A DNA stretch of 64,000 bases from an uncultured Mycobacteriaceae bacterium. GTDB lineage: Bacteria; Actinomycetota; Actinomycetes; Mycobacteriales; Mycobacteriaceae. The notes under the pieces are model-generated. The model saw nothing but the letters and a program-made list of their open reading frames with translations. It was not told where the DNA came from and made no database searches. A program made the translations under genes and the position numbers. Below, piece by piece: positions 1 to 64,000 of this stretch (position 1 is its first letter; every line of letters begins with the position of its first letter). The stretch spans positions 1 to 64,000 of the forward strand of contig CADEGF010000002.1 in NCBI GenBank assembly GCA_902826815.1. The letters run 5' to 3'.

Positions 1-104
1 CCCGCATCAACAACTACCACCACCCCGAGCGCTACCTCATCCCCGACGAAAGCGACAGCGACGACGCCGGGAACGGAGACGACGAGGTCGGTGAAGAGTC
101 CTAG
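1..104 (+). CDS. C-terminal end of a protein, possibly HNH endonuclease/13E12 (DUF222) family
   Basis: An open frame enters from the left edge and ends at TAG 102-104. The visible 33 residues begin [16 protein letters not shown] and finish in an acidic Asp/Glu/Gly-rich tail. A NxYHHPER-type stretch is what I remember from the end of the HNH domain of mycobacterial 13E12/DUF222 proteins, so that family is my best guess, but too little is present to be sure. Its stop codon shares the tetranucleotide CTAG with the stop of the convergent hydrolase gene. Confidence 0.45.
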
Positions 105-925
105 GACTGCAGGAACTCCAGCAGGTCGGCGTTGACGACGTCGGCATGCGTGGTCGGCATTCCGTGCGGAAAGTCCTTGTAGGTCTTCAGGATTCCGCTG
201 GGCAGTAGTTCGGCCGACTTCGGTCCGGCCGCCACATAGGGCACGATCTGGTCGTCCTCGCTGTGCATGACGAGTACGGGGATGGTGATCTTCTTCAGGT
301 CCTCGGTGAAGTCTGTCTGCGAGAACGTCACGATGCCGTCGTAGTGCGCCTTGGCGCCGCCCATCATTCCCTGCCGCCACCAGTTCTCGATGACCGCTTC
401 CGACGACTCGACGCCTGGCCGGTTGAAGCCGTAGAACGGTCCCGACGGCAGGTCGCGGTAGAACACCGACCTGTTCGCGGCGAGCTGCGCCTGCAGATCG
501 TCGAACACCGCCTTCGGCAGACCCTCGGGATTGGCGTCGGTCTTGACCATCAGCGGCGGCACCGCGCTGATGAGCGCCGCCTTCACCGCGCGGCTGTCAC
601 CGTGGCGGGCCAGATAGCGCGCCACCTCGCCCCCACCGGTCGAGTGCCCGATATGGATCGCGTCGTCAAGGTCCAGGTGCTCGACGACCGCCGCGAGATC
701 GTCGGCGTAGTGGTCCATGTCGTGGTTGTCGGCGACCTGTGCCGACCGGCCGTGGCCGCGCCGGTCGTGGGCGATCACGCGGTAACCCTTCGACAGGAAG
801 AACAACATCTGGTTATCCCAGTCATCGCCGGACAACGGCCAGCCGTGGCTGAAGACGATCGGTTGACCCGAACCCCAGTCCTTGAAGAAGATCTCGACGC
901 CGTCTTTCGTGGTGATCGTGGTCAT
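101..925 (-). CDS. Alpha/beta hydrolase, non-heme chloroperoxidase/esterase type
   Basis: A 274-residue cytosolic serine hydrolase of the chloroperoxidase/arylesterase branch of the alpha/beta fold. Seen: N-terminal strand ending in the oxyanion motif SHGWPLSG (about 26-33), DRRGHGRS (about 54-61), nucleophile elbow GHSTGGG with Ser near 95, acid motif SEDDQIVP near 223, and catalytic His in FPHGMP near 253. The complete triad predicts an active enzyme. Family members hydrolyse small esters and can perhydrolyse in acetate; the physiological substrate cannot be read from sequence. ATG start 925; length is normal for the family. No operon partner: the next gene on this strand is the decayed oxidase. 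Confidence 0.9.
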
Positions 926-946
926 GCCGATGACTCTAGAGAGAAC

Positions 947-1549
947 TCACGCCAATTGTTGTGCGGCCCGAAGGCCACTGACGTACGCGCCGTCCGCATA
1001 GCCGACGCGGGCACATTGCGTGTCGTTCGCCCACGCCGTCACGACCGTAGCGATAGGTTCCGGCACCGGATGACGGAAAACACCGCCCAGCACATCTTTA
1101 ACCAGTCGACCGCGTTGGCGTGCGGCTGGTCGAGTGCACGTGGCGTCAGGGTGTGGAACAGATGCGCGCACAGCACCGGACCCGCGCCGAACGCATCGAG
1201 ATCGAAGATCCGCATCGACGATTGGTTCTCGTCGGCCGGAAACACACTTGTCCACCGCACGCTGCACCGCGACAGGCACCGCCGGCCACCTCGGAGTACC
1301 TCTCGGTCTCGGCGTGGCCCATGCGCCTGCCTTCGGCACGGTCGTATCCCGTCAGCGTGGCCGTCGGGTCACCCGCGTCGCGCGCCACGCCGAGCTTGTC
1401 GCACAGCGCCGACAACGGGTTTCCGGTCGCGCGCTTCGAGCACCACGCAGGAGATGCCTGCCTTTTGTCAGCTCTGCCGCAGCACCCAGACCCGCGATTC
1501 CGGCGCCGACGATCACCACCCGTTCGACAGGGCGGGCGATTTCGCTCAC
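947..1549 (-). pseudogene. Decayed FAD-dependent amine oxidase/phytoene desaturase-like gene
   Basis: GTG 1549 opens 15 bases after the carotenoid oxygenase stop and encodes VERVVIVGAGIAGLGAAAEL, a textbook Rossmann dinucleotide-binding start. The frame then breaks: the expected continuation AGISCVVLEARDR is in another frame, a middle piece (LCDKLGVARDAGDPTATLTG) in a third, and the C-terminal ATVVTAWAND followed by YADGAYVSGLRAAQQ, ending at TGA 947, in yet another. Total length is about 600 bp against about 1,350 for the family, so there are frameshifts plus large deletions. The position suggests it was once co-transcribed with the carotenoid oxygenase. The family identity is from motif recognition. 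Confidence 0.75.
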
Positions 1550-1563
1550 TGCGCCATAGTGCG

Positions 1564-3009
1564 TCAGGCCGCGGGCGTTGGCACCCAGTTCCCGTGGAAT
1601 CCGGCCGGAACTCGGTGCGGCAGTTTGATGCTCGCGACGTCGTCCAGCGTCTGCGCGTCCAGGATGGCCAGTTCGCTGCGATCTGCTGCGCGGTCGTAGA
1701 TGTAGCCCATCAACACGCCGTCGTCCTCGCCGGCGTCCGGCGCGGACGGGTGAAAGGCGAACTCGCCGAGCGCTTTCTGCGCACCGAAGGCGCGCATTTG
1801 GGTGTTGCCGCCCACCATGTCGTGTTTGAGCAGTACGTCGTTCCCACCGATGCCCTCGCCCACCGTCGGCGCATAGCCGTACCTGTGCCGCTTGCCGACA
1901 AGGCGTTCGTCCACGCGCGGGAATTCCTGGCCGCGGTCGTCGACGCGCGACTCGCGCACCTTGCCGTCGGCCAGGTCGACGGTCCAGCGATCCAGCGTCG
2001 GCGGGCCCTCGTTGGGTCCGAGATGCTCGGTGTCGAACATCTTCGGGTGCCGCACGACATCCAGCACGACGGTGTCGTTGTCGTCGTAGGCGTTCATCGG
2101 ATGGAAGACGTAGCACGGCTCGACGTCGAACCAGCGCACATCGGAGTTACCGCCGTCACGCGGCATGACACCGATTCTGGCCGGATACTTCGGGTTCCAC
2201 GAATACGGGAACCGCCGGTCGGAGCTCTTGCCACTCGGCTGGCGGGCAGACACCGGGTCGGGTATGCGGACTCGACCGATGAGCGCCGACAACATCAGTC
2301 GCGCAGGCAGTCGCAGCCCGCGCGGCACGGTCATGGTCGCGGCCATGTCTGTGTCGAACGTGACGGGCAGGTCGTAAAAGATCACGTGCTTCTCGGTCAG
2401 CGACATATCGTGCATCATCGGGCTGCCCGCCACCTCGATGTCGACGGTGCGCCGCGCCCTGCCGTCTGCGCCGATCACCGAGTACTGCACCGTGTTGCCG
2501 CGGTACATGCTGTATGAAACCGCATGCAGCTCATCGGTTTCCGGGTCCCGCTTCGGATGCGCGGTATAGCCACCGGTCAGCGTTCCGTCGAAGTCGCAGG
2601 CACCCACCGTCTCGAGTTCGTCGGTCAGCTCGATGTTGGTGACGCCGGACTCGATCAACGCGAGGGTTCTGCCCGCGTGCCCGATCACGTTGGTGTTGGC
2701 GCCGATTCCCGAGAGCGGGAAGTCGCCTGGCGGGGGTGTCTCGCCGAGCGCCCGTGCCGTCTGGGGGCCGCGCACCCATCGGTTGCGGTACCACTCCGCC
2801 TTGCCGTCCCTGATGCGGATGCCGTGCACCATGCCGTCGCCGACGAACCAGTGGTAGAGCTCGGGGTCGATCTCGCCTATCGGGTTGGGCCCGTTGCGCA
2901 GATACCGCCCGTCCAGATAATCCGGGACCGTCCCGGTCACCTCCAGGTCGGTCAGCGTGTACTCGCGGTCGATCGGAGCGAATTCGCCTTCGAGGTAGCG
3001 GTTCGTCAT
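1564..3009 (-). CDS. Carotenoid cleavage oxygenase (Rv0654-like)
   Basis: A 481-residue Fe(II)-dependent carotenoid/apocarotenoid oxygenase (RPE65 family) that splits polyene double bonds with O2. It contains the family start (LDGRYLRNGPNP) and four His in the right contexts for the iron ligands: TAHPKRD, EKHVIFYDLP, FHPMNAYDD and the C-terminal GFHGNWVP. Length matches the family. The ATG at 3009 is preferred over longer in-frame readings because it has a G-rich ribosome site about 8 bases upstream (3017-3021) and lies just downstream of the palindromes shared with the divergent TetR gene. Likely repressed by that TetR protein; the former downstream partner is the decayed flavin oxidase. Confidence 0.92.
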   Translation of the reverse strand: MTNRYLEGEFAPIDREYTLTDLEVTGTVPDYLDGRYLRNGPNPIGEIDPELYHWFVGDGMVHGIRIRDGKAEWYRNRWVRGPQTARALGETPPPGDFPLSGIGANTNVIGHAGRTLALIESGVTNIELTDELETVGACDFDGTLTGGYTAHPKRDPETDELHAVSYSMYRGNTVQYSVIGADGRARRTVDIEVAGSPMMHDMSLTEKHVIFYDLPVTFDTDMAATMTVPRGLRLPARLMLSALIGRVRIPDPVSARQPSGKSSDRRFPYSWNPKYPARIGVMPRDGGNSDVRWFDVEPCYVFHPMNAYDDNDTVVLDVVRHPKMFDTEHLGPNEGPPTLDRWTVDLADGKVRESRVDDRGQEFPRVDERLVGKRHRYGYAPTVGEGIGGNDVLLKHDMVGGNTQMRAFGAQKALGEFAFHPSAPDAGEDDGVLMGYIYDRAADRSELAILDAQTLDDVASIKLPHRVPAGFHGNWVPTPAA

Positions 3010-3022
3010 CGCGACACCCCCA

Positions 3023-3060
3023 ATAACAGTGTTATAGACATCTCTGTATAACACCGTTAT
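3023..3060. promoter_or_regulatory. Paired palindromic operators between carotenoid oxygenase and TetR genes
   Basis: Two 13-bp palindromes lie 25 bp centre to centre in the 57-bp divergent intergenic region: ATAACAGTGTTAT (3023-3035) and ATAACACCGTTAT (3048-3060). Each overlaps a TATAAC-type -10 element, one facing each gene. This is the layout of a TetR autoregulatory operator controlling both genes (inference). Confidence 0.75.
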
Positions 3061-3066
3061 GGCACC

Positions 3067-3729
3067 ATGGCAACAGTGAGCGCAGCGCGGGAGCAGCTGA
3101 TCGAAGGCGGCATTCGGATACTCGAGAGGGACGGCGTCTCCGCTCTCAGCGCGCGCAAGCTGGCCGCCGAAACCGGAACGTCGACGATGGCGGTGTACAC
3201 CCATTTCGGCGGTATGACCGACGTGCTCGACGCGATCGCGAGCGAGGCGTTCGCCCGGTTCGCCCACGCACTGACCGATGTCGAACAGACCGACGATCCG
3301 GTGGCCGACTTCCTGCTCATGGGCGCCCGTTATCGCGCGTTCGCGCTGGCCAATCCACAGCGCTACCAACTCATGTTCGGCGCATCGATCGGGTCGCTGA
3401 ACCGCCACCACTCAGATCTGACCGTCACCGGCAGCGCAAGCGCCAGCGCCGAATTCGCGGGGTCCTTCGAAGCGCTGCTGATCGTGGTGCGGCGGATGAT
3501 CGACGCGGGCCGGATACGGGATGACGGAGAGGCCGCCGTCGCCGGGCGGCTGTGGAGCATCACCCACGGCGAAGTGCTGCTCGAGATCGCGGGCTTCTTC
3601 GGCCGCGAGGACCACGGCATGACCGAGATCCTGGCCCCGCTCATCGTCGACGTGCTCGTCGGGATGGGCGACGATCACGAGCGGGTCGGCGAATCCCTCG
3701 CTTCTGCCGCCGCCCGGATCGGCTACTAG
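3067..3729 (+). CDS. TetR/AcrR family transcriptional regulator
   Basis: A 220-residue repressor-type protein. The N-terminal 50 residues form a TetR helix-turn-helix (ARKLAAETGTSTMAVYTHFGGMTDVLDAI); the rest is a helical ligand-binding domain of the WHG type (FLLMGARYRAFALANPQRYQLMFG). It is divergent from the carotenoid oxygenase, and two palindromes fill the gap, so it most likely controls itself and the oxygenase in response to an unknown, perhaps carotenoid-derived, ligand. The ATG is only 6 bases after the second palindrome and no ribosome site is visible, so the mRNA is probably leaderless or nearly so. Confidence 0.92.
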   Translation: MATVSAAREQLIEGGIRILERDGVSALSARKLAAETGTSTMAVYTHFGGMTDVLDAIASEAFARFAHALTDVEQTDDPVADFLLMGARYRAFALANPQRYQLMFGASIGSLNRHHSDLTVTGSASASAEFAGSFEALLIVVRRMIDAGRIRDDGEAAVAGRLWSITHGEVLLEIAGFFGREDHGMTEILAPLIVDVLVGMGDDHERVGESLASAAARIGY

Positions 3730-3783
3730 ATTCTCGACAAAAGGAGAATTATCCTCTACCCCCAACTGGGTGGGAGGACATTG

Positions 3784-5190
3784 ATGTCGCGGATGTCGCG
3801 TTCTGGGCTAGTTCGGTTACTCACGGTTGCGCTCGTTCTTGGCGCCACTTCCATGCTCGCCTTGACGCCTTCGGTGACCACCGACGCGCGTCTGCTCGTG
3901 AACGCGCTCATCATGGACGGCACCACCTTCCCGGTGCCGAGCCAGGGATACATCGACTCGGCGCTGCGTGATTTCATCGTGCCTGCGGTCGGCGGAACCT
4001 ACGACGACGCGTTCGCGGTGAAAACACCGGAGAAGGTGATCGGCATCGACCAGTCGGTCGCCGACGGCGTCGCAGATCTGGAGAATGCGCTCGCGGCCCA
4101 ATGCTCAGCAGGCCAGGAGTGCGTCGTGTTCGGCTTCTCGCAGAGCGCCGTCATCACGATGATCGAGAAGCGCAAGCTGCAGGAGCAGCTTGCCGCGGGC
4201 GAGGAGGTACCCGACGTCACGTTCGTCGGGATCGGCGTTGGCAACCGGCCCAACGGCGGTATCGCCAAACGGTTCGAGGGCATCGTCATCCCCTTCTTCG
4301 ACTTCACCTTCAACGGCGCCGCAGTCGACGACTCGCCGTATCCGATCACCACGTACGACATCGCCAGGCAGTACGACGGGCTTGCTGACACACCGCAATT
4401 CGTCCTCAACCCGGTGGCGGACGCGAACGCGGTGCTCGGCATCGTCTTCGTGCACGCGCTGTATGGCGAGGAGATCAGCCTCGACGAGAACAGCCCGAAG
4501 TACGTCGAGGGGACCGTCGTACAAGAACACGGTGACACCACCTACTACTGGATCCCCACCGAGGACCTTCCTCTGTTCGATCCGCTGCGGCTGGTTGGCG
4601 TGCCTGAATCCGCGATCGATGTGTTCGAGCCGTTCTTCAAGGTTCTCGTCGAAGCCGGCTACGACAGAACCGTCCCGTTCCACGAACCGACTCCGGCTCA
4701 ACTGATTCCGACACTCGACCCGGCGACCCTGTCGCTGCAGCTAACCGGCGCGGTCGTCGAGCAGTCGTCGGCATCCACAGTCGGCAAGCCCTACCGGGAC
4801 GTGGTGTCGGAGTTGAACAATGAGCTGAACCCGATTCAGGCTTTCGGCAAGGTCGAAGGACCCGTGGTCGATCGGTTCAACGACATTGTCAACCGTGCTG
4901 GTGTACCCGCTGCGCTGAACCGGGTCATCGATCCCGTGTTGCATCCGGTCACGGCATGGGCTGAAGACAAGGTCCTGTTCCCGAAGCGCGACAACAAACC
5001 GGGACCGATCGCGAGCGTGGCGAGACAGGTGTTGAAGAGCGTCGCGCCGAATCTCGGTGCAGATTCCGGGGATTGGCAGGGGCCTACGAAGGCGCTTCGT
5101 CGAGACCGATCCGTAGCAGCTCCCACGCGAGGCGCCGGGCCTCGGCGGCCTTCTCATTCATCTGACGCGCAGCGGTCGGAATCGGGTTAG
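3784..5190 (+). CDS. Secreted PE-PPE-domain serine hydrolase
   Basis: A 468-residue exported protein. A signal sequence (LVRLLTVALVLGATSMLALTP) is followed by a PE-PPE domain (PF08237), the cutinase-like hydrolase fold that in mycobacteria is found alone or behind PE/PPE domains. The nucleophile motif is GFSQS near residue 118. No PE or PPE domain precedes it. A GGGAGG site at 3772-3777 supports ATG 3784 rather than TTG 3781. The last 36 codons overlap the convergent coiled-coil gene by 107 bp and are Arg/Ser/Pro-rich without family character, so the original stop may have been lost. Probable activity is esterase/lipase at the cell envelope. Confidence 0.88.
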   Translation: MSRMSRSGLVRLLTVALVLGATSMLALTPSVTTDARLLVNALIMDGTTFPVPSQGYIDSALRDFIVPAVGGTYDDAFAVKTPEKVIGIDQSVADGVADLENALAAQCSAGQECVVFGFSQSAVITMIEKRKLQEQLAAGEEVPDVTFVGIGVGNRPNGGIAKRFEGIVIPFFDFTFNGAAVDDSPYPITTYDIARQYDGLADTPQFVLNPVADANAVLGIVFVHALYGEEISLDENSPKYVEGTVVQEHGDTTYYWIPTEDLPLFDPLRLVGVPESAIDVFEPFFKVLVEAGYDRTVPFHEPTPAQLIPTLDPATLSLQLTGAVVEQSSASTVGKPYRDVVSELNNELNPIQAFGKVEGPVVDRFNDIVNRAGVPAALNRVIDPVLHPVTAWAEDKVLFPKRDNKPGPIASVARQVLKSVAPNLGADSGDWQGPTKALRRDRSVAAPTRGAGPRRPSHSSDAQRSESG

Positions 5191-6037
5191 GTTCTGTCAC
5201 AACACCGTCGACGATGTCGGCGGATACCGCCTGCGCGACCTGAATGCCCATCAGGACCGCCTCGTTGACACCCTCGAGCGCCTGATTGAGGCGGGTGTCG
5301 TCGACGATCTGATGGGCGTTGGCGAGCTCGACCGAGAAGTCGTTCACGACCTGGCCGATCTGCTCGAAGATCGGAAGCATCGCCTGCTCGCGCCCGGCGC
5401 GGTCCTTGTTGTTCAGAATGCCCGCGCCCCGGTTCCACAGCGTCGCCAGCATCTGGGTGTGCAGGCTCACCGCGCGCGACACCTCGATCACCGCCTGCTT
5501 CTGCAATTGGTTGAGCAGGTGACTGCGCTCGAGCGCGGCCTGCTCCCGTTGGGCGTCCAACTCCGCCCTGTGCGACTTCTGCTGGCTCTCCAACTCGGCT
5601 TTGTGCAGTTTCTGCGTCAGCGCCAACTCACGCGCCGACCGCTCCTCGGCAGCGGCCCGCTCGCGAGCCATGCGCTGTTCGGCAGCGACCACCTCGTAGC
5701 GCAGCCGGTCGGCGGCCGCCGCCGCTCTCTCGTTCGCCTGCCGCTGGACGTTCACGGTTTGCCATACGACCACCAACACCGTGCACAGGACGACGGCGCC
5801 GAAGAACCAGTCCGCCTTCGAGCCCATCTCGCCGGGTCCGAGCAGGATGAACCAAGCAATCGCCAGGCCGCCCGCGGCGCCGCAGGACAACCATCCGATT
5901 CCGCGCCAGCCGTCGATCGCAGCGAACCAGCCGTCGTTTCCGCGGCGGCCGGGATCGGGGATGGGTTCAGTGATGTCGCGCACCTCACCGCGTTCTGACT
6001 GGTCGTCGGCCGTGGCGGATTCGACTACTCCGGTCAT
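5084..6037 (-). CDS. Membrane-anchored coiled-coil protein of unknown function
   Basis: A 317-residue protein I cannot assign to a named family. Layout: polar N-terminus (about 45 residues), two hydrophobic segments (LSCGAAGGLAIAWFILL and FFGAVVLCTVLVVVW), then a long Ala/Glu/Arg/Gln-rich coiled coil (about residues 95-190), and a helical C-terminal domain. The predicted topology has both ends cytoplasmic. ATG 6037 is chosen over the longer reading from 6070 because GGGAG lies 6 bases upstream. Its 3' end runs 107 bp into the convergent PE-PPE-domain gene. Confidence 0.8.
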   Translation of the reverse strand: MTGVVESATADDQSERGEVRDITEPIPDPGRRGNDGWFAAIDGWRGIGWLSCGAAGGLAIAWFILLGPGEMGSKADWFFGAVVLCTVLVVVWQTVNVQRQANERAAAAADRLRYEVVAAEQRMARERAAAEERSARELALTQKLHKAELESQQKSHRAELDAQREQAALERSHLLNQLQKQAVIEVSRAVSLHTQMLATLWNRGAGILNNKDRAGREQAMLPIFEQIGQVVNDFSVELANAHQIVDDTRLNQALEGVNEAVLMGIQVAQAVSADIVDGVVTEPNPIPTAARQMNEKAAEARRLAWELLRIGLDEAPS

Positions 6038-6314
6038 CTGGATCTCCCGTTCCGGGCTGAGCCTCCCCACCCTGCGGGGTAGAGACTAGGAAACCTCGCG
6101 CACCATCTTCACACCGTCCGCCGGGCTCGGCTCCCCCGAGGGTTTCGACGGCGATCAATCCGCAGGTCACGGCCGAGCACGGGACTCGCGGTGACGCGGC
6201 AGGCCCCCGCCCGCTAGTGTCGACCAGTGCTCAAGTCGAGCGGGGCGACGGGAGAAGCACGCGTCGTCGGCTGCTCACCGCTGTAGGAATTTACCTGTAG
6301 AGATTCGAGGGCCC

Positions 6315-6899
6315 ATGGGACAGTCCGTGCCACAAGACGATTCATCGATCATTGTCAGCCTTTCCGAGGCCGCGATGCACATGTACAGCGCCGCGATCGA
6401 CGCGTTGCCCTTCGCTGAGGACAAGAAGTTCCACAAGCGGGCCGACGTCGTGCTGGAGGGGATGCGCAAACTGCGCACCGCCCTTTCCGACGCAGCAAGC
6501 ACGGACAGGCCCTCATCCGCGGTGGTCGTCGAGCTCAGCAATGTCCGGCAGCGCTACGACTCCCTGATGGAGCACGCCGCCGCGGCACCGGGGTCGAGCC
6601 TCGGGCAGCAGTTGTACGTGACGCGGGTGCACGCCAAGCTGTCAGCCGAGGAGGTCGCCAACGGCGCCGGGCTGCCCACCCACCGGCCGGATGAACTCGA
6701 GGCGGGCGGCACGCCGAACGATGACGAGGCAGCAAAGATCAAGGACACGATCGCCGCCCTCGGGGGTGTGCCGGGCACAGAGCATCAGCTGTACCACGAT
6801 CCCGAGCCCGAGCATCACGACCACGGCCACTCCGACGGGCACGACGAGCAACACGTCAACGGTCACGAGGAACAGTTCGCCGAAGAGAACGCCGGCTGA
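6315..6899 (+). CDS. Hypothetical protein with a histidine-rich acidic tail
   Basis: A 194-residue protein without a recognised catalytic motif. The N-terminal two thirds is helical; around residues 105-125 the stretch VTRVHAKLSAEEVANGAGLP resembles a Cro/C1-type helix-turn-helix but is not decisive. The last 35 residues are loaded with His, Asp and Glu (EHHDHGHSDGHDEQHVNGHEE), a composition typical of Ni/Zn/Co-binding tails. ATG 6315 is the first start. It is a single gene between a divergent membrane gene and a convergent one. Function unknown. Confidence 0.75.
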   Translation: MGQSVPQDDSSIIVSLSEAAMHMYSAAIDALPFAEDKKFHKRADVVLEGMRKLRTALSDAASTDRPSSAVVVELSNVRQRYDSLMEHAAAAPGSSLGQQLYVTRVHAKLSAEEVANGAGLPTHRPDELEAGGTPNDDEAAKIKDTIAALGGVPGTEHQLYHDPEPEHHDHGHSDGHDEQHVNGHEEQFAEENAG

Positions 6900-6918
6900 G
6901 GGCAGAACCGAGCAGTGA

Positions 6919-7596
6919 CTATCTGCCGAGCTCGCCAGTAATTCCGCGTTCGATTGCGGCGCGGGTGCGCTCGGGCAACACGATCAGGCCGTCGAGTTCC
7001 CGGCGCGCGACGTCGAAGGCACGTTCGCGCTCCTGCGGCGTCGCCGCGGAGTCGGTCGCTATCCGCATCGCTCCGTGGGCACGCGACAGCCGCTGTTGCT
7101 CATCCCGCGAGAACCCGCTTCGGCGTTTACGGATCGCCTCGGCCTCCGCGACGTCGAAGGCCGTCACGTACTCCTCCACGGCGTCGAGATATCCGCGCGC
7201 GGCTTCGCTGTCGCCGAGGAGGTCGCCCGCATCGGCCGGACGCAGCATGTCGGCCCGCAGCTTGGCGCGGTGGAACCGCTGGGTGAGGGGATCGCGCATA
7301 TCGGTCATCAGCGGATAGTCCAGCAGCTTGCTGATGTCGATCTCGTAGTCCAGCCAGCGGGTGTCGGTCCTGTCGTGCTCGCGCACCATCCGCATGATCG
7401 CCTGCCACTGGGCCGACTTGTTCGTCCGCTCCGGCTGCGGCGCGTCGATCTGCGAGGCCCTGCCGTCGTCGCTGCTGTCGACGCTGTCAGTGCGTTCCCT
7501 GACCTTCGACACTGCCCGGTAGCCGCCGTAGATCAGGCCGATCACCGGCACGATCACGATCAGCAGCTCGACGATCCGGACGATGAGCAGGGCCAC
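6919..7596 (-). CDS. Membrane-anchored hypothetical protein, co-operonic with EamA exporter
   Basis: A 225-residue protein with one N-terminal membrane segment (IVRIVELLIVIVPVIGLIYGGY) and a cytoplasmic charged, helix-rich domain. No known catalytic motif is visible; the family is unrecognised. GTG start 7596 lies 9 bases after the stop of the EamA gene on the same strand, so the two are likely co-transcribed. The segment DYPLMTDMRDPLTQRFHRAK looks like the conserved core. Confidence 0.75.
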   Translation of the reverse strand: MALLIVRIVELLIVIVPVIGLIYGGYRAVSKVRERTDSVDSSDDGRASQIDAPQPERTNKSAQWQAIMRMVREHDRTDTRWLDYEIDISKLLDYPLMTDMRDPLTQRFHRAKLRADMLRPADAGDLLGDSEAARGYLDAVEEYVTAFDVAEAEAIRKRRSGFSRDEQQRLSRAHGAMRIATDSAATPQERERAFDVARRELDGLIVLPERTRAAIERGITGELGR

Positions 7597-7605
7597 ACCG
7601 CCAGG

Positions 7606-8415
7606 CTACGGCGGTGTCTCCACCCGCGTCTGCGGCGTTTCCCGGGCGCCCAGTAGCAGCGCGACGACGACGAGCGCGATACCTGCGACTTCTCCGAGTG
7701 TGAGTACCTGGCGCAGCACCACAACGCCGATCAACGCCGCGGTGACCGGCAGGAGTGCGAGCAGCAGCGCGAACTTGGCGCTGCCGATCTGGACGAAGAC
7801 GAGTTGATCCAGCACGTAGGGGATCGCAGTGGAGAGCAGGCCGATACAGACGCCGAGCAGCCACGTGCGGGGGTCGGCGAAGACCGAGGCGTCGACGGCG
7901 GCCTGCGGGATCAGGATGACGGGAGCCACCACCACTGCGGCCAACGCCATCCCCACCGCGAGCGAATCGAGCCCGGAGCCGGTGTCGGCCACCCGCTTTC
8001 CGAGCAGGATGTAGCCGGCCCACATCGCCGCCGACACCAACGCGAACAGCACGCCCGCCAGGTTGGCGTCGAATTCCACACCGGCCAGCACGAGCACGCC
8101 TGCGCAGGCCAGCGCGACGGACACGAAGTCCCTGCGGCGACGAGATCCCAGCGCCGCCACCGCCGTCGGGCCGAGGAACTCGATGGCGACCGCGGTGCCG
8201 AGCGGAATCCGTGCCATCGCCTCGTAGATGGCGATGTTCATCGCAATCGTCACGAGGCCGAACATCAACGCGACGCCCGCTTGCCGACGATCCCACCGGC
8301 GACGCCACGGCCGTCGCCACGCCACAAGCGCGACTGCCGCGGCCGCGACCCGTAGCCACGCGACGGTCGACGGTTCCGTCGTCTCGAACAGGAAGACGCC
8401 GATGGCGGCGCCCAC
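7606..8415 (-). CDS. EamA/RhtA-type drug/metabolite or amino-acid exporter
   Basis: A membrane protein of the drug/metabolite transporter superfamily: about nine to ten hydrophobic segments in two repeated EamA halves (residues about 20-125 and 135-255), with the RhtA-like PLGTAVAIEFLGPTAVA segment. RhtA-type members export threonine/homoserine, but substrate cannot be read here. The only standard start in this frame is GTG 8415, yet the open frame upstream (to about 8480) encodes a hydrophobic stretch, PLVFVVGAVSQY, that looks like the first membrane helix of the family. No ATG, GTG or TTG precedes it, so the true start codon may be mutated or non-canonical. Confidence 0.85.
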   Translation of the reverse strand: MGAAIGVFLFETTEPSTVAWLRVAAAAVALVAWRRPWRRRWDRRQAGVALMFGLVTIAMNIAIYEAMARIPLGTAVAIEFLGPTAVAALGSRRRRDFVSVALACAGVLVLAGVEFDANLAGVLFALVSAAMWAGYILLGKRVADTGSGLDSLAVGMALAAVVVAPVILIPQAAVDASVFADPRTWLLGVCIGLLSTAIPYVLDQLVFVQIGSAKFALLLALLPVTAALIGVVVLRQVLTLGEVAGIALVVVALLLGARETPQTRVETPP

Positions 8416-8522
8416 GTACTGCGATACCGCGCCGACGACGAAGACGAGCGGGATGGACCATCCCGGCAGGAATGATTGAGAACGGATGAGTCGCAGACTA
8501 CTTCGTTCCCTAGGCTGGCGGG

Positions 8523-9476
8523 ATGGGGACCGATGAGGAGCGCGCTGGGGTCAAGCTCACCAACCTCGACCAGCCGCTGAGCCCCGATGCGGGTGCGACG
8601 AAACGCGACCTGGTCGATTATCTGGACGCGATCGCGGACAGGATGCTGCCGGGACTCGCCGGTCGGCCGCTCACCGTACTTCGGATACTCCGCGGCCAGG
8701 ACCCGTTCATGCAGAAGAACGTTCCGCGCTACGCGCCGGACTGGGTGAAGACGGTGCCGATCTGGGCTGAAGCCTCCAAACGGGAGGTGCACTACGCGCT
8801 GTGCGACGACCGCAGAACCTTGCTGTGGTTCGCCAACCAACGCGCGGTCGAGTACCACCCGACGCTGGGCCTTGCCGACAACATCTACCTACCGACGCAT
8901 ATGGTGCTCGATCTCGATCCGCCGGGTGGCGCCGACTTCGCCGCCGTGGTCGCCGTCGCGCATCTCGTGCGTCAGGCGTTGACCGACAGCGGACTGAAGG
9001 GCGCGGTGAAGACGAGCGGCGCCAAGGGAATTCACATCTTCGTGCCCATCGACGACTCCGCACCGGTTGATGACGTCGCAGCGGCCACCCGTGCAGTGGC
9101 GGCGAGGGCGGAGGCACTCGACTCGGCCATCGCGACGACGGCATTCATCGTCGAAGACCGCGGCGGCAAGGTGTTCGTCGACTCCACCAGGGCGGGCGGC
9201 GCGACCGTCGCGGCCGCCTACAGCCCGCGCCTGCGGCCGGGCACACCCGTTTCGTTCCCGCTCGACTGGACGGACCTGGATCGCGCCGACCCCGCCGAGT
9301 TCACGGTTCACACCGCGATCGAAGCGCTCGACGGGCGTGATCCCTGGGCTGAGACGATGAGTGAACCTCAGCGTCTACCAATCGATTTGATCGAACAGGG
9401 CCGCACCATCCCGGTTGCCCGGGTGGCCGCGATGCACGAGGGCAAGCGTCGGGCCCGCGCTCGACGCCAAGCCTAG
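8523..9476 (+). CDS. Stand-alone LigD-type polymerase domain (PolD, AEP primase-polymerase)
   Basis: A 317-residue archaeo-eukaryotic primase-type polymerase, homologous to the polymerase domain of DNA ligase D. Such domains add NTPs at gaps and breaks in NHEJ and stress repair; mycobacteria encode stand-alone copies (PolD1/PolD2). Visible motifs: MVLDLDPPGG (about 119-128, the catalytic Asp pair), KTSGAKGIHIFVP (about 161-173, the SGxKGxH nucleotide-binding motif) and VFVDSTRAGG (about 219-228, third Asp). No ligase or nuclease domain is fused and no Ku or ligase gene is adjacent. ATG 8523. The stop overlaps the convergent nitroreductase stop through CTAG. Confidence 0.88.
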   Translation: MGTDEERAGVKLTNLDQPLSPDAGATKRDLVDYLDAIADRMLPGLAGRPLTVLRILRGQDPFMQKNVPRYAPDWVKTVPIWAEASKREVHYALCDDRRTLLWFANQRAVEYHPTLGLADNIYLPTHMVLDLDPPGGADFAAVVAVAHLVRQALTDSGLKGAVKTSGAKGIHIFVPIDDSAPVDDVAAATRAVAARAEALDSAIATTAFIVEDRGGKVFVDSTRAGGATVAAAYSPRLRPGTPVSFPLDWTDLDRADPAEFTVHTAIEALDGRDPWAETMSEPQRLPIDLIEQGRTIPVARVAAMHEGKRRARARRQA

Positions 9477-10138
9477 TCCTGGACGAACGTGACCGTCTCT
9501 TCGATGGGGGCACGCAGGGTCCGGATGTATTTCTCCGCGGGGTCCTGGTAGCCGATCGACATCCCGCAGAAGAGCATCAGCTCCTTGGGTGGCGCCACGA
9601 TGTCGGCAACGGTCGTGCGGACCTGAGACCACGCCATCTGCGGGCAGCTGTGCAGCCCCTCCGCGCGGAGAAGAAGCATCACCGACTGCAGATACATGCC
9701 CAGGTCGGCCCATTGGGGTCGGCCGAGATCGCGGTCGATGTAGCAGAACAGCGCGGCGGGCGCCCCGAAGCAGTCCCAGTTCGCGATGGCGGCCCGCTGC
9801 CGCGACTCCCAGTCGCCTCTGACGATGCCGAGAGCGCTGTAGCGGTCCCGACCGAAGCCGTTGCGCCGCTCGACGTACTTGGACCTCATCTCGTCGGGAT
9901 ACATCGTGAACTCCCGCTCGTCCCACGGGTCGCCGTTGGCGACACGCTCGGTGGCGATCTTCTTCAGGCGTGCCAGCGGTTCGCCGGTGACCACGTAGAT
10001 ATGCCACGGCTGCAGGTTGGATCCCGACGGCGCCCATGCCGCTGCCTTCAGCACCCGTTGTAGTACGTCGATCGGGACCGGCTCGTCGGTGAATCCGCGT
10101 ACCGCCCGCCTGGTGGTGACTGCCTCGTAAACGTCCAT
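9473..10138 (-). CDS. Nitroreductase family FMN-dependent oxidoreductase
   Basis: A 221-residue flavoprotein of the nitroreductase family (NAD(P)H:FMN-type reduction of nitro- or quinone-like compounds). Family signs: N-terminal YEAVTTRRAVRGFTDEPVP (FMN phosphate-binding Arg pair), AAWAPSGSNLQPWH near 33-46, GMYLQSVMLLLRAEGLHSCP near 150, and the C-terminal GMSIGYQDP. ATG 10138 begins the conserved domain; the longer open frame to 10303 adds unrelated residues and overlaps the next divergent gene. Substrate unknown. Confidence 0.88.
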   Translation of the reverse strand: MDVYEAVTTRRAVRGFTDEPVPIDVLQRVLKAAAWAPSGSNLQPWHIYVVTGEPLARLKKIATERVANGDPWDEREFTMYPDEMRSKYVERRNGFGRDRYSALGIVRGDWESRQRAAIANWDCFGAPAALFCYIDRDLGRPQWADLGMYLQSVMLLLRAEGLHSCPQMAWSQVRTTVADIVAPPKELMLFCGMSIGYQDPAEKYIRTLRAPIEETVTFVQD

Positions 10139-10272
10139 GCTCACAGCCTGATCGCCATTGGCGTCAGGCGAACCCTTGGAAATCCGTAGTCGTGGTCGCG
10201 GTGTCCATGGGCGGGATGACTCTCGCTGCGCCGACCCGTTGTTACTGACAGAGACCGGAGAAGGAGTGCGCC

Positions 10273-12003
10273 ATGACCAGCGTCGAACAACGGATCGCAA
10301 CATCGGTGCTCGTCATCGGGACCGGAGGCTCCGGGCTTCGCGCGGCCATCGAACTCGCCGAGCGGGGCGTCGACGTCCTCATCGTCGGCAAGCGGCCGAT
10401 GTCCGATGCGCACACCACGCTTGCCGCAGGCGGCATCAACGCCGCCCTGGCCACCATGGACGCTGAGGACACCTGGCAACAGCACGCGGCCGACACGATC
10501 ACCGAGAGCTATCTGCTGGCGGATCCCGTCACGGTGCAGACGGTGACCGAGGGCGCTGGCGAGTCCATCAAGGATCTCGAGCGCTGGGGCATGGCCTTCG
10601 CCCGCGAAGAGGACGGCCGGATCTCGCAACGCTTCTTCGGCGCCCACACCTACCGTCGAACCGCCTTCGCCGGCGACTACACCGGCCTGGAACTGCAGCG
10701 CACGCTGCTGCGGAGAACGAAGCAACTCAACATCGGTGTCCTCGACTCCGCCTACATCACCAAACTGTTGGTGCGAGACAACGTCATCTTCGGTGCGTAC
10801 GGCTTCAACCTGGTGACAGGAACCCGCTACACGATCCACGCGGACGCCGTCATTCTCGCTGCGGGCGGACACACCCGCATCTGGCGGCGCACGTCGTCAC
10901 GCCGCGACGAAAACACCGGTGACTCATTCCGGTTGGCCCTCGAAGCGGGTGGGCGGATCCGTGATGCGGAGCTTGTCCAGTTCCATCCGTCCGGTCTCAT
11001 CGAACCGGAGGACTCCGCGGGCACCCTGGTCTCGGAGGCCGCTCGCGGCGAGGGCGGCATCCTGCGCAATGACCTGGGTGAGCGCTTCATGAAGCGCTAT
11101 GACCCCGACCGGATGGAACTCTCCACCCGCGACAGGGTCGCGCTCGCCGCGTACACCGAGATCAGGGAGGGACGCGGGACTGCGCGGGGCGGTGTCTGGC
11201 TGGACGTCTCGCATCTGCCGCGGACCCAGATCATGGAACGTCTGCCGCGCGTCTACCAGACGTTGATGGAACTGCAACTGCTCGACATCACCACCACACC
11301 CATCGAGATCGCGCCCACTGCGCACTACTCGATGGGCGGTGTGTGGGTCCGGCCAGAGGACCACAGCACCGACGTGGAGGGCCTGTACGCGATCGGCGAA
11401 GCGTCGAGCGGGCTGCACGGCGCCAACCGTCTCGGCGGCAACTCGCTGATCGAACTGCTGGTGTACGGCAAGATCGTCGGCCGCGCCGCCGCCGAGTACT
11501 CCAACCGGCTCGACGCTCAACAGCGTTCTCGGACTGCAGTTTCGGCCGCCCGAGGCGAAATCGATGCCGTGCTGTCCATCAACGGTGCCGAGAACGTCCG
11601 GTTTCTTCAGCGCGCGCTTCGCAACGCCATGACCGAACACGCCGGGGTGGTACGCGATGAGGCCGGGCTGCTCGACGGGCTCGACAAGGTGAGTGAGGTC
11701 GAGGAGCGCTCGACCGATCTCGGTGTGCATCCCGATATCGCCGGGTTCTCCGACCTCGCCCACGCCTTCGACCTGAAGGCCAGCGCGATCGCGGCAAGGG
11801 CCACCATCGAATCGGCGCTGGAACGCAGGGAGACCCGCGGCTGCCACAATCGCTCGGACTACCCCGATCGCGACGAATCGCTGAACGTCAACCTGGTGTG
11901 GTCAGGGCCGGGACAGATTGAACGCCAACCGATCCCGGGTATCCCAACCGATATCGCGGCGCGGATGCGCGAGGTGTCCAGTCACGGCAAGCTCGTCGAG
12001 TGA
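10273..12003 (+). CDS. Succinate dehydrogenase/fumarate reductase-type flavoprotein (L-aspartate oxidase-like)
   Basis: A 576-residue FAD protein of the SdhA/FrdA/NadB superfamily. FAD motif VIGTGGSGLRAAIELAERG (14-32), HTTLAAGGINAAL, active-site blocks HPTAHYSMGG-like IAPTAHYSMGGVWV near 345 and GLYAIGEASSGLHGANRLGGNSL near 370, catalytic ERF-like segment near 273, and the SdhA C-terminal domain (RNRSDYP-type CHNRSDYPD). A strong site (GAGAAGGAG) precedes ATG 10273. No sdhB, C or D genes are adjacent, so it is not obviously part of a classical complex II operon; a soluble oxidase/fumarate reductase role is possible. Confidence 0.87.
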   Translation: MTSVEQRIATSVLVIGTGGSGLRAAIELAERGVDVLIVGKRPMSDAHTTLAAGGINAALATMDAEDTWQQHAADTITESYLLADPVTVQTVTEGAGESIKDLERWGMAFAREEDGRISQRFFGAHTYRRTAFAGDYTGLELQRTLLRRTKQLNIGVLDSAYITKLLVRDNVIFGAYGFNLVTGTRYTIHADAVILAAGGHTRIWRRTSSRRDENTGDSFRLALEAGGRIRDAELVQFHPSGLIEPEDSAGTLVSEAARGEGGILRNDLGERFMKRYDPDRMELSTRDRVALAAYTEIREGRGTARGGVWLDVSHLPRTQIMERLPRVYQTLMELQLLDITTTPIEIAPTAHYSMGGVWVRPEDHSTDVEGLYAIGEASSGLHGANRLGGNSLIELLVYGKIVGRAAAEYSNRLDAQQRSRTAVSAARGEIDAVLSINGAENVRFLQRALRNAMTEHAGVVRDEAGLLDGLDKVSEVEERSTDLGVHPDIAGFSDLAHAFDLKASAIAARATIESALERRETRGCHNRSDYPDRDESLNVNLVWSGPGQIERQPIPGIPTDIAARMREVSSHGKLVE

Positions 12004-12024
12004 AGGCGCAGGCGTGCCCCACTG

Positions 12025-13188
12025 CTATTGGTCGCGCTCCAGTGAGATGACGGTGATGTCAGGGCGCGCCCCGACCCGTACCGGCGGGCCCCAGAAGCCG
12101 GCGCCCCTTGTGACGTAGAGCTGCGTCCCGTCGACCGTCGAAAGCCCGGCGAGCGAGGGCTGCACGGCGCGGACGATGTAATGGAACGGCCACATCTGGC
12201 CGCCGTGGGTGTGTCCGGACAACTGCAGGTCGATGTCGTGTGCAGCGGCTTGTGTCACCTGAATCGGTTGGTGGGCAAGCAGAATCGTCGGGCGCGACCT
12301 GTCGACTCCGGACAGCGCGCGGTCGAAGTCGGGTGGGTCCGAATGCTCCTCGCCCGCGACGTCGTTCACGCCCACGAGGTCGAAGGCGGCAGCCCCGCGC
12401 CGGATCGCGGTGTTCTCGTTGCGCAGCGGCTGCACGCCGAGTCGTTCGAGTTCGCGCAGCCAGGATGCGGTGTCGTCGACGAAGTATTCGTGGTTGCCGG
12501 TAACGAAGAATGCGCCGTCGCGGGAGACCAAGTCCTGCAACGGTTCCGCCGCCGAACCGAGCTCTTCCACCGTCCCGTCCACCAGGTCGCCGACGATCGC
12601 GACCAGGTCCGGCTCGGTCTCGTTGATTGTCCGGACTATCCGTTCGGTGTGGGCGCGACCGGCCAGCGGGCCGAGGTGGATATCGGACACCACGGCGATG
12701 CGGAAACCGTTGAACGCCGGGTCGAGGCGACGTAGCCGCACAGGGACGCGAAGCGTGTCGGGTGGGCCGAGCGCACTGGCCATCCCGACCCCGACCAGGC
12801 CGACCGATGCGGCGCCGGCGGCGGCGCCACCTGCCCTGGCGAGAAAGATCCGTCGGCTCACCGCCGAACCGGCTGCCTCGGGCTGCTGCGGCGGCTCGCG
12901 CTTCACCCACCGCCGCAACACAAGTCGGACCGGCTCGAGCACCAGCAGGGTGAGGAACAGGTAGACGATCAGCCCGAACCACACGTAGCCCGGCCACGCG
13001 AGCCAGGGCGAGTCCCGCCACCCGAGCAGCCTCGGAAGTAGCAGGGTCGCCATCAGGAGAACCAGCAGCGCGACGAAAGCACCGGTGAGCACCAGCCGAA
13101 CACGGCCGGTGGTGGTGTCCTTGATCAGCCGTTTCCACACGTACAAGTGCATCAGCCCGATGACGGTGCCGAGGACGACGATGAACAT
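12025..13188 (-). CDS. Membrane-anchored metallophosphoesterase (YaeI-like)
   Basis: A 387-residue calcineurin-like phosphoesterase. Four N-terminal hydrophobic segments, a Tat-like/anchor stretch after SRRIFLARAGG, then the metal-site series: DIHLGPLAG, GDLVDG, GNHEYFVD, LLAHQP and SGHTHGGQMWP. The fold binds two metals and hydrolyses phosphoesters; YaeI relatives act on UDP-diacylglucosamine or similar lipids, but substrate is not certain. ATG 13188 follows the stop of the upstream lipoprotein gene by 2 bases, so they form an operon. A paralogue with the same layout sits at 27647-28837. Confidence 0.9.
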   Translation of the reverse strand: MFIVVLGTVIGLMHLYVWKRLIKDTTTGRVRLVLTGAFVALLVLLMATLLLPRLLGWRDSPWLAWPGYVWFGLIVYLFLTLLVLEPVRLVLRRWVKREPPQQPEAAGSAVSRRIFLARAGGAAAGAASVGLVGVGMASALGPPDTLRVPVRLRRLDPAFNGFRIAVVSDIHLGPLAGRAHTERIVRTINETEPDLVAIVGDLVDGTVEELGSAAEPLQDLVSRDGAFFVTGNHEYFVDDTASWLRELERLGVQPLRNENTAIRRGAAAFDLVGVNDVAGEEHSDPPDFDRALSGVDRSRPTILLAHQPIQVTQAAAHDIDLQLSGHTHGGQMWPFHYIVRAVQPSLAGLSTVDGTQLYVTRGAGFWGPPVRVGARPDITVISLERDQ

Positions 13189-13190
13189 CG

Positions 13191-14381
13191 TCAGCAGGTC
13201 AGCGGCGGTAGGGCATCGATGCGGATGACGCCTGCGCTCGTCGGCGGCTCCTTTGCCGCGGCGCCGAGCCCGAGTGCGACGGATCCGCCGTTCGCGCCGC
13301 CGACCGACGGGCGAAGGTAGGTGACGGCGCCCGATCGCGTGTCGACGATGGCGGCGGAGGTATCGGATCTACCGTCGTCGCGCCCTCGCTCGATGACCAC
13401 ATACGAGCCGACCACCTGCAGCGGCAACGGCTCGTTCTTTCCCCCCGCCGGAAGCTTGCCCGTGATGCGCACCAACCCGGCCTTCGGTGACCAGTACGCG
13501 AGACCGTGCTCGCCTTCGGTGGTGCCAGTTGCCCACGCGTAGACGTTGCCGTCGGTGGCGAGCGTGAACTGGTCGCGGCCGGTTCCGAGGGCACCGGCCA
13601 CAGCCGGCGGTAACGCGTCGGGGATCTTCAGCTCGGTCCTGGTGCCTGCGGCCTGGTCCCAGGCCACCTCCCATGACAGGCCGGCGGCGGTAGTCCGCAC
13701 GTTGCGCATCTCGCCGGACGCCACGTCGGTCACGGCGCCGGTGTTGAGGTCATAGGACCTGATCGTGCCGCTATCTCCTGGATAGGTGTCGCGAGTGATC
13801 CAGTAGACCTTGCCGCCGAAGAGGGTGAACGAGTCGATGGTCTTGCCGCCGGACTCGAGGTCCTCCGGCGGGCTCTCCACGACCGTCCTTTCGGCACCGC
13901 CCTGGCGATCGATGACGTCGACACGCATCAGCGTGGGAAGGACTCCGTTGGCACCCCGCGGGGAGTGCACCACACCGACGACGACCCAGCGGTCATCCAG
14001 CGCCACGGACCCGACCTGATTCTCATCCGGCTCACGGACCTCATAGATCTCGCTGATGGACTTGTCGGCGCCGATCAGCAGGACGTCGCGGGTACCGCCA
14101 TCGTCGCGCGAGACGGCGATCTCGCCTTGTCGCCCGACGGCCATCGGCACGTTCGAGACACCGCCGGTGTCGACGGCGCTCTCATCGATCGCCTTCTGCC
14201 AGGCCGCGGGTACCGGCGTCTCGCAGGACGCCACGGTGGTCGATTCGGGCGCGGCGACCGTCGTCATCGTGGTTGTCGCGGCCCTCTCGGCGTCGGACCC
14301 GTTCGCGCACGCAGCCGAGGCGACCGTCAGCATGGCGACCGCAACGGCGCCTGCGCAGGCGCGCACCGCAACATCGACCAC
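13191..14381 (-). CDS. Putative lipoprotein with beta-propeller-like repeats
   Basis: A 396-residue exported protein of unknown function. The N-terminus is a signal peptide ending in a lipobox-like TVASAAC (Cys near 24), followed by a Thr-rich linker and a domain of repeated beta-rich blocks (DRWVVVGVVHSPRG, GKVYWITRDTYPGD, GNVYAWATG, GSYVVIERG) that resemble propeller blades or a TolB-like sensor. It ends in a Cys. GTG 14381 is used. It is the first gene of an operon with the metallophosphoesterase, suggesting a joint cell-surface role (inference). Confidence 0.8.
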   Translation of the reverse strand: MVDVAVRACAGAVAVAMLTVASAACANGSDAERAATTTMTTVAAPESTTVASCETPVPAAWQKAIDESAVDTGGVSNVPMAVGRQGEIAVSRDDGGTRDVLLIGADKSISEIYEVREPDENQVGSVALDDRWVVVGVVHSPRGANGVLPTLMRVDVIDRQGGAERTVVESPPEDLESGGKTIDSFTLFGGKVYWITRDTYPGDSGTIRSYDLNTGAVTDVASGEMRNVRTTAAGLSWEVAWDQAAGTRTELKIPDALPPAVAGALGTGRDQFTLATDGNVYAWATGTTEGEHGLAYWSPKAGLVRITGKLPAGGKNEPLPLQVVGSYVVIERGRDDGRSDTSAAIVDTRSGAVTYLRPSVGGANGGSVALGLGAAAKEPPTSAGVIRIDALPPLTC

Positions 14382-14536
14382 ATTCGGAGACTAGCCGCTG
14401 CGCCCTCCTTCGGCGTCTCAGGCGCAAGCGGGGCCGAGCTCGCGGGAGCGTTTCGATTCGCCGATCTCGGGCAATTCTCCTGCGCACGTAGCTGCGTCAG
14501 CCCTGTTGCGGCTACGGCGAGAGAAAGGATCGCAGC

Positions 14537-14737
14537 ATGGCGCTCGACGATAACGACATCACCACATCCGGCGGAGGAGAGGGCACCGCAGACGGCGGCG
14601 CGGGTGAAGGCCCCGCTGACGGCGGCTCGAACCCAGAAGGCCACGACGGCGGAGCAGACGGCAGCGCGGGTGAAGGCCCGGCCGACGGCGGCTCCAATCC
14701 AGAAGGCCACGACGGCGGAGCAGACGGCAGCGCCTGA
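14537..14737 (+). CDS. Repetitive Asp/Gly-rich small peptide, candidate modified-peptide precursor (BatC-like)
   Basis: A 66-residue peptide: a short leader-like MALDDNDITTSGGG, then two nearly perfect copies (22-43 and 44-65) of a 22-residue unit rich in Gly, Asp, Ala, Glu with one His each (AGEGPADGGSNPEGHDGG...). No hydrophobic segment and no Cys. AAAGGA 10 bases upstream supports ATG 14537. The stop is 10 bp before the Cupin_4/JmjC oxygenase gene, which is in turn fused by ATGA overlap to the sucrase/ferredoxin-like gene. I recall mycobacterial proteins of similar N-terminus and repeats annotated only as BatC. Role as substrate of the neighbouring oxygenase is inference. Confidence 0.8.
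   Translation: MALDDNDITTSGGGEGTADGGAGEGPADGGSNPEGHDGGADGSAGEGPADGGSNPEGHDGGADGSA
14600..14731 (+). repeat. Two tandem 66-bp in-frame repeats
   Basis: Direct repeats 14600-14665 and 14666-14731, differing at only a few mostly third-codon bases while encoding an identical 22-residue unit. Synonymous differences with unchanged protein argue for selection on the peptide rather than a very recent duplication. Confidence 0.9.
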
Positions 14738-14747
14738 CGGCGCCTCG

Positions 14748-15956
14748 ATGCTGAGCCGCTGCATCTCTATCGATCCGCAGACATTCGCGACCGAGTACTG
14801 GGGTCGTGAGCCGCTGCTCAGCCCGTCAGAAGCGCTCCCCCGCGACTTCGGCGATCTGCTGTCGACTTCCTCGGTCGATGAGTTGATCGCCGAGCGCGGG
14901 GTGCGCGCTCCGTTCATCCGGCTCGCCAAAGAGGGCGATGTTCTGGTCAAGGACTGCTACCTGGGCCCTGCAGGCTTCGGCGCCGAAATGCCGGACCAGG
15001 TCGACTCCGCCAAGGTGCTGGCGCAGTTCACCGGCGGGGCCACCATCGTGCTGCAGGGTCTGCACCGGCTGTGGCCGCCGCTGATCGACTTCGTCCGCGA
15101 GGCCGTCGACGAACTCGGTCATCCCGTGCAGGCCAACGCATACATCACGCCACCGGCCAACCGCGGCTTCGATCCGCACTACGACGTCCACGACGTCTTC
15201 GTCCTGCAGGCGGCGGGACAGAAGCGGTGGATCGTTCACGAACCTGTGCATGACCATCCGCTGCCGTCGCAGCCGTGGACCCAGCACCGCGAGGCGATCG
15301 CAGCGCGCGTCGCCGACGACCCGGTGATCGACGCCGTGCTCTCGCGGGGCGACGCGCTGTACCTGCCGCGAGGGTGGATCCATTCGGCGAAGGCCATGGA
15401 GACCACGTCGGTCCACCTCACCATCGGGGTGTCCCCGCTGACCGGAATCGACGTCGCGCGAACGGTGATCGATGAACTGGCGAGGATCGACGCGTTCAGG
15501 AAGTCACTTCCGATGGGCGCCGACCCTGCCGATCGAGATGAGATCATCGCCTCGGTGACCAAAGTGATGGCGGAAGTGGTCGACGCACTGCGCGACGAGG
15601 CGTCGATGCTGAGCGACGGCGCGGCCACCAGGCTGATACAGCGGCATGCCGACCGGACCCGACCCGTGGCGGTCCGTCCCCTTGCGTCCCTGCGGGCCGG
15701 TGAAAACGCCTCCGCCGCAAGGGTTCACTGGCGGCACGGGCTAGTCGCCACGATCGAGCATACGAACGGGCGCGTGGTGCTGCGGCTGCCCGACAAGGTG
15801 ATGACACTGCCCATGTCGTGCACCGAGGCAGTCACGGCGCTGCGTACCGGACAGGTCGCCGACGCGAGCACCCTGCCCGACCTCGACCACGCCGACGCGA
15901 CGGTGCTGATCCGCAGGCTGCTGCGGGAGGCGGTTCTGGTACCGGTCGACGAATGA
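14748..15956 (+). CDS. JmjC/Cupin_4 family 2-oxoglutarate oxygenase (ROX-like)
   Basis: A 402-residue protein of the ribosomal-oxygenase-type Cupin_4/JmjC family (YcfD, NO66, MINA53), Fe(II)/2-oxoglutarate enzymes that hydroxylate Arg or His side chains of proteins. Visible: N-terminal FATEYWGREPLL, NAYITPPANRGFDPHYDVHDVFVLQ with the HxD iron site near 145, GQKRWIVHEP, GDALYLPRGWIHSA with the second His near 208, and a C-terminal dimerisation/winged-helix-like region. ATG 14748 matches the family start although the frame is open much further upstream. It follows the small repeat peptide by 10 bp and overlaps the next gene by ATGA, so all three are likely translated together. Confidence 0.88.
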   Translation: MLSRCISIDPQTFATEYWGREPLLSPSEALPRDFGDLLSTSSVDELIAERGVRAPFIRLAKEGDVLVKDCYLGPAGFGAEMPDQVDSAKVLAQFTGGATIVLQGLHRLWPPLIDFVREAVDELGHPVQANAYITPPANRGFDPHYDVHDVFVLQAAGQKRWIVHEPVHDHPLPSQPWTQHREAIAARVADDPVIDAVLSRGDALYLPRGWIHSAKAMETTSVHLTIGVSPLTGIDVARTVIDELARIDAFRKSLPMGADPADRDEIIASVTKVMAEVVDALRDEASMLSDGAATRLIQRHADRTRPVAVRPLASLRAGENASAARVHWRHGLVATIEHTNGRVVLRLPDKVMTLPMSCTEAVTALRTGQVADASTLPDLDHADATVLIRRLLREAVLVPVDE

Positions 15957-16864
15957 CGGCTGCGAGACGGGCGCCGTGCAGTGACCAGTCGCTGGCCCGG
16001 GACGATCCGTTATACGGAACGGCCTCTGCCGGGTTCTCCTGGGTGCTGCTCGAATTGCCCGGCGCCTGGGGGCATTCGGCGTTTGTGCAGTCGCCGAACA
16101 TCATCGACCCCGATCTCGGGTGGGCGATCGTTCGTCGTTTCGAGACGGCGAAGATGCGTATCGCGGCGATCCGCCGTCCCGGCCGGCGAGCGGCCGAACC
16201 GCATTGGCGGTGGTTCGTCGCGCATTCGCGTGAGGGCAGTGAAGCGCTTTACCGCGGGGCCGTCAGCGGCCCGCGCGACTATCTGGACATCGCGCTCGAC
16301 GGCAGTGACGGCACCCTGTCGACCGACCCCGTCGTGGCGGTCTGTGCGCACGGCAAGCATGACCAGTGCTGCGCCGTCCGGGGTCGGAGCGCGTGTCAGG
16401 CGATCGCTGCGCAGTATCCTGAATTCACCTGGGAGTGTTCTCATTTGGGTGGCGACCGGTTCGCCGCCACCATGCTCGTGCTGCCAGAAGGGCTCTGCTA
16501 CGGGCGGGTCGATGCGGCGGAATCGGCGAATCTGGTTCGGCTTTACCTCGAAGGCCGTCTCGACAACACATTCCTGCGCGGCCGGACATCACTCCCACAT
16601 GCGGTGCAGGCCGCCCAGTACTTCGCCCGCGAGGCGTACGGCGACGACCGCATCGCGAGCCTGTCGCCACTGTCGGTCGACAAGGGCGACCACAGAATCC
16701 ACGTACGGCTGCGCGGGAACACCGGTCCGATCGAGATCGTTCTGACCGAGGAGTTGTCCGGGCCGCTTCTGTCGCAAAGGCATTGGGATGTGGAAGGTAG
16801 CTTCCGGGTTTTCGTGCTGGGGTCGATTAAAGCCTCGTTACCCGGGAACATGAATTGGAAGTGA
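15953..16864 (+). CDS. Sucrase/ferredoxin-like Fe-S protein
   Basis: A 303-residue member of the sucrase/ferredoxin-like family (PF06999), a thioredoxin-fold [2Fe-2S] ferredoxin. The cluster ligands are visible as CAHGKHDQCCAVRGR (near 122-136) and the ECSHLGGDRFAATMLVLPEG block near 160. The N-terminus (CSDQSLARDDPLYGTA) is typical. ATG 15953 overlaps the oxygenase stop (ATGA). In this cluster it could supply electrons to, or assemble, the iron centre of the neighbouring oxygenase (inference); the biochemical function of the family is poorly known. Confidence 0.87.
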   Translation: MTAARRAPCSDQSLARDDPLYGTASAGFSWVLLELPGAWGHSAFVQSPNIIDPDLGWAIVRRFETAKMRIAAIRRPGRRAAEPHWRWFVAHSREGSEALYRGAVSGPRDYLDIALDGSDGTLSTDPVVAVCAHGKHDQCCAVRGRSACQAIAAQYPEFTWECSHLGGDRFAATMLVLPEGLCYGRVDAAESANLVRLYLEGRLDNTFLRGRTSLPHAVQAAQYFAREAYGDDRIASLSPLSVDKGDHRIHVRLRGNTGPIEIVLTEELSGPLLSQRHWDVEGSFRVFVLGSIKASLPGNMNWK

Positions 16865-16901
16865 TCGATTTCCCTTCCATTATCAATCTATATCGCACTG
16901 G

Positions 16902-16921
16902 GGGGCTTGCGGCAAGGCCCC
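16902..16921 (+). promoter_or_regulatory. Rifamycin-associated element (RAE) upstream of helR
   Basis: GGGGCTTGC-G-GCAAGGCCCC is an interrupted inverted repeat that matches the RAE known from rifampicin-inducible actinobacterial genes. It sits about 7 bases after a TATATC -10-like hexamer (16889-16894), i.e. at the presumed transcription start. Confidence 0.8.
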
Positions 16922-16976
16922 GGTGATGGCTCACAATCTTCCGTCTAGCCGACAAACCCGCACCACCTGGAGGCAT

Positions 16977-19205
16977 GTGACCACTCGAGAGTACGAAGAC
17001 GAACTGCAGTCCGAGCAGCAGCACGTGACCGAGCTCTATGCGCGACTCGACGCCGAACGCGCTCGGGTCAAAAACAGCTACACCGCCGCACTGCGGAGCC
17101 CGATCGACGTCAAGGACGGCGGCACACTCGTGCAACGCGATTCCGAAGTACGCGCGTTGGCCAAGGAGACGCGGCGGCTCGACGTCGCCGACAACGGACT
17201 GTGCTTCGGACGGCTGGACGCCCTGTCGGGCGAACGGTCCTATATCGGACGCATCGGGATTTTCGACAAGGACGACGATTACGAACCACTTCTGACCGAC
17301 TGGCGCGCGCCCGCGGCCCGCCCCTTCTACACGGCGACCGGTGCGAATCCGGAGAACATGCGTCGCAGGCGCCAGTTCCACACCCGCGGTCGGCGAGTGG
17401 TCGACTTCACCGATGAGGTCCTCGGCCGGCCCGACGGCAGCGAGCGAGGCGGCGGTGGCGACGCCGCCCTGCTCGCCGCGGTCAACGCTCCGCGCGGCGA
17501 CGGTATGCGCGACATCGTCGCCACCATCCAGGCCGAACAGGACGAGATAATCCGGCTCGACCACCCCGGCGTGCTGGTCATCGAGGGCGGGCCTGGTACC
17601 GGCAAGACCGTGGTTGCGCTGCACCGCGTCGCGTACCTGCTCTACACGCAGCGCAGGCGGATCGAGAACCACGGCGTGCTCGTCGTCGGACCGAACTCGG
17701 CGTTCCTGAACCACATCGGACGCGTCCTGCCGTCGCTCGGTGAGACGGATGTCGTGTTCATGACCACAGGGGACCTCGTACCGGGCCTGCGCGTCACCGT
17801 CGACGACAGCCCGGAAGCCGCCCGGTTCAAAGGCTCGCTGCAGGCGTTGGACGTGCTCGCCGCGGCGATCGCCGATCGGCAGCGACTGCCGCAACATCCG
17901 ATACCGATCGAACTGACCGACGTCACCGTGCAAATCGACGCCGAGACAGCGCAATGGGCAAGGGACGAGGCGCGCGGAAGCGGGCTGCCGCACAACGAGG
18001 CGCGCGCGAAGTTCGTCGAGATCGTCACGTACGTGCTGTCCGAACGGGCAATCGCGCGGATCGGGCGCGGCTGGCTCACCCGGGAGGACCGGCAGGCGTG
18101 GGAGGACCTGCGCAGCGACCTGGTTGGCGAGCTCGCCGAGAGCACGGCGTTCACCGCTGCCATCGATGAACTGTGGCCGACGCTGACGCCCGAATCGCTG
18201 CTGGCGTCGCTTTACTCGTCCGCCGAGCGCCTGCGGGCCGCGGGCGCCGACGCCGCGCTTCTGCGCGCCGAAGGCGACGCATGGACGGTGTCTGACGTAC
18301 CCCTGCTCGACGAGCTGGTCGACCTTCTCGGGCCGGACAAGCCGGTGGATGACACCGCCGAACGGGAACGGCAGGCGGAGGCGCAGTATGCGGCGGGCGT
18401 ACTCGACATGATGGTCAGCCGCGAGGACCTGATGTCCGACGAGGACCACCTGCTTGCCACCGACCTGCTCTACGCCGAGGATCTTGCCGAGCGATTCGTC
18501 GAACACGACACAAGGGAGCTCGCTGAACGCGCCGCCGCGGACCGCGACTGGACGTATCGGCACATCGTGGTCGACGAGGCGCAGGAACTGTCCGAGATGG
18601 ATTGGCGGGTGCTGATGCGGCGCTGCCCGAGCCGTTCGTTCACGGTGGTCGGCGACCTCGCCCAGCGGCGCTCGGTCTCCGGAGCGACGGCGTGGGACTC
18701 CATGCTCGAGGGGTACGTGCCTGGTCGCTGGGTCTACCGGTCGCTGACCGTGAACTACCGCACCCCTGCCGAGATCATGTCGGTAGCCGCCGCGCTGCTG
18801 GCCGAGTTCGCGCCGGGCGTCTCGCCGCCGGATTCGGTCCGCGCAACGGGTGTGCAGCCATGGTCGCGACGGGTATCTGAGGCTGAATTGTCTTCGGCTA
18901 TCGATGATTTCGTCCGCGAGGAATCGAGCCGCGAAGGCACAAGCGTGGTGATCGGTCCGCCCGGAGTGCCGGGGGCTGTGGCGCCGTCGGAGACGAAGGG
19001 GCTCGAGTTCGACGCGGTCCTAGTGGTGGAGCCGGATGCCATCCTGGCAGCCGGTCCGCGCGGCGCCGCCGAACTGTACGTCGCTCTCACCCGGGCGACG
19101 CAGCGATTGGGCGTGCTGCATCGTGGCCCGCTGCCGCAGGCGTTGGGCGGGCTGAACGAGATCGAGCAGGAAGGTCAGACGTCGCGGATATCGGCCACGA
19201 GTTGA
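16977..19205 (+). CDS. helR: HelR/HelD-type helicase-like RNA polymerase recycling and rifamycin-resistance factor
   Basis: A UvrD/PcrA-like SF1 ATPase of the HelD class, which pushes into the RNA polymerase channels and releases it from DNA; HelR members also displace rifamycins. Visible: N-terminal coiled-coil arm (YEDELQSEQQHVTELYARLDAER), LTDWRAPAARPFY, Walker A EGGPGTGKT (about 203-211), Walker B VDEAQELSEMDW, VVGDLAQRRS and C-terminal ALTRATQRLGVL. GTG 16977 (742 aa) fits the family start; the frame also permits GTG 16923 or ATG 16926. GGAGG at 16969-16973 is unusually close (3 nt). The RAE directly upstream indicates rifamycin induction. The 3' end overlaps the convergent PPOX remnant by 31 bp. 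Confidence 0.9.
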   Translation: MTTREYEDELQSEQQHVTELYARLDAERARVKNSYTAALRSPIDVKDGGTLVQRDSEVRALAKETRRLDVADNGLCFGRLDALSGERSYIGRIGIFDKDDDYEPLLTDWRAPAARPFYTATGANPENMRRRRQFHTRGRRVVDFTDEVLGRPDGSERGGGGDAALLAAVNAPRGDGMRDIVATIQAEQDEIIRLDHPGVLVIEGGPGTGKTVVALHRVAYLLYTQRRRIENHGVLVVGPNSAFLNHIGRVLPSLGETDVVFMTTGDLVPGLRVTVDDSPEAARFKGSLQALDVLAAAIADRQRLPQHPIPIELTDVTVQIDAETAQWARDEARGSGLPHNEARAKFVEIVTYVLSERAIARIGRGWLTREDRQAWEDLRSDLVGELAESTAFTAAIDELWPTLTPESLLASLYSSAERLRAAGADAALLRAEGDAWTVSDVPLLDELVDLLGPDKPVDDTAERERQAEAQYAAGVLDMMVSREDLMSDEDHLLATDLLYAEDLAERFVEHDTRELAERAAADRDWTYRHIVVDEAQELSEMDWRVLMRRCPSRSFTVVGDLAQRRSVSGATAWDSMLEGYVPGRWVYRSLTVNYRTPAEIMSVAAALLAEFAPGVSPPDSVRATGVQPWSRRVSEAELSSAIDDFVREESSREGTSVVIGPPGVPGAVAPSETKGLEFDAVLVVEPDAILAAGPRGAAELYVALTRATQRLGVLHRGPLPQALGGLNEIEQEGQTSRISATS

Positions 19206-19598
19206 TGCGGCTCGGTGTCGGTGTCGTCGATGCCGAAGCTGATGATCCGGGTGGGCGTGATCCTGATGATGGCCGTGTCGACGGCGTCGCCCGCCGGGCC
19301 CGTGCCGCGCGGTTCGGTCGCCTGCTCGGCGGTGCCGCGAATCTCGAGGCACCGGACCCGCCACGGCTGCCTGGAAGCGATGTCGTCGACTACGAACGCG
19401 ACCTTGGGGTTGACGGCGATGTTGCGGTACTTCTGGCTCTGCGACATGTGGTAGCCGTAGATGTCGATGGTGCCCAGGTCTGAATTGAAGGCGAAATCCG
19501 ACCGGGCTGGCCTGAAGCGTGCCGTTGCGCTGCATCGTGGCCAACCTGCCCAGGTCGGCGTTGTTCATGTATTCGAGTTCGTGCGTTTTGAAGATCAC
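19175..19598 (-). pseudogene. Frameshifted PPOX-class F420-dependent oxidoreductase (MSMEG_5819/OxyR type)
   Basis: GTG 19598 encodes IFKTHELEYMNNADLGRLAT and QRNGTLQASPVGF, the start of a split-beta-barrel PPOX protein. Near 19492 an extra C (minus strand) shifts the frame; the continuation AFNSDLGTIDIYGYH, then MSQSQKYRNIAVNPKVAFVV, and the rest are in the next frame to TGA 19175. Read across the shift the product would be about 140 aa, the normal size, with nothing else missing. This is either a young pseudogene or a sequencing error. Confidence 0.8.
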
Positions 19599-19648
19599 GG
19601 TTCCACGTTAGGACCTCAACTTTCGTTGAGGTCAATGCCTGCCGGTCG

Positions 19649-19849
19649 TCAGCGTCGGCGGAATCGGATCACCACTGCGTTCTCGTGGTCCTCACCGGGC
19701 TCGGGTCGCGGGCCCTGGTAGGACGGATGCCTGCGCATGGCGGCGAGGAACTCCGGAGACCGTCGGCGCGACGATCGCCGAGCAGGATGAGTCGCCAGCG
19801 ATATGACATTCGCGGTTGGCGCCACTGGGGACATTGCGGCCATGGTCAT
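19649..19849 (-). CDS. Small basic hypothetical protein
   Basis: A 66-residue Arg/Pro-rich protein: VISLATHPARRSSRRRSPEFL, AMRRHPSYQGPRPEPGEDHE and a C-terminal NAVVIRFRRR. No known domain, but composition and third-position GC look coding. ATG 19849 has GAGG 5 bases upstream; longer start at GTG 19867 is possible. It lies alone between the Nudix gene and the PPOX remnant on the same strand. Confidence 0.5.
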   Translation of the reverse strand: MTMAAMSPVAPTANVISLATHPARRSSRRRSPEFLAAMRRHPSYQGPRPEPGEDHENAVVIRFRRR

Positions 19850-20003
19850 CACCACCTCATTCGTCACGGGACGCTCTTGGCCGATGGTGCCCGGTCAAGC
19901 TGAGCGCGACCGCCAGTGCCACCCGTGAACTCGATAAGAAATGCCCCGGTAGGAAGATTCGTAAACGTCCAACGACGGTTCCGTCATTGCTTATTTCCAG
20001 GGC

Positions 20004-20741
20004 TTATTTCCAGGCGAAGACCGGCTGCTCCAATTCGTCGACAGGGTCATCACGGCCTTCCAGCCCGAGCCAGCGCAACTGCAGCAGAACCGCACCGGTC
20101 GGTGCATGGATGAGGTCGTTGCCCAGCGGGATCTGCACGACCGGGCGCGAACTCTCCGGAATGGAGATGAAACGCGGCGAATCCTGGCGTTGGAGCTGAT
20201 GCAGACCGACCCGGTAAACGGCCACCACCTCGTCGGGGGCCGGGTGCGGGTCCAGCCGGCCGCCGCCCCAGATGACCACCGGGGTGATCACATAGCCTGA
20301 TCGGGTCGGATAGTCATCGAGTAGGCCGACGACGTCGGAGTCCGACAGCCTGATTCCGCATTCTTCATCGAGTTCTCGCAACGCCGCGTCGACGACCGTT
20401 TCGCCGGGGTCGAGGCGGCCACCTGGGAGCGCCCATTGTGCGGCGTGTGACGACAGTCGGGTCGCCCTGCGGCACAGCAGGAACGCGGCGCCACCGGACA
20501 CGTCCACCATCCGGCCGTCCAGGTCCCCCAACACCATCTCGCGCCCGTCGACCCCCTCGTGCCCGTCGTTCCAGTCGTCGACGTTCACCGGATCGACCCT
20601 GTCGTCACCGATCTCGGAGTCGACGAGCACCACCGCGACGGCCGCGTGCCGCTTCGTCGGATCGTCCACGGTGCGCCGGCCGTGCTTCTCCAGATTCGAC
20701 CTGATCCGGTTGCGGAGGACGTCGTCGTAGGTGATCGTCAC
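20004..20741 (-). CDS. Nudix hydrolase
   Basis: A 245-residue hydrolase of nucleoside-diphosphate-linked substrates. The Nudix box is intact: GGRLDPGETVVDAALRELDEECGI-type, split here as GRLDPGETVVDAALRELDEE (about 118-137), with the catalytic Glu pair. The length and the WALPGG lead resemble CoA-pyrophosphatase/NudL-like relatives, but the N-terminal 80 residues, including an acidic insertion (DPVNVDDWNDGHEGVDG), are unusual. ATG 20741. No clear operon partner. Confidence 0.88.
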   Translation of the reverse strand: MTITYDDVLRNRIRSNLEKHGRRTVDDPTKRHAAVAVVLVDSEIGDDRVDPVNVDDWNDGHEGVDGREMVLGDLDGRMVDVSGGAAFLLCRRATRLSSHAAQWALPGGRLDPGETVVDAALRELDEECGIRLSDSDVVGLLDDYPTRSGYVITPVVIWGGGRLDPHPAPDEVVAVYRVGLHQLQRQDSPRFISIPESSRPVVQIPLGNDLIHAPTGAVLLQLRWLGLEGRDDPVDELEQPVFAWK

Positions 20742-20845
20742 CGCTCGACCATAAACTCACGCTGCTTTGTGGCGCGCCAGCCATCCGTTGAGTAGGAGCC
20801 GGTGCCGACGCCGTCGGCGACAACAGAATTCACCCGCCGGCCCGA

Positions 20846-21463
20846 TCAGGCTTGCCGCAGAAATGCGGCTTGAAAGAAACCCAGTTCCAGGTGCATCGCG
20901 CGCCGGTAGGCGGTGCGCACCGCAGGTGTGTCGGCCTGCTCGTCGAGCAGCCGCTCCAACGCGGCGGCCGTCTCCTCGAATTCGGGATCGGCGTAGGTCT
21001 GCACCCACTGGGCATACGGCCCGGCGGTGCCTGCGTCGAGCGAGGTGCCGAGCCACGCGTACAGCCGCATGCACGGCGTCATGGCCGCGAAGATCACGCC
21101 CAGTTCCTGGGTCGCCGCCGTCGCTAGCAGGAACTCGGTGTAGGCCAACGTCGCCGGTAGCGGCTCGACGCCCGCCATCTCGATACCCCACGAGCGGGCG
21201 TAGGAGGCGTGCAGGCCCAGCTCCTGCCTCACCCCGGCGAGCATATCGGCCAAGGTAAGCAGGGTCGACGTGTCTGGACTGCGCGCGAGCGCCAAAGCAT
21301 AAGCGCGGGCGAATGATTCGAGAAAGAAGGCGTCCTGCGCGATGTAGCCCGCGAAGGCCTCTCGTGACAGCGAGCCGTCACCGATACCACGCACGAACGG
21401 ATGGGCGAGCACGTCGGCAGCCACGTCGGCGCTGTCCGACCACAGCTGAGCTGACAGTGTCAT
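20846..21463 (-). CDS. tenA: TenA/THI-4 family aminopyrimidine aminohydrolase (thiaminase II-like)
   Basis: A 205-residue all-helical TenA-like protein that hydrolyses thiamine or salvages its pyrimidine breakdown products. Conserved elements: HPFVRGIGDGSLSREAFAGY, QDAFFLESFARAYALAL and the active-site Cys in MTPCMRLYAWLG near residue 125. ATG 21463 is preferred; an in-frame TTG at 21496 would overlap the upstream small gene by 16 bp. The gene follows that small gene on the same strand, so they probably share a transcript. No TPP riboswitch was recognised. Confidence 0.87.
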   Translation of the reverse strand: MTLSAQLWSDSADVAADVLAHPFVRGIGDGSLSREAFAGYIAQDAFFLESFARAYALALARSPDTSTLLTLADMLAGVRQELGLHASYARSWGIEMAGVEPLPATLAYTEFLLATAATQELGVIFAAMTPCMRLYAWLGTSLDAGTAGPYAQWVQTYADPEFEETAAALERLLDEQADTPAVRTAYRRAMHLELGFFQAAFLRQA

Positions 21464-21480
21464 GGAGTCTGTCGGACCGG

Positions 21481-21705
21481 TCAGCGTTTGAGCCAACCCT
21501 TGACGGTGTCGAGGTCCCTGGTCAACGACATCAGGATGCCGTCGCGGTAGAGCACGCCGCCGCTGATGGCCTTGTCGCCCTGCCAGACGATGTGGACGCG
21601 TTCCGGCCTGCGCAGGTAGTAGTCGCTGCGGTCGGCATCCCTGTGCTGCCAGCCGGCCTGCTCCGCGAGGTCGATGACCTCACCGCGCTCGGCGGTTGCC
21701 GTCAT
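21481..21705 (-). CDS. Small hypothetical protein upstream of tenA
   Basis: A 74-residue soluble protein with a compact alpha/beta pattern: VIDLAEQAGWQHRDADRSDYY, LRRPERVHIVWQG and a C-terminal LTRDLDTVKGWLKR. I do not recognise the family. ATG 21705 is fixed by a strong GGAGGT site at 21713-21718. It abuts tenA; a shared role is not evident. Confidence 0.75.
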   Translation of the reverse strand: MTATAERGEVIDLAEQAGWQHRDADRSDYYLRRPERVHIVWQGDKAISGGVLYRDGILMSLTRDLDTVKGWLKR

Positions 21706-21791
21706 GGCACGTACCTCCTCTGTCACGTATGTACGCTATCGAACGCGCGCCTGCCAGGCACAACGATGCAGGTCCGGCCACCGCGCCGATG

Positions 21792-22055
21792 TCAGACCGC
21801 AGACATCCCGCCGTCGACGCACAGCTCCGAGCGGTGGCGCCCCGATTCATCAGGGGCAGCGCCGCTTGCACCGCGAACACCAGAGCCCGCGTGCGACCTC
21901 GGCCCGATACGTTCGAGTGCCGCATCGAGGTCCGGTTGCCGTCGACCGGTGAAGTAGACCTGCGCACCCTCGGCGGCGAATCGTTGGGCGATCGCCAGCC
22001 CGATGCCGCTGGCGCCACCGATCACCACCGCCACCCTGTCGTCGAGTCTGGTCAT
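21792..22055 (-). pseudogene. Internally deleted short-chain dehydrogenase (SDR) remnant
   Basis: ATG 22055 starts a perfect SDR N-terminus (RVAVVIGGASGIGLAIAQRF, then AAEGAQVYFTGRR), but after about 50 residues the sequence jumps. A fragment of the middle (VFAVQAALPLMNRGA) is present in another frame, and the reading ends with the SDR terminus ELCVDGGMSAV. Only 264 bp remain of about 750, so the Ser-Tyr-Lys catalytic region is gone. Non-functional. Confidence 0.85.
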
Positions 22056-22064
22056 CGCGGAACG

Positions 22065-23216
22065 CTAACCGCGTCGCAGCGTTACGGCCCGCAATGTGAG
22101 GTGGTTACGTTCAGCGAGGCTCTGCGCCTTTTCGGCCGCCTTCACGTAAAGCTCTACCGCCGTGTCGATGTCGCCTGCGCGCTCGTGGAAGTAGGCCATC
22201 GAGGCGGTGTGCCGAGGGAGCGTCGGGTCGAGTTCGGCGAGGGCAGCCAATCCCGCTTGCGGGCCGTCCGCCTCACCGACGGCGACGGCACGGTTGAGCC
22301 GGGCAACCGGGCTGTCGGTGAGCCCGACCAGTTCGTCGTACCACTCGACGATCTGCACCCAGTCGGTTTCGTCGGCCGCCTGCGCGTCGGCGTGCAGTGC
22401 CGCGATCGCGGCCTGCGCCTGATACTCCCCCAGCCGGTCGCGGGCCAGCGCGGCCTGCAGCACCGTCACCCCCTCGGCGATGAGGTCGGTCCGCCAGAGC
22501 CCGCGGTCCTGCTCGCCTAGCGGCACCAGGCTGCCGTCGGTGCGGGTCCTGGCCGCGCGTCTGGCGTGGTGCAGAAGGAAGAGTGCGAGCAATCCGGCGA
22601 CCTCGGGGTCATCGGTCGTCGCGGACAGTTGCCGCACCAATCGGATCGCCTCCGCGGAGAGGTCGACGTCGCCGCTGTATCCCTCGTTGAACACCAGGTA
22701 GAGCACCTTCAGAACGGTGCGTAGGTCTCCTGCGCGATCGAGCCGGACATCGCCGGCAGTGCGCTTGGCACGGGAAATCCGTTGTGCCATGGTCGCTTCC
22801 GGTACGAGGTAGGCCTGCGCGATCTGGCGCGTGGTGAGCCCGCCGACGGCCCGCAAGGTAAGGGCGGCGGCCGACGCGGGGCTCAGGTTCGGATGGGCGC
22901 AGAGGAAGTACAGCGCAAGCGTGTCGTCGGCGGATTCGGTCGGTCCCTGCGGTGGTTCGTCGGATACCAGGAACTCGCGGTTGCGGCGCGCGACGTCGGA
23001 CCTTGCGATATCGACGAAGCGGCGCCAGGCGGTGGTGATGAGCCAGGCCTTCGGGTCGTCGGGCGGTTGACCGGGCCATGTCTCGACGGCCCGAATCAGC
23101 GCCTCCTGCACGGCGTCCTCCGCGGTCGCGAAGTCCGCCCCGCGGTGGACGAGGACTGAAAGCACGCGCGGGATCAGCTCCCGCAGCTGTGTCTCGTCCA
23201 CCGCGCAGGGGGTCAT
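22065..23216 (-). CDS. ECF sigma factor, ECF42-type with C-terminal TPR-like extension
   Basis: A 383-residue extracytoplasmic-function sigma factor. Sigma-2 region near 10-75 (FATAEDAVQEALIRAVETWP, DPKAWLITTAWRRFVD), sigma-4 region near 115-170 (LTTRQIAQAYLVPEATMAQRI), then about 200 residues of helical repeats (YHERAGDIDTAVELYVKAAE) typical of ECF42. That group lacks anti-sigma factors and is linked to genes for YCII/DGPF proteins; here the partner lies directly upstream and its stop overlaps this start (TAATG). ATG 23216 is therefore well supported. Confidence 0.92.
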   Translation of the reverse strand: MTPCAVDETQLRELIPRVLSVLVHRGADFATAEDAVQEALIRAVETWPGQPPDDPKAWLITTAWRRFVDIARSDVARRNREFLVSDEPPQGPTESADDTLALYFLCAHPNLSPASAAALTLRAVGGLTTRQIAQAYLVPEATMAQRISRAKRTAGDVRLDRAGDLRTVLKVLYLVFNEGYSGDVDLSAEAIRLVRQLSATTDDPEVAGLLALFLLHHARRAARTRTDGSLVPLGEQDRGLWRTDLIAEGVTVLQAALARDRLGEYQAQAAIAALHADAQAADETDWVQIVEWYDELVGLTDSPVARLNRAVAVGEADGPQAGLAALAELDPTLPRHTASMAYFHERAGDIDTAVELYVKAAEKAQSLAERNHLTLRAVTLRRG

Positions 23217-23623
23217 TACTCGGTGACGGTCGTCGGGGAGCCCATGAACGGTCGCACCTCGAGCCACTCGTGGATCGGCCTGCCGCCTGCACCCGGGGCA
23301 GCGGACAACTCTCCGGCAAGCTCGACGGCGCGGTCATACGAGTCCACGTCGATGATCATGAAGCCGGCGATCAGGTCCTTGGTCTCGGCGAACGGGCCGT
23401 CGGTCACCGGTGGCCTTCCCTCGCCGTCGTGGCGGATCCAGGCACCGTCGGCGGCCAGGGCCTGGCTGTCGACGTATTCGCCGGTGTCTTTCAGGCGGTC
23501 GGCGAAGTCATCCATGTACTGGATGTGCGCCTTGACCTCCTCCGGCGTCCACTGGTCCATCGGCACGTCGTTGACCGACGCGGGCGCACCTCGGTAATGC
23601 TTGAGAAACAGGTATTTCGCCAT
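23216..23623 (-). CDS. YCII/DGPF-domain protein, partner of the ECF42 sigma factor
   Basis: A 135-residue YCII-related protein (PF03795). It begins MAKYLFLKHYRGAP and carries the DGPF signature in VTDGPFAETKDLIAGFMII with the conserved His/Asp surroundings. YCII proteins have a ferredoxin-like fold and unclear, possibly enzymatic, roles; in ECF42 loci they are the usual target or co-regulated partner. First gene of a two-gene operon; its stop codon overlaps the sigma-factor start. Confidence 0.92.
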   Translation of the reverse strand: MAKYLFLKHYRGAPASVNDVPMDQWTPEEVKAHIQYMDDFADRLKDTGEYVDSQALAADGAWIRHDGEGRPPVTDGPFAETKDLIAGFMIIDVDSYDRAVELAGELSAAPGAGGRPIHEWLEVRPFMGSPTTVTE

Positions 23624-23725
23624 CGTTTTCTCCCTTCAGGTTCGCGACCCTAGTTGGTCGCACATCCCTGGGACGGAGCCGTCACGGCGATCTCGACATC
23701 CTTCTGCGAAGTTTTTGCCTCTGAT

Positions 23726-24556
23726 CTAGCCGCGGTACTTCGCGACCTGGTCGGCGTATTCGTCGAGCAGGCGAAGTGACTCGTCGTGCGGCTTGGTGGG
23801 CAACAGAAGCGCGACCTGGCCGAAGCCCAGCTCATCGACGGCGGCCCAGTAGTCGAGGTCGACCGGCGTGCCGAACTGCGCGAGCGGAACGTCATGGCCC
23901 GCGCCGTCGCGCATCGCGTTGATGCGCTGGGTGAGCCTGTCGACGGGCAGCGGATTGGAGATCCAACCGGCGTCATGGCGGATCACCCGCTTGACGGTGG
24001 CGTTCGAGTCGCCGCCGATGAAGATCGGCGGGTGCGGCTTCTGTACCGGCTTCGGACGAATGAACGACGCATCGAAGTCGACGTAGGTGCCGTGGTACTC
24101 GGCGGGTTCCTTCGTCCACAGCTCCTTGATCGCCTCGATCCGCTCGTCGAGCAGCGCGCCCCGCGTCTTGGGATCGGTGCCGTGGTTGCTCAGTTCCTCG
24201 AGGTTCCAGCCCGCGCCGACACCGAAGACGAACCTGCCGCCCGAGATCAGGTCGATGCTCGCGGCCTCTTTCGCGGTGACGATCGGATCGCGCTGGATGA
24301 GCAGGGCGATCCCGGTGACCAGGTCGATCTTCGACGTGACGGCCGCTGCGGCGGCCAGCGTGACGAACGGGTCCAGCGTCCGGTAGTAGATCGACGGCAG
24401 CTCGCCACCCATCGGATACGCCGACTCCCGACTGGCCGGGATGTGCGTGTGCTCGGCGATCGCCAGCGATTCGAAGCCGCGCTCCTCGATCGCGCGCGCC
24501 AGTGAGACGGTGTCGATGGTGTCGTCGTTGACGAACGTTGAGATGCCGAACTTCAT
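23726..24556 (-). CDS. LLM class F420-dependent oxidoreductase
   Basis: A 276-residue luciferase-like TIM-barrel oxidoreductase, probably using coenzyme F420. Typical elements: MKFGISTFVNDDTIDTVSLA, EERGFESLAIAEHTHIP, VTGIALLIQRDPIVTAKEAA, SGGRFVFGVGAGWNLEEL and PPIFIGGDSNATVKRV. ATG 24556 begins the conserved domain (TTG 24568 is 4 codons upstream). Substrate unknown. It stands alone between the YCII gene and the antiporter. Confidence 0.9.
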   Translation of the reverse strand: MKFGISTFVNDDTIDTVSLARAIEERGFESLAIAEHTHIPASRESAYPMGGELPSIYYRTLDPFVTLAAAAAVTSKIDLVTGIALLIQRDPIVTAKEAASIDLISGGRFVFGVGAGWNLEELSNHGTDPKTRGALLDERIEAIKELWTKEPAEYHGTYVDFDASFIRPKPVQKPHPPIFIGGDSNATVKRVIRHDAGWISNPLPVDRLTQRINAMRDGAGHDVPLAQFGTPVDLDYWAAVDELGFGQVALLLPTKPHDESLRLLDEYADQVAKYRG

Positions 24557-24691
24557 GTGCGCTGCCAACGCTGGCCCGGACGACGTAATTCCCGCCCGGC
24601 TCGAACAAAGCCGCTGTTTACTGGCGCATCACCGGCGAATGGCCCGGCGGCTGACTGTGCCTGCCCCGACACGTGCGGGCGAATCAAGCAG

Positions 24692-25954
24692 TCACGGCCC
24701 TCGCGCCGACTCATCCCCGTGCCTCGGCTCCGCTCCCTCAACGCCCGGCCCGGCATCGACGTCGTGGTAACCGGCTCTACCCGCGGGAAGGTTGTCGGGG
24801 GGCTCGATCCGCAATATCTTGGCCACCGGGACGTCGGTCGACGAGTGCAAGACGATGGACAGCGCGATTGTGACGGCGACGAGGTCGAACAGCAGTTCAC
24901 CCTCTGCAATGTTCGACTGAAGCGCCAACAAGCCGTACACGACCGACGCGAACCCCTTCGGCCCGAACCAGGCCGCAGTGAACCGCTGGGCTGCGGGCAG
25001 CGGAGTCCACAGCAGCGAGAGCAGCATGGCAGCCGGGCGCACCAGCAGGATGGCCACCACCGCCAACAGCCACCCCTGCCAGCCGAGATGAGACAGCCGC
25101 TCAGGGGTGATCAACGCGCCGAATACCAGAAGGGCGGCGAACTTGGTGAGTTCGGCCAGCAGGTCCCCGAATGGCTCGAACTGTTCGGCGGCGACGTGGT
25201 CCAGTGTGGCCAACGTCGACCCGGCGGCAAATGCCGCAAGGTAAGGATTGGCGTGCGTGAGATGGCACGACGCGTACACCACGACGGCGATGGCCACCGG
25301 TCCCAGCGGTTGCAGGCGGGGCTCGGCAGTGAGAATTCGCGTCCGCCACGCGAATGCGACGGCCGCGGAGACCGCGATGCCGATGACGAGGCCCAGCACG
25401 AGCTCGACTCCGACCGTGATCATTTCGGAGCCCTCGTGTTGAGCTGCGGCGAGGAAGATCAGAACGAACGGCAGCGCCAACCCGTCGTTCAGACCCGACT
25501 CCACATTGAGCAGCCGCCGCAGTTGCAGCGGGATGTCAGAACGGCCGACCAGTGCCGCGGCGAACACGGGGTCGGTCGGCGACAGAATGGCGCCGAGCAG
25601 AAAAGCGGTCGGCCAGTCGAGACCGGCGAGGAAATGCGCCAATAGCGCGATACCGACCATCGTCAGCGGCATGCCGAGGCCAAGCGCCCGGCCGGATAGC
25701 TTCCAATTCTCTTTCAGGGCAGGAAGATTGGCACGCTGACCATCGGTGAACAGCACGGTGAACAACGCCACGTCGGCGAGCTGCACGACGATCGGGTCGT
25801 TGGGGCCGATCGAAACGATCCCCAGACCGCCAGGGCCGATCACCGCACCGGCGATCAGAAACAGCAGTGCCGTGGACAGTACCGTTCTGGCCGCGACGCC
25901 CGACAGCGAGACGCTGATCAGGAGCACCACACCGAACGCGAGAACAAGCGCCAT
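24692..25954 (-). CDS. CPA1-type cation/proton antiporter
   Basis: A 420-residue integral membrane antiporter with about 12-13 hydrophobic segments. Functional core: GAILSPTDPVFAAALVG (TDP ion-binding turn) and NVESGLNDGLALPFVL (conserved ESGxND). It exchanges Na+ or K+ for H+. A short hydrophilic tail (last 40 residues) lacks a TrkA-C or other regulatory domain. ATG 25954; divergent from the DUF2254 gene across about 175 bp. Confidence 0.92.
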   Translation of the reverse strand: MALVLAFGVVLLISVSLSGVAARTVLSTALLFLIAGAVIGPGGLGIVSIGPNDPIVVQLADVALFTVLFTDGQRANLPALKENWKLSGRALGLGMPLTMVGIALLAHFLAGLDWPTAFLLGAILSPTDPVFAAALVGRSDIPLQLRRLLNVESGLNDGLALPFVLIFLAAAQHEGSEMITVGVELVLGLVIGIAVSAAVAFAWRTRILTAEPRLQPLGPVAIAVVVYASCHLTHANPYLAAFAAGSTLATLDHVAAEQFEPFGDLLAELTKFAALLVFGALITPERLSHLGWQGWLLAVVAILLVRPAAMLLSLLWTPLPAAQRFTAAWFGPKGFASVVYGLLALQSNIAEGELLFDLVAVTIALSIVLHSSTDVPVAKILRIEPPDNLPAGRAGYHDVDAGPGVEGAEPRHGDESARGP

Positions 25955-26130
25955 ATCGACCCCCTGGCCCGCGATCGTATTGCACGGATCAAACTGCGGA
26001 CCGGCCTCTCACCCACGGAGAAGTCAGGGGTGTGAATGCAGCGACATCGGGTACAGCAGCGGGATGCGCGAATTGCGATACGACGCAACGGCGACCACCA
26101 GATGACCGTCGGGAACGGCGCCTTGTGACG

Positions 26131-27465
26131 ATGCCGAGCCTCGCCTCTCTCCGGGATGGCCTTCGCTCACAGCTGTGGCCGCTGCCGGTGGTGGGAGTCG
26201 TGGTGGCGGTGCTGGCCGGAGTGGCGCTGCCTGCGGCCGATGCTTGGCTGGACGCCGACTTGCCACCGCAGTTGACGACCCTGCTGTTCGGCGGTGACGC
26301 CGGTGCGGCGCGGACGGTGCTGGACGCCATCGCCAGCTCGCTCATCACGGTTACGTCGCTCACTTTCTCGCTGACCGTGGTGACTCTGCAGCTGGCCAGT
26401 AGCCAGTTCTCGCCACGCCTGCTGCGCACATTCACCAGCGATGTGTTCGTTCAGGCGACGCTCGCGATCTTCCTGTCGACCTTCACGTATGCGCTGACCG
26501 TCCTTCGAGCCGTGCGTAGCGGTGACGACGGGCAGACGCCGTTTGTGCCCCGGATATCGGTGACCGTCGCATTTGTCATGGGCATCGTCAGCGTGCTTGG
26601 ACTCGTATTGTTCCTCGCCCACCTCGCCCGCCAGATCCGCGTCGAGACCATGCTCCGCGACGTCCACGACGACGCCAGCGCCACCCTGGCAAGCGCGACC
26701 AGCCCCCTGGACGATGCGTTGCCATTGCCTGAACTTCCCTCTCCGCCAACGGATTCGCTCGCCATCACGTCGCCGTCGTCGGGCTTCTTGACGAGTATCG
26801 ACCAGGCCACCCTGCTCGCCGCCGCAATCGACGCCGATGCTTTCTTGATCATCGACTGCCATCCGGGCAGTTCCCTCGTGGAGGGCGTTCCGATCGGGGT
26901 GGCGTGGTCGGTCACCGGCCGACTCGACGACAACGCCTTTGACCGGCTGCAGAAAGCCGTTCGCGGGGCGATCAGGGTGGGCTATGAGCGCACCGCCGCC
27001 CAGGACGTCGGCTACGGGCTGCGCCAGCTGACCGATGTTGCCAATAAGGCGCTTTCGCCGGGAATCAATGACCCGACGACCGCCGTCCACGCGCTGGGAC
27101 ACATCTCGGCGATCCTGTGCCGACTGGCAGGCCGCGATCTGCGCGCAGTGACGCTTCGCGACGACGACGACCGAGTGCGGGTGGTGCTGACGCGGCCCAG
27201 TTTCGCTGAGGTGGTCGATATCGCCATCACCCAGCCGCGACGCTACGGCTCGTCGGACCCGCAGGTGATGAAGCGGTTGTTCCGGCTGCTGGAGGAACTG
27301 GCCTGGCACGTCGACGACCAAACGACCATTCGTGAACAGCTCCAACGTTTGCGGAGCACCGTCATCCGATCAGACTTCGACGACGTCGAATTCGCCGAGC
27401 TGGAAAGCGCCGCGGAGCGCGTCGAGCACGCCATCGAACACCACGTCGGGCAGAGCATTCCGTGA
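26131..27465 (+). CDS. DUF2254 integral membrane protein
   Basis: A 444-residue protein of family DUF2254. Membrane segments are visible at LPVVGVVVAVLAGVALP, SSLITVTSLTFSLTVVTLQ, ATLAIFLSTFTYALTVL and FVMGIVSVLGLVLFLAHL; the family hallmark QLASSQFSPRLLRTF follows the second, and the C-terminal soluble domain holds ALSPGINDPTTAVHALG. Function unknown. ATG 26131 is preferred over an N-terminal extension to 26032 that is hydrophilic and Cys-containing. Confidence 0.9.
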   Translation: MPSLASLRDGLRSQLWPLPVVGVVVAVLAGVALPAADAWLDADLPPQLTTLLFGGDAGAARTVLDAIASSLITVTSLTFSLTVVTLQLASSQFSPRLLRTFTSDVFVQATLAIFLSTFTYALTVLRAVRSGDDGQTPFVPRISVTVAFVMGIVSVLGLVLFLAHLARQIRVETMLRDVHDDASATLASATSPLDDALPLPELPSPPTDSLAITSPSSGFLTSIDQATLLAAAIDADAFLIIDCHPGSSLVEGVPIGVAWSVTGRLDDNAFDRLQKAVRGAIRVGYERTAAQDVGYGLRQLTDVANKALSPGINDPTTAVHALGHISAILCRLAGRDLRAVTLRDDDDRVRVVLTRPSFAEVVDIAITQPRRYGSSDPQVMKRLFRLLEELAWHVDDQTTIREQLQRLRSTVIRSDFDDVEFAELESAAERVEHAIEHHVGQSIP

Positions 27466-27785
27466 CCGGTTCGACGGGCACGGTGCTCCGTTACGGAATC
27501 CTCATCGGGGCAATGGCAATGGCCGGGCTGAATCTGGTGATCGCCGGAGCCTCGCGCACGAGGGTCCGCGGTCGCGCGGCTCGTGCCGAGCTCAAACCAG
27601 CGCAACAGAGTGCCGACCGTCCCGTAACGAACTGGCACGTAGGGCCTCATCCGCGGCGAAGGGTCAGCACGGTGATCTCACTCGGCGCGAATACCCGGAA
27701 CGGCGGGCCCCAGAATCCTGTTCCGCGACTGGTGTACAGCTGGGTCCGATCGCTGTGTCGAGTCAGACCGTGTACCACCGGTTGA
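27462..27785 (+). CDS. Doubtful small single-span membrane protein
   Basis: GTG 27462 overlaps the DUF2254 stop (GTGA). The first 60 codons encode one hydrophobic segment (LRYGILIGAMAMAGLNLVIAG) followed by a basic stretch. The 3' 139 bp are antisense to the metallophosphoesterase gene and look like its shadow. The coupling overlap is the only positive evidence. Confidence 0.25.
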   Translation: MTGSTGTVLRYGILIGAMAMAGLNLVIAGASRTRVRGRAARAELKPAQQSADRPVTNWHVGPHPRRRVSTVISLGANTRNGGPQNPVPRLVYSWVRSLCRVRPCTTG

Positions 27786-28837
27786 TCCAATCGGACCAGG
27801 AAGTTGAACGGCCAGATCTGGCCACCATGGGTGTGACCCGAGACTTGAAGGTCGACCCCGGCGCGCACCGCGTGTGTGACCTGCTTGGGTTGATGCGCAA
27901 GAAGAAGAACCGGAAGTGAGCGGTCGGTACCCCCCAGCGCCGCCTCCAGGTTCGCGCCGTGTCCGTCGACACCCGACGCCTTCGCCGTGGCGTCGTCCAC
28001 TCCGGCGACGACGAGCCGGTCACCGCCCTTCTCGACGATCAGGTGCCGGTTGTGCAGAGCGGTCCAGCCGATGCTCTCCATATAGTCCAGCCACCCCTGC
28101 GCCTCGCTGAAATACTCGTGGTTGCCGGTCACGTAGACGCGAGCCGACTTCGCATCCACCGACGCCAACGGACCCGCTTGCGCCTCCCGGACATCGACCG
28201 TGCCGTCCGCGATGTCACCGACGTGGCAGACGATATCGGCGCCGAGTGCGTTCACCCGCGTCACCACCGCCGCCGACCACCGTGCCCGATCAATCGGTCC
28301 GTAGTGCGTGTCCGTGATGATCGCGACGCGCAGACCGGCCAGCCCCCGCCCGAGTCGATCGATGGTGACGTCGACCTTCTTGACCCGCGGAACCCGCATC
28401 GCCTCGGCATATCCCCATATGAGGAGCACCGCCACCACGGCGATCACCGTCGCTGCGACCGCCCGTGAGCGCACGGGATCCTCGACGCCCGCGATGAGCA
28501 ACACGATTCGCACCACTTGACCCAGCACCGACCACACGAACAGCACCCAGGCGGCGCCGAGCAGTGAATCTCCTATAACCGCGGCCCAATCGCGATGCCG
28601 ACGGCCGTGACCCAACACCATCGAACACGGCAACGCGACAAAGGCCGCCGCGAAGAGCAGCGTGCCGGTGACGAAAACGGCCGAGGGCCATGCCGCACCC
28701 GACGCCAGCAGCGTCCACCACGGCACCCCGAACAGCAGCAGCATCACGGCGAACACAACCGCCATTCGCCGCCAGTGCCGACGGGACCGCTGCGGCGGGC
28801 CGGCGGATTCGACTACATCTGCCGGGGTTTCTGTCAT
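27647..28837 (-). CDS. Membrane metallophosphoesterase, paralogue of the 12025-13188 gene
   Basis: A 396-residue calcineurin-like phosphoesterase with four N-terminal hydrophobic segments (about 25-145) and the metal-site series DTHYGPID, GDIADG, GNHEYFSEAQ, LLAHQPKQVTHA and SGHTHGGQIWPF. The C-terminal half is collinear with the first copy (TSRGTGFWGPPFRV versus VTRGAGFWGPPVRV). ATG 28837. Function likely phosphoester hydrolysis at the inner-membrane face or outside it; substrate not known. Confidence 0.9.
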   Translation of the reverse strand: MTETPADVVESAGPPQRSRRHWRRMAVVFAVMLLLFGVPWWTLLASGAAWPSAVFVTGTLLFAAAFVALPCSMVLGHGRRHRDWAAVIGDSLLGAAWVLFVWSVLGQVVRIVLLIAGVEDPVRSRAVAATVIAVVAVLLIWGYAEAMRVPRVKKVDVTIDRLGRGLAGLRVAIITDTHYGPIDRARWSAAVVTRVNALGADIVCHVGDIADGTVDVREAQAGPLASVDAKSARVYVTGNHEYFSEAQGWLDYMESIGWTALHNRHLIVEKGGDRLVVAGVDDATAKASGVDGHGANLEAALGGTDRSLPVLLLAHQPKQVTHAVRAGVDLQVSGHTHGGQIWPFNFLVRLDQPVVHGLTRHSDRTQLYTSRGTGFWGPPFRVFAPSEITVLTLRRG

Positions 28838-29006
28838 CGGGCCTCGATCTGTTGCGACGTGGTTCTGCCGACGACGTTACCGATGCCTGTTCGGTCTGTG
28901 CCCCGCTGCTCAGCTCAGCTCAACTCATCCAGGACCGCGGCGAGGGTGACGAGCACCGAACGGCGCATGCCGCCCACACGTGGGCTGACGTAATGAGCGT
29001 CCGCGG

Positions 29007-30461
29007 TCAGCCCACGGTCCACAGCAACAGGCTGAGAACGAATGCGCTCAGGCCGAGCGTGGTCTCCATCACCGTCCAGGTCTTGAATGTCGTCTTGACG
29101 TCCATTTCGAAGAACCGACTGACCAGCCAGAAGCCCGAGTCGTTGACATGCGAGAGCACGGTCGCGCCTGCGGCGATGGCAATGACCAGCGCGGTGAGTT
29201 GCAGATTGCTGAGGTCGGCGTCGGCGACCGAGGCAGCAAGCAGGCCCGATGCCGTTGTCAACGCGACAGTGGCCGAGCCCTGCGCGACCCGAAGCACTGT
29301 GGCGATGAGGAATGCCTGCAGGATGAGCGAGAACCCGAGGTTCGACAGCGACCCGCTCAATGCATCGCCGATCCCGCTGAGCCGCAGCACTCCGCCGAAC
29401 ATGCCGCCTGCGCCGGTGATCAGGATGATCGCGCAGATCGGTCCGAGCGCCTTGTCGAGGATCGTGCTGACGTCGGCCATCGAGCCTTCACGCCGGCCCA
29501 GCACGACGACGGCGACGATGACTGTGATGAGCAGGGCGACGCTGGTGTTACCGATTAATTTGAGAAATTGCGCCCACGTGGCGTCCTCATCGATCACGCC
29601 TGCGGTCATGAGCGTGTTGACCACGGTGTTGCACGAGATCAAGACGAACGGCAGCAGCAGCACCGCGAGGACCGTCGCGAACGACGGAGCGGTGCGGGCC
29701 TTCGTCTCGACGACTTGACCGCCGTCTGCGCCACCCGTGGCATCGGGGTGGTCGTCAGCGGGCGTGTCGACGGCGTCACGGCCGCCGTTCATCTCACCGA
29801 ACAACGCTCGGGGGACGTCGACCTGGACGCGGCGCCCGATCACCAGGGAGACGAGGTAGGACCCGACGAACCACGACAGGAAGGCAACGGGCACACCGAC
29901 GAGCAGGGTCAGACCGATGCTCGCACCAAGCAATTCGGCGGCCGCGACCGGACCGGGGTGGGGCGGCACCAACGCATGCATGGCGGCGAAGGCACCGGCG
30001 GCGGGCAGCGCATACAGGAGCAGCGATCCGCCGAATCGTCGCGCGACCGTCATGATGATCGGCAGGAAGACAACCAGTCCGGCGTCGAAGAATATGGGGA
30101 AGCCGAACAGCAACGCCGCGATACCCAGGGCCAGCGGTGCCCGCTTCTCACCGAACCGACCGATGAGAGTGTCGGCAAGGACCTGCGCGCCACCGGTGAC
30201 CTCCAGGAGTCGGCCGATCATCACGCCGAAACCGACGAGCAGGGCAACCGAACCGAGGGTGTTGGAAAAGCCGAACGACAGGGCGTCGGGTATGTCGCCG
30301 ACCGGGATGCCTGCGGCCAGCGCCGTCAGCAAGCTCACGAGCACTAGTGCGACGAAGGCATGCAGTTTCACCTTCATGATCAGGAAGAGCAGGATCGCGA
30401 CTGCGGCCGCGGCGATCAGCAGCAGGGTGGCGGCCCCATATGCCGGCTCAATTGCTTCCAC
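29007..30461 (-). CDS. gntP: Gluconate:H+ symporter, GntP family
   Basis: A 484-residue permease with about 12 membrane segments. Family landmarks: LVGFGVMIGRLLEVTGGAQVLAD, FPIFFDAGLVVFLPI, LVPPHPGPVAAAELL and the C-terminal ALVIAIAAGATVLSHVNDSG. It imports gluconate with protons. It follows the gluconokinase gene by 84 bp on the same strand, with the GntR regulator divergent, giving a complete gluconate uptake and phosphorylation unit. Confidence 0.92.
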   Translation of the reverse strand: MEAIEPAYGAATLLLIAAAAVAILLFLIMKVKLHAFVALVLVSLLTALAAGIPVGDIPDALSFGFSNTLGSVALLVGFGVMIGRLLEVTGGAQVLADTLIGRFGEKRAPLALGIAALLFGFPIFFDAGLVVFLPIIMTVARRFGGSLLLYALPAAGAFAAMHALVPPHPGPVAAAELLGASIGLTLLVGVPVAFLSWFVGSYLVSLVIGRRVQVDVPRALFGEMNGGRDAVDTPADDHPDATGGADGGQVVETKARTAPSFATVLAVLLLPFVLISCNTVVNTLMTAGVIDEDATWAQFLKLIGNTSVALLITVIVAVVVLGRREGSMADVSTILDKALGPICAIILITGAGGMFGGVLRLSGIGDALSGSLSNLGFSLILQAFLIATVLRVAQGSATVALTTASGLLAASVADADLSNLQLTALVIAIAAGATVLSHVNDSGFWLVSRFFEMDVKTTFKTWTVMETTLGLSAFVLSLLLWTVG

Positions 30462-30545
30462 GATGCCTCCGAACTGTCAGTGCCCGGTCCATGCCGGACG
30501 CCATGCGATTTTCAGTATTCGTTTGGTCCGCTCCACCTCGGCAGG

Positions 30546-31061
30546 TCATCGGCTCTCCTGTCCGGTGGCAGACGGGTCGGTCGAAGCGACGTAGCTTTCG
30601 ACGATGGAATCGATGTCCTGGTCGACATCGATGGTGGTCCCATGCTCGTCGGATTCGAGCGGTTCGAGGGTGTCGAACTGCGAGGCCAGCAGCGCTGCCG
30701 GCATGAAATGTCCTGGCCTGCTGGCCTGTCGCCGTCCGATGACCTCCGGCGAACCGGCCAGATGCAGGAACTCGACGTCTGCGCAGTGCCCACGCAGTTG
30801 GTCGCGGTACTTGCGTTTGAGAGCCGAACAACTCATCACGCCGCCGCCCTGTCGAGCTGCGAGCCATGCGCCGATGGCGTCCAACCAGGGGTAGCGGTCG
30901 TCGTCGTTCAGCGGCTCACCGGCGGTCATCTTGTCGATGTTGGCCGGTGGATGAAAATCGTCCGCGTCCGCGAACGGGACACGTAGACGTTGAGCGAGCG
31001 CGGCTCCGACGGTCGACTTGCCCGAACCGGAAACACCCATGACCACAATGGGTGACGGCAT
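30546..31061 (-). CDS. gntK: Gluconokinase
   Basis: A 171-residue P-loop kinase that converts gluconate to 6-phosphogluconate for the pentose phosphate pathway. Walker A GVSGSGKST (about 9-17), DADDFHPPANIDKM, the substrate-site block PLNDDDRYPWLDAI, SCSALKRKYRDQLR and ASRPGHFMP, all standard for GntK. Length normal. ATG 31061 has GGAG just upstream; extension to 31094 is not needed. Confidence 0.93.
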   Translation of the reverse strand: MPSPIVVMGVSGSGKSTVGAALAQRLRVPFADADDFHPPANIDKMTAGEPLNDDDRYPWLDAIGAWLAARQGGGVMSCSALKRKYRDQLRGHCADVEFLHLAGSPEVIGRRQASRPGHFMPAALLASQFDTLEPLESDEHGTTIDVDQDIDSIVESYVASTDPSATGQESR

Positions 31062-31111
31062 GTACTCCACCTCACTTGTTGTGCTTGACGTCACATAGCG
31101 TCCCTCAATAG

Positions 31112-31169
31112 GTATACTTTTTCAAGGACACCAGGCGAAGATATGTCTTTAGCTAACCGATTAGAGCTA
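31112..31169. promoter_or_regulatory. Candidate GntR operators and promoters in the gntK-gntR intergenic region
   Basis: Two symmetric elements lie in the 123-bp divergent gap: a GTATAC core (31112-31117, also a TATACT -10 for gntR) and TAGCT-N10-AGCTA (31150-31154 and 31165-31169) just before the gntR start. FadR-type GntR regulators bind GT-x-AC palindromes, so the first is the likelier operator. Confidence 0.45.
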
Positions 31170-31184
31170 TGACAGGATGTGCCC

Positions 31185-31907
31185 TTGCCGGATCAGCCAA
31201 ACATCGGCGCTTTGCACGGCAGTTTGCTCGCTGCTCTCGGAGCGGCGATCGTTTCCGGGGAATACCAGCCCGGCCAGGTGCTGACGCTCGACGGGGTGGG
31301 CGCCGAGCATGGCCTGTCCCGCAGCGTCGCCCGTGAGGTGGTCCGCGTGCTGGAATCGATGGGCATGGTCGAATCACGGCGTCGAGTCGGCATCACGATC
31401 CTGCCCGCGGACAACTGGAACGTCTTCGATCCCAGGGTGATCCGCTGGCGTCTCGAGTCCGGCGATCGCGCGGCCCAACTGGCTTCACTGTCTGAACTGC
31501 GGCGCGGGTTCGAGCCCGCCGCGGCGGCATTGGCAGCCCGGCGGGCCAACGCGCACCAATGCCGGATCATGGCGGCCGCGGTTTCCGACATGGTGATCCA
31601 CGGACGGGCGGGCGACCTTGCGGCGTACCTGACGGCGGACAAGGTCTTCCACCAAATTCTGCTCGACGCCAGCGGCAACGAGATGTTTCGGGCCTTGAAC
31701 GCCATCGTCGCCGAGGTGCTCACTGGTCGGACGTATCACGGCATGATGCCCGCGACACCGAATCCCGACGCCATCGCGTTTCACGACGAAGTCGCGCGGG
31801 CGATCAGGACTGGCGACGAGGCCGCCGCCGAACGCGCCATGCTCGCGATCATCGACGAAGCGGCGGCGGCGATGGCGGAGCAGCCCTCATCGTCTGGTCC
31901 CGCGTAA
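31185..31907 (+). CDS. gntR: GntR family regulator (FadR subfamily), probable gluconate repressor
   Basis: A 240-residue regulator: N-terminal winged helix (LTLDGVGAEHGLSRSVAREV, ESMGMVESRRRVGI), then an all-helical FCD ligand domain (LRRGFEPAAAALAARRAN, DKVFHQILLDASGNEMF, FHDEVARAI). It is divergent from gntK-gntP, so it most likely represses them until gluconate or 6-phosphogluconate binds. TTG 31185 is favoured by AGGA at 31174-31177; GTG 31179 is in the same frame. Confidence 0.9.
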   Translation: MPDQPNIGALHGSLLAALGAAIVSGEYQPGQVLTLDGVGAEHGLSRSVAREVVRVLESMGMVESRRRVGITILPADNWNVFDPRVIRWRLESGDRAAQLASLSELRRGFEPAAAALAARRANAHQCRIMAAAVSDMVIHGRAGDLAAYLTADKVFHQILLDASGNEMFRALNAIVAEVLTGRTYHGMMPATPNPDAIAFHDEVARAIRTGDEAAAERAMLAIIDEAAAAMAEQPSSSGPA

Positions 31908-32066
31908 CGCGGGTGCGTAGGGGCGAATCGGTAAGACAACCACGTCTTTGCGTTCGGGTGGATGCGACTGCCGCCGCAGCGAGCAGACCAGATGTCGCTT
32001 CGCCACGCGTGAGGCCCGCGGCCTTCGATCGTTGATCCGTGCGATGACGAAAAACATCGAAGTGCT

Positions 32067-32076
32067 ATGTATACAT
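32067..32076. promoter_or_regulatory. Perfect 10-bp palindrome upstream of the MFS gene
   Basis: ATGTATACAT lies 40 bp before the MFS start, in an AT-rich patch (32064-32084) unlike its surroundings. It shares the GTATAC core with the gntK-gntR region, so it may be a second GntR-type site or simply an AT-rich promoter element. Confidence 0.4.
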
Positions 32077-32116
32077 GTATGCATCCTGCGACCGCGAGCC
32101 GGATTGCGGCTGCCGG

Positions 32117-33373
32117 ATGACCGCGGAAGCCACTGCCCCACCCCGGCCCCGCGGCGCGCTGGGGCTGATGTTCGACCCGGTGTTCGGGGCGCTGTTCTGG
32201 GGCAAGATGTTCGCGGTCGTCGCCGTGTGGACGCACGGCATCGTCGCCGCGATCGTGATGTACGACGCGACAGGGTCGGCGCTGATGGTCGGCCTGGTCG
32301 GCGTCGTGCAGTTCGGGCCTCAGCTGATCCTGACCCCGACGAGCGGGAAATGGGCCGACGGCGGCAATCCCGCGCGGCAGATCCTGGTGGGCAGGGTGCT
32401 GTGCGTCGCGGGTTCCGGTCTGGTGGCGGTGTGGCTGTTCGGTGACCCGGGGTTGGCGGGCATGTCCGCCGCGGTGCCGGTGCTCGCCGGCTCGTTGCTT
32501 GTCGGATTCGGCTTCGTCGTCGGCGGCCCCGCGATGCAGTCGATCGTCCCGAATCTCATTCGCGACGGCGAGCTTTCGACCGCGATGGCGCTCAACAGCA
32601 TGCCGATGACGATCGGCCGCATCGTCGGACCCGCATCCGGCGCATATCTGGCGGCACACCTCGGCCCGGCCGCCGGCTTCGCCGTCAGCGCAGGTCTGCA
32701 TCTGGTGTTCGCAATCTTCCTCTTTGCAGTGCGCTTCCCGTCACCGCCGGAGCGTCGCGCTGGCACCGACTACCGCGTGCGCACCGCCGTGAAGTACGTG
32801 TGGCAGGACCGCCCGCTGCTTCTGGCGCTCCTCGCAGTGACGACGGTCGGCATCGCGTCGGACCCGTCGATCACGCTGACGCCCTCGCTTGCCGACGAGT
32901 TGGGCGGTGGCGCAGGGCTGGTCGGCACGTTGTCGGCGTCGTTCGGTATCGGCGCGGCGGTGGGGATGGTGGTGCTGGCGTTGATGCGGGGCCGACTGGC
33001 GTCTTACCGGGTCTCGTCGATCGGGTTGGCAGGCCTGGCCGCAGGCAGCACCGTACTTGCGTTCGGCTCTGTGGCTGCGGTGGCGATAGCCGGGTTCGCA
33101 TTGGCCGGCCTTGGTTTCGGCTGGGCCATGACGGGGCTTGCGACAGTGGTGCAGGAACGCGCGCCGGAGATACTGCGAGGCCGGATCATGGCGCTGTGGC
33201 TGGTCGGATTCGTCGGATCGAGGCCGATCGCGGCGGCGCTCCTCGGAGGCACAGCCGATGCGGTCAGCGTGCAGGCGGCGTTCGCGGTGGCCGCGGCGCT
33301 GTGCGTCGTCGTGGCGCTGACGTGCCGCCCGTCGCGATTGACGGGACCGCTGCCGATCCATGGCCTGGGTTAG
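32117..33373 (+). CDS. MFS transporter (MFS_3/enterobactin exporter-like)
   Basis: A 418-residue major facilitator with about 12 membrane segments. Seen: GLMFDPVFGALFWGKMFAVV, the loop motif PTSGKWADGGNPARQILVG (motif A type), VPNLIRDGELSTAMALNSM (typical of this export subfamily) and VQERAPEILRGRIMALWLVG in the second half. Likely a drug or metabolite effluxer; substrate unknown. ATG 32117 is preferred to the upstream ATG 32075, whose extra 14 residues lie across the palindrome region. Confidence 0.88.
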   Translation: MTAEATAPPRPRGALGLMFDPVFGALFWGKMFAVVAVWTHGIVAAIVMYDATGSALMVGLVGVVQFGPQLILTPTSGKWADGGNPARQILVGRVLCVAGSGLVAVWLFGDPGLAGMSAAVPVLAGSLLVGFGFVVGGPAMQSIVPNLIRDGELSTAMALNSMPMTIGRIVGPASGAYLAAHLGPAAGFAVSAGLHLVFAIFLFAVRFPSPPERRAGTDYRVRTAVKYVWQDRPLLLALLAVTTVGIASDPSITLTPSLADELGGGAGLVGTLSASFGIGAAVGMVVLALMRGRLASYRVSSIGLAGLAAGSTVLAFGSVAAVAIAGFALAGLGFGWAMTGLATVVQERAPEILRGRIMALWLVGFVGSRPIAAALLGGTADAVSVQAAFAVAAALCVVVALTCRPSRLTGPLPIHGLG

Positions 33374-33424
33374 TGTGCTTTGTCGGCCTCAGCGACCAAG
33401 CCGACGGAAGAGTTGAGCAGATTC

Positions 33425-34456
33425 ATGACCGCAGCAGCAGACGCCTCACCCCTCGAGGCGCGCGTCGGCCACTGGTACCAGATGGACGGTACCTACCTGG
33501 TCGGCCGCGAGAAGCTACGCGAATATGCCAGGGCAGTGCAGGACTACCACCCCGCGCACTGGGATGTGGCCGCCGCCGCTGAGCTCGGATACTCCGACCT
33601 GGTGGCGCCGCTGACGTTCACGTCGACGCCGGGCATGACCTGCAATCGCCGCATGTTCGAACAGGTGGTCGTCGGCTACGACACCTACATGCAGACCGAG
33701 GAGGTGTTCGAGCAACACCGCCCGATCGTGGCAGGCGACGAACTACACATCGACGTCGAACTGACATCGGTCCGCAAGATCGCGGGCCGCGATCTGATCA
33801 CCGTCACCAACACCTTCACCGACGCGGCAGGCGAACGGGTGCACACCCTGCACACCACCGTGGTCGGCGTCACCGCCGACGACATCAACCCCGCGACCAT
33901 GACGGCCGTGCACAGCGCGATGATGCACGACTTCGACATCCTCGCCATCGGCGAACCCGGTGCCGCGTTCGAGAAGACGGTGCGGCCCGATGGCGACATC
34001 CGGATCTCCGAGGGCGGCTTGACCCGCACGCCGGGAACGCCGTCCTTCGACGACGTGAAGGTCGGCGACGAGCTGCCGATACGCCACGCCCGCCTGTCCC
34101 GCGGCGACCTGGTGAACTATTCCGGCGTGGCCGGCGACGCCAACCCGATTCACTGGGACGAGGACATCGCCAAGCTGGCCGGGCTGCCCGATGTGATCGC
34201 CCACGGAATGCTCACCATGGGGCTGGGCGCCGGCTTCGCTTCGGCATGGTCGGGCGACCCGGGCGCGGTCACCCGATACGCGGTGCGCCTGTCTGCACCC
34301 GCGATCGTGTCGGCCGCCGAAGGAGCGGACATCGAATTCAGCGGTCGGGTCAAGTCGCTGGACCCGCAGACCCGCTCCGGCGTCGTCATCGTCGCCGCGA
34401 AATCAGACGGCAAGAAGATCTTCGGCCTGGCGACGATGAACATTCAGTTCCGCTGA
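33425..34456 (+). CDS. Fused (3R)-hydroxyacyl-thioester dehydratase (HadA/HadB-like, double hot-dog)
   Basis: A 343-residue protein with two hot-dog domains: an N-terminal FAS1-DH/HadA-like half (VGHWYQMDGTYLVGREKLRE, HWDVAAAAELGYSDLVAPLTF) and a C-terminal MaoC/HadB-like half with the catalytic Asp-His pair in VAGDANPIHWDEDIAK followed by GLPDVIAHGMLTMGL. Such enzymes dehydrate 3-hydroxyacyl thioesters in fatty-acid synthesis or degradation. In mycobacterial FAS-II the two halves are separate proteins, so this fused form is a different branch. ATG 33425 begins the domain. Confidence 0.9.
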   Translation: MTAAADASPLEARVGHWYQMDGTYLVGREKLREYARAVQDYHPAHWDVAAAAELGYSDLVAPLTFTSTPGMTCNRRMFEQVVVGYDTYMQTEEVFEQHRPIVAGDELHIDVELTSVRKIAGRDLITVTNTFTDAAGERVHTLHTTVVGVTADDINPATMTAVHSAMMHDFDILAIGEPGAAFEKTVRPDGDIRISEGGLTRTPGTPSFDDVKVGDELPIRHARLSRGDLVNYSGVAGDANPIHWDEDIAKLAGLPDVIAHGMLTMGLGAGFASAWSGDPGAVTRYAVRLSAPAIVSAAEGADIEFSGRVKSLDPQTRSGVVIVAAKSDGKKIFGLATMNIQFR

Positions 34457-34533
34457 CCTGACCGTTCGTCTAACTGCGTCGTTGTCAATCAGTTTCATCA
34501 CCGGCCCCTCCCGACATCGGTAACGTCGACGCC

Positions 34534-35526
34534 ATGCCGTTGATCGCGCTCGAGGAACATTACGCATGGGATCCGGCGAGTGCTGACAACGTCGTGGCCA
34601 CCTGGCTGCGATCGAACAACCGGGTCGGCTACGAGCGCTTGTACGATCGCGGTCCTCTGCGGCTCGAGCAGATGGACGCTGCAGGAATCGATTACCAGAT
34701 TCTGTCCCTGTTCGATCCGGGCGTCCAGGACGACACCGACGTCGCACGTGCTGTCGATCTCGCGCGTCGCGCCAACGACGATCTGGCCGAAACAGTGCGC
34801 TGCACGCCGAACAGGTTCGGCGGCTTCGCCACCCTGGCAACGCAGGATCCCGACGCGGCGGCGGCCGAATTGGAGCGCGCAGTAACAGAACTCGGGCTCG
34901 TCGGCAGCCTGATCAACGGGCATTGCCAAGGTCGCTACCTCGACGATCCGGCCTACGAACCGCTGTTCGCGTGCGCCGAGTCGTTACGTGCGCCCGTATA
35001 TCTGCACCCCACCACGCCCCATCCGGCTGTCATGGAGGCGTGGTTCGCGCCGTACGTCGAGGACGGAATGCACCTGGCGTCATGGGGATTCGCCGCCGAA
35101 GCGGGTACGCATGTGCTGCGGCTCATCTACTGCGGGCTGTTCGACAAGTTTCCAGGCCTTCAGATGATCATCGGTCACCTCGGCGAGATGTTGCCGTTCG
35201 CCGCTTATCGGATCGACCGCTACTACGGCCTGGGCGGCAGCGGCGGTTCGAGCAGAAGCCTGCAGCACCTGCCATCGGAGTACCTGCGCAACAACTTCCA
35301 TGTCACGACGAGCGGTAACTTCTGCCCGCCGGCGTTCGCGTGCACACTCGAGGTGATGGGTGCCGATCGCGTGATGTTCTCGGTCGACTACCCGATGGAT
35401 GACAACCAAACAGGTGCGGAGTTCATCGAGTCCTACCCGATGGACGACACCACCCGCCGGAAGGTCAGCTCCGAGAACGCGATACGGCTCTTCGGCGATC
35501 GGATCCCGGCCGCCGTCGGACCGTGA
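34534..35526 (+). CDS. Amidohydrolase family protein (ACMSD/gamma-resorcylate decarboxylase-like)
   Basis: A 330-residue amidohydrolase-2 TIM barrel, a class that includes metal-dependent decarboxylases of aromatic acids. Metal-site signs: EEHYAWDP at the N-terminus, LHPTTPHP near 156, IGHLGEMLPF near 213 and FSVDYPMDDN near 280. The arrangement is that of gamma-resorcylate decarboxylase/ACMSD relatives rather than classic amidases. ATG 34534; 78 bp downstream of the dehydratase gene, so possibly co-transcribed. Substrate unknown. Confidence 0.87.
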   Translation: MPLIALEEHYAWDPASADNVVATWLRSNNRVGYERLYDRGPLRLEQMDAAGIDYQILSLFDPGVQDDTDVARAVDLARRANDDLAETVRCTPNRFGGFATLATQDPDAAAAELERAVTELGLVGSLINGHCQGRYLDDPAYEPLFACAESLRAPVYLHPTTPHPAVMEAWFAPYVEDGMHLASWGFAAEAGTHVLRLIYCGLFDKFPGLQMIIGHLGEMLPFAAYRIDRYYGLGGSGGSSRSLQHLPSEYLRNNFHVTTSGNFCPPAFACTLEVMGADRVMFSVDYPMDDNQTGAEFIESYPMDDTTRRKVSSENAIRLFGDRIPAAVGP

Positions 35527-35532
35527 CCCGGG

Positions 35533-36651
35533 TCAGAGCGCGAAGACCTGGCCGTCGCGGGCCACCGTCACCTTGCCCGAGTAATGCTTGCCGACGGCGT
35601 TCTGCCATTCGGAGTCGGGCAGGTCGGTCGGCTCGTAGTGACTGAGGACCACGTGTTCGGCGCGCGCCGCCGACGCGACCTCGCCGACCTGCTCGGCCGA
35701 GGTGTGTGACTTCACCAGATAGCCGGGTGGAAACCTGTTGCCGTAGTACGCGTCATCGAGGCTGAACTGCGCCTCGTGCACCAGGATGTCGGTACCCTTC
35801 GCGAGAGCGATGAGATTGTCGGACTTCGTCGTATCGCCCGAGAAGGTCACGGAGACACCGGACTTCTTCAAATCGAAGCGGAAGGCGAACGCCGGGTACA
35901 CATCGTAATGCGAGACCAGCGTGGCCGTGACGGTGACGTTGTCGTCAGACATCACATTAAACGGTGCGGTCTTGGGTGCCCTGTCGCGGTAGTTCGACCC
36001 CGGCGGCACCGTGATCTCGACGACGTCGATCAAGCTCTCGATGTCGTCGGTGCCCATATCGCGAATGAAGATGTTGTTGGTGTAGGCGAACGCCTGCTGC
36101 AGCGCGTTGGTGGTGGCGGCCAATCCCGGTGTCGGGGCCGCTGCGTCGATCGTGGCGGGGTCCGCACTCCCGACTCGGCTCGGGGGTAGCCCGCCTGCCG
36201 AACCCGGGCCGTATACGGTCACTGGCGCTTTGCCCTTCGACGCGGTGTATCCCCCCGACAGGAAGAAGCTCCAGTAGTCGACCATGTGGTCGGTGTGCAG
36301 GTGCGTGATGAACATGGCATTGAGACCGTCGAACGTGAACCCCGCGTTGGTGAACGCGTTCAACGAGCCAAGCCCGCAGTCGATTTGGTAGAGGTCGTCG
36401 CCGATCTTGAGTGTCGACGAGATTCCAGTCCGGTTCGGCACGGGTGGTGGACCGGCTTGGACGCCGAGCGTGACCAGCGCGTTGTCAGGCAGAGCTGCAG
36501 GGCTGCTCGGCGGCGTCGGTTCGGCCGAACTACGCGCGGATGTACTGAGGACAGTCCCGCCGACTGCCGCTGCCATCGACGCCGTCAATATGGCCCGCCG
36601 CGACAACGCGACCTGCCCAGGCGCGTCCTCGCTACCGCAGTCGCAGCCCAC
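35533..36651 (-). CDS. Tat-exported metallo-beta-lactamase-fold hydrolase
   Basis: A 372-residue MBL-fold enzyme. The N-terminus carries a Tat signal (LSRRAILTASMAAAVGGTVL). The metal motif HLHTDHMVD near 115, VTFSGDTTKSD near 268 and the C-terminal VVLSHYEPTD complete the di-zinc site; the domain is of the arylsulfatase/phosphonate-type or RNase Z-like MBL branch. It probably folds in the cytoplasm with metal and acts outside the membrane. Substrate unknown. It converges with the amidohydrolase gene (6-bp gap). Confidence 0.88.
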   Translation of the reverse strand: MGCDCGSEDAPGQVALSRRAILTASMAAAVGGTVLSTSARSSAEPTPPSSPAALPDNALVTLGVQAGPPPVPNRTGISSTLKIGDDLYQIDCGLGSLNAFTNAGFTFDGLNAMFITHLHTDHMVDYWSFFLSGGYTASKGKAPVTVYGPGSAGGLPPSRVGSADPATIDAAAPTPGLAATTNALQQAFAYTNNIFIRDMGTDDIESLIDVVEITVPPGSNYRDRAPKTAPFNVMSDDNVTVTATLVSHYDVYPAFAFRFDLKKSGVSVTFSGDTTKSDNLIALAKGTDILVHEAQFSLDDAYYGNRFPPGYLVKSHTSAEQVGEVASAARAEHVVLSHYEPTDLPDSEWQNAVGKHYSGKVTVARDGQVFAL

Positions 36652-36727
36652 GCCCGTCAGGCTAATGGATGTGATTCAGTAGGGTCAGCAAACAGATCCG
36701 CATCGGGCACAACCTGGCGGGACCAAC

Positions 36728-38809
36728 GTGGCACATGACGTGATCGCCTTCGACACGATGCTGGATCAGTCATGTCCGGATGTCTGGCGCATCCTGCAGG
36801 CACCCCGCTGGTATCCGCGATTCTTTGGTGGTCTCGGGTCGTGCGAGCAGGTTTCCGGCAAGGCGCGACGGTTCGAGGTCCGTCTGTGCACTCCCGACGG
36901 CGCCGTCGCGATTCACGAGATGCAGCAGACCATCCGTCAGTCGGATATGGAGATGCGACTCGACGCAACGCACCTCAGCCGTTGTCTCGTGTCGGTTCGG
37001 CTGACCCCCGAAACCGGGGGCACGCGAATCGCGTTGAGGATTTTCGGGGTCGGCCTCCTGCACCGCGACCTCGTGAAAGCCGGCGACAACGCCGTTCAGA
37101 ATTGGGTCAGGGAGGGCCTGCGGCGAATATCGGACTATCTCGACGGCAAGCAGTCGTCCCTGCTGGTCAACATGGGTGATGCACATTCTCTGCATCTCAG
37201 CGTCCTCAAGACCATGATCGTCAGCGGTGTGGTTCGCGCGTCCCGGCCGGATCGTGGTCTTCGACAACTCAATTCCCTTGCCAAGTGGGGATTCACGCTC
37301 GCGGGCGGTCTCGGTGCAGCCGCCGCGCGATCACCGCGCACCATAGCGTCGATCGACCGGTACGGGACGTCGACGTACGCGGACATCGCCGAGCGCACCA
37401 CAAACCTGGCGGCGGGCCTTGCCGCAGGTGGCTTCACCAAGGACAGCAAGTTCGCGGTCCTCGCACGCAATCATTCGGCGATGGTCGAGTGCATGGTCGC
37501 GGTGAGCAAGTTGGGCGCAGACCTGGTGTTGCTCAACACCGGCCTTGCGCCCCGCGTGGTCGGCGAGATCATCAGTCACGACGCGGTCGACGCCATCTTC
37601 GTCGACGACGACTTCGAGCCGCATATGCGCTACCTGCCCGCGGAGATTCCGCGGATCTACACGCGCCCCAATTCAGCCGTGCCGCAGCGGCGTTCGATCG
37701 AGGATGTCATTTCCACCGGCGTAGGCGCGAAGTCGGTTGCGCCACCGAAACACCCCGGCAAGCTGATAGTGCTCACCTCGGGCACTACCGGCGCGCCCAA
37801 GGGTGCACGCAGGCCCACACCGCCCGGCTTCGGCGCCATCGCCGCGATGCTGTCTCGGATGCCGCTGCGTCGAGACGAAGTGATGCTTCTGTCCGCGCCG
37901 CTGTTTCACGCCTGGGGTCTCGCCGCGCTGCAAGTGAGCACTCCGCTGCTCGCAACGGTGGTGCTGACGGAACGGTTCGACGCCGAGGAGTGCCTGAAAA
38001 CCGTTGCGCTGCACCGTTGCACTGTCCTGATCCTGGTTCCGGTGATGTTGCAGCGGATTCTCGAGCTGCCTGCCGCCGTGGTCAACCGATACGACACGTC
38101 TTCGCTGAGGGTGGTCGCCAGCAGCGGGTCGCCGCTCACCGGCGCATCCGTCGTCAAATTCATGGACACCTTTGGTGACATTCTGTACAACTTCTACGGC
38201 TCCACCGAGGTGTCGTGGGCAACGATCGCCGATCCCACCGACCTGCGCGTCGCTCCGACGACCGCCGGTCGGCCACCCCTCGGCACTCGCATCGCCATAC
38301 TCAGTCACAGCGGCCATCCCGTGCCGGTCGGATCCGTCGGTCGCATCTTCGTCGGTAACGACATGCTGTTCGACGGCTACACCAATGCGGCGTCACCCGC
38401 CATCGAAGACCAGCTGATGGACACCGGCGATCTGGGGTACCTCGACGCCAGCGGGCGACTCTTCGTCGCCGGACGCGATGACGAGATGATCATCTCCGGC
38501 GGCGAGAACGTGTTTCCGCGGCCTGTCGAGGAAGCCATCGCGCTGCTGCCGCAGGTCGCCGACGTGGCAGTGGTCGGCGTTCCCGATCGGGAGTTCGGTC
38601 AACGCCTCGCCGCATTCGTCGTCCGCGCCCACGGGGCATCGATGGACGAGAACATGGTCAAGGAGTATGTCCGGAATCGCCTGAGTCGCTTCTCGATTCC
38701 GCGCGACGTCACGTTCGTCGATCAGCTGCCGCGCACCGCGACGGGAAAGGTGTTGAAACGCCAGCTGACCGCCGGACAGTTCCCGCTCGGGTCGGGCTGG
38801 CCGGATTAG
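36728..38809 (+). CDS. Fusion of an SRPBCC-type domain with a FadD-like acyl-CoA synthetase
   Basis: A 693-residue protein. Residues 1-145 resemble an SRPBCC/START-like ligand-binding domain (FDTMLDQSCPDVWRILQAP, WYPRFFGGLGSCEQVSG). From about 185 it is an ANL-superfamily AMP-forming synthetase: phosphate loop LTSGTTGAPKGARRP (about 348), NFYGSTEVSWATIAD, DTGDLGYLDASG, GRDDEMIISGGENVFPRPVE and the catalytic Lys in TATGKVLKRQLT. It would activate a carboxylic acid as acyl-AMP/acyl-CoA. FadD12 relatives of about 540 aa lack the front domain. GTG 36728 is used. The front domain may bind the hydrophobic acid or product (inference). Confidence 0.88.
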   Translation: MAHDVIAFDTMLDQSCPDVWRILQAPRWYPRFFGGLGSCEQVSGKARRFEVRLCTPDGAVAIHEMQQTIRQSDMEMRLDATHLSRCLVSVRLTPETGGTRIALRIFGVGLLHRDLVKAGDNAVQNWVREGLRRISDYLDGKQSSLLVNMGDAHSLHLSVLKTMIVSGVVRASRPDRGLRQLNSLAKWGFTLAGGLGAAAARSPRTIASIDRYGTSTYADIAERTTNLAAGLAAGGFTKDSKFAVLARNHSAMVECMVAVSKLGADLVLLNTGLAPRVVGEIISHDAVDAIFVDDDFEPHMRYLPAEIPRIYTRPNSAVPQRRSIEDVISTGVGAKSVAPPKHPGKLIVLTSGTTGAPKGARRPTPPGFGAIAAMLSRMPLRRDEVMLLSAPLFHAWGLAALQVSTPLLATVVLTERFDAEECLKTVALHRCTVLILVPVMLQRILELPAAVVNRYDTSSLRVVASSGSPLTGASVVKFMDTFGDILYNFYGSTEVSWATIADPTDLRVAPTTAGRPPLGTRIAILSHSGHPVPVGSVGRIFVGNDMLFDGYTNAASPAIEDQLMDTGDLGYLDASGRLFVAGRDDEMIISGGENVFPRPVEEAIALLPQVADVAVVGVPDREFGQRLAAFVVRAHGASMDENMVKEYVRNRLSRFSIPRDVTFVDQLPRTATGKVLKRQLTAGQFPLGSGWPD

Positions 38810-38898
38810 AGCCGTAGTCCGGCCGGCACCGGTGCGGAATAGGGCCCGTGCACAAGACGTTGCCGCCCGAGGGTGGGACCACCAGACGGAGGCGATGC

Positions 38899-39567
38899 AT
38901 GAAAATCGGAATCATCGGGGCAGGTCAGATCGGCGGCACGCTGACGCGCCGGTTCCGCGAACTCGGACACGAAGTGAACGTGTCGAACTCGCGTTCGCCT
39001 GAAACACTTGCAGACCTGGCGAAAGAAACCGGTGCGACCGCGGTGTGGGCCAAGGACGCCGCCGCTGACGCCGACCTCGTCGTCGTGAGCATTCCGCAGA
39101 AGAATGTTCCGGACCTCGCCGATGGCATCGTCGATGCGCGCAAGCCGGGTGCGCCGGTGATCGAGACCAACAACTACTACCCGCAGCAGCGCGACGGTGA
39201 GATCTCGGGGATCGAGGACGGTCAGGTCGAGAGCGCATGGGTCGCGGACCAGATCGGGGCACCGGTGTACAAGGTGTTCAACGGGATCTGGTGGAAGCAT
39301 CTCCTCGACAAGGGAACGCCGAGCGGCACACCGAACCGCATCGCACTCCCGATCGCCGGCGAGGATGGACCGGGCAGGGATCTTGTTCATGACATCGTCG
39401 AAAAGCTCGGATTCGAGCCAGTCGATGCTGGCCCGATTTCCGAGTCGTGGCGCCAGCAGCCCGGAACACCGGTGTACGGCAAGGATTTCGACGCGGACGA
39501 CACCGTCAAGGCGCTCGCCGAGGCGACGCCCGAGCGGACATCCGAATGGAGCGCACGCGCGGCCTGA
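38899..39567 (+). CDS. NADP-binding F420 reductase-like oxidoreductase
   Basis: A 222-residue protein of the F420-dependent NADP oxidoreductase family (PF03807): MKIGIIGAGQIGGTLTRRF, GHEVNVSNSRSPETL, ADLVVVSIPQKNVPDLADGI, PGAPVIETNNYYPQQRDGEI and VYKVFNGIWWKHLLD. It binds NAD(P) and probably reduces an unknown carbonyl or F420-like partner. ATG 38899 is set by an ACGGAGG site upstream. A relative survives only as a remnant at 50250-50586. Confidence 0.88.
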   Translation: MKIGIIGAGQIGGTLTRRFRELGHEVNVSNSRSPETLADLAKETGATAVWAKDAAADADLVVVSIPQKNVPDLADGIVDARKPGAPVIETNNYYPQQRDGEISGIEDGQVESAWVADQIGAPVYKVFNGIWWKHLLDKGTPSGTPNRIALPIAGEDGPGRDLVHDIVEKLGFEPVDAGPISESWRQQPGTPVYGKDFDADDTVKALAEATPERTSEWSARAA

Positions 39568-39622
39568 GTCCCTCTGGCGGTCTTCCTAACTGAAGCGTCC
39601 GGCGCTGGCAAGCGCAGCCGCG

Positions 39623-40915
39623 CTAACTCGCGATCGAGTCGCGGACATCGAGCACCGCGGTGTCCGCCGCCGCGTGTCCGGCACTCGTGCCGATGGGGTC
39701 GTAGGCCACAAGCGGGCTGGCGACAGTCGCGGGAAACAGTCGAGTGAACGCCTCGTCGGCCGCACGATTGCGGGCCGCGAGCACGGGCAGCAGCCGCTCG
39801 TCGCGCCCCAGTTCGGCCGTTACCGCCGAACTGGCCCCGCTGAGCCGATCGCCGATGCGGTTGGCGTAGGCGATCAGAAAGGAGAGCCGGAATGACTTGG
39901 TGCGTGTCTGTCCCCGGACATCGTGCCGGCGTCCGGCCAACAGCATCGCCCGGTTGGCCTGCACCAACAGCGACGTTGCAAGCAGTTCGACCAAGTCCAG
40001 GTCAGTCTCCGACCCGACGATGACGACGCAACCCAGATCCTTGATCCATACCGTGCGGCACCGATTGGCTTGGGCGACGGCCTGCACCAGCGCGACCTTG
40101 GCCGCCACGTAGGGGTTGTCGATCCAGACCCTGCGTGCCGCGGCGACGGCCGCCCGTCCACTGTCGTGATCGGCGACCGCCTCCCGCAACGAGTACCGCA
40201 TCATGAGCGCCTGGGCCTTGGCCGAAAGCGCCTCGGCCTCGTCGGGGTACTCGGTGGCCTCGGCCTTGGCCAGTAGCGCGCGCACCCGACCGAGCATCTT
40301 CTCGTCTACCTCGCCGGTCACGGTGGGCTTTTGGCGGTGCGCGCCGGGCAATGGAAGCAACGCTTTGATCTCGGGGATCCTGCCTAGCAGGTTCAGTACT
40401 TGAAGGACGAGCATCACTACACTGCGTTCATCGGTGGAATGCGAAGCGGCCCAACGCCACATCTGCGGCGCGGTGGGCGACGGTCCAGTGGGCGCGCAAA
40501 TGTCGGCGAGCTCAGCGCGCCATCGTGGGTGCAAAGTCGCGGCCGAGTACCGCTGAGACTCAAGCACGATCGCCTCGTCGAGGTATCGCGCGCCCGCCGC
40601 ATCCAACCGGCGGCGAGCGATCTCGTGTAAATCCGTCGGCGACCATCCGTGCTCCCACGCCGCGCGGATGGCCTCTTGCACGGCGAGGTCGGCAGCGATG
40701 TCGAGTTCGCGCTCGAACCCGCGGTACTGCTTCAAGAGTTCAGCCGCGCACCACGGGGCGGGATGGTTCGCGGCGGTGCTCATGTCGATGACAAGGCGTT
40801 CAAGGATTTGTGTCCGGCTCGGCCCCGTGTCTGTGCGACTGTGTTCACGCGCGCCAGCCGACGTGCACCGGCGCTTCTTCTTGGCGGCCCGCCTCTCGCG
40901 GTTGCGTTTCCCCAT
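39623..40915 (-). CDS. DUF2786 domain protein
   Basis: A 430-residue soluble protein. The N-terminus is very basic (GKRNRERRAAKKKRRCTS), suggestive of nucleic-acid binding. A DUF2786 block sits near 190-230 (VRALLAKAEATEYPDEAEAL, SAKAQALMMRYSL), followed by a DUF7168-like region (LVQAVAQANRCRTVWIKD, LVELLATSLLVQANRAM). Function unknown. ATG 40915 starts the basic tract; the upstream ATG 40945 is possible. It stands alone. Confidence 0.85.
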   Translation of the reverse strand: MGKRNRERRAAKKKRRCTSAGAREHSRTDTGPSRTQILERLVIDMSTAANHPAPWCAAELLKQYRGFERELDIAADLAVQEAIRAAWEHGWSPTDLHEIARRRLDAAGARYLDEAIVLESQRYSAATLHPRWRAELADICAPTGPSPTAPQMWRWAASHSTDERSVVMLVLQVLNLLGRIPEIKALLPLPGAHRQKPTVTGEVDEKMLGRVRALLAKAEATEYPDEAEALSAKAQALMMRYSLREAVADHDSGRAAVAAARRVWIDNPYVAAKVALVQAVAQANRCRTVWIKDLGCVVIVGSETDLDLVELLATSLLVQANRAMLLAGRRHDVRGQTRTKSFRLSFLIAYANRIGDRLSGASSAVTAELGRDERLLPVLAARNRAADEAFTRLFPATVASPLVAYDPIGTSAGHAAADTAVLDVRDSIAS

Positions 40916-40986
40916 AGCCCGAAGTCTCACCCAGGGGTCCGACAATCGATGGAAGGCGCGCAGCAGGGCGATTGCTGATTCGTCGG

Positions 40987-42120
40987 TCAGCGGCGGGGCA
41001 GCGTGGTGACGTGCACGTGGTCAAAGTGTCCGTAGCCCGATCCCGAAGGACCGCCCGGCGTGTAGTACGTACCGCGCCAGATCACGTCCTGCATGCCGAA
41101 TCGGCCCGCGTTGCTCATCACGTACGCCTTGATCTCGTCCCCGAGCGCGATGCCCTCGGGGCTGCTGGGATTGGGAATCATGATGTCGATCGCCAGGCCG
41201 TTCGGATGCCATGGCTTCGAGTCCGGTCGTACCCCGTCGATGGTTGCGATCTGGGGAAATCTCGCGCTGATGGCGCGAGCGACGAGGACGGTGTTGGCCT
41301 GCAGCCCCGCCTCGTTGGCGACGCCGACGGGCAACGCCTCCGGGACATCGACTCGCGCAACCGCGAGAGCCGGATCAACAACTTCAGGAGGTTGGTCGGG
41401 CATCGCGACGATCGGGGGCTCCGCCGGGACGGGCGCACTCTCTGGCGGCGGCGGAGGCACGGCCGCTGCTGCGTCGACTGCTGCCTGCTGTTGCGGTGTC
41501 AACGCCGCATACTGCGCCTCCGCGGCAGCGATCTGACGCTGCAGTTCACCGAATTTGGCTTGCAGTTCAGCCCGGACCGCGGCGGACCGCTCGGCCGCAG
41601 CGCGGGCGTCGGCGGCTGATGTCTCCGAGGCCCGCGCTGCGGCGGCGGCGCTTTCCCGTGCCGCGAGATAGGCCTTCATCTGATCTGCCGTCTCAGCGGC
41701 GATCGCCCGTTGGAGGGACAGCTGGTCGATCAGCTGTTGTGGGGAGGCTGCGGTCAGCACCGCCGCCAGCCCACCGGTGCGTCCACTCATGTAGTCCGCG
41801 GCCGCCACCCGGCCGACCGCGACCTGATAGGGCTGAAGTTGCGAGTTCGCGGTCTCGAGAGCCGCCAGGTCGGCACGGTGGCGGTCATCGGCAGCCGTCT
41901 GACCAGCCAGTTTGGCCTCGGCGTCACGCTGGGCCGCGGTGACGGCCTCGCGACTCTGCAACGCCTGACGGGACAATTCGTTGAGCTTGGCCAGCGCGTC
42001 AGCCGCCGGGTCCGCCATCACGTCGCCCGCCACCGACAGCGCCAGCACCAGGGCCGCGACTGCGGAACCGCCCGCCGTTCGCCGGAGTGAACGGCGCACC
42101 CGGGTCATTCGGCTTGTCAC
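40987..42120 (-). CDS. Secreted coiled-coil protein with C-terminal ARB_07466/VanY-like domain
   Basis: A 377-residue exported protein. The signal segment (AVAALVLALSVAGDVMADPAA) is followed by a long Ala/Glu/Gln coiled coil (about 40-200) like that at the front of RipA/NlpC-P60 proteins, a Pro-rich linker (VPPPPPESAPVPAEPP), and a C-terminal domain with WHPNGLAIDIMIPNP and GHFDHVHVT, whose His/Asp pattern recalls peptidoglycan D,D-peptidase-like folds. Likely a cell-wall hydrolase or wall-binding regulator; catalysis is not proven by the visible residues. Confidence 0.85.
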   Translation of the reverse strand: MTSRMTRVRRSLRRTAGGSAVAALVLALSVAGDVMADPAADALAKLNELSRQALQSREAVTAAQRDAEAKLAGQTAADDRHRADLAALETANSQLQPYQVAVGRVAAADYMSGRTGGLAAVLTAASPQQLIDQLSLQRAIAAETADQMKAYLAARESAAAAARASETSAADARAAAERSAAVRAELQAKFGELQRQIAAAEAQYAALTPQQQAAVDAAAAVPPPPPESAPVPAEPPIVAMPDQPPEVVDPALAVARVDVPEALPVGVANEAGLQANTVLVARAISARFPQIATIDGVRPDSKPWHPNGLAIDIMIPNPSSPEGIALGDEIKAYVMSNAGRFGMQDVIWRGTYYTPGGPSGSGYGHFDHVHVTTLPRR

Positions 42121-42250
42121 GATCCTTCGCTGCAGGGACCGATCCAGGTCCGGCTACGTATGTCTCGGAAAGGCTACGAACTCGCGTCGACGATGTCTAC
42201 TCATCCGTCAATGTGATCGCCGCACGATCATGCAGTTTCCGCCGACGCAG

Positions 42251-42498
42251 CTACGCCTTGACGAGCCGCTCGCCCAGTTCCCAGAGTCGCTGCGCCGAGT
42301 TCGGGTCGCGGTTGAGGCGAAGGACGCGAAACGGGAACGATATCGGAGGTGGATCAGAAAATGAGCGGTCGCCCACAACGCATACGATCCTGAACCGCTG
42401 CGGAGAAGGACAGGGCTCGGGGCTGCCGCTGCGGCGGCGAGCGGTACGGCGGCGGCCAGAGTCATGGCGCCGTAGTCGAGGAGAAGGTGAGGGTTCAT
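42251..42498 (-). pseudogene. Remnant of a small membrane protein with an SDR-like tail
   Basis: ATG 42498 opens MNPHLLLDYGAMTLAAAVPL and, further on, YALWATAHFLIHLRYRSRF, a hydrophobic pattern like DUF4345-type membrane proteins. The frame then runs into nonsense, while another frame ends with LNRDPNSAQRLWELGERLVKA and TAG at 42251, which reads like the end of an oxidoreductase. It appears to be a deleted or frameshifted remnant, perhaps of two genes. The rest of the 42121-42541 gap shows no gene. Confidence 0.4.
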
Positions 42499-42541
42499 CT
42501 CGCACCCCCGGGAAAGTTGTGCCATCAGAAGTTCCTCGGCG

Positions 42542-43186
42542 TCAACTTCGGCTGAGCTCGCCGCCGGATCCGGCACGCGGCCCCGTCCCGGTTGTCCCGC
42601 CTGCGCCGGAAGGTAGCGCTGCCGTGGGGATGGCATTGTCGATGAGCACGGCCGCGATGGCGGCGGCGGTGGCGAAGGTGTCGGCGTTGAGGACTCGGTT
42701 GCGGGCAGAGGCGCCATCCAAGAGCAGCGCCAGTTGTTCGCCGAGCTGTTCGGGGTTGGTTGCGCCGGCCTCGCGCGCGGTTTCGGTGAGCCGCGCGGCA
42801 AAAGCCTTCTTGTAGTCGCAGGCGCGCACGCGTGCCGGGTGGCTCGGGTCGTGGATTTCGACGGCCGCCGCGATGAACGGGCACAGAGGCGCGCGGATAT
42901 CGAAGGCGGCGAGGAGGCGTTCGCGGGGTGTGAGGTCGGCGCGGTCGAACACCTCGGGCAGGATGTCGGGATCGAATCGGCGTAGGTGTTCGGCGATCAG
43001 CTCATCCTTGCCGGTGAAGTGCTGGTAAAAGGTGCGCTTGGACACCTGGGCCACCGCGCAGAGCTGGTCCAGGCCAGTGCTGTTGATGCCTTGATCGCGG
43101 AACAGTTGTCGTGAAGCGCCAATGATGCGCTCTCGTGCGCCCCTGCCGCGGCGCAGGCCTCGCGGCCCCTTCTCCAACTCCGTCAT
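42542..43186 (-). CDS. TetR/AcrR family transcriptional regulator
   Basis: A 214-residue regulator with a TetR helix-turn-helix near residues 18-62 (ERIIGASRQLFRDQGINSTG, DQLCAVAQVSKRTFYQHFTG) and a C-terminal domain of the LmrA/YxaF type (LCPFIAAAVEIHDPSHPA). Divergent from the SDR-SnoaL operon with two direct repeats between, so it likely represses that operon and itself. ATG 43186; the longer frame to 43378 would run across the operator and is rejected. Confidence 0.9.
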   Translation of the reverse strand: MTELEKGPRGLRRGRGARERIIGASRQLFRDQGINSTGLDQLCAVAQVSKRTFYQHFTGKDELIAEHLRRFDPDILPEVFDRADLTPRERLLAAFDIRAPLCPFIAAAVEIHDPSHPARVRACDYKKAFAARLTETAREAGATNPEQLGEQLALLLDGASARNRVLNADTFATAAAIAAVLIDNAIPTAALPSGAGGTTGTGPRAGSGGELSRS

Positions 43187-43212
43187 CTGTCCAGCGTAAC
43201 CCAGTTGGGTAC

Positions 43213-43278
43213 CGATCGGTGTACATAGCTTGCGTTCCGCATACCTGCCCGTTACATTAAGCACCCGGATCGGTGTAC
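43213..43278. promoter_or_regulatory. Repeated operator-like sites between TetR and SDR genes
   Basis: The 12-mer CGATCGGTGTAC (43213-43224) recurs as GGATCGGTGTAC (43267-43278), 54 bp apart. The first lies within the palindrome ACCGATCGGT. They flank the divergent promoters and are good candidates for the TetR binding sites. Confidence 0.6.
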
Positions 43279-43307
43279 TTAACATCGGCACTATCAGAGG
43301 AGCGATC

Positions 43308-44042
43308 GTGGGAAAACTCGATGGCAAGGTCGCGGTGATCACCGGCGCAACAAGTGGTATGGCGCTGGCCGGTGCCAAGGTGTTCGTTGACGAAGGAGCT
43401 CACGTCTTCATCTCGGGGCGACGGAAGGACGCGCTGGACGAAGCCGTCGAACTGATCGGGCGGAATGTAACCGGCGTGCAGGGCGATTCGGCCGACCTCG
43501 ACGATCTGGACCGTTTGTTCGACACGGTCAAGCAGGAAAAGGGCGCGATCGACGTGTTGTGGGCAAGTGCCGGGGTGGGCAAGCAGAGCAGCCTCGGCGA
43601 GATCACCGAGGAGGACTTCCATGACGCCTTCTGGCTGAACGCGCGCGGCACACTGTTCACGGTCCAGAAGGCGCTGCCGCTGTTCAACGATGGCGGTTCG
43701 ATCTTCATGACCGGGTCAAACGCCTCGCTGCGGGGCTACCCCAATTGGAGTGTGTACGCGGGAAGCAAGGCCGTGCTGCCCGCCTACGCACGGGTGTGGG
43801 TGTCGGAGTTGAGGGACCGCAAGATCCGGGTGAACGTGCTGACCCCCGGCCAGGTGGGCACGCCGGCGTTGGCGGAGGTGATGGACGAGGAGCTGAAGGC
43901 GCAGTTCGAGTCCGTGATTCCGCGCCGAGAGATGGGCCAACCCGAGGAGATCGCGTCGGCCGCATTGTTTCTCGCCTCCGACGACTCCAGCTATGTCAAC
44001 GGCACGGAGCTTGTCGTCGACGGCGGGACCACAGTCATATGA
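43308..44042 (+). CDS. Short-chain dehydrogenase/reductase (classical SDR)
   Basis: A 244-residue NAD(P)-dependent oxidoreductase. Cofactor motif VAVITGATSGMALAGAKVF (TGxxxGx-A variant), WASAGVGKQS in place of the usual NNAG, Ser in IFMTGSNAS, catalytic YAGSK (Tyr-xxx-Lys) near 152, RVNVLTPGQVGTP and the C-terminal ELVVDGGTTV. Active-site residues are complete. GTG 43308 is set by AGAGGAG just upstream. Its stop overlaps the SnoaL-like gene (ATGA), and both are likely under the divergent TetR. Confidence 0.92.
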   Translation: MGKLDGKVAVITGATSGMALAGAKVFVDEGAHVFISGRRKDALDEAVELIGRNVTGVQGDSADLDDLDRLFDTVKQEKGAIDVLWASAGVGKQSSLGEITEEDFHDAFWLNARGTLFTVQKALPLFNDGGSIFMTGSNASLRGYPNWSVYAGSKAVLPAYARVWVSELRDRKIRVNVLTPGQVGTPALAEVMDEELKAQFESVIPRREMGQPEEIASAALFLASDDSSYVNGTELVVDGGTTVI

Positions 44043-44464
44043 CCACCGTCACCCCGAACCGCGAGACCGTGGAATTCTTCGTCGACTGCATGCACGGCGG
44101 CGCAGACAAGGGCGCGCTTTCCGGAATCCTCGCCGAGGACGTGGTGCTGTACGGCCCGCTCGGCGATGAGCCAGTCACCGGTCGCGAGGCCGTCCTGGCA
44201 GCCATGCGAGGGGTGGGTACGGTGGCGAGCGATCTCACCTACAAGGAAGTCCTGAGCGGAGTGACGCACCACGCCGCGTACTTCCGGCTGCAGATCGACG
44301 ACACCGTGGTCGACGGGATGGACTACATCCTGCTCGACGCGGACGGCAAGATCGCCGAGGTCACCATCTGGTGGCGCCCGCTACCGTCCGGCGTCCAGAT
44401 GCAGGGGCACCTTGCTGGTCTCCTCGGCATGCAGCCATGGGAACTTCCCACCGATATGAAGTAA
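44039..44464 (+). CDS. SnoaL-like/NTF2-fold protein
   Basis: A 141-residue protein with the SnoaL/ketosteroid-isomerase fold pattern: TVEFFVDCMHGGADKGALSG, ILAEDVVLYGPLGDEPVTG, REAVLAAMRGVGTVASDLTY and DYILLDADGKIAEVTIWWRP. Members are isomerases, hydratases or binding proteins for small hydrophobic molecules. Co-translated with the SDR through ATGA overlap, so it probably acts in the same small detoxification or catabolic step. Confidence 0.87.
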   Translation: MTTVTPNRETVEFFVDCMHGGADKGALSGILAEDVVLYGPLGDEPVTGREAVLAAMRGVGTVASDLTYKEVLSGVTHHAAYFRLQIDDTVVDGMDYILLDADGKIAEVTIWWRPLPSGVQMQGHLAGLLGMQPWELPTDMK

Positions 44465-44668
44465 CGGTGAAGCCCGACCCCGAGGTGGGCAAGTGGTCCG
44501 CGAACTGCATCTCGATAATCGTCAGGGTGTTGTCTCACGAATCGCTTCATTGACTACAGCGATGGCGGCTTCGGCGGTACTGCCAGGTGACACCTCGTGC
44601 GGAATCGGCGGGGTCCAGATGCAGCGGCGGAGCAGGTCACAACGCCCCGACCGTACCGGTCCCCCGGA

Positions 44669-45313
44669 CTACCGCGGACGAGACCGCGCGCGATCGTGCG
44701 TCCGGCGTTGTCGGCGGGCGAGCCGCCGGGCCAGTACCTGCTGCCCGGGGCCGGCCAGCTCCCCGAGGGCACTGTGCCGACCGGCGACCGCCATCAGCAC
44801 GGCTTCCGCCGGTCCGGTCAGCTCTGGTCCCCTGCCGTGACTCCAGTCCAGGTCGGTCGTTGTCAGGCGTACGCCGCGGGCGAGGTGCCACCCCGGCAGC
44901 TCAGGGGTGTGCAGGCTATCACCCAGCACACAACGCAGCCGTTCGGCCGGGATCTGGCGCGGCAGGCCGAGCGGGCGGCGGATGTCTTGATGATGGATGG
45001 TGACGTCGAGCAGCGCGAGCCGGCCTCCGAAGGTCGTGGCCAGCCCCTGCGGCCGCAGCCGAGCCTGCAGCCGGTCGAGGAGCTGTTCGGTGCGCAGCGA
45101 TGCGAGTTCGTCAACCCACACCTGATTGGCATCAATGATCCGCCCGCGGATGACACGGCCAACTATGCCGAGCAGACTGACGCCGTCGAAGCTCATCACA
45201 TGAGCGACCACGTCGCGCACGCGCCAGCGCTCACACAATGACTGCGCCGCCCACTGCTCGGGCGTCAGAGTCGCCAGCAGATCGGCCAGGTCTGTCCGCT
45301 CGGCGGTGGCCAT
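44669..45313 (-). CDS. Maleylpyruvate isomerase-family mycothiol-dependent enzyme (DinB-like)
   Basis: A 214-residue member of the mycothiol-dependent DinB/MDMPI superfamily: TPEQWAAQSLCERWRVRDVV, AHVMSFDGVS and DVTIHHQDIRRPLGLP supply the His triad that binds a divalent metal. These enzymes transfer or isomerise substrates through mycothiol. ATG 45313 matches the usual family start; a GTG at 45367 would add 18 polar residues. The 200 bp downstream (44465-44668) show no gene. Confidence 0.83.
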   Translation of the reverse strand: MATAERTDLADLLATLTPEQWAAQSLCERWRVRDVVAHVMSFDGVSLLGIVGRVIRGRIIDANQVWVDELASLRTEQLLDRLQARLRPQGLATTFGGRLALLDVTIHHQDIRRPLGLPRQIPAERLRCVLGDSLHTPELPGWHLARGVRLTTTDLDWSHGRGPELTGPAEAVLMAVAGRHSALGELAGPGQQVLARRLARRQRRTHDRARSRPR

Positions 45314-45545
45314 CTCGAGACCGTCCACAGGATCGACCCTTCCTGACGCCTGTGCTGACTGATTCACCCATCATGTGACCTCGGCACCGGACACGCCAAC
45401 GTGCCGCGGGCCAGCTTGTCATCGCGCGCCGGGTCGGGCGTGGAATTGTCCTGGGAACGGCGCCGAAGGTTGTATGCCGCAGGCGGCTGGTATCACCACC
45501 CGGAAACGGGCGAGTACGCCCTCGGGCCGACAGCAGTCTGAGCCC

Positions 45546-45680
45546 ATGGCACGCATCGAACCCGTCCCGATGGATCAACTGAGCGACGCGCCACGACGGA
45601 TCGTCGAAGCCGGCGTCGAGGCCGGTCTCTACGCCACTCCGGTGCCACTGCAGATCTTCGCGTATCGCAGTGCCCCGACT
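45546..45680 (+). pseudogene. 5' remnant of a carboxymuconolactone decarboxylase-family gene
   Basis: ATG 45546 encodes MARIEPVPMDQLSDAPRRIV and EAGVEAGLYATPVPLQIFAY, a clear start of a CMD/AhpD-type protein, then the homology ends abruptly near 45680. The CxxC-His active site, normally about 50 residues later, is missing. Confidence 0.65.
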
Positions 45681-45683
45681 GAC

Positions 45684-45740
45684 CACCACGCCATTGACGA
45701 CGAGATCTATCGACGTCCACGGCACCGAGGCGCCGGTCAT
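45684..45740 (-). pseudogene. 5' remnant of an unidentified gene facing the CMD remnant
   Basis: ATG 45740 has a strong GGAGGAG site about 7 bases upstream and encodes MTGASVPWTSIDLVVNGVVV before reading into the CMD remnant. The strong initiation region with only about 20 sensible codons suggests a truncated gene whose remainder was deleted. Family not recognised. Confidence 0.4.
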
Positions 45741-46426
45741 CGGGTACTCCTCCGCCGAGGTCGATTCCGCAAAGTAGCTTTGTCACCCACTACGGCGTCG
45801 ATCGTCTTGGGACTCACTCCGAGTCCACGAAGGCAGAAGCACTGCAAGCGTTTTCGGAGCTCGCCGACGCCGCATTCCTGTCCGGCCCATTGCCGTTCGA
45901 CGTTGGCCCACACGGCGCCCTGAATCGACATGGCTTCGGTGTATGGGTCTATGTCGCCGAACAGTCCGGCCTCGCGTCCGCGTTCGAGCTGCTCGACGAG
46001 CGGGCGAAGGATCTCGCGGTAGGCGGGTCCCACCAATTCGGGAGATGCGAACATCTGCGACTGAGCCTCGATCGACATTTGGCGTAGGTCCGACCGAATC
46101 TCGGCGTTGAACGCTAGATCCAGGCGACCGTCGATCCACGCTGCGACGGCGCGAACCGCGTCGGGGGCCGCAGCCATCAGGGCTTCGAGCCGACTCACCT
46201 CGGCTCGAGCCATATCGAGGAAAAGTGCTGACACCAGCTGATCTTTGGAGTCGAAATGGCGGTAGAACGCTCTAGTGCCCAGCTTGGCCCTGTCGAGCAC
46301 CTGGTTGACGGCCAGCGCGCCAACCCCGTTCTCGCGCAAGAGTTCTCCGGCAGCCGACAAGATCGCCGCCCGCACGTGCGGGTCGGGTTCTAGCTTCTTT
46401 CGACCGCCCTGCCTAGTCGATTTCAT
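45737..46426 (-). CDS. TetR/AcrR family transcriptional regulator
   Basis: A 229-residue regulator: TetR DNA-binding domain (AAILSAAGELLRENGVGALA, NQVLDRAKLGTRAFYRHF) and a ligand domain typical of mycobacterial TetR proteins. The last 20 residues (NRPRRRSTR end) may be an extension created by the neighbouring deletion. It starts 10 bp after the sulfotransferase stop on the same strand, so it is the third gene of the DUF1214-sulfotransferase-TetR operon and probably autoregulates it through the inverted repeat upstream of the operon. Confidence 0.9.
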   Translation of the reverse strand: MKSTRQGGRKKLEPDPHVRAAILSAAGELLRENGVGALAVNQVLDRAKLGTRAFYRHFDSKDQLVSALFLDMARAEVSRLEALMAAAPDAVRAVAAWIDGRLDLAFNAEIRSDLRQMSIEAQSQMFASPELVGPAYREILRPLVEQLERGREAGLFGDIDPYTEAMSIQGAVWANVERQWAGQECGVGELRKRLQCFCLRGLGVSPKTIDAVVGDKATLRNRPRRRSTR

Positions 46427-46436
46427 GTCGCCCCGA

Positions 46437-47582
46437 TCAGGCTGTCGCGTCGTAGGTCGCGAGGTAATCGGCGAACGCTTCGTGCACCTGTCCTTCCGTC
46501 AAGCCGTAATCGGACAACTCGTAGGTGTGGGTTCCGCGCTGCCCGGGCTTGTGGCCGTCCGCCCACTCCTGGACCTTCGCCCGTGCGGCATCGGAGAACT
46601 CGCGGCCGAGCTTTTCGTAACTATCGGCGACGGTCTTGACGGAGTCGGTTTGAAGGTCGGCGAACGAGACGTCGACGAAGCGGTCGTCGCCGAACTTGTC
46701 ACGGAACTCCATCGCGCGTCCGACGCCCTTGGCCCACCAGGCCAACTGCTCGGCGCCGAGTTCGCGCGGGTCCCTGCGGTCGCTGCTCCAACTCCGGATG
46801 TAAGCGATCAGGCTGCAGACCGAACCCAGCACCTTCGCCGGATCACGATGGCTCCACAGGAATTTCGCGTTCGGGTAGACGTCGACGAAGGCGTCGAGAG
46901 CGAACATGTGCACGGGTGTGCGTAGGTGCCAGAGGCTCGGCTTGCAGTGCCACTGCAGCAGTTTGAGCACCTGTCGGTGAAATTCGTACGTCTCGCGCAT
47001 ATCGGTTTCCAGCAGCCATTCGACGTAACTGGGAACTCGCACGACGCCGTCGAAGTGATAGGTCCGAAAACTCATGCCCATCAGATCTTGGCACTCGGTG
47101 GCGGTCTCGGGCTCCGAGCTCTGCATCGTCTTGAAGTCCGGGAACATCTGGTCGATCATCGCGATGCCCTCGGCCGCCTGCGCGATACGTGGGTCGGTGT
47201 ACTGGGTGGCCGCCTCGGGTGGAGGGGTGGGTGCTTGTGACTCCCAGGTTCGCAGCGACCGAAACTGTGGGTCGTTGGCCACCAGCTGTCCTAAAGCCGT
47301 TGTGCCCGTGCGGGGGAGCCCGAGGATCACCACTGGGCCGTCGACGAGCTCGTCGTCGATTTCGGGGTGCTGCTTGTAGGTTTCGATGATCTTGAGCCGC
47401 TGGATCAGCGCGTTGCTGATGGTGGCATGCTGGATCACCCGGCCCATGTCGTTGAGGTCTGCCTCGTTGTTCAAGCCGTCGACGGTCCGCTCGAGACCTT
47501 CGCGGTAGTAGGACGTACCGAAGTCGTCAAGACCAGTTGCGGCGCGCGCGCCCGCTTCGAGTTCATCGGCGGAGAAGCTCAC
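46437..47582 (-). CDS. Sulfotransferase family protein
   Basis: A 381-residue sulfotransferase of the Sulfotransfer_3 family, which transfers sulfuryl from PAPS. PAPS 5'-phosphosulfate loop GPVVILGLPRTGTTALGQLV (about 73-92), 3'-phosphate region LWSHRDPAKVLGSVCSL near 230, and the C-terminal VDVSFADLQTDSVKTV. In mycobacteria these act on glycolipids, sterols or xenobiotics; substrate here unknown. GTG 47582 overlaps the upstream DUF1214 stop (GTGA), confirming the start and coupling. Confidence 0.9.
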   Translation of the reverse strand: MSFSADELEAGARAATGLDDFGTSYYREGLERTVDGLNNEADLNDMGRVIQHATISNALIQRLKIIETYKQHPEIDDELVDGPVVILGLPRTGTTALGQLVANDPQFRSLRTWESQAPTPPPEAATQYTDPRIAQAAEGIAMIDQMFPDFKTMQSSEPETATECQDLMGMSFRTYHFDGVVRVPSYVEWLLETDMRETYEFHRQVLKLLQWHCKPSLWHLRTPVHMFALDAFVDVYPNAKFLWSHRDPAKVLGSVCSLIAYIRSWSSDRRDPRELGAEQLAWWAKGVGRAMEFRDKFGDDRFVDVSFADLQTDSVKTVADSYEKLGREFSDAARAKVQEWADGHKPGQRGTHTYELSDYGLTEGQVHEAFADYLATYDATA

Positions 47583-48823
47583 CGGTAGAACCTTTCGTGG
47601 ACGGCGCGCCGGCGCGCTGCGATGATTCGGGCACGCTCCTCGGGTGTGGTCAGTGTGGTCTCCGCCGGCAACGTCGAGAGCACGTCGTCGGCCTTCACGA
47701 CGCGGGTACTCGGTACGGGCGCGGTTTCCGTCCGTACGCATCGCAGGAGCATGGCACCGTTGCTGAACCCCGCGGTGTCGAGCCAGTTCGCGACTCCGGG
47801 GTCCCGCTCGGAGAGCACGAAGCGCACCACCCCATCCGGATCCTCCACCGTCTGGTGGCCGTTGAGACTGGATTGATGGCGCCCGTAGTGAATCGTCTCC
47901 AACCACGGATTGCCCAGCGAGATGCTCCAGTACACACCCTTGGGCGGCTCAAACTCGAGCACCAGTGCTTCGTCGGGTTCCAACTCGAACTTCCCTATCA
48001 CGGGCCGGTTTTCGGCGGCGGCGCCCATCGAGCTCATGTCCATAGGCGGAACGAAGTCATTGGCTTGCGGCATCGCGCCGAAGTCGAGAAAGAATTTCAA
48101 GTTGTCGAAGACGAACTCCCCCAAGGCATACAACTGGCGCGCCACCGAGACATCCAGCGCAACAGAGCGATCCTTCGGCTCGACCTCATCGCCGATGCGC
48201 TCGATCTGCAATGATGCGAGATTTTCGGTGTCCCAGTCGTAGAGGAAGTTTCGGACCGTCAAGGTCGGATGGTCACCGGCCAGCTTGAGCCAATTGCCCT
48301 CGTGTTCATCGGCGGACAGGATCGCCTCGAAGTTTCCGTCGGCGTCCATTTCGAGCTCGTCGACGAGAACATTCGACGTCGCGGCCATGCCGTCCATAGT
48401 TTGAAGGCCCACGTATCGCGCGGTGCCCCTGTTGCCGAACAGCCGATAGCTCTCGCCCGCTCGAAAGCTGGCGTTCATGTAGACGCAGTCCGGGCATTCC
48501 AGTCCCCAGGTCACGGTGTCGTCCATGCTGGCCCGATTGACTGCGAGGACCGGATCAGGGTCGACCCGCAGCGCTATGTCAATTCCCACTGCGAGCAGCA
48601 CCATCAGGTGCCGCATCCCCGACGCGTAGTCCTTGCGGTTCTTGTTGACCGGTGTGGAGACCACGAGCTGCTCAGCGGCGGCAAGGCGCTCCTGCAAGTG
48701 GGTCCAGGCGGCGGCCAGCTCGGGGTCCTGCCCGTCACCTCCGGAGAGCGCGAACTCGGCGATCGAATGCGGGAGCCACGCCATCGGATTCTTCCACGCC
48801 GTAGGGGCAGGCTCGTCGGCCAC
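47579..48823 (-). CDS. DUF1214/DUF1254-type protein
   Basis: A 414-residue soluble protein of family DUF1214. Family features: ECPDCVYMNASFRAGESYRL, FGNRGTARYVGLQTMDGM and the C-terminal beta-rich DUF1214 block (GVYWSISLGNPWLETIHYGR, QSSLNGHQ). Many members occur beside sulfotransferases in mycobacteria, as here; biochemical role unknown. GTG 48823 has GGAGGA upstream; ATG 48844 would add 7 residues. First gene of a three-gene operon with a consensus-like promoter. Confidence 0.88.
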   Translation of the reverse strand: MADEPAPTAWKNPMAWLPHSIAEFALSGGDGQDPELAAAWTHLQERLAAAEQLVVSTPVNKNRKDYASGMRHLMVLLAVGIDIALRVDPDPVLAVNRASMDDTVTWGLECPDCVYMNASFRAGESYRLFGNRGTARYVGLQTMDGMAATSNVLVDELEMDADGNFEAILSADEHEGNWLKLAGDHPTLTVRNFLYDWDTENLASLQIERIGDEVEPKDRSVALDVSVARQLYALGEFVFDNLKFFLDFGAMPQANDFVPPMDMSSMGAAAENRPVIGKFELEPDEALVLEFEPPKGVYWSISLGNPWLETIHYGRHQSSLNGHQTVEDPDGVVRFVLSERDPGVANWLDTAGFSNGAMLLRCVRTETAPVPSTRVVKADDVLSTLPAETTLTTPEERARIIAARRRAVHERFYR

Positions 48824-48858
48824 AGTTCCTCCGTCTCCACGCATGTCTGTGCTGTTTC

Positions 48859-48916
48859 GAAAACATCGTTTTCAATTCCTGGTTCCGACTATCCATCCAG
48901 CGACGAGAGTTGTCAA
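48859..48916 (-). promoter_or_regulatory. Promoter and operator of the DUF1214-sulfotransferase-TetR operon
   Basis: On the minus strand a perfect -35 TTGACA (48911-48916) is followed after 17 bp by GATAGT (48888-48893). Between this -10 and the gene lies the inverted repeat GAAAAC-ATC-GTTTTC (48859-48873), a likely TetR operator that would block the promoter. Confidence 0.7.
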
Positions 48917-49055
48917 CGACTGCTCAACGCTTGACGTGGAGACGAGTCAGTCGAATGGGTGGACCAGTGGACCACCAGGCGAATTCGTCGATAGCTACCT
49001 TCGCGGGTCGATCGGCGAACTTGCCCGCTGCAAGAGAACTCGGTCCGAAGATCTC

Positions 49056-49208
49056 GCCACGGTAGTGACGCGAGAAGGCCTTCTACATCCACATCGAGGA
49101 GCGGCCGGGAAAGAGGACGAGGTCAAGAAGTTGCTGGCAGACACCCTCGCTGTCGTCAACGAAGAGGCGACCACTAGACCTTGGTTCGGTTTCCCCTTCC
49201 AGCCCTGG
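49056..49208 (+). pseudogene. Frameshifted remnant of an ABM-type (quinol) monooxygenase
   Basis: Within the 410-bp gap 48845-49255 the plus strand reads ATVVTREG, then FYIHIEERPGK in a second frame, then KEDEVKKLLADTLAVVNEEA and TTRPWFGF in the first. Together these are an antibiotic-biosynthesis-monooxygenase domain start interrupted by frameshifts and truncated at about 50 of about 100 residues. No proper start codon is present. The rest of the gap shows only the promoter of the DUF1214 operon. Confidence 0.65.
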
Positions 49209-49255
49209 GCGGCCCGTGGCTCCGACAACAACGATCGGGCTCAAGGTCGTCATGG

Positions 49256-50137
49256 TCAGCTTGCTTCCTTCACGTTGAGATCTGTCGCTGACGGGACGAA
49301 CTCGCGCGCTCGCGTTGCGCTCTGTTGACGCTCACGCCAGGTCAGCATTTCCTTCAGGGCGCTGAAGTCGTAACCGGTGGCGGGGTCGGGAGCGATCTCG
49401 ACGATGAACGTCGAAGCGCCGGCACGCCGGTAGGCGTCTGCGCTTTCGGCGCCGAACCAGTGCACCGAGCGTTCGATGTCCTTTCCGTCGCGTCCCGCAG
49501 CCGCGGCCAGCTCGTCGACTCGGGCGCTCGCTTCAACGAAGGCTTCCACCGACAGAAAGGTATGCCAGATGTCGGCGTAGCGAACCACAGCGGGCAGGGT
49601 CCGCTTGGGGCCGGTGCCGCCGATGAGGATGGGTACTTTGCGGACCGGCGGTGGGATGAGTTGGCCGAGGCGCGCCTCGATGCGTTTCAGCCCATCGTCG
49701 AACAGGTCGAAGCGCGACTTCCACGTTCCGAATTCGTATCGGTAACTGGTGTAATCCTTTTCGTACCAACCTGCGCCCAGCCCCAGGATCAGGCGACCGC
49801 CGCTGATATGGTCGACGGTGCGGGCCATGTCGGCGAGCAGGTCGGGGTTGCGGTAGCCGATCCCGGTGACCAGTAGTCCGATCTCGGCGCGGTGGGTTAT
49901 CTCACCCCAGCTCGCCAATGCGGTCCACCCCTCGAAGTTCGTCACGTCGGGCTGGATTTCGTCGAGCACCGGGACGCCCTGGTTGAGCTCGGCGATCTGA
50001 GGCCTGTGGAAGTGGTCCCAGCCGAAGATCAGGTCGGCACCTAGCTCTTCGGCCTGCAGAACCGCACTGCGCCAGACGGCGTAGTCGGGGGCGTTGCCAG
50101 GTTGCAGCAGCACTCCGATACGAATCGATCGAGTCAT
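49256..50137 (-). CDS. LLM class F420-dependent oxidoreductase
   Basis: A 293-residue luciferase-like oxidoreductase: TRSIRIGVLLQPGNAPDYAV, EELGADLIFGWDHFHRPQ, GLLVTGIGYRNPDLLADMAR, SGGRLILGLGAGWYEKDYTS and VPILIGGTGPKRTLPAVV. Such enzymes use reduced F420 for hydride transfer to diverse substrates. ATG 50137 has AGGAG upstream. Directly upstream on the same strand lies the remnant of an F420-NADP reductase, so the pair may once have worked together in F420 redox cycling (inference). Confidence 0.9.
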   Translation of the reverse strand: MTRSIRIGVLLQPGNAPDYAVWRSAVLQAEELGADLIFGWDHFHRPQIAELNQGVPVLDEIQPDVTNFEGWTALASWGEITHRAEIGLLVTGIGYRNPDLLADMARTVDHISGGRLILGLGAGWYEKDYTSYRYEFGTWKSRFDLFDDGLKRIEARLGQLIPPPVRKVPILIGGTGPKRTLPAVVRYADIWHTFLSVEAFVEASARVDELAAAAGRDGKDIERSVHWFGAESADAYRRAGASTFIVEIAPDPATGYDFSALKEMLTWRERQQSATRAREFVPSATDLNVKEAS

Positions 50138-50249
50138 GATTTCAGCTCCTCTGGGTTGATGGGAACGGCTTCGTAATCGGTGAGCCGACCGCCTCGCGAT
50201 CGGCCACCGTGGATCAATTCCGTTGCGGGGACGGTCAAGCCGGTTGGGG

Positions 50250-50586
50250 TCAGAGTTCGCCGGGGACGGCGAATCGATAGAAGATGCCGCCCTGCGGTCT
50301 GACACCCATCTGGAGCCACATCGCGTCTTCGAATTCGCGGGCGCGGGAGAGATCTCCGACGCGCACCGGGTCGTACCCGGCGTCGCGGATCAGCTGCTCG
50401 GTGACCTCGCAGGCGTCCTCGTCGGCGACGTACGAATTGCTCGGCCGCACCCGCGGCGAGGGCGACATCTGCGTCGGACTCGTCCCCGCCGTCACGGCCG
50501 AGTTCGTCAACGTCGTGTCCTGCGTTTCGCCAGAGGCGCGCCAATCCGCCGCCGATCATTCCTGGTCCGAGGGTGTCGATCTTCAT
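50250..50586 (-). pseudogene. Internally deleted F420-dependent NADP oxidoreductase remnant
   Basis: ATG 50586 encodes MKIDTLGPGMIGGGLARLWR and NAGHDV, the NADP-binding start of the family. The middle (about 110 residues) is missing and the frame shifts; the C-terminal third survives in another frame: RPSNSYVADEDACEVTEQLI, RDAGYDPVRVGDLSRAREFE, ending at TGA 50250. About 337 bp remain of about 680. Non-functional. Confidence 0.82.
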
Positions 50587-50703
50587 TCGATTCCCTTCGG
50601 TTGTACCTTGCGCATTACGGTCATGTGCTGCACAACAAGCGCGTGCGCTGATCGCTTTCCAAAAACGCGTTCATGTTTTCGACTGTTCCTATAAGTTTTT
50701 TGG

Positions 50704-51672
50704 ATGCCTTCTCTTCGGGCGTTGGAGTGTCTCGTCGCCGTCGCAGACACCGGATCGCTCACCCAAGCCGCTCGGCTACTGCATTCGTCGCAACCCGCTG
50801 TCTCTCACCAACTCGCCGCACTCGAACGCGAGGCGCGAACGATGCTGCTCCACCGCGAACCAAGGGGCGTGACACTGACTCCCGCCGGCAGGGCTGCCGT
50901 CGCTGATGCCAGACGAGCGATCGAGGCGGCTGCGTCGGCGATGAGATCGGCTCGTGCGGTTGGCGAAGCGGCCGGAGGGTCACTTCGACTGGGGTGTGCG
51001 CAGAGCCTCACCGTGGCACTGCTCGCCCCGGTCATTCGCATGTGGCACCGCCGACACCCGGAGGTGTCGATCACCGTGCGCGAAACGGCCGTCCTAGACG
51101 AGCTGCTCAGTTTCGTCGACTCCAGCGAGGTCGACCTGGCGCTCGCCCCGCTGCCCGTGCCTGATCGCTACACGACCAGCGTACTTGCCGATGAAGAGAT
51201 CGTCTTGGCGGCAGCGTCGAATCATCCTCTAGCCCAACAGCGCGCAGTACACATGCAGGATCTGGAAGGGGCGCGGATCGTCCACTTCGCGCCAGAGAAC
51301 GGTCTCAGCGGATGGCTGGACCGCTCGCTCGCCAAAGCGGGCATTCACACCGAAACAGTGATGCGGACGGCGGTAAGCGCGGCGGCGCCGCAGCTCGCCG
51401 CGGCGGGCCTCGGCATCGCCGTATGCCCCGTGAGCGCAGTCAGCGTTGGTTTTCCGGGCGCGGTCCGATCATTCTCTCCCCGGTGGGTCAGACAACTCGG
51501 TGCGGTCACGCCTGCCGCACCGGATCCGCTCACCGCGCGGTTCATCAGCGATCTGCAAACCCGAGGAGTTCACGTGTCTAGCGACGTGCGGGTGCAACTC
51601 ACAGGCCACGAGTCGCCCGTGGGTAAACGGGCAACGTCCTCGCAAAGGTCCTCACGGCTCAGGACGTCTTAG
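50704..51672 (+). CDS. LysR family transcriptional regulator
   Basis: A 322-residue LysR-type regulator: N-terminal winged helix-turn-helix (RALECLVAVADTGSLTQAAR, SSQPAVSHQLAALEREA) and a periplasmic-binding-protein-like effector domain (GGSLRLGCAQSLTVALLAPV, VDLALAPLPVPDRY). Divergent from the F420-NADP reductase remnant and LLM gene, its likely targets. A TATAAG -10 at 50690-50695 puts the start of transcription almost on ATG 50704, so a leaderless mRNA is likely. Confidence 0.9.
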   Translation: MPSLRALECLVAVADTGSLTQAARLLHSSQPAVSHQLAALEREARTMLLHREPRGVTLTPAGRAAVADARRAIEAAASAMRSARAVGEAAGGSLRLGCAQSLTVALLAPVIRMWHRRHPEVSITVRETAVLDELLSFVDSSEVDLALAPLPVPDRYTTSVLADEEIVLAAASNHPLAQQRAVHMQDLEGARIVHFAPENGLSGWLDRSLAKAGIHTETVMRTAVSAAAPQLAAAGLGIAVCPVSAVSVGFPGAVRSFSPRWVRQLGAVTPAAPDPLTARFISDLQTRGVHVSSDVRVQLTGHESPVGKRATSSQRSSRLRTS

Positions 51673-52152
51673 GGTCATCACATCGGCCTGACAGCCAACT
51701 GGCCGTGTGACTTCTCAACCTTCATGACCAATCGTGGATCCATGAACAGCGGCGATGCGTGCTGTCTCACGACGTGACCACTGGGATTTGTCCCACGTTC
51801 GTGGCCAATGTTCGTCGAGTCGATTTTGCAGCGGCGGCGACTGCTGCGGCTCTTTGTCGAGATGCAGCGAAGATTGACAAGACACGCTGGGCTTTCTTGA
51901 CAAAGGTTCGGCATGTCGCGCGAGCTTGTCAATCTTCGTTGCAAAAGTCCAGATCGGAGCCTCTGTTGTTGGTCCTGCTCTGCGGTCGTCGTTGTGTCAC
52001 GCGCGCCCTCGCAGGGACGACACGTCGTTGAGCGACATTCAGCAGCGCGTTTCGGATGGCTGCTCACCAAAGCGGAGAACTGGATGCGGGAGGCCAATCC
52101 GTCGCAGTGCAGCAGTGGACCGTCGTCTGCCCTTTCTCCGACGACGACATCG
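51673..52152. other. 480-bp region between lysR and dnaB without a recognised gene
   Basis: No open frame here has family character, a ribosome site or good codon use; the longer frames are continuations of dnaB shadows. The base composition is less GC-rich than the flanks. It contains one long imperfect inverted repeat (listed separately). Confidence 0.6.
51864..51942. repeat. 18-bp inverted repeat with 43-bp spacer
   Basis: GCAGCGAAGATTGACAAG (51864-51881) and CTTGTCAATCTTCGTTGC (51925-51942) are complementary at 17 of 18 positions. The spacer itself has CTTGACAAAG, echoing the arm. Could be a hairpin in a transcript from either neighbour or the ends of a small mobile remnant. Confidence 0.6.
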
Positions 52153-54693
52153 CTACTTCGCCATGTTGGTGAAGCGCGACAGATGCAGTTGGTGTGCGAC
52201 GGTGACTGTTTTGGTCGGGCCGTTGCGGTGTTTGGCGAGAATAAGATCGGCCTCGCCACCCCGGGGGTCGTCGCGCTCGAATGCATCGGGCCTGTGCAGC
52301 AAAATGACGACGTCGCTATCCTGCTCGATCGCGCCGGATTCGCGAAGGTCCGACAGCATTGGCTTCTTGTCGGTGCGTTGCTCGGGACCACGGTTGAGCT
52401 GGCTCATCGCGACAACGGGTACCTCGAGCTCCTTCGCCAAAAGCTTGAGCTGCCTTGAGAATTCGGATACTTCCTGTTGGCGTGACTCGACCTTCTTACC
52501 GGAGGTCATAAGCTGCAGGTAGTCGATGACGATCAGCCGCAGGTCATGCTTCTGCTTGAGCCGGCGTGCCTTGGCGCGGATCTCCATCATCATGAGGTTT
52601 GGCGAATCATCGATATACAAGGGCGCTTCGCTGATTTCACTCATCCGGCGGGCCAACCGCGTCCAGTCGTCGTCACTCATGCGACCCGACCGCATGTCGG
52701 CGAGCTTGATCTTCGCCTCGGCCGACAGCAGCCGCATTACGATCTCCGACTTGCTCATCTCCAGGCTGAAGATGACACTCGCCATGCGGTTCTTGATCGA
52801 GCATGATCGCAAAAAGTCGAGTCCGAGGGTCGAGTTATGCGTCGGAATCATCGCGCGGCTCGCCAGATACATTTGGTCGGCGTTGTCGACCTGAACGCAT
52901 CTCACAGGAACACTCTCGATGGCCTCGACCGCGACGATGAACCGCGAACCCGAGCGCGCTGTTCCTGCAGCATGACGACGTTCCTTGTGCACCAGAGCTT
53001 TACGTGTAAGTCCGAACACGTCGTCATCGGTCGAGAAGTTGACCGTGTATGCCACCGAGGATGCCTCGGTACGACCTTTGACACGTTTGGTCGTTATCTG
53101 GCATCGGTAGCCGAGGCTGACAACGAGCTCTGTGAAGTCTGATACGAGACGTTTGTCGGTCACCGAGAATTGGATGCCGCCGCCCGTGGTCACAGTGCCG
53201 TCCGTGTCGAGCAATCCGGCGAGCAACGCTCGACGCTGGTCTTCGGACGCGCGCAAGTACTGCGGCGGAATGTGCTTGTTGCCCAAGACTCCCAACAACC
53301 GCAGACGTGCCTGCAAAGTTCCCTTCGCGTTGCGGCAGGTTTGGCACATCTGAAGCCCGCATGATGGTCCGCCGCATTCCACGCAGGTTGGTGCAGGCAC
53401 GGGGTCGGACACAAAACGGGCCCGCGCCTCGGGCAGGAGTAGCTGATAGCGGTACCGCGCAGACCGAGATGGACGTGCAACGAAGCCGTCTGCCTCGATA
53501 CGCATGACGAGTTCAGGGTCGGCGGTGGTGATTTGCGCTGCCGCTGTCGTACCGTCGCCAAGCCACGCTCCGAGCGTGTAGGGCGGAACTGGAAGAACCG
53601 CGACCGGAGCCTGAATCGGCTTGGCGTTGACAACGGAGTGGTTGAGCCGGCGATCCGCCGTCGGGCACAGAAGCGTTCGGGCAATTTCGCGAGTGGTACG
53701 CACTTCCGCGAACGTGCGCTGATTCTTGTACCGGTTGTATAGCACCGCAGCGGCCTGCGCCGACTTCCTCGACGCCCTCGTGTCCGTCAGCCATTGATGC
53801 TCGGCATCGGCGACGATCTCTGTTCCATCGGAGAACTTGACCCGGAAGCACGGCCGGCCGTGCATCACGTCGGTTACGGCGACGACCCGTGTCGGCTTAC
53901 CGTCCGCACCGATCAACTCGTCACCGATCGCGACTTCACCCATCGTGGTCCAACCGGTGGGCGTCGCGAGCGGCGTATCCAACGACAACGCCTTCCCGAC
54001 ACCGGGCCTGGCCGCGATGACGACCATCTGGCCGGGATGCAGGCCGTTGGTCACCTCGTCGAGTTCCAGGAAGCCCGTTGGCACCCCACGTGCCAGTCCA
54101 CCGTTCGACGCGATCGCATCGATCTCGTCCATCGTCGGCTGTAGCAGATCCTCGAGCGCCACGAAGTCTTCCGACGTGCGGCCATCCGTGACGTTGTAGA
54201 TCTCGGCTTGCGCGCGGTCGACGACCTCTGCGACATCGGCGCCCTCCGCGCCGGCATAGCCGTACTGCACGACCCGCGTACCCGCATCGACGAGCCGGCG
54301 CAGCAGCGCCTTCTCCGCGACGATGGTCGCGTAGTACCCGGCGTTCGCGGCGGTCGGCACCGTGGAGATCAGCGTGTGCAGATAGGGCGCGCCGCCGATC
54401 CGGCGGAGCAGGTTCCGCCGGTCGAGCTCGGCGGCCACTGTGACGGCGTCCGCGGGCTCGCCCCGGCCATAGAGGTCGAGGACCGCCTCGTAGACGCACT
54501 GGTGATTGGGCCGGTAGAAGTCGCCGGGCCGGAGCCGTTCGAGCACATCGGCGATGGCATCCTTGCTCAACAGCATTCCGCCGAGCACAGCCTGTTCTGC
54601 GGCCTCGTCCTGCGGCGGCTGGCGACCGAAGTCCTCGGGAGGCGGTGGAACGTCGTCGATGCCGGAATGGCCACGGTCGTCAACGACAGCCAA
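52153..54693 (-). CDS. dnaB: Replicative DNA helicase DnaB, intein-containing precursor
   Basis: An 846-residue precursor: N-extein 1-234, intein 235-620, C-extein 621-846; spliced DnaB is 460 aa, the normal length. The N-extein holds the DnaG-interacting helical domain (PQDEAAEQAVLGGMLLSKDA) and reaches the Walker A lysine in RPGVGK; the C-extein resumes with STLGLDFLRSC, then SVIFSLEMSKSEIVMRLL, VIDYLQLM (Walker B) and the C-terminal KHRNGPTKTVTVAH. The hexameric helicase unwinds DNA at the fork. TTG 54693 matches the M. tuberculosis protein start. It lies downstream of the ribosomal/ssb operon, as in M. tuberculosis. Confidence 0.96.
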   Translation of the reverse strand: MAVVDDRGHSGIDDVPPPPEDFGRQPPQDEAAEQAVLGGMLLSKDAIADVLERLRPGDFYRPNHQCVYEAVLDLYGRGEPADAVTVAAELDRRNLLRRIGGAPYLHTLISTVPTAANAGYYATIVAEKALLRRLVDAGTRVVQYGYAGAEGADVAEVVDRAQAEIYNVTDGRTSEDFVALEDLLQPTMDEIDAIASNGGLARGVPTGFLELDEVTNGLHPGQMVVIAARPGVGKALSLDTPLATPTGWTTMGEVAIGDELIGADGKPTRVVAVTDVMHGRPCFRVKFSDGTEIVADAEHQWLTDTRASRKSAQAAAVLYNRYKNQRTFAEVRTTREIARTLLCPTADRRLNHSVVNAKPIQAPVAVLPVPPYTLGAWLGDGTTAAAQITTADPELVMRIEADGFVARPSRSARYRYQLLLPEARARFVSDPVPAPTCVECGGPSCGLQMCQTCRNAKGTLQARLRLLGVLGNKHIPPQYLRASEDQRRALLAGLLDTDGTVTTGGGIQFSVTDKRLVSDFTELVVSLGYRCQITTKRVKGRTEASSVAYTVNFSTDDDVFGLTRKALVHKERRHAAGTARSGSRFIVAVEAIESVPVRCVQVDNADQMYLASRAMIPTHNSTLGLDFLRSCSIKNRMASVIFSLEMSKSEIVMRLLSAEAKIKLADMRSGRMSDDDWTRLARRMSEISEAPLYIDDSPNLMMMEIRAKARRLKQKHDLRLIVIDYLQLMTSGKKVESRQQEVSEFSRQLKLLAKELEVPVVAMSQLNRGPEQRTDKKPMLSDLRESGAIEQDSDVVILLHRPDAFERDDPRGGEADLILAKHRNGPTKTVTVAHQLHLSRFTNMAK
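52834..53991 (-). other. DnaB intein, class 3 with LAGLIDADG endonuclease
   Basis: A 386-residue protein-splicing element inserted in the ATP-binding P-loop between GVGK and STLG. It begins with Ala (ALSLDTPLATPTGW), not Cys/Ser. Class 3 signature residues are visible: Trp two residues after the block B His (AEHQWLT), Cys in block F (VPVRCVQVD) and Thr in the C-terminal MIPTHN before Ser+1. Endonuclease motifs: LGAWLGDGTT and LLAGLLDTDGT. A CxxC-x9-CxxC cluster (intein residues 203-219) looks like a zinc knuckle. Splicing is required for helicase function. Confidence 0.92.
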
Positions 54694-54854
54694 GGCGGCC
54701 CACCTCCCCTCAGTGATCGAACGCGCGTTCGATAGTCGTATCGCGACTGTAGGTCACACCCCCGACAGGGACGACCTCCCTGGCGCCGTGACAGTCACGC
54801 GGTGGCCAACGCTAGACGTTGCTGGAGAGACTGCAAGGGGGCCTGTTTATGAAC

Positions 54855-54984
54855 TTGTGGATGGGGTGTGGATAACTCTGCTCGGCCGTGTTGAGGCCTT
54901 GGGGAGAACCTGTGGACGGACGCCGGGGTCAGCCGCATCCCTGCAGATAAGCGGACCATACGGGTGGGAGTTAGTTGTGGATGA
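54855..54984. promoter_or_regulatory. Cluster of DnaA-box-like sites upstream of dnaB
   Basis: In the 476-bp gap between dnaB and rplI four same-orientation matches to the DnaA box complement TGTGGA(T/C)AA occur: 54856-54864 (TGTGGATGG), 54867-54875 (TGTGGATAA, perfect), 54911-54919 (TGTGGACGG) and 54976-54984 (TGTGGATGA). No gene is visible in the rest of the gap apart from the terminator at its right end. Confidence 0.55.
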
Positions 54985-55119
54985 CAAATTCATCGGCGTG
55001 TCGGGCCGGGTTGCACGTTCGGGCGTGTTGTGTTTCACCTTGGCGCCGCCCAGGTTAACGGCAGGTTAGCTTCGCTGGCGGCATAAGGCCAATTACTGTT
55101 CGCCAGAATGACAGCAACG

Positions 55120-55153
55120 GCGGCGTGAAGGCCGATCATGGCCTTCACGCCGC
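55120..55153 (-). terminator. Strong hairpin terminator after rplI
   Basis: A perfect 14-bp inverted repeat (arms GCGGCGTGAAGGCC and GGCCTTCACGCCGC) with a 6-base loop GATCAT begins 16 bases after the rplI stop. No long U tract follows, as is usual for mycobacterial terminators. It would end the rpsF-ssb-rpsR-rplI transcript and separate it from dnaB. Confidence 0.85.
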
Positions 55154-55169
55154 TAATCAACCGGTGCGT

Positions 55170-55628
55170 TTACGACTCGGCGACGACATTCACCGACACG
55201 GCGGCATCCACCTCGGGATGCAGCTTCACCGCAATCGGATGAGTGCCGAGGGTCTTGATATGCCCCTTCGGCAACTGCACTGTGCGCTTGTCGAGGTTGG
55301 GTCCGCCGGCCTTCTTGATCGCGCCGACGACATCGGCCGCAGTGATCGAGCCGAACAGTTTTCCGCTGTCCGATGCGGTCCTGGCGGGCAGATCCACGGA
55401 GCCGAGACCCTCGAGCGCGGTCTTCAGTTCGTTGGCATGCTCGACGCCGCGGACCGTCTTGATCTCGCGCGCCCGGCGGATCCCGTCAGCCTGACGCTCG
55501 GCGCCCTTGGTGGCCGCGATCGCCAGCCCGCGCGGCAATAGGTAGTTACGCCCGTAGCCGTCCTTCACCTCGACGGTGTCGCCGGCCGAACCGAGATGGT
55601 CGACCTCGGCGGTAAGAATCAGTTTCAT
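55170..55628 (-). CDS. rplI: 50S ribosomal protein L9
   Basis: 152 residues, full length. N-terminal domain [20 protein letters not shown] with [15 protein letters not shown], the long connecting helix, and the C-terminal rRNA-binding domain ([37 protein letters not shown]). Binds 23S rRNA near the L1 stalk base. Last gene of the rpsF operon, followed by a strong hairpin. Confidence 0.97.
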
Positions 55629-55658
55629 CTCCGGTGTCTTTCCTTCAGTTCTGCCGAA

Positions 55659-55922
55659 TCAGCGGGTTGACGAGCTGAACGGCAGCAGAGCGACCTCGCG
55701 GGCGTTCTTGACGGCAATCGCGATGTCGCGCTGGTGCTGCACGCAGTTGCCTGTCACCCGACGGGCGCGGATCTTGCCGCGCTCGCTGATGTAGGTGCGC
55801 AGCAGCGCGGTGTCCTTGTAGTCAATGATCTGGTTCTTGCCCTTCTTGGAGCAGAACACGCACTTGCGGGTCTTGATCGGCTTCTCGGGTGCCGGACGCC
55901 TCTTGGTTGAGGACTTGGCCAT
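55659..55922 (-). CDS. rpsR: 30S ribosomal protein S18, zinc-type (Cys-containing) form
   Basis: 87 residues. [20 protein letters not shown] and [20 protein letters not shown] show the C+ form with CxxC and a third Cys plus His, which binds zinc; mycobacteria also carry a Cys-free S18 used in zinc starvation, not found in this window. It pairs with S6 on the 30S platform. Gap of 30 bp to rplI; same operon. Confidence 0.96.
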
Positions 55923-55958
55923 GTATCTATCTCTTTCTTACTTGCTGAATGAAGTTGG

Positions 55959-56468
55959 TCAGAAGGGCGGTTCGTCGTCGCTGCCGGAGAACGATCCGGA
56001 CGCCGGTGCGCTGCCCCATGGGTCGTCCTTGGGCTGCTGGGAGCCGCCGCGATCGCCGCCGCCACCGCTGCTGCCGAATCCGCCGCCACCTCCGCCGCCG
56101 CTGCGGCTGGCCTTGTTGACCTTGGCAGTTGCATAGCGCAGCGAAGGGCCGATCTCATCGACCTCGAGCTCGACGACAGTGCGCTTCTCGCCCTCTTTCG
56201 TCTCGTACGACCGCTGCTTGAGCCGGCCCTGGACGACTACCCGTGAACCGCGCGTCAGGCTCTCGGCCACATTCTCGGCGGCCTCGCGCCAGATGCTGCA
56301 CCGCAAGAACAGTGCGTCGCCGTCTTTCCACTCATTGTTCTGCCGATCGAAGATCCGCGGAGTGGACGCCACCGTGAAGTTGGCCACGGCGGCACCCGAC
56401 GGGGTGAAGCGCAGCTCGGGATCGGCGGTGAGATTTCCGACGACGGTGATGATCGTGTCACCAGCCAC
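55959..56468 (-). CDS. ssb: Single-stranded DNA-binding protein
   Basis: 169 residues. OB-fold domain 1-115 ([52 protein letters not shown]), a Gly/Ser-rich linker, and the acidic C-terminal tip DDEPPF that recruits replication and repair partners. Sits between rpsF and rpsR as in other actinobacteria. A GGAGG site precedes ATG 56468. Confidence 0.97.
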
Positions 56469-56543
56469 GAGGTCCTCCTGCGATTTTGGGGGCGGTGGTT
56501 GTCGTGGGCGAGCCTACGCAGCGCCTCCGACTCCCAACAGCCT

Positions 56544-56834
56544 TTAGTGCTTGTCGGTCCGAAGCACCTTGGTCCGCAGCACGGACTCGTTCAGGCTGAG
56601 CTGACGGTCGAGCTCGGTGACGGTGGCCGGCTCGGCCTTGACGTCGATCACCGCGTAGATGCCTTCGGCATGCTTGAGGATCTCGTACGCCAGCCGGCGA
56701 CGGCCCCAGATATCAACCTTGTCGACACTTCCACCGTCCTTGCGGATGACGTTCAGGAACGTCTCCAGGGACGGTGCGACGGTGCGCTCGTCAAGGGTGG
56801 GGTCGAGGATGACCATGATTTCGTATGGACGCAT
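56544..56834 (-). CDS. rpsF: 30S ribosomal protein S6
   Basis: 96 residues, complete: [40 protein letters not shown] and [16 protein letters not shown]. It forms a heterodimer with S18 on the 30S platform. First gene of the operon; an extended AGGAGGTGAT lies about 12 bases before ATG 56834. Confidence 0.97.
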
Positions 56835-56975
56835 GAGGACCTCATCACCTCCTATGGGCTAATCGGCCACGGCGTGTCCGTGGCAGGAGGGTCGCCTGCG
56901 TCGGCAACCGGGCCAGGTTACCCGAACCCCTGCTGATCTGCGAAATCGCGCTGCTCGCGGACTTAAACTTCGGGC

Positions 56976-58292
56976 GTGTTCTCCGAGACGCGGTACGCCC
57001 GCAACGGGGACTTGCGCGTCGCGTACCGTGCGTCGCCGCCGGGCGAACGCGACATCGTGTTCGTGCCGACCTGGTTCACCAACTGCGAGGTCGTGCCTGA
57101 ACTGCCGTCGAACCGAGAATGGATGGAGTCGATGACATCACTTGGCCGGCTGATCCTCTTGGACCAGCCGGGTACCGGCGCATCAGACCCCATCGCTCCC
57201 GATGCGATGCCCACCTTGGAGCAATGGTCCGACAGCATCACGGTGGTACTCGACGATCTCGGCTGCCGCGAAGCGGTACTCATCGCTGTCACGGGCGCGT
57301 TCGCAGCTGCGGCATTGTTCGCGGCGGCCCACCCCTCTCGGACGACATCGCTCGTCGCGCTCGAGGCCTTCGCGGACCCGATTGCGGCAAGCGCCGACGG
57401 ACGGACGCGCGAGGAAATCCGCGCGATATTCGTCGCCATGTGGGGGACAGGAGAGTACGAGCACCTAGTCAATCCGGACATGCCGTGGAACGAGGAGATT
57501 CGCTCGTCATGGGCTCGCGCGGAGCGGCTTGGGGCGAGTCCACGCACCGTTGCGCTCATGTGGCCACTCGTTGGCGATGTGGACGTGCGGGCGGTTCTGC
57601 CGACGATTCGAGTGCCGACTCTCGTCGTTCAGCACGCCGACGATACCATCGTCACACCTGAGAAGGGCCGGTATCTAGCCGAGCACATCCCCGGCGCGAA
57701 ATACGTTGAGCTGCCAGGGCGCAACATGTATCACTTCGTCGAGCCATGGCGAGATTCCTTCAGAGAAGTCGCCGCATTCCTGACCGGACACCAGCCCGAC
57801 GTCGAAGACGACCGCGTACTCGCGACCGTGTTGTTCACCGACATCGTCGGCTCGACGCGCATGGCCGCAGAGATCGGTGACAGCAACTGGCGCGCGCTGC
57901 TCGACGCGCACGACGCCGTCGTCCGGTCACAACTGGCGCGCTACCGCGGCCGCGAGGTGAACACCTCAGGCGACGGTTTTCTTGCGACGTTCGACGGGCC
58001 GCAGCGAGCCATCCGCTGCGCCATGGCGGTCCGAGAGGCTTTGCAGCCGTTGGGTATCGAAGTGCGCGCGGGCCTGCACACCGGCGAGTGCGAGATTCGT
58101 GGCGCCGACATCGGCGGCATCGCCGTACACATCGGCGCCCGCGTCAGCGCCCTCGCAGGACCCAACGATGTGCTCGTGTCGAGCACGCTGCGCGACCTTG
58201 TGATCGGGTCAGGGCTCGAGTTCGACGACCGCGGCGCACACCAACTCAAGGGCGTGCCCGGCGAATGGCACCTGTTCGCGGTCGCCAGCTAG
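56976..58292 (+). CDS. Class III adenylate/guanylate cyclase with N-terminal degenerate alpha/beta-hydrolase domain
   Basis: A 438-residue protein. Residues 1-265 form an alpha/beta-hydrolase fold (RNGDLRVAYRASPPGERDIV, ILLDQPGTGASDP), but the nucleophile elbow reads LIAVTGAFAAA instead of GxSxG and the catalytic-His region reads GRNMYHF, so it is probably a sensor, not an enzyme. Residues 280-438 are a class III cyclase: both metal Asp (VLFTDIVGST, NTSGDGFLATF) and the transition-state Arg (VHIGARVSAL) are present. It makes cAMP or cGMP. A TTAAAC -10 at 56963-56968 makes GTG 56976 near-leaderless. It interrupts the conserved Rv0051-rpsF neighbourhood. Confidence 0.9.
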   Translation: MFSETRYARNGDLRVAYRASPPGERDIVFVPTWFTNCEVVPELPSNREWMESMTSLGRLILLDQPGTGASDPIAPDAMPTLEQWSDSITVVLDDLGCREAVLIAVTGAFAAAALFAAAHPSRTTSLVALEAFADPIAASADGRTREEIRAIFVAMWGTGEYEHLVNPDMPWNEEIRSSWARAERLGASPRTVALMWPLVGDVDVRAVLPTIRVPTLVVQHADDTIVTPEKGRYLAEHIPGAKYVELPGRNMYHFVEPWRDSFREVAAFLTGHQPDVEDDRVLATVLFTDIVGSTRMAAEIGDSNWRALLDAHDAVVRSQLARYRGREVNTSGDGFLATFDGPQRAIRCAMAVREALQPLGIEVRAGLHTGECEIRGADIGGIAVHIGARVSALAGPNDVLVSSTLRDLVIGSGLEFDDRGAHQLKGVPGEWHLFAVAS

Positions 58293-58371
58293 CGCTAGCG
58301 CGAGCAGGCGTGAAAGCGCCCAAATTGCGCCGTTTTGAGGGGTTTTCGCGTCTGCTCGCGGGGAAGACGCC

Positions 58372-60069
58372 TCACGCGTTGAGGATAGCCGCCGGTCTCT
58401 CTTCGGGAATGGCGATCGCAGTTCCTCTATCGGCGGGCCGCAACCGCTTCGGCAGCCAGGGCGGCGGCCGGTCCGGCGCCCGGTCGAATATGCCGCCCGC
58501 CGGATCGTCGATCCGGCCGTGATTGCGCACCAGGTCGAGTTCCGGTCGATAGATCTGCCGAATCACCAACACACACAATGCGATCACCGCGATATCACGC
58601 AGCAGGACGGTGACGGTGAACCACTGCTCCGGCAGGCCCCGATTCTGTTCGCCGTACAGGAAGAGCATGCGCGGCACCCACACCAGCGCATCGATGGTCA
58701 TCCACGCCAACAGGATGCGCCGGTGCGGCAGAGCCAGCACAGCCAGCGGAACCAGCCACAGCGAGAACTGTGGGCTCCACACCTTGTTCGTCAGCAGGAA
58801 CAACGCAACGATCAGGAACGCCACCTGAGCCAGTCGTGGCCGCTGCGGTGCCGTCAGCGTGATGTAAGCGACACCGGCACAACACAATACGAACAGCACG
58901 AATACGACGGTGTTCAGGATCGTCGGCGGCTCCCACAAGCCGAGACCGGTGTCGAAGCCCTGCCAGTCGGTGAAGGACTTCACCACGTTGTACAGCGAGT
59001 CCATATCGTCGCCGCGTCGGGTGTTGAGCCGGAAGAACTCCGACCACCCCCGCGGGAACATCACCATGATCGGCAGGTTGACCACCAGCCATGCGGCGAA
59101 TGCGGCGATGGCCGTCTTGCCCACTTCCCGCAGCCGCCCGGTCCGCAGGCCGAGAAGCGCCAGCGGGATCAGCAACAGGATCGGGTACAGCTTGGCCGCT
59201 ACCCCGAGACCGATCAGCGCCCCGGCAAGCACGGGTTTTCGTCTGGCCCAAGCCAGCACGGCTCCCGTCGCGAAAGCCGTTGCCAGCGCGTCGAAGTTGG
59301 TGAAGATCTGAAAGATCACGATCGGCGAGCCCGCGACAAGGGCCGCGTCCCAGATGCGTCTACCTGCCAGTCTCGACGTCGCCCACACCGTCGCGAACCA
59401 CGCCATGGCCAGCCCGAGCGCGGAGATGTTGAAGAACATCACCACTTCCGCGATCGACGGGACCGGCACAAGCCTGGTCAATGCGGAGTAGCTCTTGGCC
59501 AGCGCCATCGACAGGTACTGGTAGGTGCCGGTGATGACCGGATACTCCATGTACCGCACGGCGGTATTGCCGTCGAACTGCTTCTGCGGCCTACCCTCGC
59601 TGTCCTTTTCGATCCAGCTCGACTTGTACGGGAACTTGCCGAGATTCAGCAGTTCCGCGGTGTAGAGCGGCACGGTGTCGGAGTAGCACAGCTCGTAATA
59701 CGCCCGCTGGTTCTGCCAATTGGCCACCTTCTGGGAGGCGGTGCCCTCGCCGGTGCTCACCAGGCAGGCCGCTTTCGAGGTGTAGCCAAGCGATAGGAAG
59801 ATCACCGCGATCACCAACATCACCCGCAGCGGTGTGAAGAAGGCCGTCCGCCCGATCAGCGCATGCCTGCCGACCGGCCCACCGACCACCTGCGAGAGCG
59901 CTTTGCCCAAAACATCGTTGCGGCTGGGCATATCGCGGTCGTCGGCGCTGCGCAGATCGGCGGCGAGCGGCTGCGGCGACACGGCGGCGGGCCGCTGCGA
60001 TGGCACAGTGGAACGGAGCGACTCGTGCGTCGCTCCGTCCTCTAACTCTAGGTCACCGCCGTCGGTCAC
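58372..60069 (-). CDS. GT87-type membrane glycosyltransferase (Rv0051-like mannosyltransferase)
   Basis: A 565-residue integral membrane protein of the GT-C/DUF2029 class that uses polyprenyl-phosphate-linked sugars outside the membrane. About 10-12 hydrophobic segments; strongly conserved blocks include GPVGRHALIGRTAFFTPLRV, KFPYKSSWIEKDSEGRPQ, RYMEYPVITGTYQYLSMA, GWSEFFRLNTRRGDDMDSLY and LLTNKVWSPQFSLWLVPLAV. The protein is nearly collinear with M. tuberculosis Rv0051 as I know it. GTG 60069 overlaps the ponA1 stop (GTGA); much longer in-frame readings are antisense artefacts. Confidence 0.93.
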   Translation of the reverse strand: MTDGGDLELEDGATHESLRSTVPSQRPAAVSPQPLAADLRSADDRDMPSRNDVLGKALSQVVGGPVGRHALIGRTAFFTPLRVMLVIAVIFLSLGYTSKAACLVSTGEGTASQKVANWQNQRAYYELCYSDTVPLYTAELLNLGKFPYKSSWIEKDSEGRPQKQFDGNTAVRYMEYPVITGTYQYLSMALAKSYSALTRLVPVPSIAEVVMFFNISALGLAMAWFATVWATSRLAGRRIWDAALVAGSPIVIFQIFTNFDALATAFATGAVLAWARRKPVLAGALIGLGVAAKLYPILLLIPLALLGLRTGRLREVGKTAIAAFAAWLVVNLPIMVMFPRGWSEFFRLNTRRGDDMDSLYNVVKSFTDWQGFDTGLGLWEPPTILNTVVFVLFVLCCAGVAYITLTAPQRPRLAQVAFLIVALFLLTNKVWSPQFSLWLVPLAVLALPHRRILLAWMTIDALVWVPRMLFLYGEQNRGLPEQWFTVTVLLRDIAVIALCVLVIRQIYRPELDLVRNHGRIDDPAGGIFDRAPDRPPPWLPKRLRPADRGTAIAIPEERPAAILNA

Positions 60070-62567
60070 GGGGGCGGCAGCGGCGGTTGCGGACCCGGAC
60101 CCGGCACGCCCGGCGGAACCGGTGCGCCTGGCGCGACGGGTGCGTTCGGATCGGGCACGACCGCGCCCGGCGGCCCGATCGGCACCACGGTCGGCGGACC
60201 GAACGGGATCGTGATGCCCGGTGCCACCTCGATGCTCGGCTGGATCGTCGTCTCCGTCGGTGGGGGAGGGGAGGGAGGCGGCGGCGGCGCCACGGGTGGA
60301 CCCGCGTAGCCGCCGATCTCCGTCGGCTTGGGGAACGTTTCGTTCTCGGTGTCCTCCAGCGCGCCGTCCATCGTGTTCTTCCAGATGTCGGAGGGCAGGC
60401 CCGATCCGTACACCGGGCCGCCCCACTTGTTCTCGAGTGGCTTGTCGCCCTGGGTGGTGCCGACCCACACCGCGGTCGAAAGCGACGGGGTGAAGCCGAC
60501 CATCCAGGCGTCGCGGTTGTCGCCGGTATCGCCGAGCTGATTCGTGCCTGTCTTCGCCGCCGACGGCCTGCCGCCGGCAAGCGCGTGGCCGTTGGAGTAC
60601 GCCGCGATCGGCTGCATCGCAGCGGTGACATTGTCGGCGACTGCCTTGTCGATGCGCTGCTCGCCGGAGTTGTCTTCGCCTGCCGCGTCGAACAGCACCT
60701 GGCCGTCTGCGTTCACGACCTTCTGCACGAAGTGTGGCCGGTGGTAGACGCCCGACGCCGCGATCGTCGCATAGGCCGACGCCATATCGAGCACGCGAGT
60801 CTGATACTGGCCCAACACGATTCCGTTATTGGGTGGGCCGCCCTTACCATCCTCGGACAGCGTGTGCTCGACGCCGGGGAAGCTGTCGGCGATGCCGGCC
60901 TCGTGGGCGGCCTTGGCCACATCGGCCGGACCGTTCTTCAGCTTCAGCATCAGCCGGTAATAGGCGGTATTCAGTGAGCGCTTCAGTGCCTCGGCGATGT
61001 TGCAGGTGCCGCAGCCGGCGCCCTCGACGTTGGTGATCTTGATGCCATTGATTTCCAGCGGCGAGCTGTCCACCTGATAACCCAGGCCAATGCCCTGTTC
61101 GAGCGCGGCCACCAGCGCGAACACCTTGAAGGACGATCCGGTCGGCAGGCCGGCCTGGGCGAAGTCGAAGCCCTGGGCATCGGTGCCGCCGAAGTACGCC
61201 TTGACGCCGCCGGTCTTCGGATCGATGGACACCACCGCTGAGCGCATATCCGGGTCCTGACCGTCGAGCGTGTCGGTAACCGCGTCCTCGGCGGCCGCCT
61301 GCGCCTTCGGATCGATGGTGGTGGTCACCTGCAGACCCTCGGTGTTCAGGGTCTGCTCGTTGATGTCGAACAGGTCGAGCAGTTCCTTCTGCACCTGCCG
61401 TTCGATCAGCCCGTTCGGGCCGGTCGTCTGGTTCTGGTTCTGCGCCTGATCGGGAGGCACCGTCGGCGGAAAGACTTGCGCGGCACGGTCGGTGGGAGAT
61501 AGAGCGCCGATCTCGACCATGCCGTCGAGCACCCAGTTCCACCGCGCCAGCGACCCATCGGGGTTGACGGCGGGGTCCAGACCCGACGGCTGCTGGATCA
61601 GCGCGGCGAGCAGCGCGCCGTCTGCGACCGTGAGCTGTTCGACCGGCTTGCCGAAGTACGCCTTGGATGCGGCACCGATGCCGTAGGCGCCGCGACCGAA
61701 GTAGATGATGTTCAGATAGGACTGCAGCACTTGGTCTTTGGACCATTCGCCGGACATCTTCGTCGAGATGACCAGTTCCTTCGCCTTGCGGATGATGCCG
61801 CCGAGGCCGGCCCGCGCATCACCGACCAACGCGTTTTTCACGTACTGCTGGGTGATCGTCGAGCCGCCCTGCGTGTCGCCGCCGAAGATGTTGTTCTTGG
61901 CGGCCCGCGCGAACCCGGTGAACGAGAAGCCGGGATTGGAGTAAAAGTTGCGGTCCTCTGCGGCCATCACGGCGTCGCGCACGTGCACCGGTATCTGGTC
62001 GATGTTGACGTCGACCCGGTTACCTTCAGGCGGAACGATTTTCGCGAGCTCGCTGCCGTCGCTGGCCAGGATCGTCGACACCTGGTTGGTGCGGATATCG
62101 CCGGGCTTGGGCACCTCGACGATCATGTAAGCCATGCCGAACGTGATGATCGGCAGCAGGATGAGAGCGGCGACCGCGACATAGATGCCGCGCCGAACCC
62201 ATTTCCAGTTGATCTGCTCGACGGCGGGCAGCCGACGGGGCGGTCGGCCACCAGGTCCGCCTGGGCCGCCGCCGGTGCCGCCGCCACCGGGCGGCGGACG
62301 GCGTGGAGGTTTCGGCGGTGGTGGCTTGGGTGGCGGCGTGCCGTCGAGCGCCGCCTTGACGGCCTCGATCGGATCGCGCATCGGCGGGTAAGTGTCGTCT
62401 CTTACCGGCGGGATGATCGCGGTGTGCCGGTCGTCGAAATGGCTGATGGGCCTGCGAATCGGGCGGGGCCGTTGGACCTCGACGGTTTCGCGTTCGTCCA
62501 CACCGTCAGCAGCCTGTCCCGCATGGACATCCCTGGCTGACCGGTTGTGGCGCCCCTCGCTATTCAC
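60066..62567 (-). CDS. ponA1: Bifunctional class A penicillin-binding protein PonA1
   Basis: An 833-residue peptidoglycan synthase. Cytoplasmic Pro/Gly-rich N-terminus, one membrane segment (GIYVAVAALILLPIITFGMA), glycosyltransferase domain (AAEDRNFYSNPGF with catalytic Glu, GGSTITQQYVKNAL), transpeptidase domain with SSFK (TGSSFKVFALVAAL), SLN (KRSLNTAYYRLM) and KTG (SAAKTGTNQLGD), and a long Pro-rich C-terminal tail. It polymerises and cross-links the wall and works with RipA in growth and division. GTG 62567 overlaps the DUF5318 stop by 8 bp; ATG 62585 is possible. Coupled to the GT87 gene by GTGA. Confidence 0.96.
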   Translation of the reverse strand: MNSEGRHNRSARDVHAGQAADGVDERETVEVQRPRPIRRPISHFDDRHTAIIPPVRDDTYPPMRDPIEAVKAALDGTPPPKPPPPKPPRRPPPGGGGTGGGPGGPGGRPPRRLPAVEQINWKWVRRGIYVAVAALILLPIITFGMAYMIVEVPKPGDIRTNQVSTILASDGSELAKIVPPEGNRVDVNIDQIPVHVRDAVMAAEDRNFYSNPGFSFTGFARAAKNNIFGGDTQGGSTITQQYVKNALVGDARAGLGGIIRKAKELVISTKMSGEWSKDQVLQSYLNIIYFGRGAYGIGAASKAYFGKPVEQLTVADGALLAALIQQPSGLDPAVNPDGSLARWNWVLDGMVEIGALSPTDRAAQVFPPTVPPDQAQNQNQTTGPNGLIERQVQKELLDLFDINEQTLNTEGLQVTTTIDPKAQAAAEDAVTDTLDGQDPDMRSAVVSIDPKTGGVKAYFGGTDAQGFDFAQAGLPTGSSFKVFALVAALEQGIGLGYQVDSSPLEINGIKITNVEGAGCGTCNIAEALKRSLNTAYYRLMLKLKNGPADVAKAAHEAGIADSFPGVEHTLSEDGKGGPPNNGIVLGQYQTRVLDMASAYATIAASGVYHRPHFVQKVVNADGQVLFDAAGEDNSGEQRIDKAVADNVTAAMQPIAAYSNGHALAGGRPSAAKTGTNQLGDTGDNRDAWMVGFTPSLSTAVWVGTTQGDKPLENKWGGPVYGSGLPSDIWKNTMDGALEDTENETFPKPTEIGGYAGPPVAPPPPPSPPPPTETTIQPSIEVAPGITIPFGPPTVVPIGPPGAVVPDPNAPVAPGAPVPPGVPGPGPQPPLPPP

Positions 62568-62994
62568 TGGCCGTCCGCGCACCATTGCGCGCGGTTCGGG
62601 TCGAGCGCGATCCCCGAGAAGGGCCAGTCGGCCGAACCGCGCCGAGCACGTACGACTTCACCAAGTGATTCCAGCTGCAGGTGCGGCATACCTCCACCAC
62701 ATGTACCGAGAACTCGTCGTAACGGGATGCCAGCAGTACGAGTTCCTCGGCGGTCCGCGCCGATCCTGACACCGCGCCGAGGTGGTCGCCGAAAACCCAG
62801 GACACCAGCGTGAGCTGTTCCTTGCGGCAGATCGGGCACATCACCGTGCTGGGCTTCCCGTGGTATTTCGCGGCTCGCAGCAGGTACGGATTCGCGTCGC
62901 AGACCTCCGAGACGCCGGTGCGTCCCGAGTAGACCTCCGCCAGCAGGGACCGCCGCCGAAGCGCGTAGTCCACCACCTGTCGCTGCAATCGCAC
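62560..62994 (-). CDS. DUF5318 zinc-ribbon-like protein (Rv0049-like)
   Basis: A 144-residue soluble protein, almost identical in pattern to Rv0049: MRLQRQVVDYALRRRSLLAE, CDANPYLLRAAKYHGKPS, MCPICRKEQLTLVSWVFG and VHVVEVCRTCSWNHLVKSYV. Two CxxC pairs suggest a structural zinc. Function unknown, but always next to ponA1. GTG 62994 start; its 3' end overlaps ponA1, so it is probably co-transcribed. Confidence 0.93.
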   Translation of the reverse strand: MRLQRQVVDYALRRRSLLAEVYSGRTGVSEVCDANPYLLRAAKYHGKPSTVMCPICRKEQLTLVSWVFGDHLGAVSGSARTAEELVLLASRYDEFSVHVVEVCRTCSWNHLVKSYVLGAVRPTGPSRGSRSTRTARNGARTASE

Positions 62995-63104
62995 GATGAC
63001 CAGAGTACGTCGGGGTCCCGCGGCGTGGAGGTGTGACGGGGTCAGGCGCCCGGCGCGTCGGCATCTGTCTGCGGTGATGGGGTCCGACCTCCTACGATCT
63101 TCGA

Positions 63105-64000
63105 CGTGGCGACGCGGAAGACAACGGGCACCCGCGCACGGGACAGCGACCGCACCGAGACCTGCCAGCTACTCGACAGCGCGCTGGCCGAGGGGCAGCT
63201 GTCGATGGAGGAACACCGGCAACGGGTCAGCGCAGCTACCAACGCCGCAACGCTCAGCGAGCTTCACTCGTTGGTCACCGACCTGCAGGCCCCCAGTGCG
63301 GTGCAGCCGTTCACGACGTCGCCGTCGACGTTGCGCAACTACCGCACCCTCCTGGTTGGGGTCGTCGGTGTGCTGGTGGTGTGCGTCGCCGCCGTCGGCT
63401 GGCTCGTGTTGGGCGGCGACGATTCGCCCGAGGACGTCGCCGACTCGACGCCGAGTGCCGAGGCGCCGGAAACCCACGCGCTCGCCGCGGACCCGTCCGC
63501 CACAGCTGCGGAGCCCAAGCCGACCGAGGCGCCCGACGACCCGCCGCCGATCGTGCTGGGCCCGCCCCCGAACCTGCACACCGCGGAGGGCGTGACGCGG
63601 GTGCTCGACGAGACGCGCAAGCGGTTCGGCGACACGATGGGCTACGAGCTCGCGATCATGGCCGACGAGGCGATCCTGGCCCGACCGGATCCCACCAACG
63701 ATCAGTCGAAGCTCATCTACACGTTCGAACGCGGTTGGGGCGACCCCTCCGAAAGGCCGCGCTCGGATACCGACGACCTGACCGACCTCGGCGCTTTCGA
63801 CATCGCGGCGGCGGTCGCCGCACTGCGGGCGGCGCCCGAAACACTGCGCATTGCACCCGGAGACGTCTCGGAGACGTTCATCGACATCGACCACATCGCG
63901 GAACCACCTGGTCCCGGAGGGCTGGAGCTGCTGGTGAAGGTCACCACGACCTCCGGCGCAAACGGATGGATCTACCTCGACGGCGCAGGCAACATCAAGC
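63105..64000 (+). CDS. DUF1707 membrane protein (Rv0048c-like), cut by window edge
   Basis: At least 298 residues with no stop before the edge. An N-terminal DUF1707 domain (ARDSDRTETCQLLDSALAEG, QLSMEEHRQRVSAATNAATL) is followed by one membrane segment (LLVGVVGVLVVCVAAVGWLVL), a Pro/Ala/Glu-rich linker and an extracellular domain (DETRKRFGDTMGYELAIMAD). Topology: DUF1707 inside, main domain outside. GTG 63105. In M. tuberculosis the homologue Rv0048c also lies divergent next to Rv0049. Function unknown. Confidence 0.88.

Follow-up and report, generated by a model that had tools for sequence, protein, structure and literature searches.

A conserved Asp-rich repeat peptide encoded with a JmjC oxygenase and an Asp-variant Suc_Fer protein suggests a RiPP-like pathway in actinobacteria

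The locus studied here raises the question of whether a short repetitive peptide encoded beside an Fe(II)/2-oxoglutarate (2OG) oxygenase is the substrate of that enzyme and, if so, which of its residues is modified. The window, a 64,000-nucleotide stretch of DNA from an uncultured Mycobacteriaceae bacterium, carries a three-gene unit, read from the sequence in the order repetitive Asp-rich peptide, JmjC oxygenase and Suc_Fer. The peptide gene (14537..14737, + strand), found by ORF translation and conserved in relatives, encodes a precursor-like peptide of 66 aa that consists of an acidic leader (MALDDNDITT), a truncated core unit (GEGTADGGA) and two full 22-aa core units (14603..14668 and 14669..14734, both + strand). 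Direct sequence comparison showed that the two full units have the same protein sequence, GEGPADGGSNPEGHDGGADGSA, with one His and three Asp in each, and that the five codons differing between them are all synonymous. According to the translation, the peptide contains no Cys. A ribosome-binding-site-like GAAAGGA was read directly ahead of the gene (14523..14529, + strand), and similar purine runs were seen by eye, uncounted, ahead of the precursors of many relatives. The peptide stop codon is followed after 10 nt by the ATG of the gene for a JmjC (PF08007, ROX/NO66-like) Fe(II)/2OG oxygenase of 402 aa (14748..15956, + strand; Pfam and alignment), which overlaps by ATGA with a Suc_Fer-like (PF06999) gene encoding 303 aa (15953..16864, + strand; Pfam and motif reading). 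The first-pass annotation had described this layout from the short leader and the two 22-residue copies, varying at synonymous positions only and with one His and several Asp per unit, to the 10-bp spacing before a Cupin_4/JmjC gene and the ATGA overlap with a sucrase/ferredoxin-like gene, and all of these features were borne out.

Across its six frames, the window contains a single in-frame 18-residue match at fixed period (8-59), and three triplet-shuffled copies contain none. A chance repeat is ruled out by these shuffles, by synonymous drift and by conservation across genera, the last being more decisive than the shuffle test. At least 567 relatives of the oxygenase were confirmed by a genome scan, and the 80 best-scoring loci among them, which are for that reason skewed to the near clade and have flanks shorter than 8 kb in some cases, were compared. 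The neighbourhood search proposed in the first-pass annotation found the precursor, whole or in pieces, directly upstream of the oxygenase at all 80 loci: a script recovered the precursor at 75, and pieces are visible at the other five, in four around a frameshift or N run and in one at a contig edge. The acidic leader is conserved among the relatives' precursors as the type MA[LI][DN]DDD[IM]TT (e.g., MALDDDDITT), and the number of full units varies, being three in 60, two in 15 and four in one of 76 precursors. These results are the opposite of what the annotation had named as counting against its idea, namely homologous pairs usually lacking an upstream repeat peptide, or a leader that is not conserved.

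Cores of the near clade hardly differ between genera apart from one freely variable position per unit, the invariant positions being partly fixed by the search pattern used to collect the units. In the group of 82-aa precursors (19 loci), third-position differences number 5581 versus 1347 and 1239 at the first and second codon positions; the 81-aa group of this comparison contains unaligned indels. All 15 precursor matches in 41 relative genomes adjoin a JmjC gene. The precursor family has no match in the two libraries searched, Pfam and NCBIfam, and the peptide of one relative (L144) gave weak NCBIfam matches only, to repetitive adhesins. No paper on the trio or the peptide sequence was found in the literature searched, most subscription journals being outside its scope.

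In a set of 89 loci, in which the window is counted as L112 and a few genomes are represented twice, 50 of 55 core loci (summed JmjC score of at least 220 bits, which L183 and L194 reach only by summed partial hits) have an ORF of at least 14% Asp upstream, as do 19 of 34 distant loci and 12 of 248 random flank sites, and the Asp-richness of these candidate precursors is partly built in because they were picked by an Asp filter. With a threshold of at least 9% Asp, the corresponding counts are 53/55, 26/34 and 54/248. By script, no Asp-rich ORF was found at two core loci (L142 and L194) and eight distant loci, and none is clear in the 0.7 kb upstream of the oxygenase gene in the relative from Streptomyces NBC_00503 (L111). 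The candidate precursor of L183 is poor. Distant relatives retain this layout: precursors there carry tails like SDGTDSSSDFI, and an Asp-rich 48-aa ORF adjoins the gene of the S. clavuligerus enzyme. In one distant family, a prolyl-oligopeptidase-type gene adjoins JmjC in 11 of 13 fetched loci, and the one such protein scanned has the Pfam propeller domain and no match to the catalytic domain. Related oxygenases were also found in 127 plasmid records, two of which were inspected.

The three-gene unit is common to many actinobacteria. The Suc_Fer gene lies downstream of JmjC on the same strand at 79 of the best 80 loci, and co-occurrence is all-or-none in 25 genomes of the genus, with JmjC, precursor and Suc_Fer all present in 12 and all absent in 13, three of the latter (G003, G005 and G008) being only 70-84% complete. 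Among the 55 core loci, Suc_Fer adjoins JmjC in 42 and is absent from 13, the latter count speaking against the pathway reading set out below. No other seed ORF of at least 90 aa recurs in 10 of the 80 loci. Among ORFs of this size at these loci, maturation or export genes, which are common and not obligatory in RiPP systems, were not found, and the near clade shares no conserved gene for a protease, an exporter or a regulator, which is unusual for a secreted RiPP. A link with the neighbouring HelD gene was dismissed since this gene is not conserved in relatives. A graspetide was rejected for want of an ATP-grasp ligase or any conserved neighbour beyond the trio at the 80 loci, and a lanthipeptide, bufferin or other Cys-based RiPP because the window peptide has no Cys. 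The locus has a short encoded precursor that adjoins a modifying enzyme and is conserved across genomes, together with a conserved leader and a separable, variable core, as in RiPP systems, and the RiPP-like reading is well supported by this gene anatomy.

The oxygenase has a JmjC_2 domain match of 96.2 bits in Pfam, and H144, D146, H212 and K159 are the same in all 20 sequences aligned. From the alignment to NO66, we take H144, D146 and H212 to be the iron residues and K159 to be the 2OG lysine. The enzyme has the HxD...H iron triad and the 2OG lysine in a JmjC fold. The best Foldseek match is NO66 (E 4.7e-26), and the closest solved structures are NO66 and MINA53. The genomic context points to the peptide, rather than a ribosomal protein, as the substrate.

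The RiPP-like proposal of the first-pass annotation is supported for the precursor-like peptide, its leader and its variable repeats, and is not supported for His36/His58, named there beside the Asp residues as candidate sites, as the likely target. By eye, 10 of 53 core-family precursors lack His (L138, L141, L145, L153, L158, L160, L164, L166, L168 and L199), and all 53 pass the Asp-rich filter; these ten are relied on here, the script count of 13/53 being approximate because truncated starts were picked for several precursors. Some relatives thus have His-free, Asp-rich cores, such as GADGG, DADGTDG and SDGTDSS, which weakens His as the likely target and favours Asp beta-hydroxylation, our best guess, as the candidate chemistry. 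In the near clade, 210 of 214 units retain His and the other four have Ala (3) or Gln (1) instead, which implies that His has some importance there. NO66 and MINA53, the nearest proteins of solved structure, hydroxylate His, not Asp, an observation against the Asp reading.

The downstream protein matches PF06999 with 60.7 bits against a Pfam cut-off of 34.9, which bears out the earlier assignment to the sucrase/ferredoxin-like family. Its motifs are C131-x7-C139 C140 and H164-x3-D168, with HxGGD replacing the usual HxGGH. The second His of HxGGH is presumed to serve bis-His thioredoxin-like ferredoxins. By these motifs, the protein is not a standard Apd1-type ferredoxin, its presumed second cluster His being replaced by Asp. 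Among operon copies with a letter in the D168 column, Asp is present in 120 of 121 (alignment of 122 rows, with the window counted twice, Cys in L129 and a gap in L153); counting with a less exact pattern, which sometimes matched another HxGG, found D in 116/122 rows. Unlinked homologues have HxGGH in 33 of 38 readable cases, four of the 42 unlinked loci having no readable motif, of which two (L201 and L219) show HxGGH in another reading. The five readable D-type homologues comprise L256-L258, from three genomes whose JmjC-precursor locus (L123-L125) has no Suc_Fer; L260, whose genome has JmjC; and L275, a counter-example in that its genome is not among the 96 JmjC-positive genomes. Another counter-example is G288, in which the JmjC-precursor locus has no Suc_Fer and only an HxGGH type is found elsewhere (L225). 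Three further genomes with Suc_Fer-less core loci (G038, G232 and G154) have no PF06999 match anywhere, and distant PF06999 copies in G130, G118, G308 and G098 fell outside the motif reading. This replacement of His by Asp largely tracks with one pathway. As to a thioredoxin-like fold, the Suc_Fer model has a pLDDT of 82.6 that falls below 50 for residues 166-171, and a structure search with it gave no match in the PDB at E 0.001.

Ahead of the unit, a promoter-like element, GTTT-N15-GGGCAA (14450..14474, + strand), was identified by a pattern match in mycobacterial loci, and we take it to be SigF-like. The pattern GTTT-N12..18-(GGCAAC/GGGCAA/GGGTAA/GGTAAC/GGTGAAC), chosen after inspection of the sequences, is present in 33 of 42 mycobacterial loci, versus a mean of 0.07 and a maximum of 1 in 200 mononucleotide shuffles. 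No IdeR box was found within ~160 nt, the best candidate, one of 76, having 6 mismatches of 19. This result disfavours an iron-regulated siderophore and argues against a role in iron starvation.

Taken together, we consider it somewhat probable that the unit encodes a minimal RiPP-type pathway in which JmjC hydroxylates Asp of the repeats, Suc_Fer assists, and the product is an intracellular peptide of metal-binding type. The acidic leader of the MALDDDDITT type would bring the multi-unit, Asp/Gly/Ala-rich precursor to the dedicated JmjC oxygenase, which would hydroxylate Asp along the repeats, most likely at the beta carbon. Suc_Fer, with one presumed His cluster ligand changed to Asp, may partner either the oxygenase or the product, as a redox partner or in iron supply or iron release. 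The first-pass annotation had suggested that the Fe-S protein supplies electrons or iron; a 2OG oxygenase needs no external electron donor for each turnover, and the window protein lacks the second His of HxGGH. The product would probably be an intracellular, conserved peptide for stress or stationary phase rather than a secreted antibiotic. A more specific version, to which we attach little probability, is that a ribosomal poly(beta-hydroxyaspartate) peptide acts as an intracellular, stress-induced iron binder that is loaded or emptied by the Asp-variant Fe-S protein; the three Asp of a unit, once beta-hydroxylated, would supply six ligands and could thereby hold one ferric ion.

Other readings of the same genes were weighed against this pathway. 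Asp hydroxylation might be just the first step towards a cross-link, a backbone cleavage or aminomalonate, with Suc_Fer possibly serving a second redox step and the repeated units multiplying the yield of a small product. This reading is unlikely, though the most probable of the alternatives: 2OG-dioxygenase macrocyclisation in RiPPs is reportedly the topic of an existing paper, a redox-type protein adjoins in nearly all near loci and most wider ones, and the SmaO/SmaX pair oxidises Asp onward to aminomalonate in a graspetide cluster (PMC13097080), but no second oxygenase is conserved beside JmjC in the near clade and the chemistry is hypothetical. Slightly less probable is modification of the single His per unit, with the Asp residues as ligands or spacers. 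The best structural and sequence matches being the His hydroxylases NO66 and MINA53, and the near-constant His of the near-clade units, argue for it; the ten His-free precursors of the same enzyme family and the four near-clade units with Ala or Gln argue against it.

The ROX fold is also compatible with an oxygenase that acts on a ribosomal protein, like bacterial ROX enzymes, beside an acidic peptide that stays unmodified and serves as a partner for metal binding or regulation; a low-complexity sequence rich in Asp and Gly could bind metal as it is. However, the joint presence or absence of enzyme and peptide in the genus, the leader-plus-repeats design and the pairing of divergent Asp-rich ORFs with the enzyme in distant relatives make this quite improbable. 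Least credible, to the point of being nearly negligible, is that the short ORF encodes no functional peptide and instead regulates the oxygenase as an upstream ORF (attenuator): the close spacing in the window would fit, but the protein is conserved with synonymous drift, repeat number changes, and some relatives have a gap of 35 to 90 nt or longer.

The minimal RiPP-type pathway favoured here looks like an uncatalogued family of modified peptides of the 2OG-tailored RiPP kind. The unit is compact and widespread, and it is likely to be overlooked by annotation pipelines and RiPP miners because the precursor is in neither Pfam nor NCBIfam. That the near-clade core hardly varies between genera speaks for a conserved role in the cell and not for an arms race. 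With this unit, nature provides a setting in which a JmjC enzyme may oxidise Asp at several sites, along with a naturally occurring replacement of His by Asp where a putative thioredoxin-like ferredoxin is presumed to hold its cluster. Should a poly(beta-hydroxyaspartate) peptide indeed be produced by this iron oxygenase, actinobacteria would have a ribosomally encoded equivalent of hydroxyaspartate siderophores and a cytosolic metal buffer of a new kind.

Among known systems, peptide metallophores of the bufferin kind are reportedly small ribosomal peptides proposed to handle metal. Bufferins are made by MNIOs from Cys-containing peptides, whereas the window peptide has no Cys and no enzyme neighbour is conserved beyond the trio. 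The ROX oxygenases NO66, MINA53 and YcfD share the fold and the HxD...K...H residues; they differ in acting on ribosomal proteins at His or Arg, whereas here an Asp-rich peptide gene adjoins at every near locus. The bis-His [2Fe-2S] ferredoxins Apd1 and Aim32 (PF06999) share the Suc_Fer family, C-x7-C and H-x-G-G, and have His after HxGG where the operon family has Asp. In biphenomycin-type systems, a JmjC/cupin oxygenase (BipG, PbsQ) is likewise encoded with a RiPP precursor and hydroxylates a side chain, the JmjC protein BipG gamma-hydroxylating Orn (PMC12707348, PMC12257519). In these systems, the oxygenase modifies Orn within a short aromatic motif and is accompanied by an MNIO, a B12 radical SAM enzyme, an Arg-to-Orn enzyme and a peptidase, none of which is conserved beside the window-type oxygenase. 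Other RiPP oxygenases beta-hydroxylate Asp, and PesHI (nitrilobacillins) and SmaO/SmaX (graspetide cluster) resemble the chemistry proposed here, acting on Asp of a ribosomal precursor (PMC13060819, PMC13097080). They differ in that PesH, an MNIO, works with a partner protein and the other partner enzymes are different, and the available parts of these sources mention no repeated Asp core, unlike the repeated Asp-bearing units of the window peptide (PMC13060819, PMC13097080).

The window, part of contig C2 of a 6.87-Mb genome, has Mycolicibacterium and Mycobacterium as its nearest named relatives among the matches listed in a genome-collection scan. Its trio comprises, all on the plus strand, a precursor-like peptide gene read from the sequence (14537-14737, 66 residues) and, identified with Pfam, genes for a JmjC oxygenase (14748-15956, 402 residues) and a Suc_Fer-like protein (15953-16864, 303 residues); the coordinates, spacing and ATGA overlap in the first-pass annotation were correct on re-reading. 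A truncated unit precedes two full 22-residue units in the peptide, and these are, as had been stated, identical in protein, with five codons differing, all synonymously. The window contains one in-frame repeat of this type and three shuffled copies contain none; conservation is a stronger test than such shuffles that the repeat peptide exceeds chance.

To place the trio among relatives, a collection with one genome per species (84,980 species) was scanned. As a result, at least 567 oxygenase relatives were confirmed, and the best 80 of these at least 567 were analysed as loci. They come from Mycobacteriaceae, Gordonia, Williamsia, Dietzia, Rhodococcus, Rhodococcoides, Aldersonia, Antrihabitans, Herbiconiux, Curtobacterium, Leifsonia, Agreia and Cellulomonas. 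Small Asp/Gly-rich ORFs with an acidic start of similar type lie upstream of the oxygenase in relatives from a set of 41 genomes. A script detected the precursor in 75 of the 80 best loci, and pieces of it are visible in the other five: a frameshift breaks it in L030 and L076, N runs interrupt it in L061 and L095, and a contig end cuts it in L098. The peptide expected upstream of the oxygenase by the first-pass annotation is thus borne out. In 79 of these 80 loci Suc_Fer follows downstream of the oxygenase and shares its strand, the sole exception being L092 of Rhodococcus rhodnii, with no Suc_Fer within the 1.3 kb examined downstream. Among individual loci, L092 has a precursor whose end overlaps the beginning of the oxygenase gene, and in the complete genome of Mycolicibacterium litorale F4 (L050, identical to L006), one of the 75 script-found cases, the third precursor unit is frameshifted and the shifted frame runs across the oxygenase gene start; this may be a genuine variant or an error. 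The window and six reference loci supplied ORFs of 90 aa or longer for a recurrence search, in which nothing but the trio and frames overlapping it came up in at least 10 of the 80 loci. Therefore, the conserved unit is three genes, and the gene adjoining it in the window for the HelD RNA-polymerase recycling motor (16980-19205, plus strand; NF041465, 1406 bits) is an incidental neighbour.

Across 41 relative genomes, the oxygenase has matches in 23 (distant and partial matches counted), the Suc_Fer profile in 23 and the precursor profile in 15, in every case beside a JmjC. Among the 25 genomes of the genus, core JmjC, precursor and Suc_Fer are jointly present in 12 and jointly absent in 13, three of the latter being merely 70-84% complete; no partial trio occurs in these 25, which are related and so not 25 independent trials. 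Two of the 13 carry a distant JmjC only. Applied beyond the genus, this near-clade precursor profile found three precursors and others with different repeats were spotted by eye, the profile being too narrow there.

In the near clade, the pattern ADGG[SA]Nxx-G-x-DGGADG, a 16-residue stretch, counts 214 units in 76 precursors (75 script-found plus the window), with three units in 60, two in 15 and four in one. Position 8 varies freely (E, G, D, N, Q, S), 210 of the 214 units keep His, and third-position differences are in excess in precursor comparisons. A wider set of 89 loci combined 60 more distant loci with 29, the window included, from a class-wide sample (296 genomes, oxygenase in 96). 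Among its 55 loci whose summed JmjC score reaches 220 bits, 42 have an adjacent Suc_Fer and 53 an upstream ORF passing a 9% Asp filter; as this filter selects for Asp, 248 random flank sites served as control, of which 54 passed at 9%, and at 14% Asp the figures are 50/55 versus 12/248. Of the 34 lower-scoring loci, 26 yield a candidate when the threshold is 9% and 19 when it is 14%, several weaker ones being doubtful. Cores take other forms in the wider set: long stretches of GADGGADGG, runs of DADGTDGDATDGD, or TDGTDSSDSDGTD. Beside the Streptomyces clavuligerus oxygenase lies an Asp-Pro-rich ORF of 48 residues, and no clear Asp-rich ORF was seen in the 0.7 kb read upstream of the oxygenase in the Streptomyces NBC_00503 relative. 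Common to the precursors found is an acidic start, followed by Asp mostly before a small residue or Pro.

In one distant family within the class, the JmjC gene is accompanied in 11 of the 13 loci fetched (L231, L232, L162, L163, L167, L169, L171, L172, L175, L176 and L178) by an Asp-rich precursor of 35 to 38 residues, whose leader resembles VEVEDLAEVTSRD and whose tail resembles SDGTDSSSDFI, and by an adjacent prolyl-oligopeptidase-type gene. In the one such protein scanned, Pfam reported the propeller domain and no catalytic domain. This branch may be a second family of JmjC RiPPs, equipped with a protease of its own. A relative genome has two more distant homologues of the JmjC a few kb apart (L025 and L028, G031:C409); upstream of the JmjC in L028 is a gene (8-1315) that by eye resembles a radical-SAM enzyme, and near that in L025 an 88-aa ORF (901-1167), whose tail contains Cys and Ser, resembles a RiPP precursor of a different kind.

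The oxygenase residues H144, D146, K159 and H212 are invariant in 20/20 aligned oxygenases and align with the NO66 motif. Its AlphaFold model (mean pLDDT 86.6) has NO66 as its best Foldseek match (E 4.7e-26), followed by MINA53 and YcfD-type enzymes. ROX enzymes carry a winged helix in their C-terminal part; this part of the model, several strands and then two helices, could be a leader-binding element.

In the operon Suc_Fer alignment (122 rows, two of them the window), C9, C131, C139, C140 and H164 with the following GG are near-fully or fully invariant. The two cluster His of the PF06999 prototypes are presumably those of HxGGH; in the operon proteins, of the 121 rows with a letter at the column after HxGG, 120 have Asp there. 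Bis-His coordination is described for the prototypes in excerpts of PMC8482512. In a comparison set of 50 PF06999 loci, HxGGD occurs in 8/8 with a JmjC in the locus, while the 42 unlinked loci comprise 33 HxGGH, five HxGGD and four without a readable motif. Three of these five (L256-L258) are in genomes whose JmjC-precursor locus (L123-L125) has no adjacent Suc_Fer, as if the partner had moved away but stayed in the genome. However, L275 is a D-type Suc_Fer in a genome without a JmjC at the class-wide sample threshold, and G288 combines a Suc_Fer-less JmjC-precursor locus with an H-type Suc_Fer elsewhere. PF06999 has no match in G038, G232 and G154, three genomes with Suc_Fer-less JmjC-precursor loci. 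In place of Suc_Fer, L123, L124 and L125 all show a similar small ORF (about 85-107 aa, with the end ...LICDLTD..SRDILE.EGRPE.AWW) downstream of the oxygenase. The Suc_Fer structure model, of low confidence at the HxGGD loop, matched no PDB chain in the structure search.

In 33/42 mycobacterial loci the precursor is preceded, at a distance of roughly 60 to 130 nt, by a motif of the type GTTT-N12..18-GGCAAC/GGGCAA/GGGTAA, against a mean of 0.07 loci in 200 shuffles, the pattern having been fixed after inspection of the sequences. We take it to resemble SigF promoters. A search for IdeR boxes within about 160 nt gave no good match.

As read from sequence, the trio has the anatomy of a RiPP pathway, combining a leader, a repeated core, a dedicated oxygenase and all-or-none presence. 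The oxygenase would beta-hydroxylate Asp at several sites of the precursor. The first-pass annotation had proposed either His36/His58 or Asp as targets; Asp is favoured because it, and not His, is common to the precursors of relatives, ten in the wider set, read by eye, having no His. For the peptide product, a conserved internal role is favoured over an antibiotic, since the near-clade core is near-invariant, exporters are not conserved and the promoter is of stress type; metal binding, from three Asp per unit, is a guess.

The precursor family was not found in Pfam or NCBIfam, nor the combination of JmjC, Suc_Fer and Asp-rich peptide in the literature searched. As excerpts of the respective papers describe, there are direct precedents: the JmjC-type enzyme BipG acts on Orn of a RiPP precursor (PMC12707348), and Asp hydroxylation in RiPPs is carried out by other enzymes (PMC13060819, PMC13097080). 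The trio is not taken to be categorically new, as PMC12710340, in the portion consulted, already notes RiPP-like contexts for JmjC (PF08007) proteins of bacteria that are related to some eukaryotic fusions.
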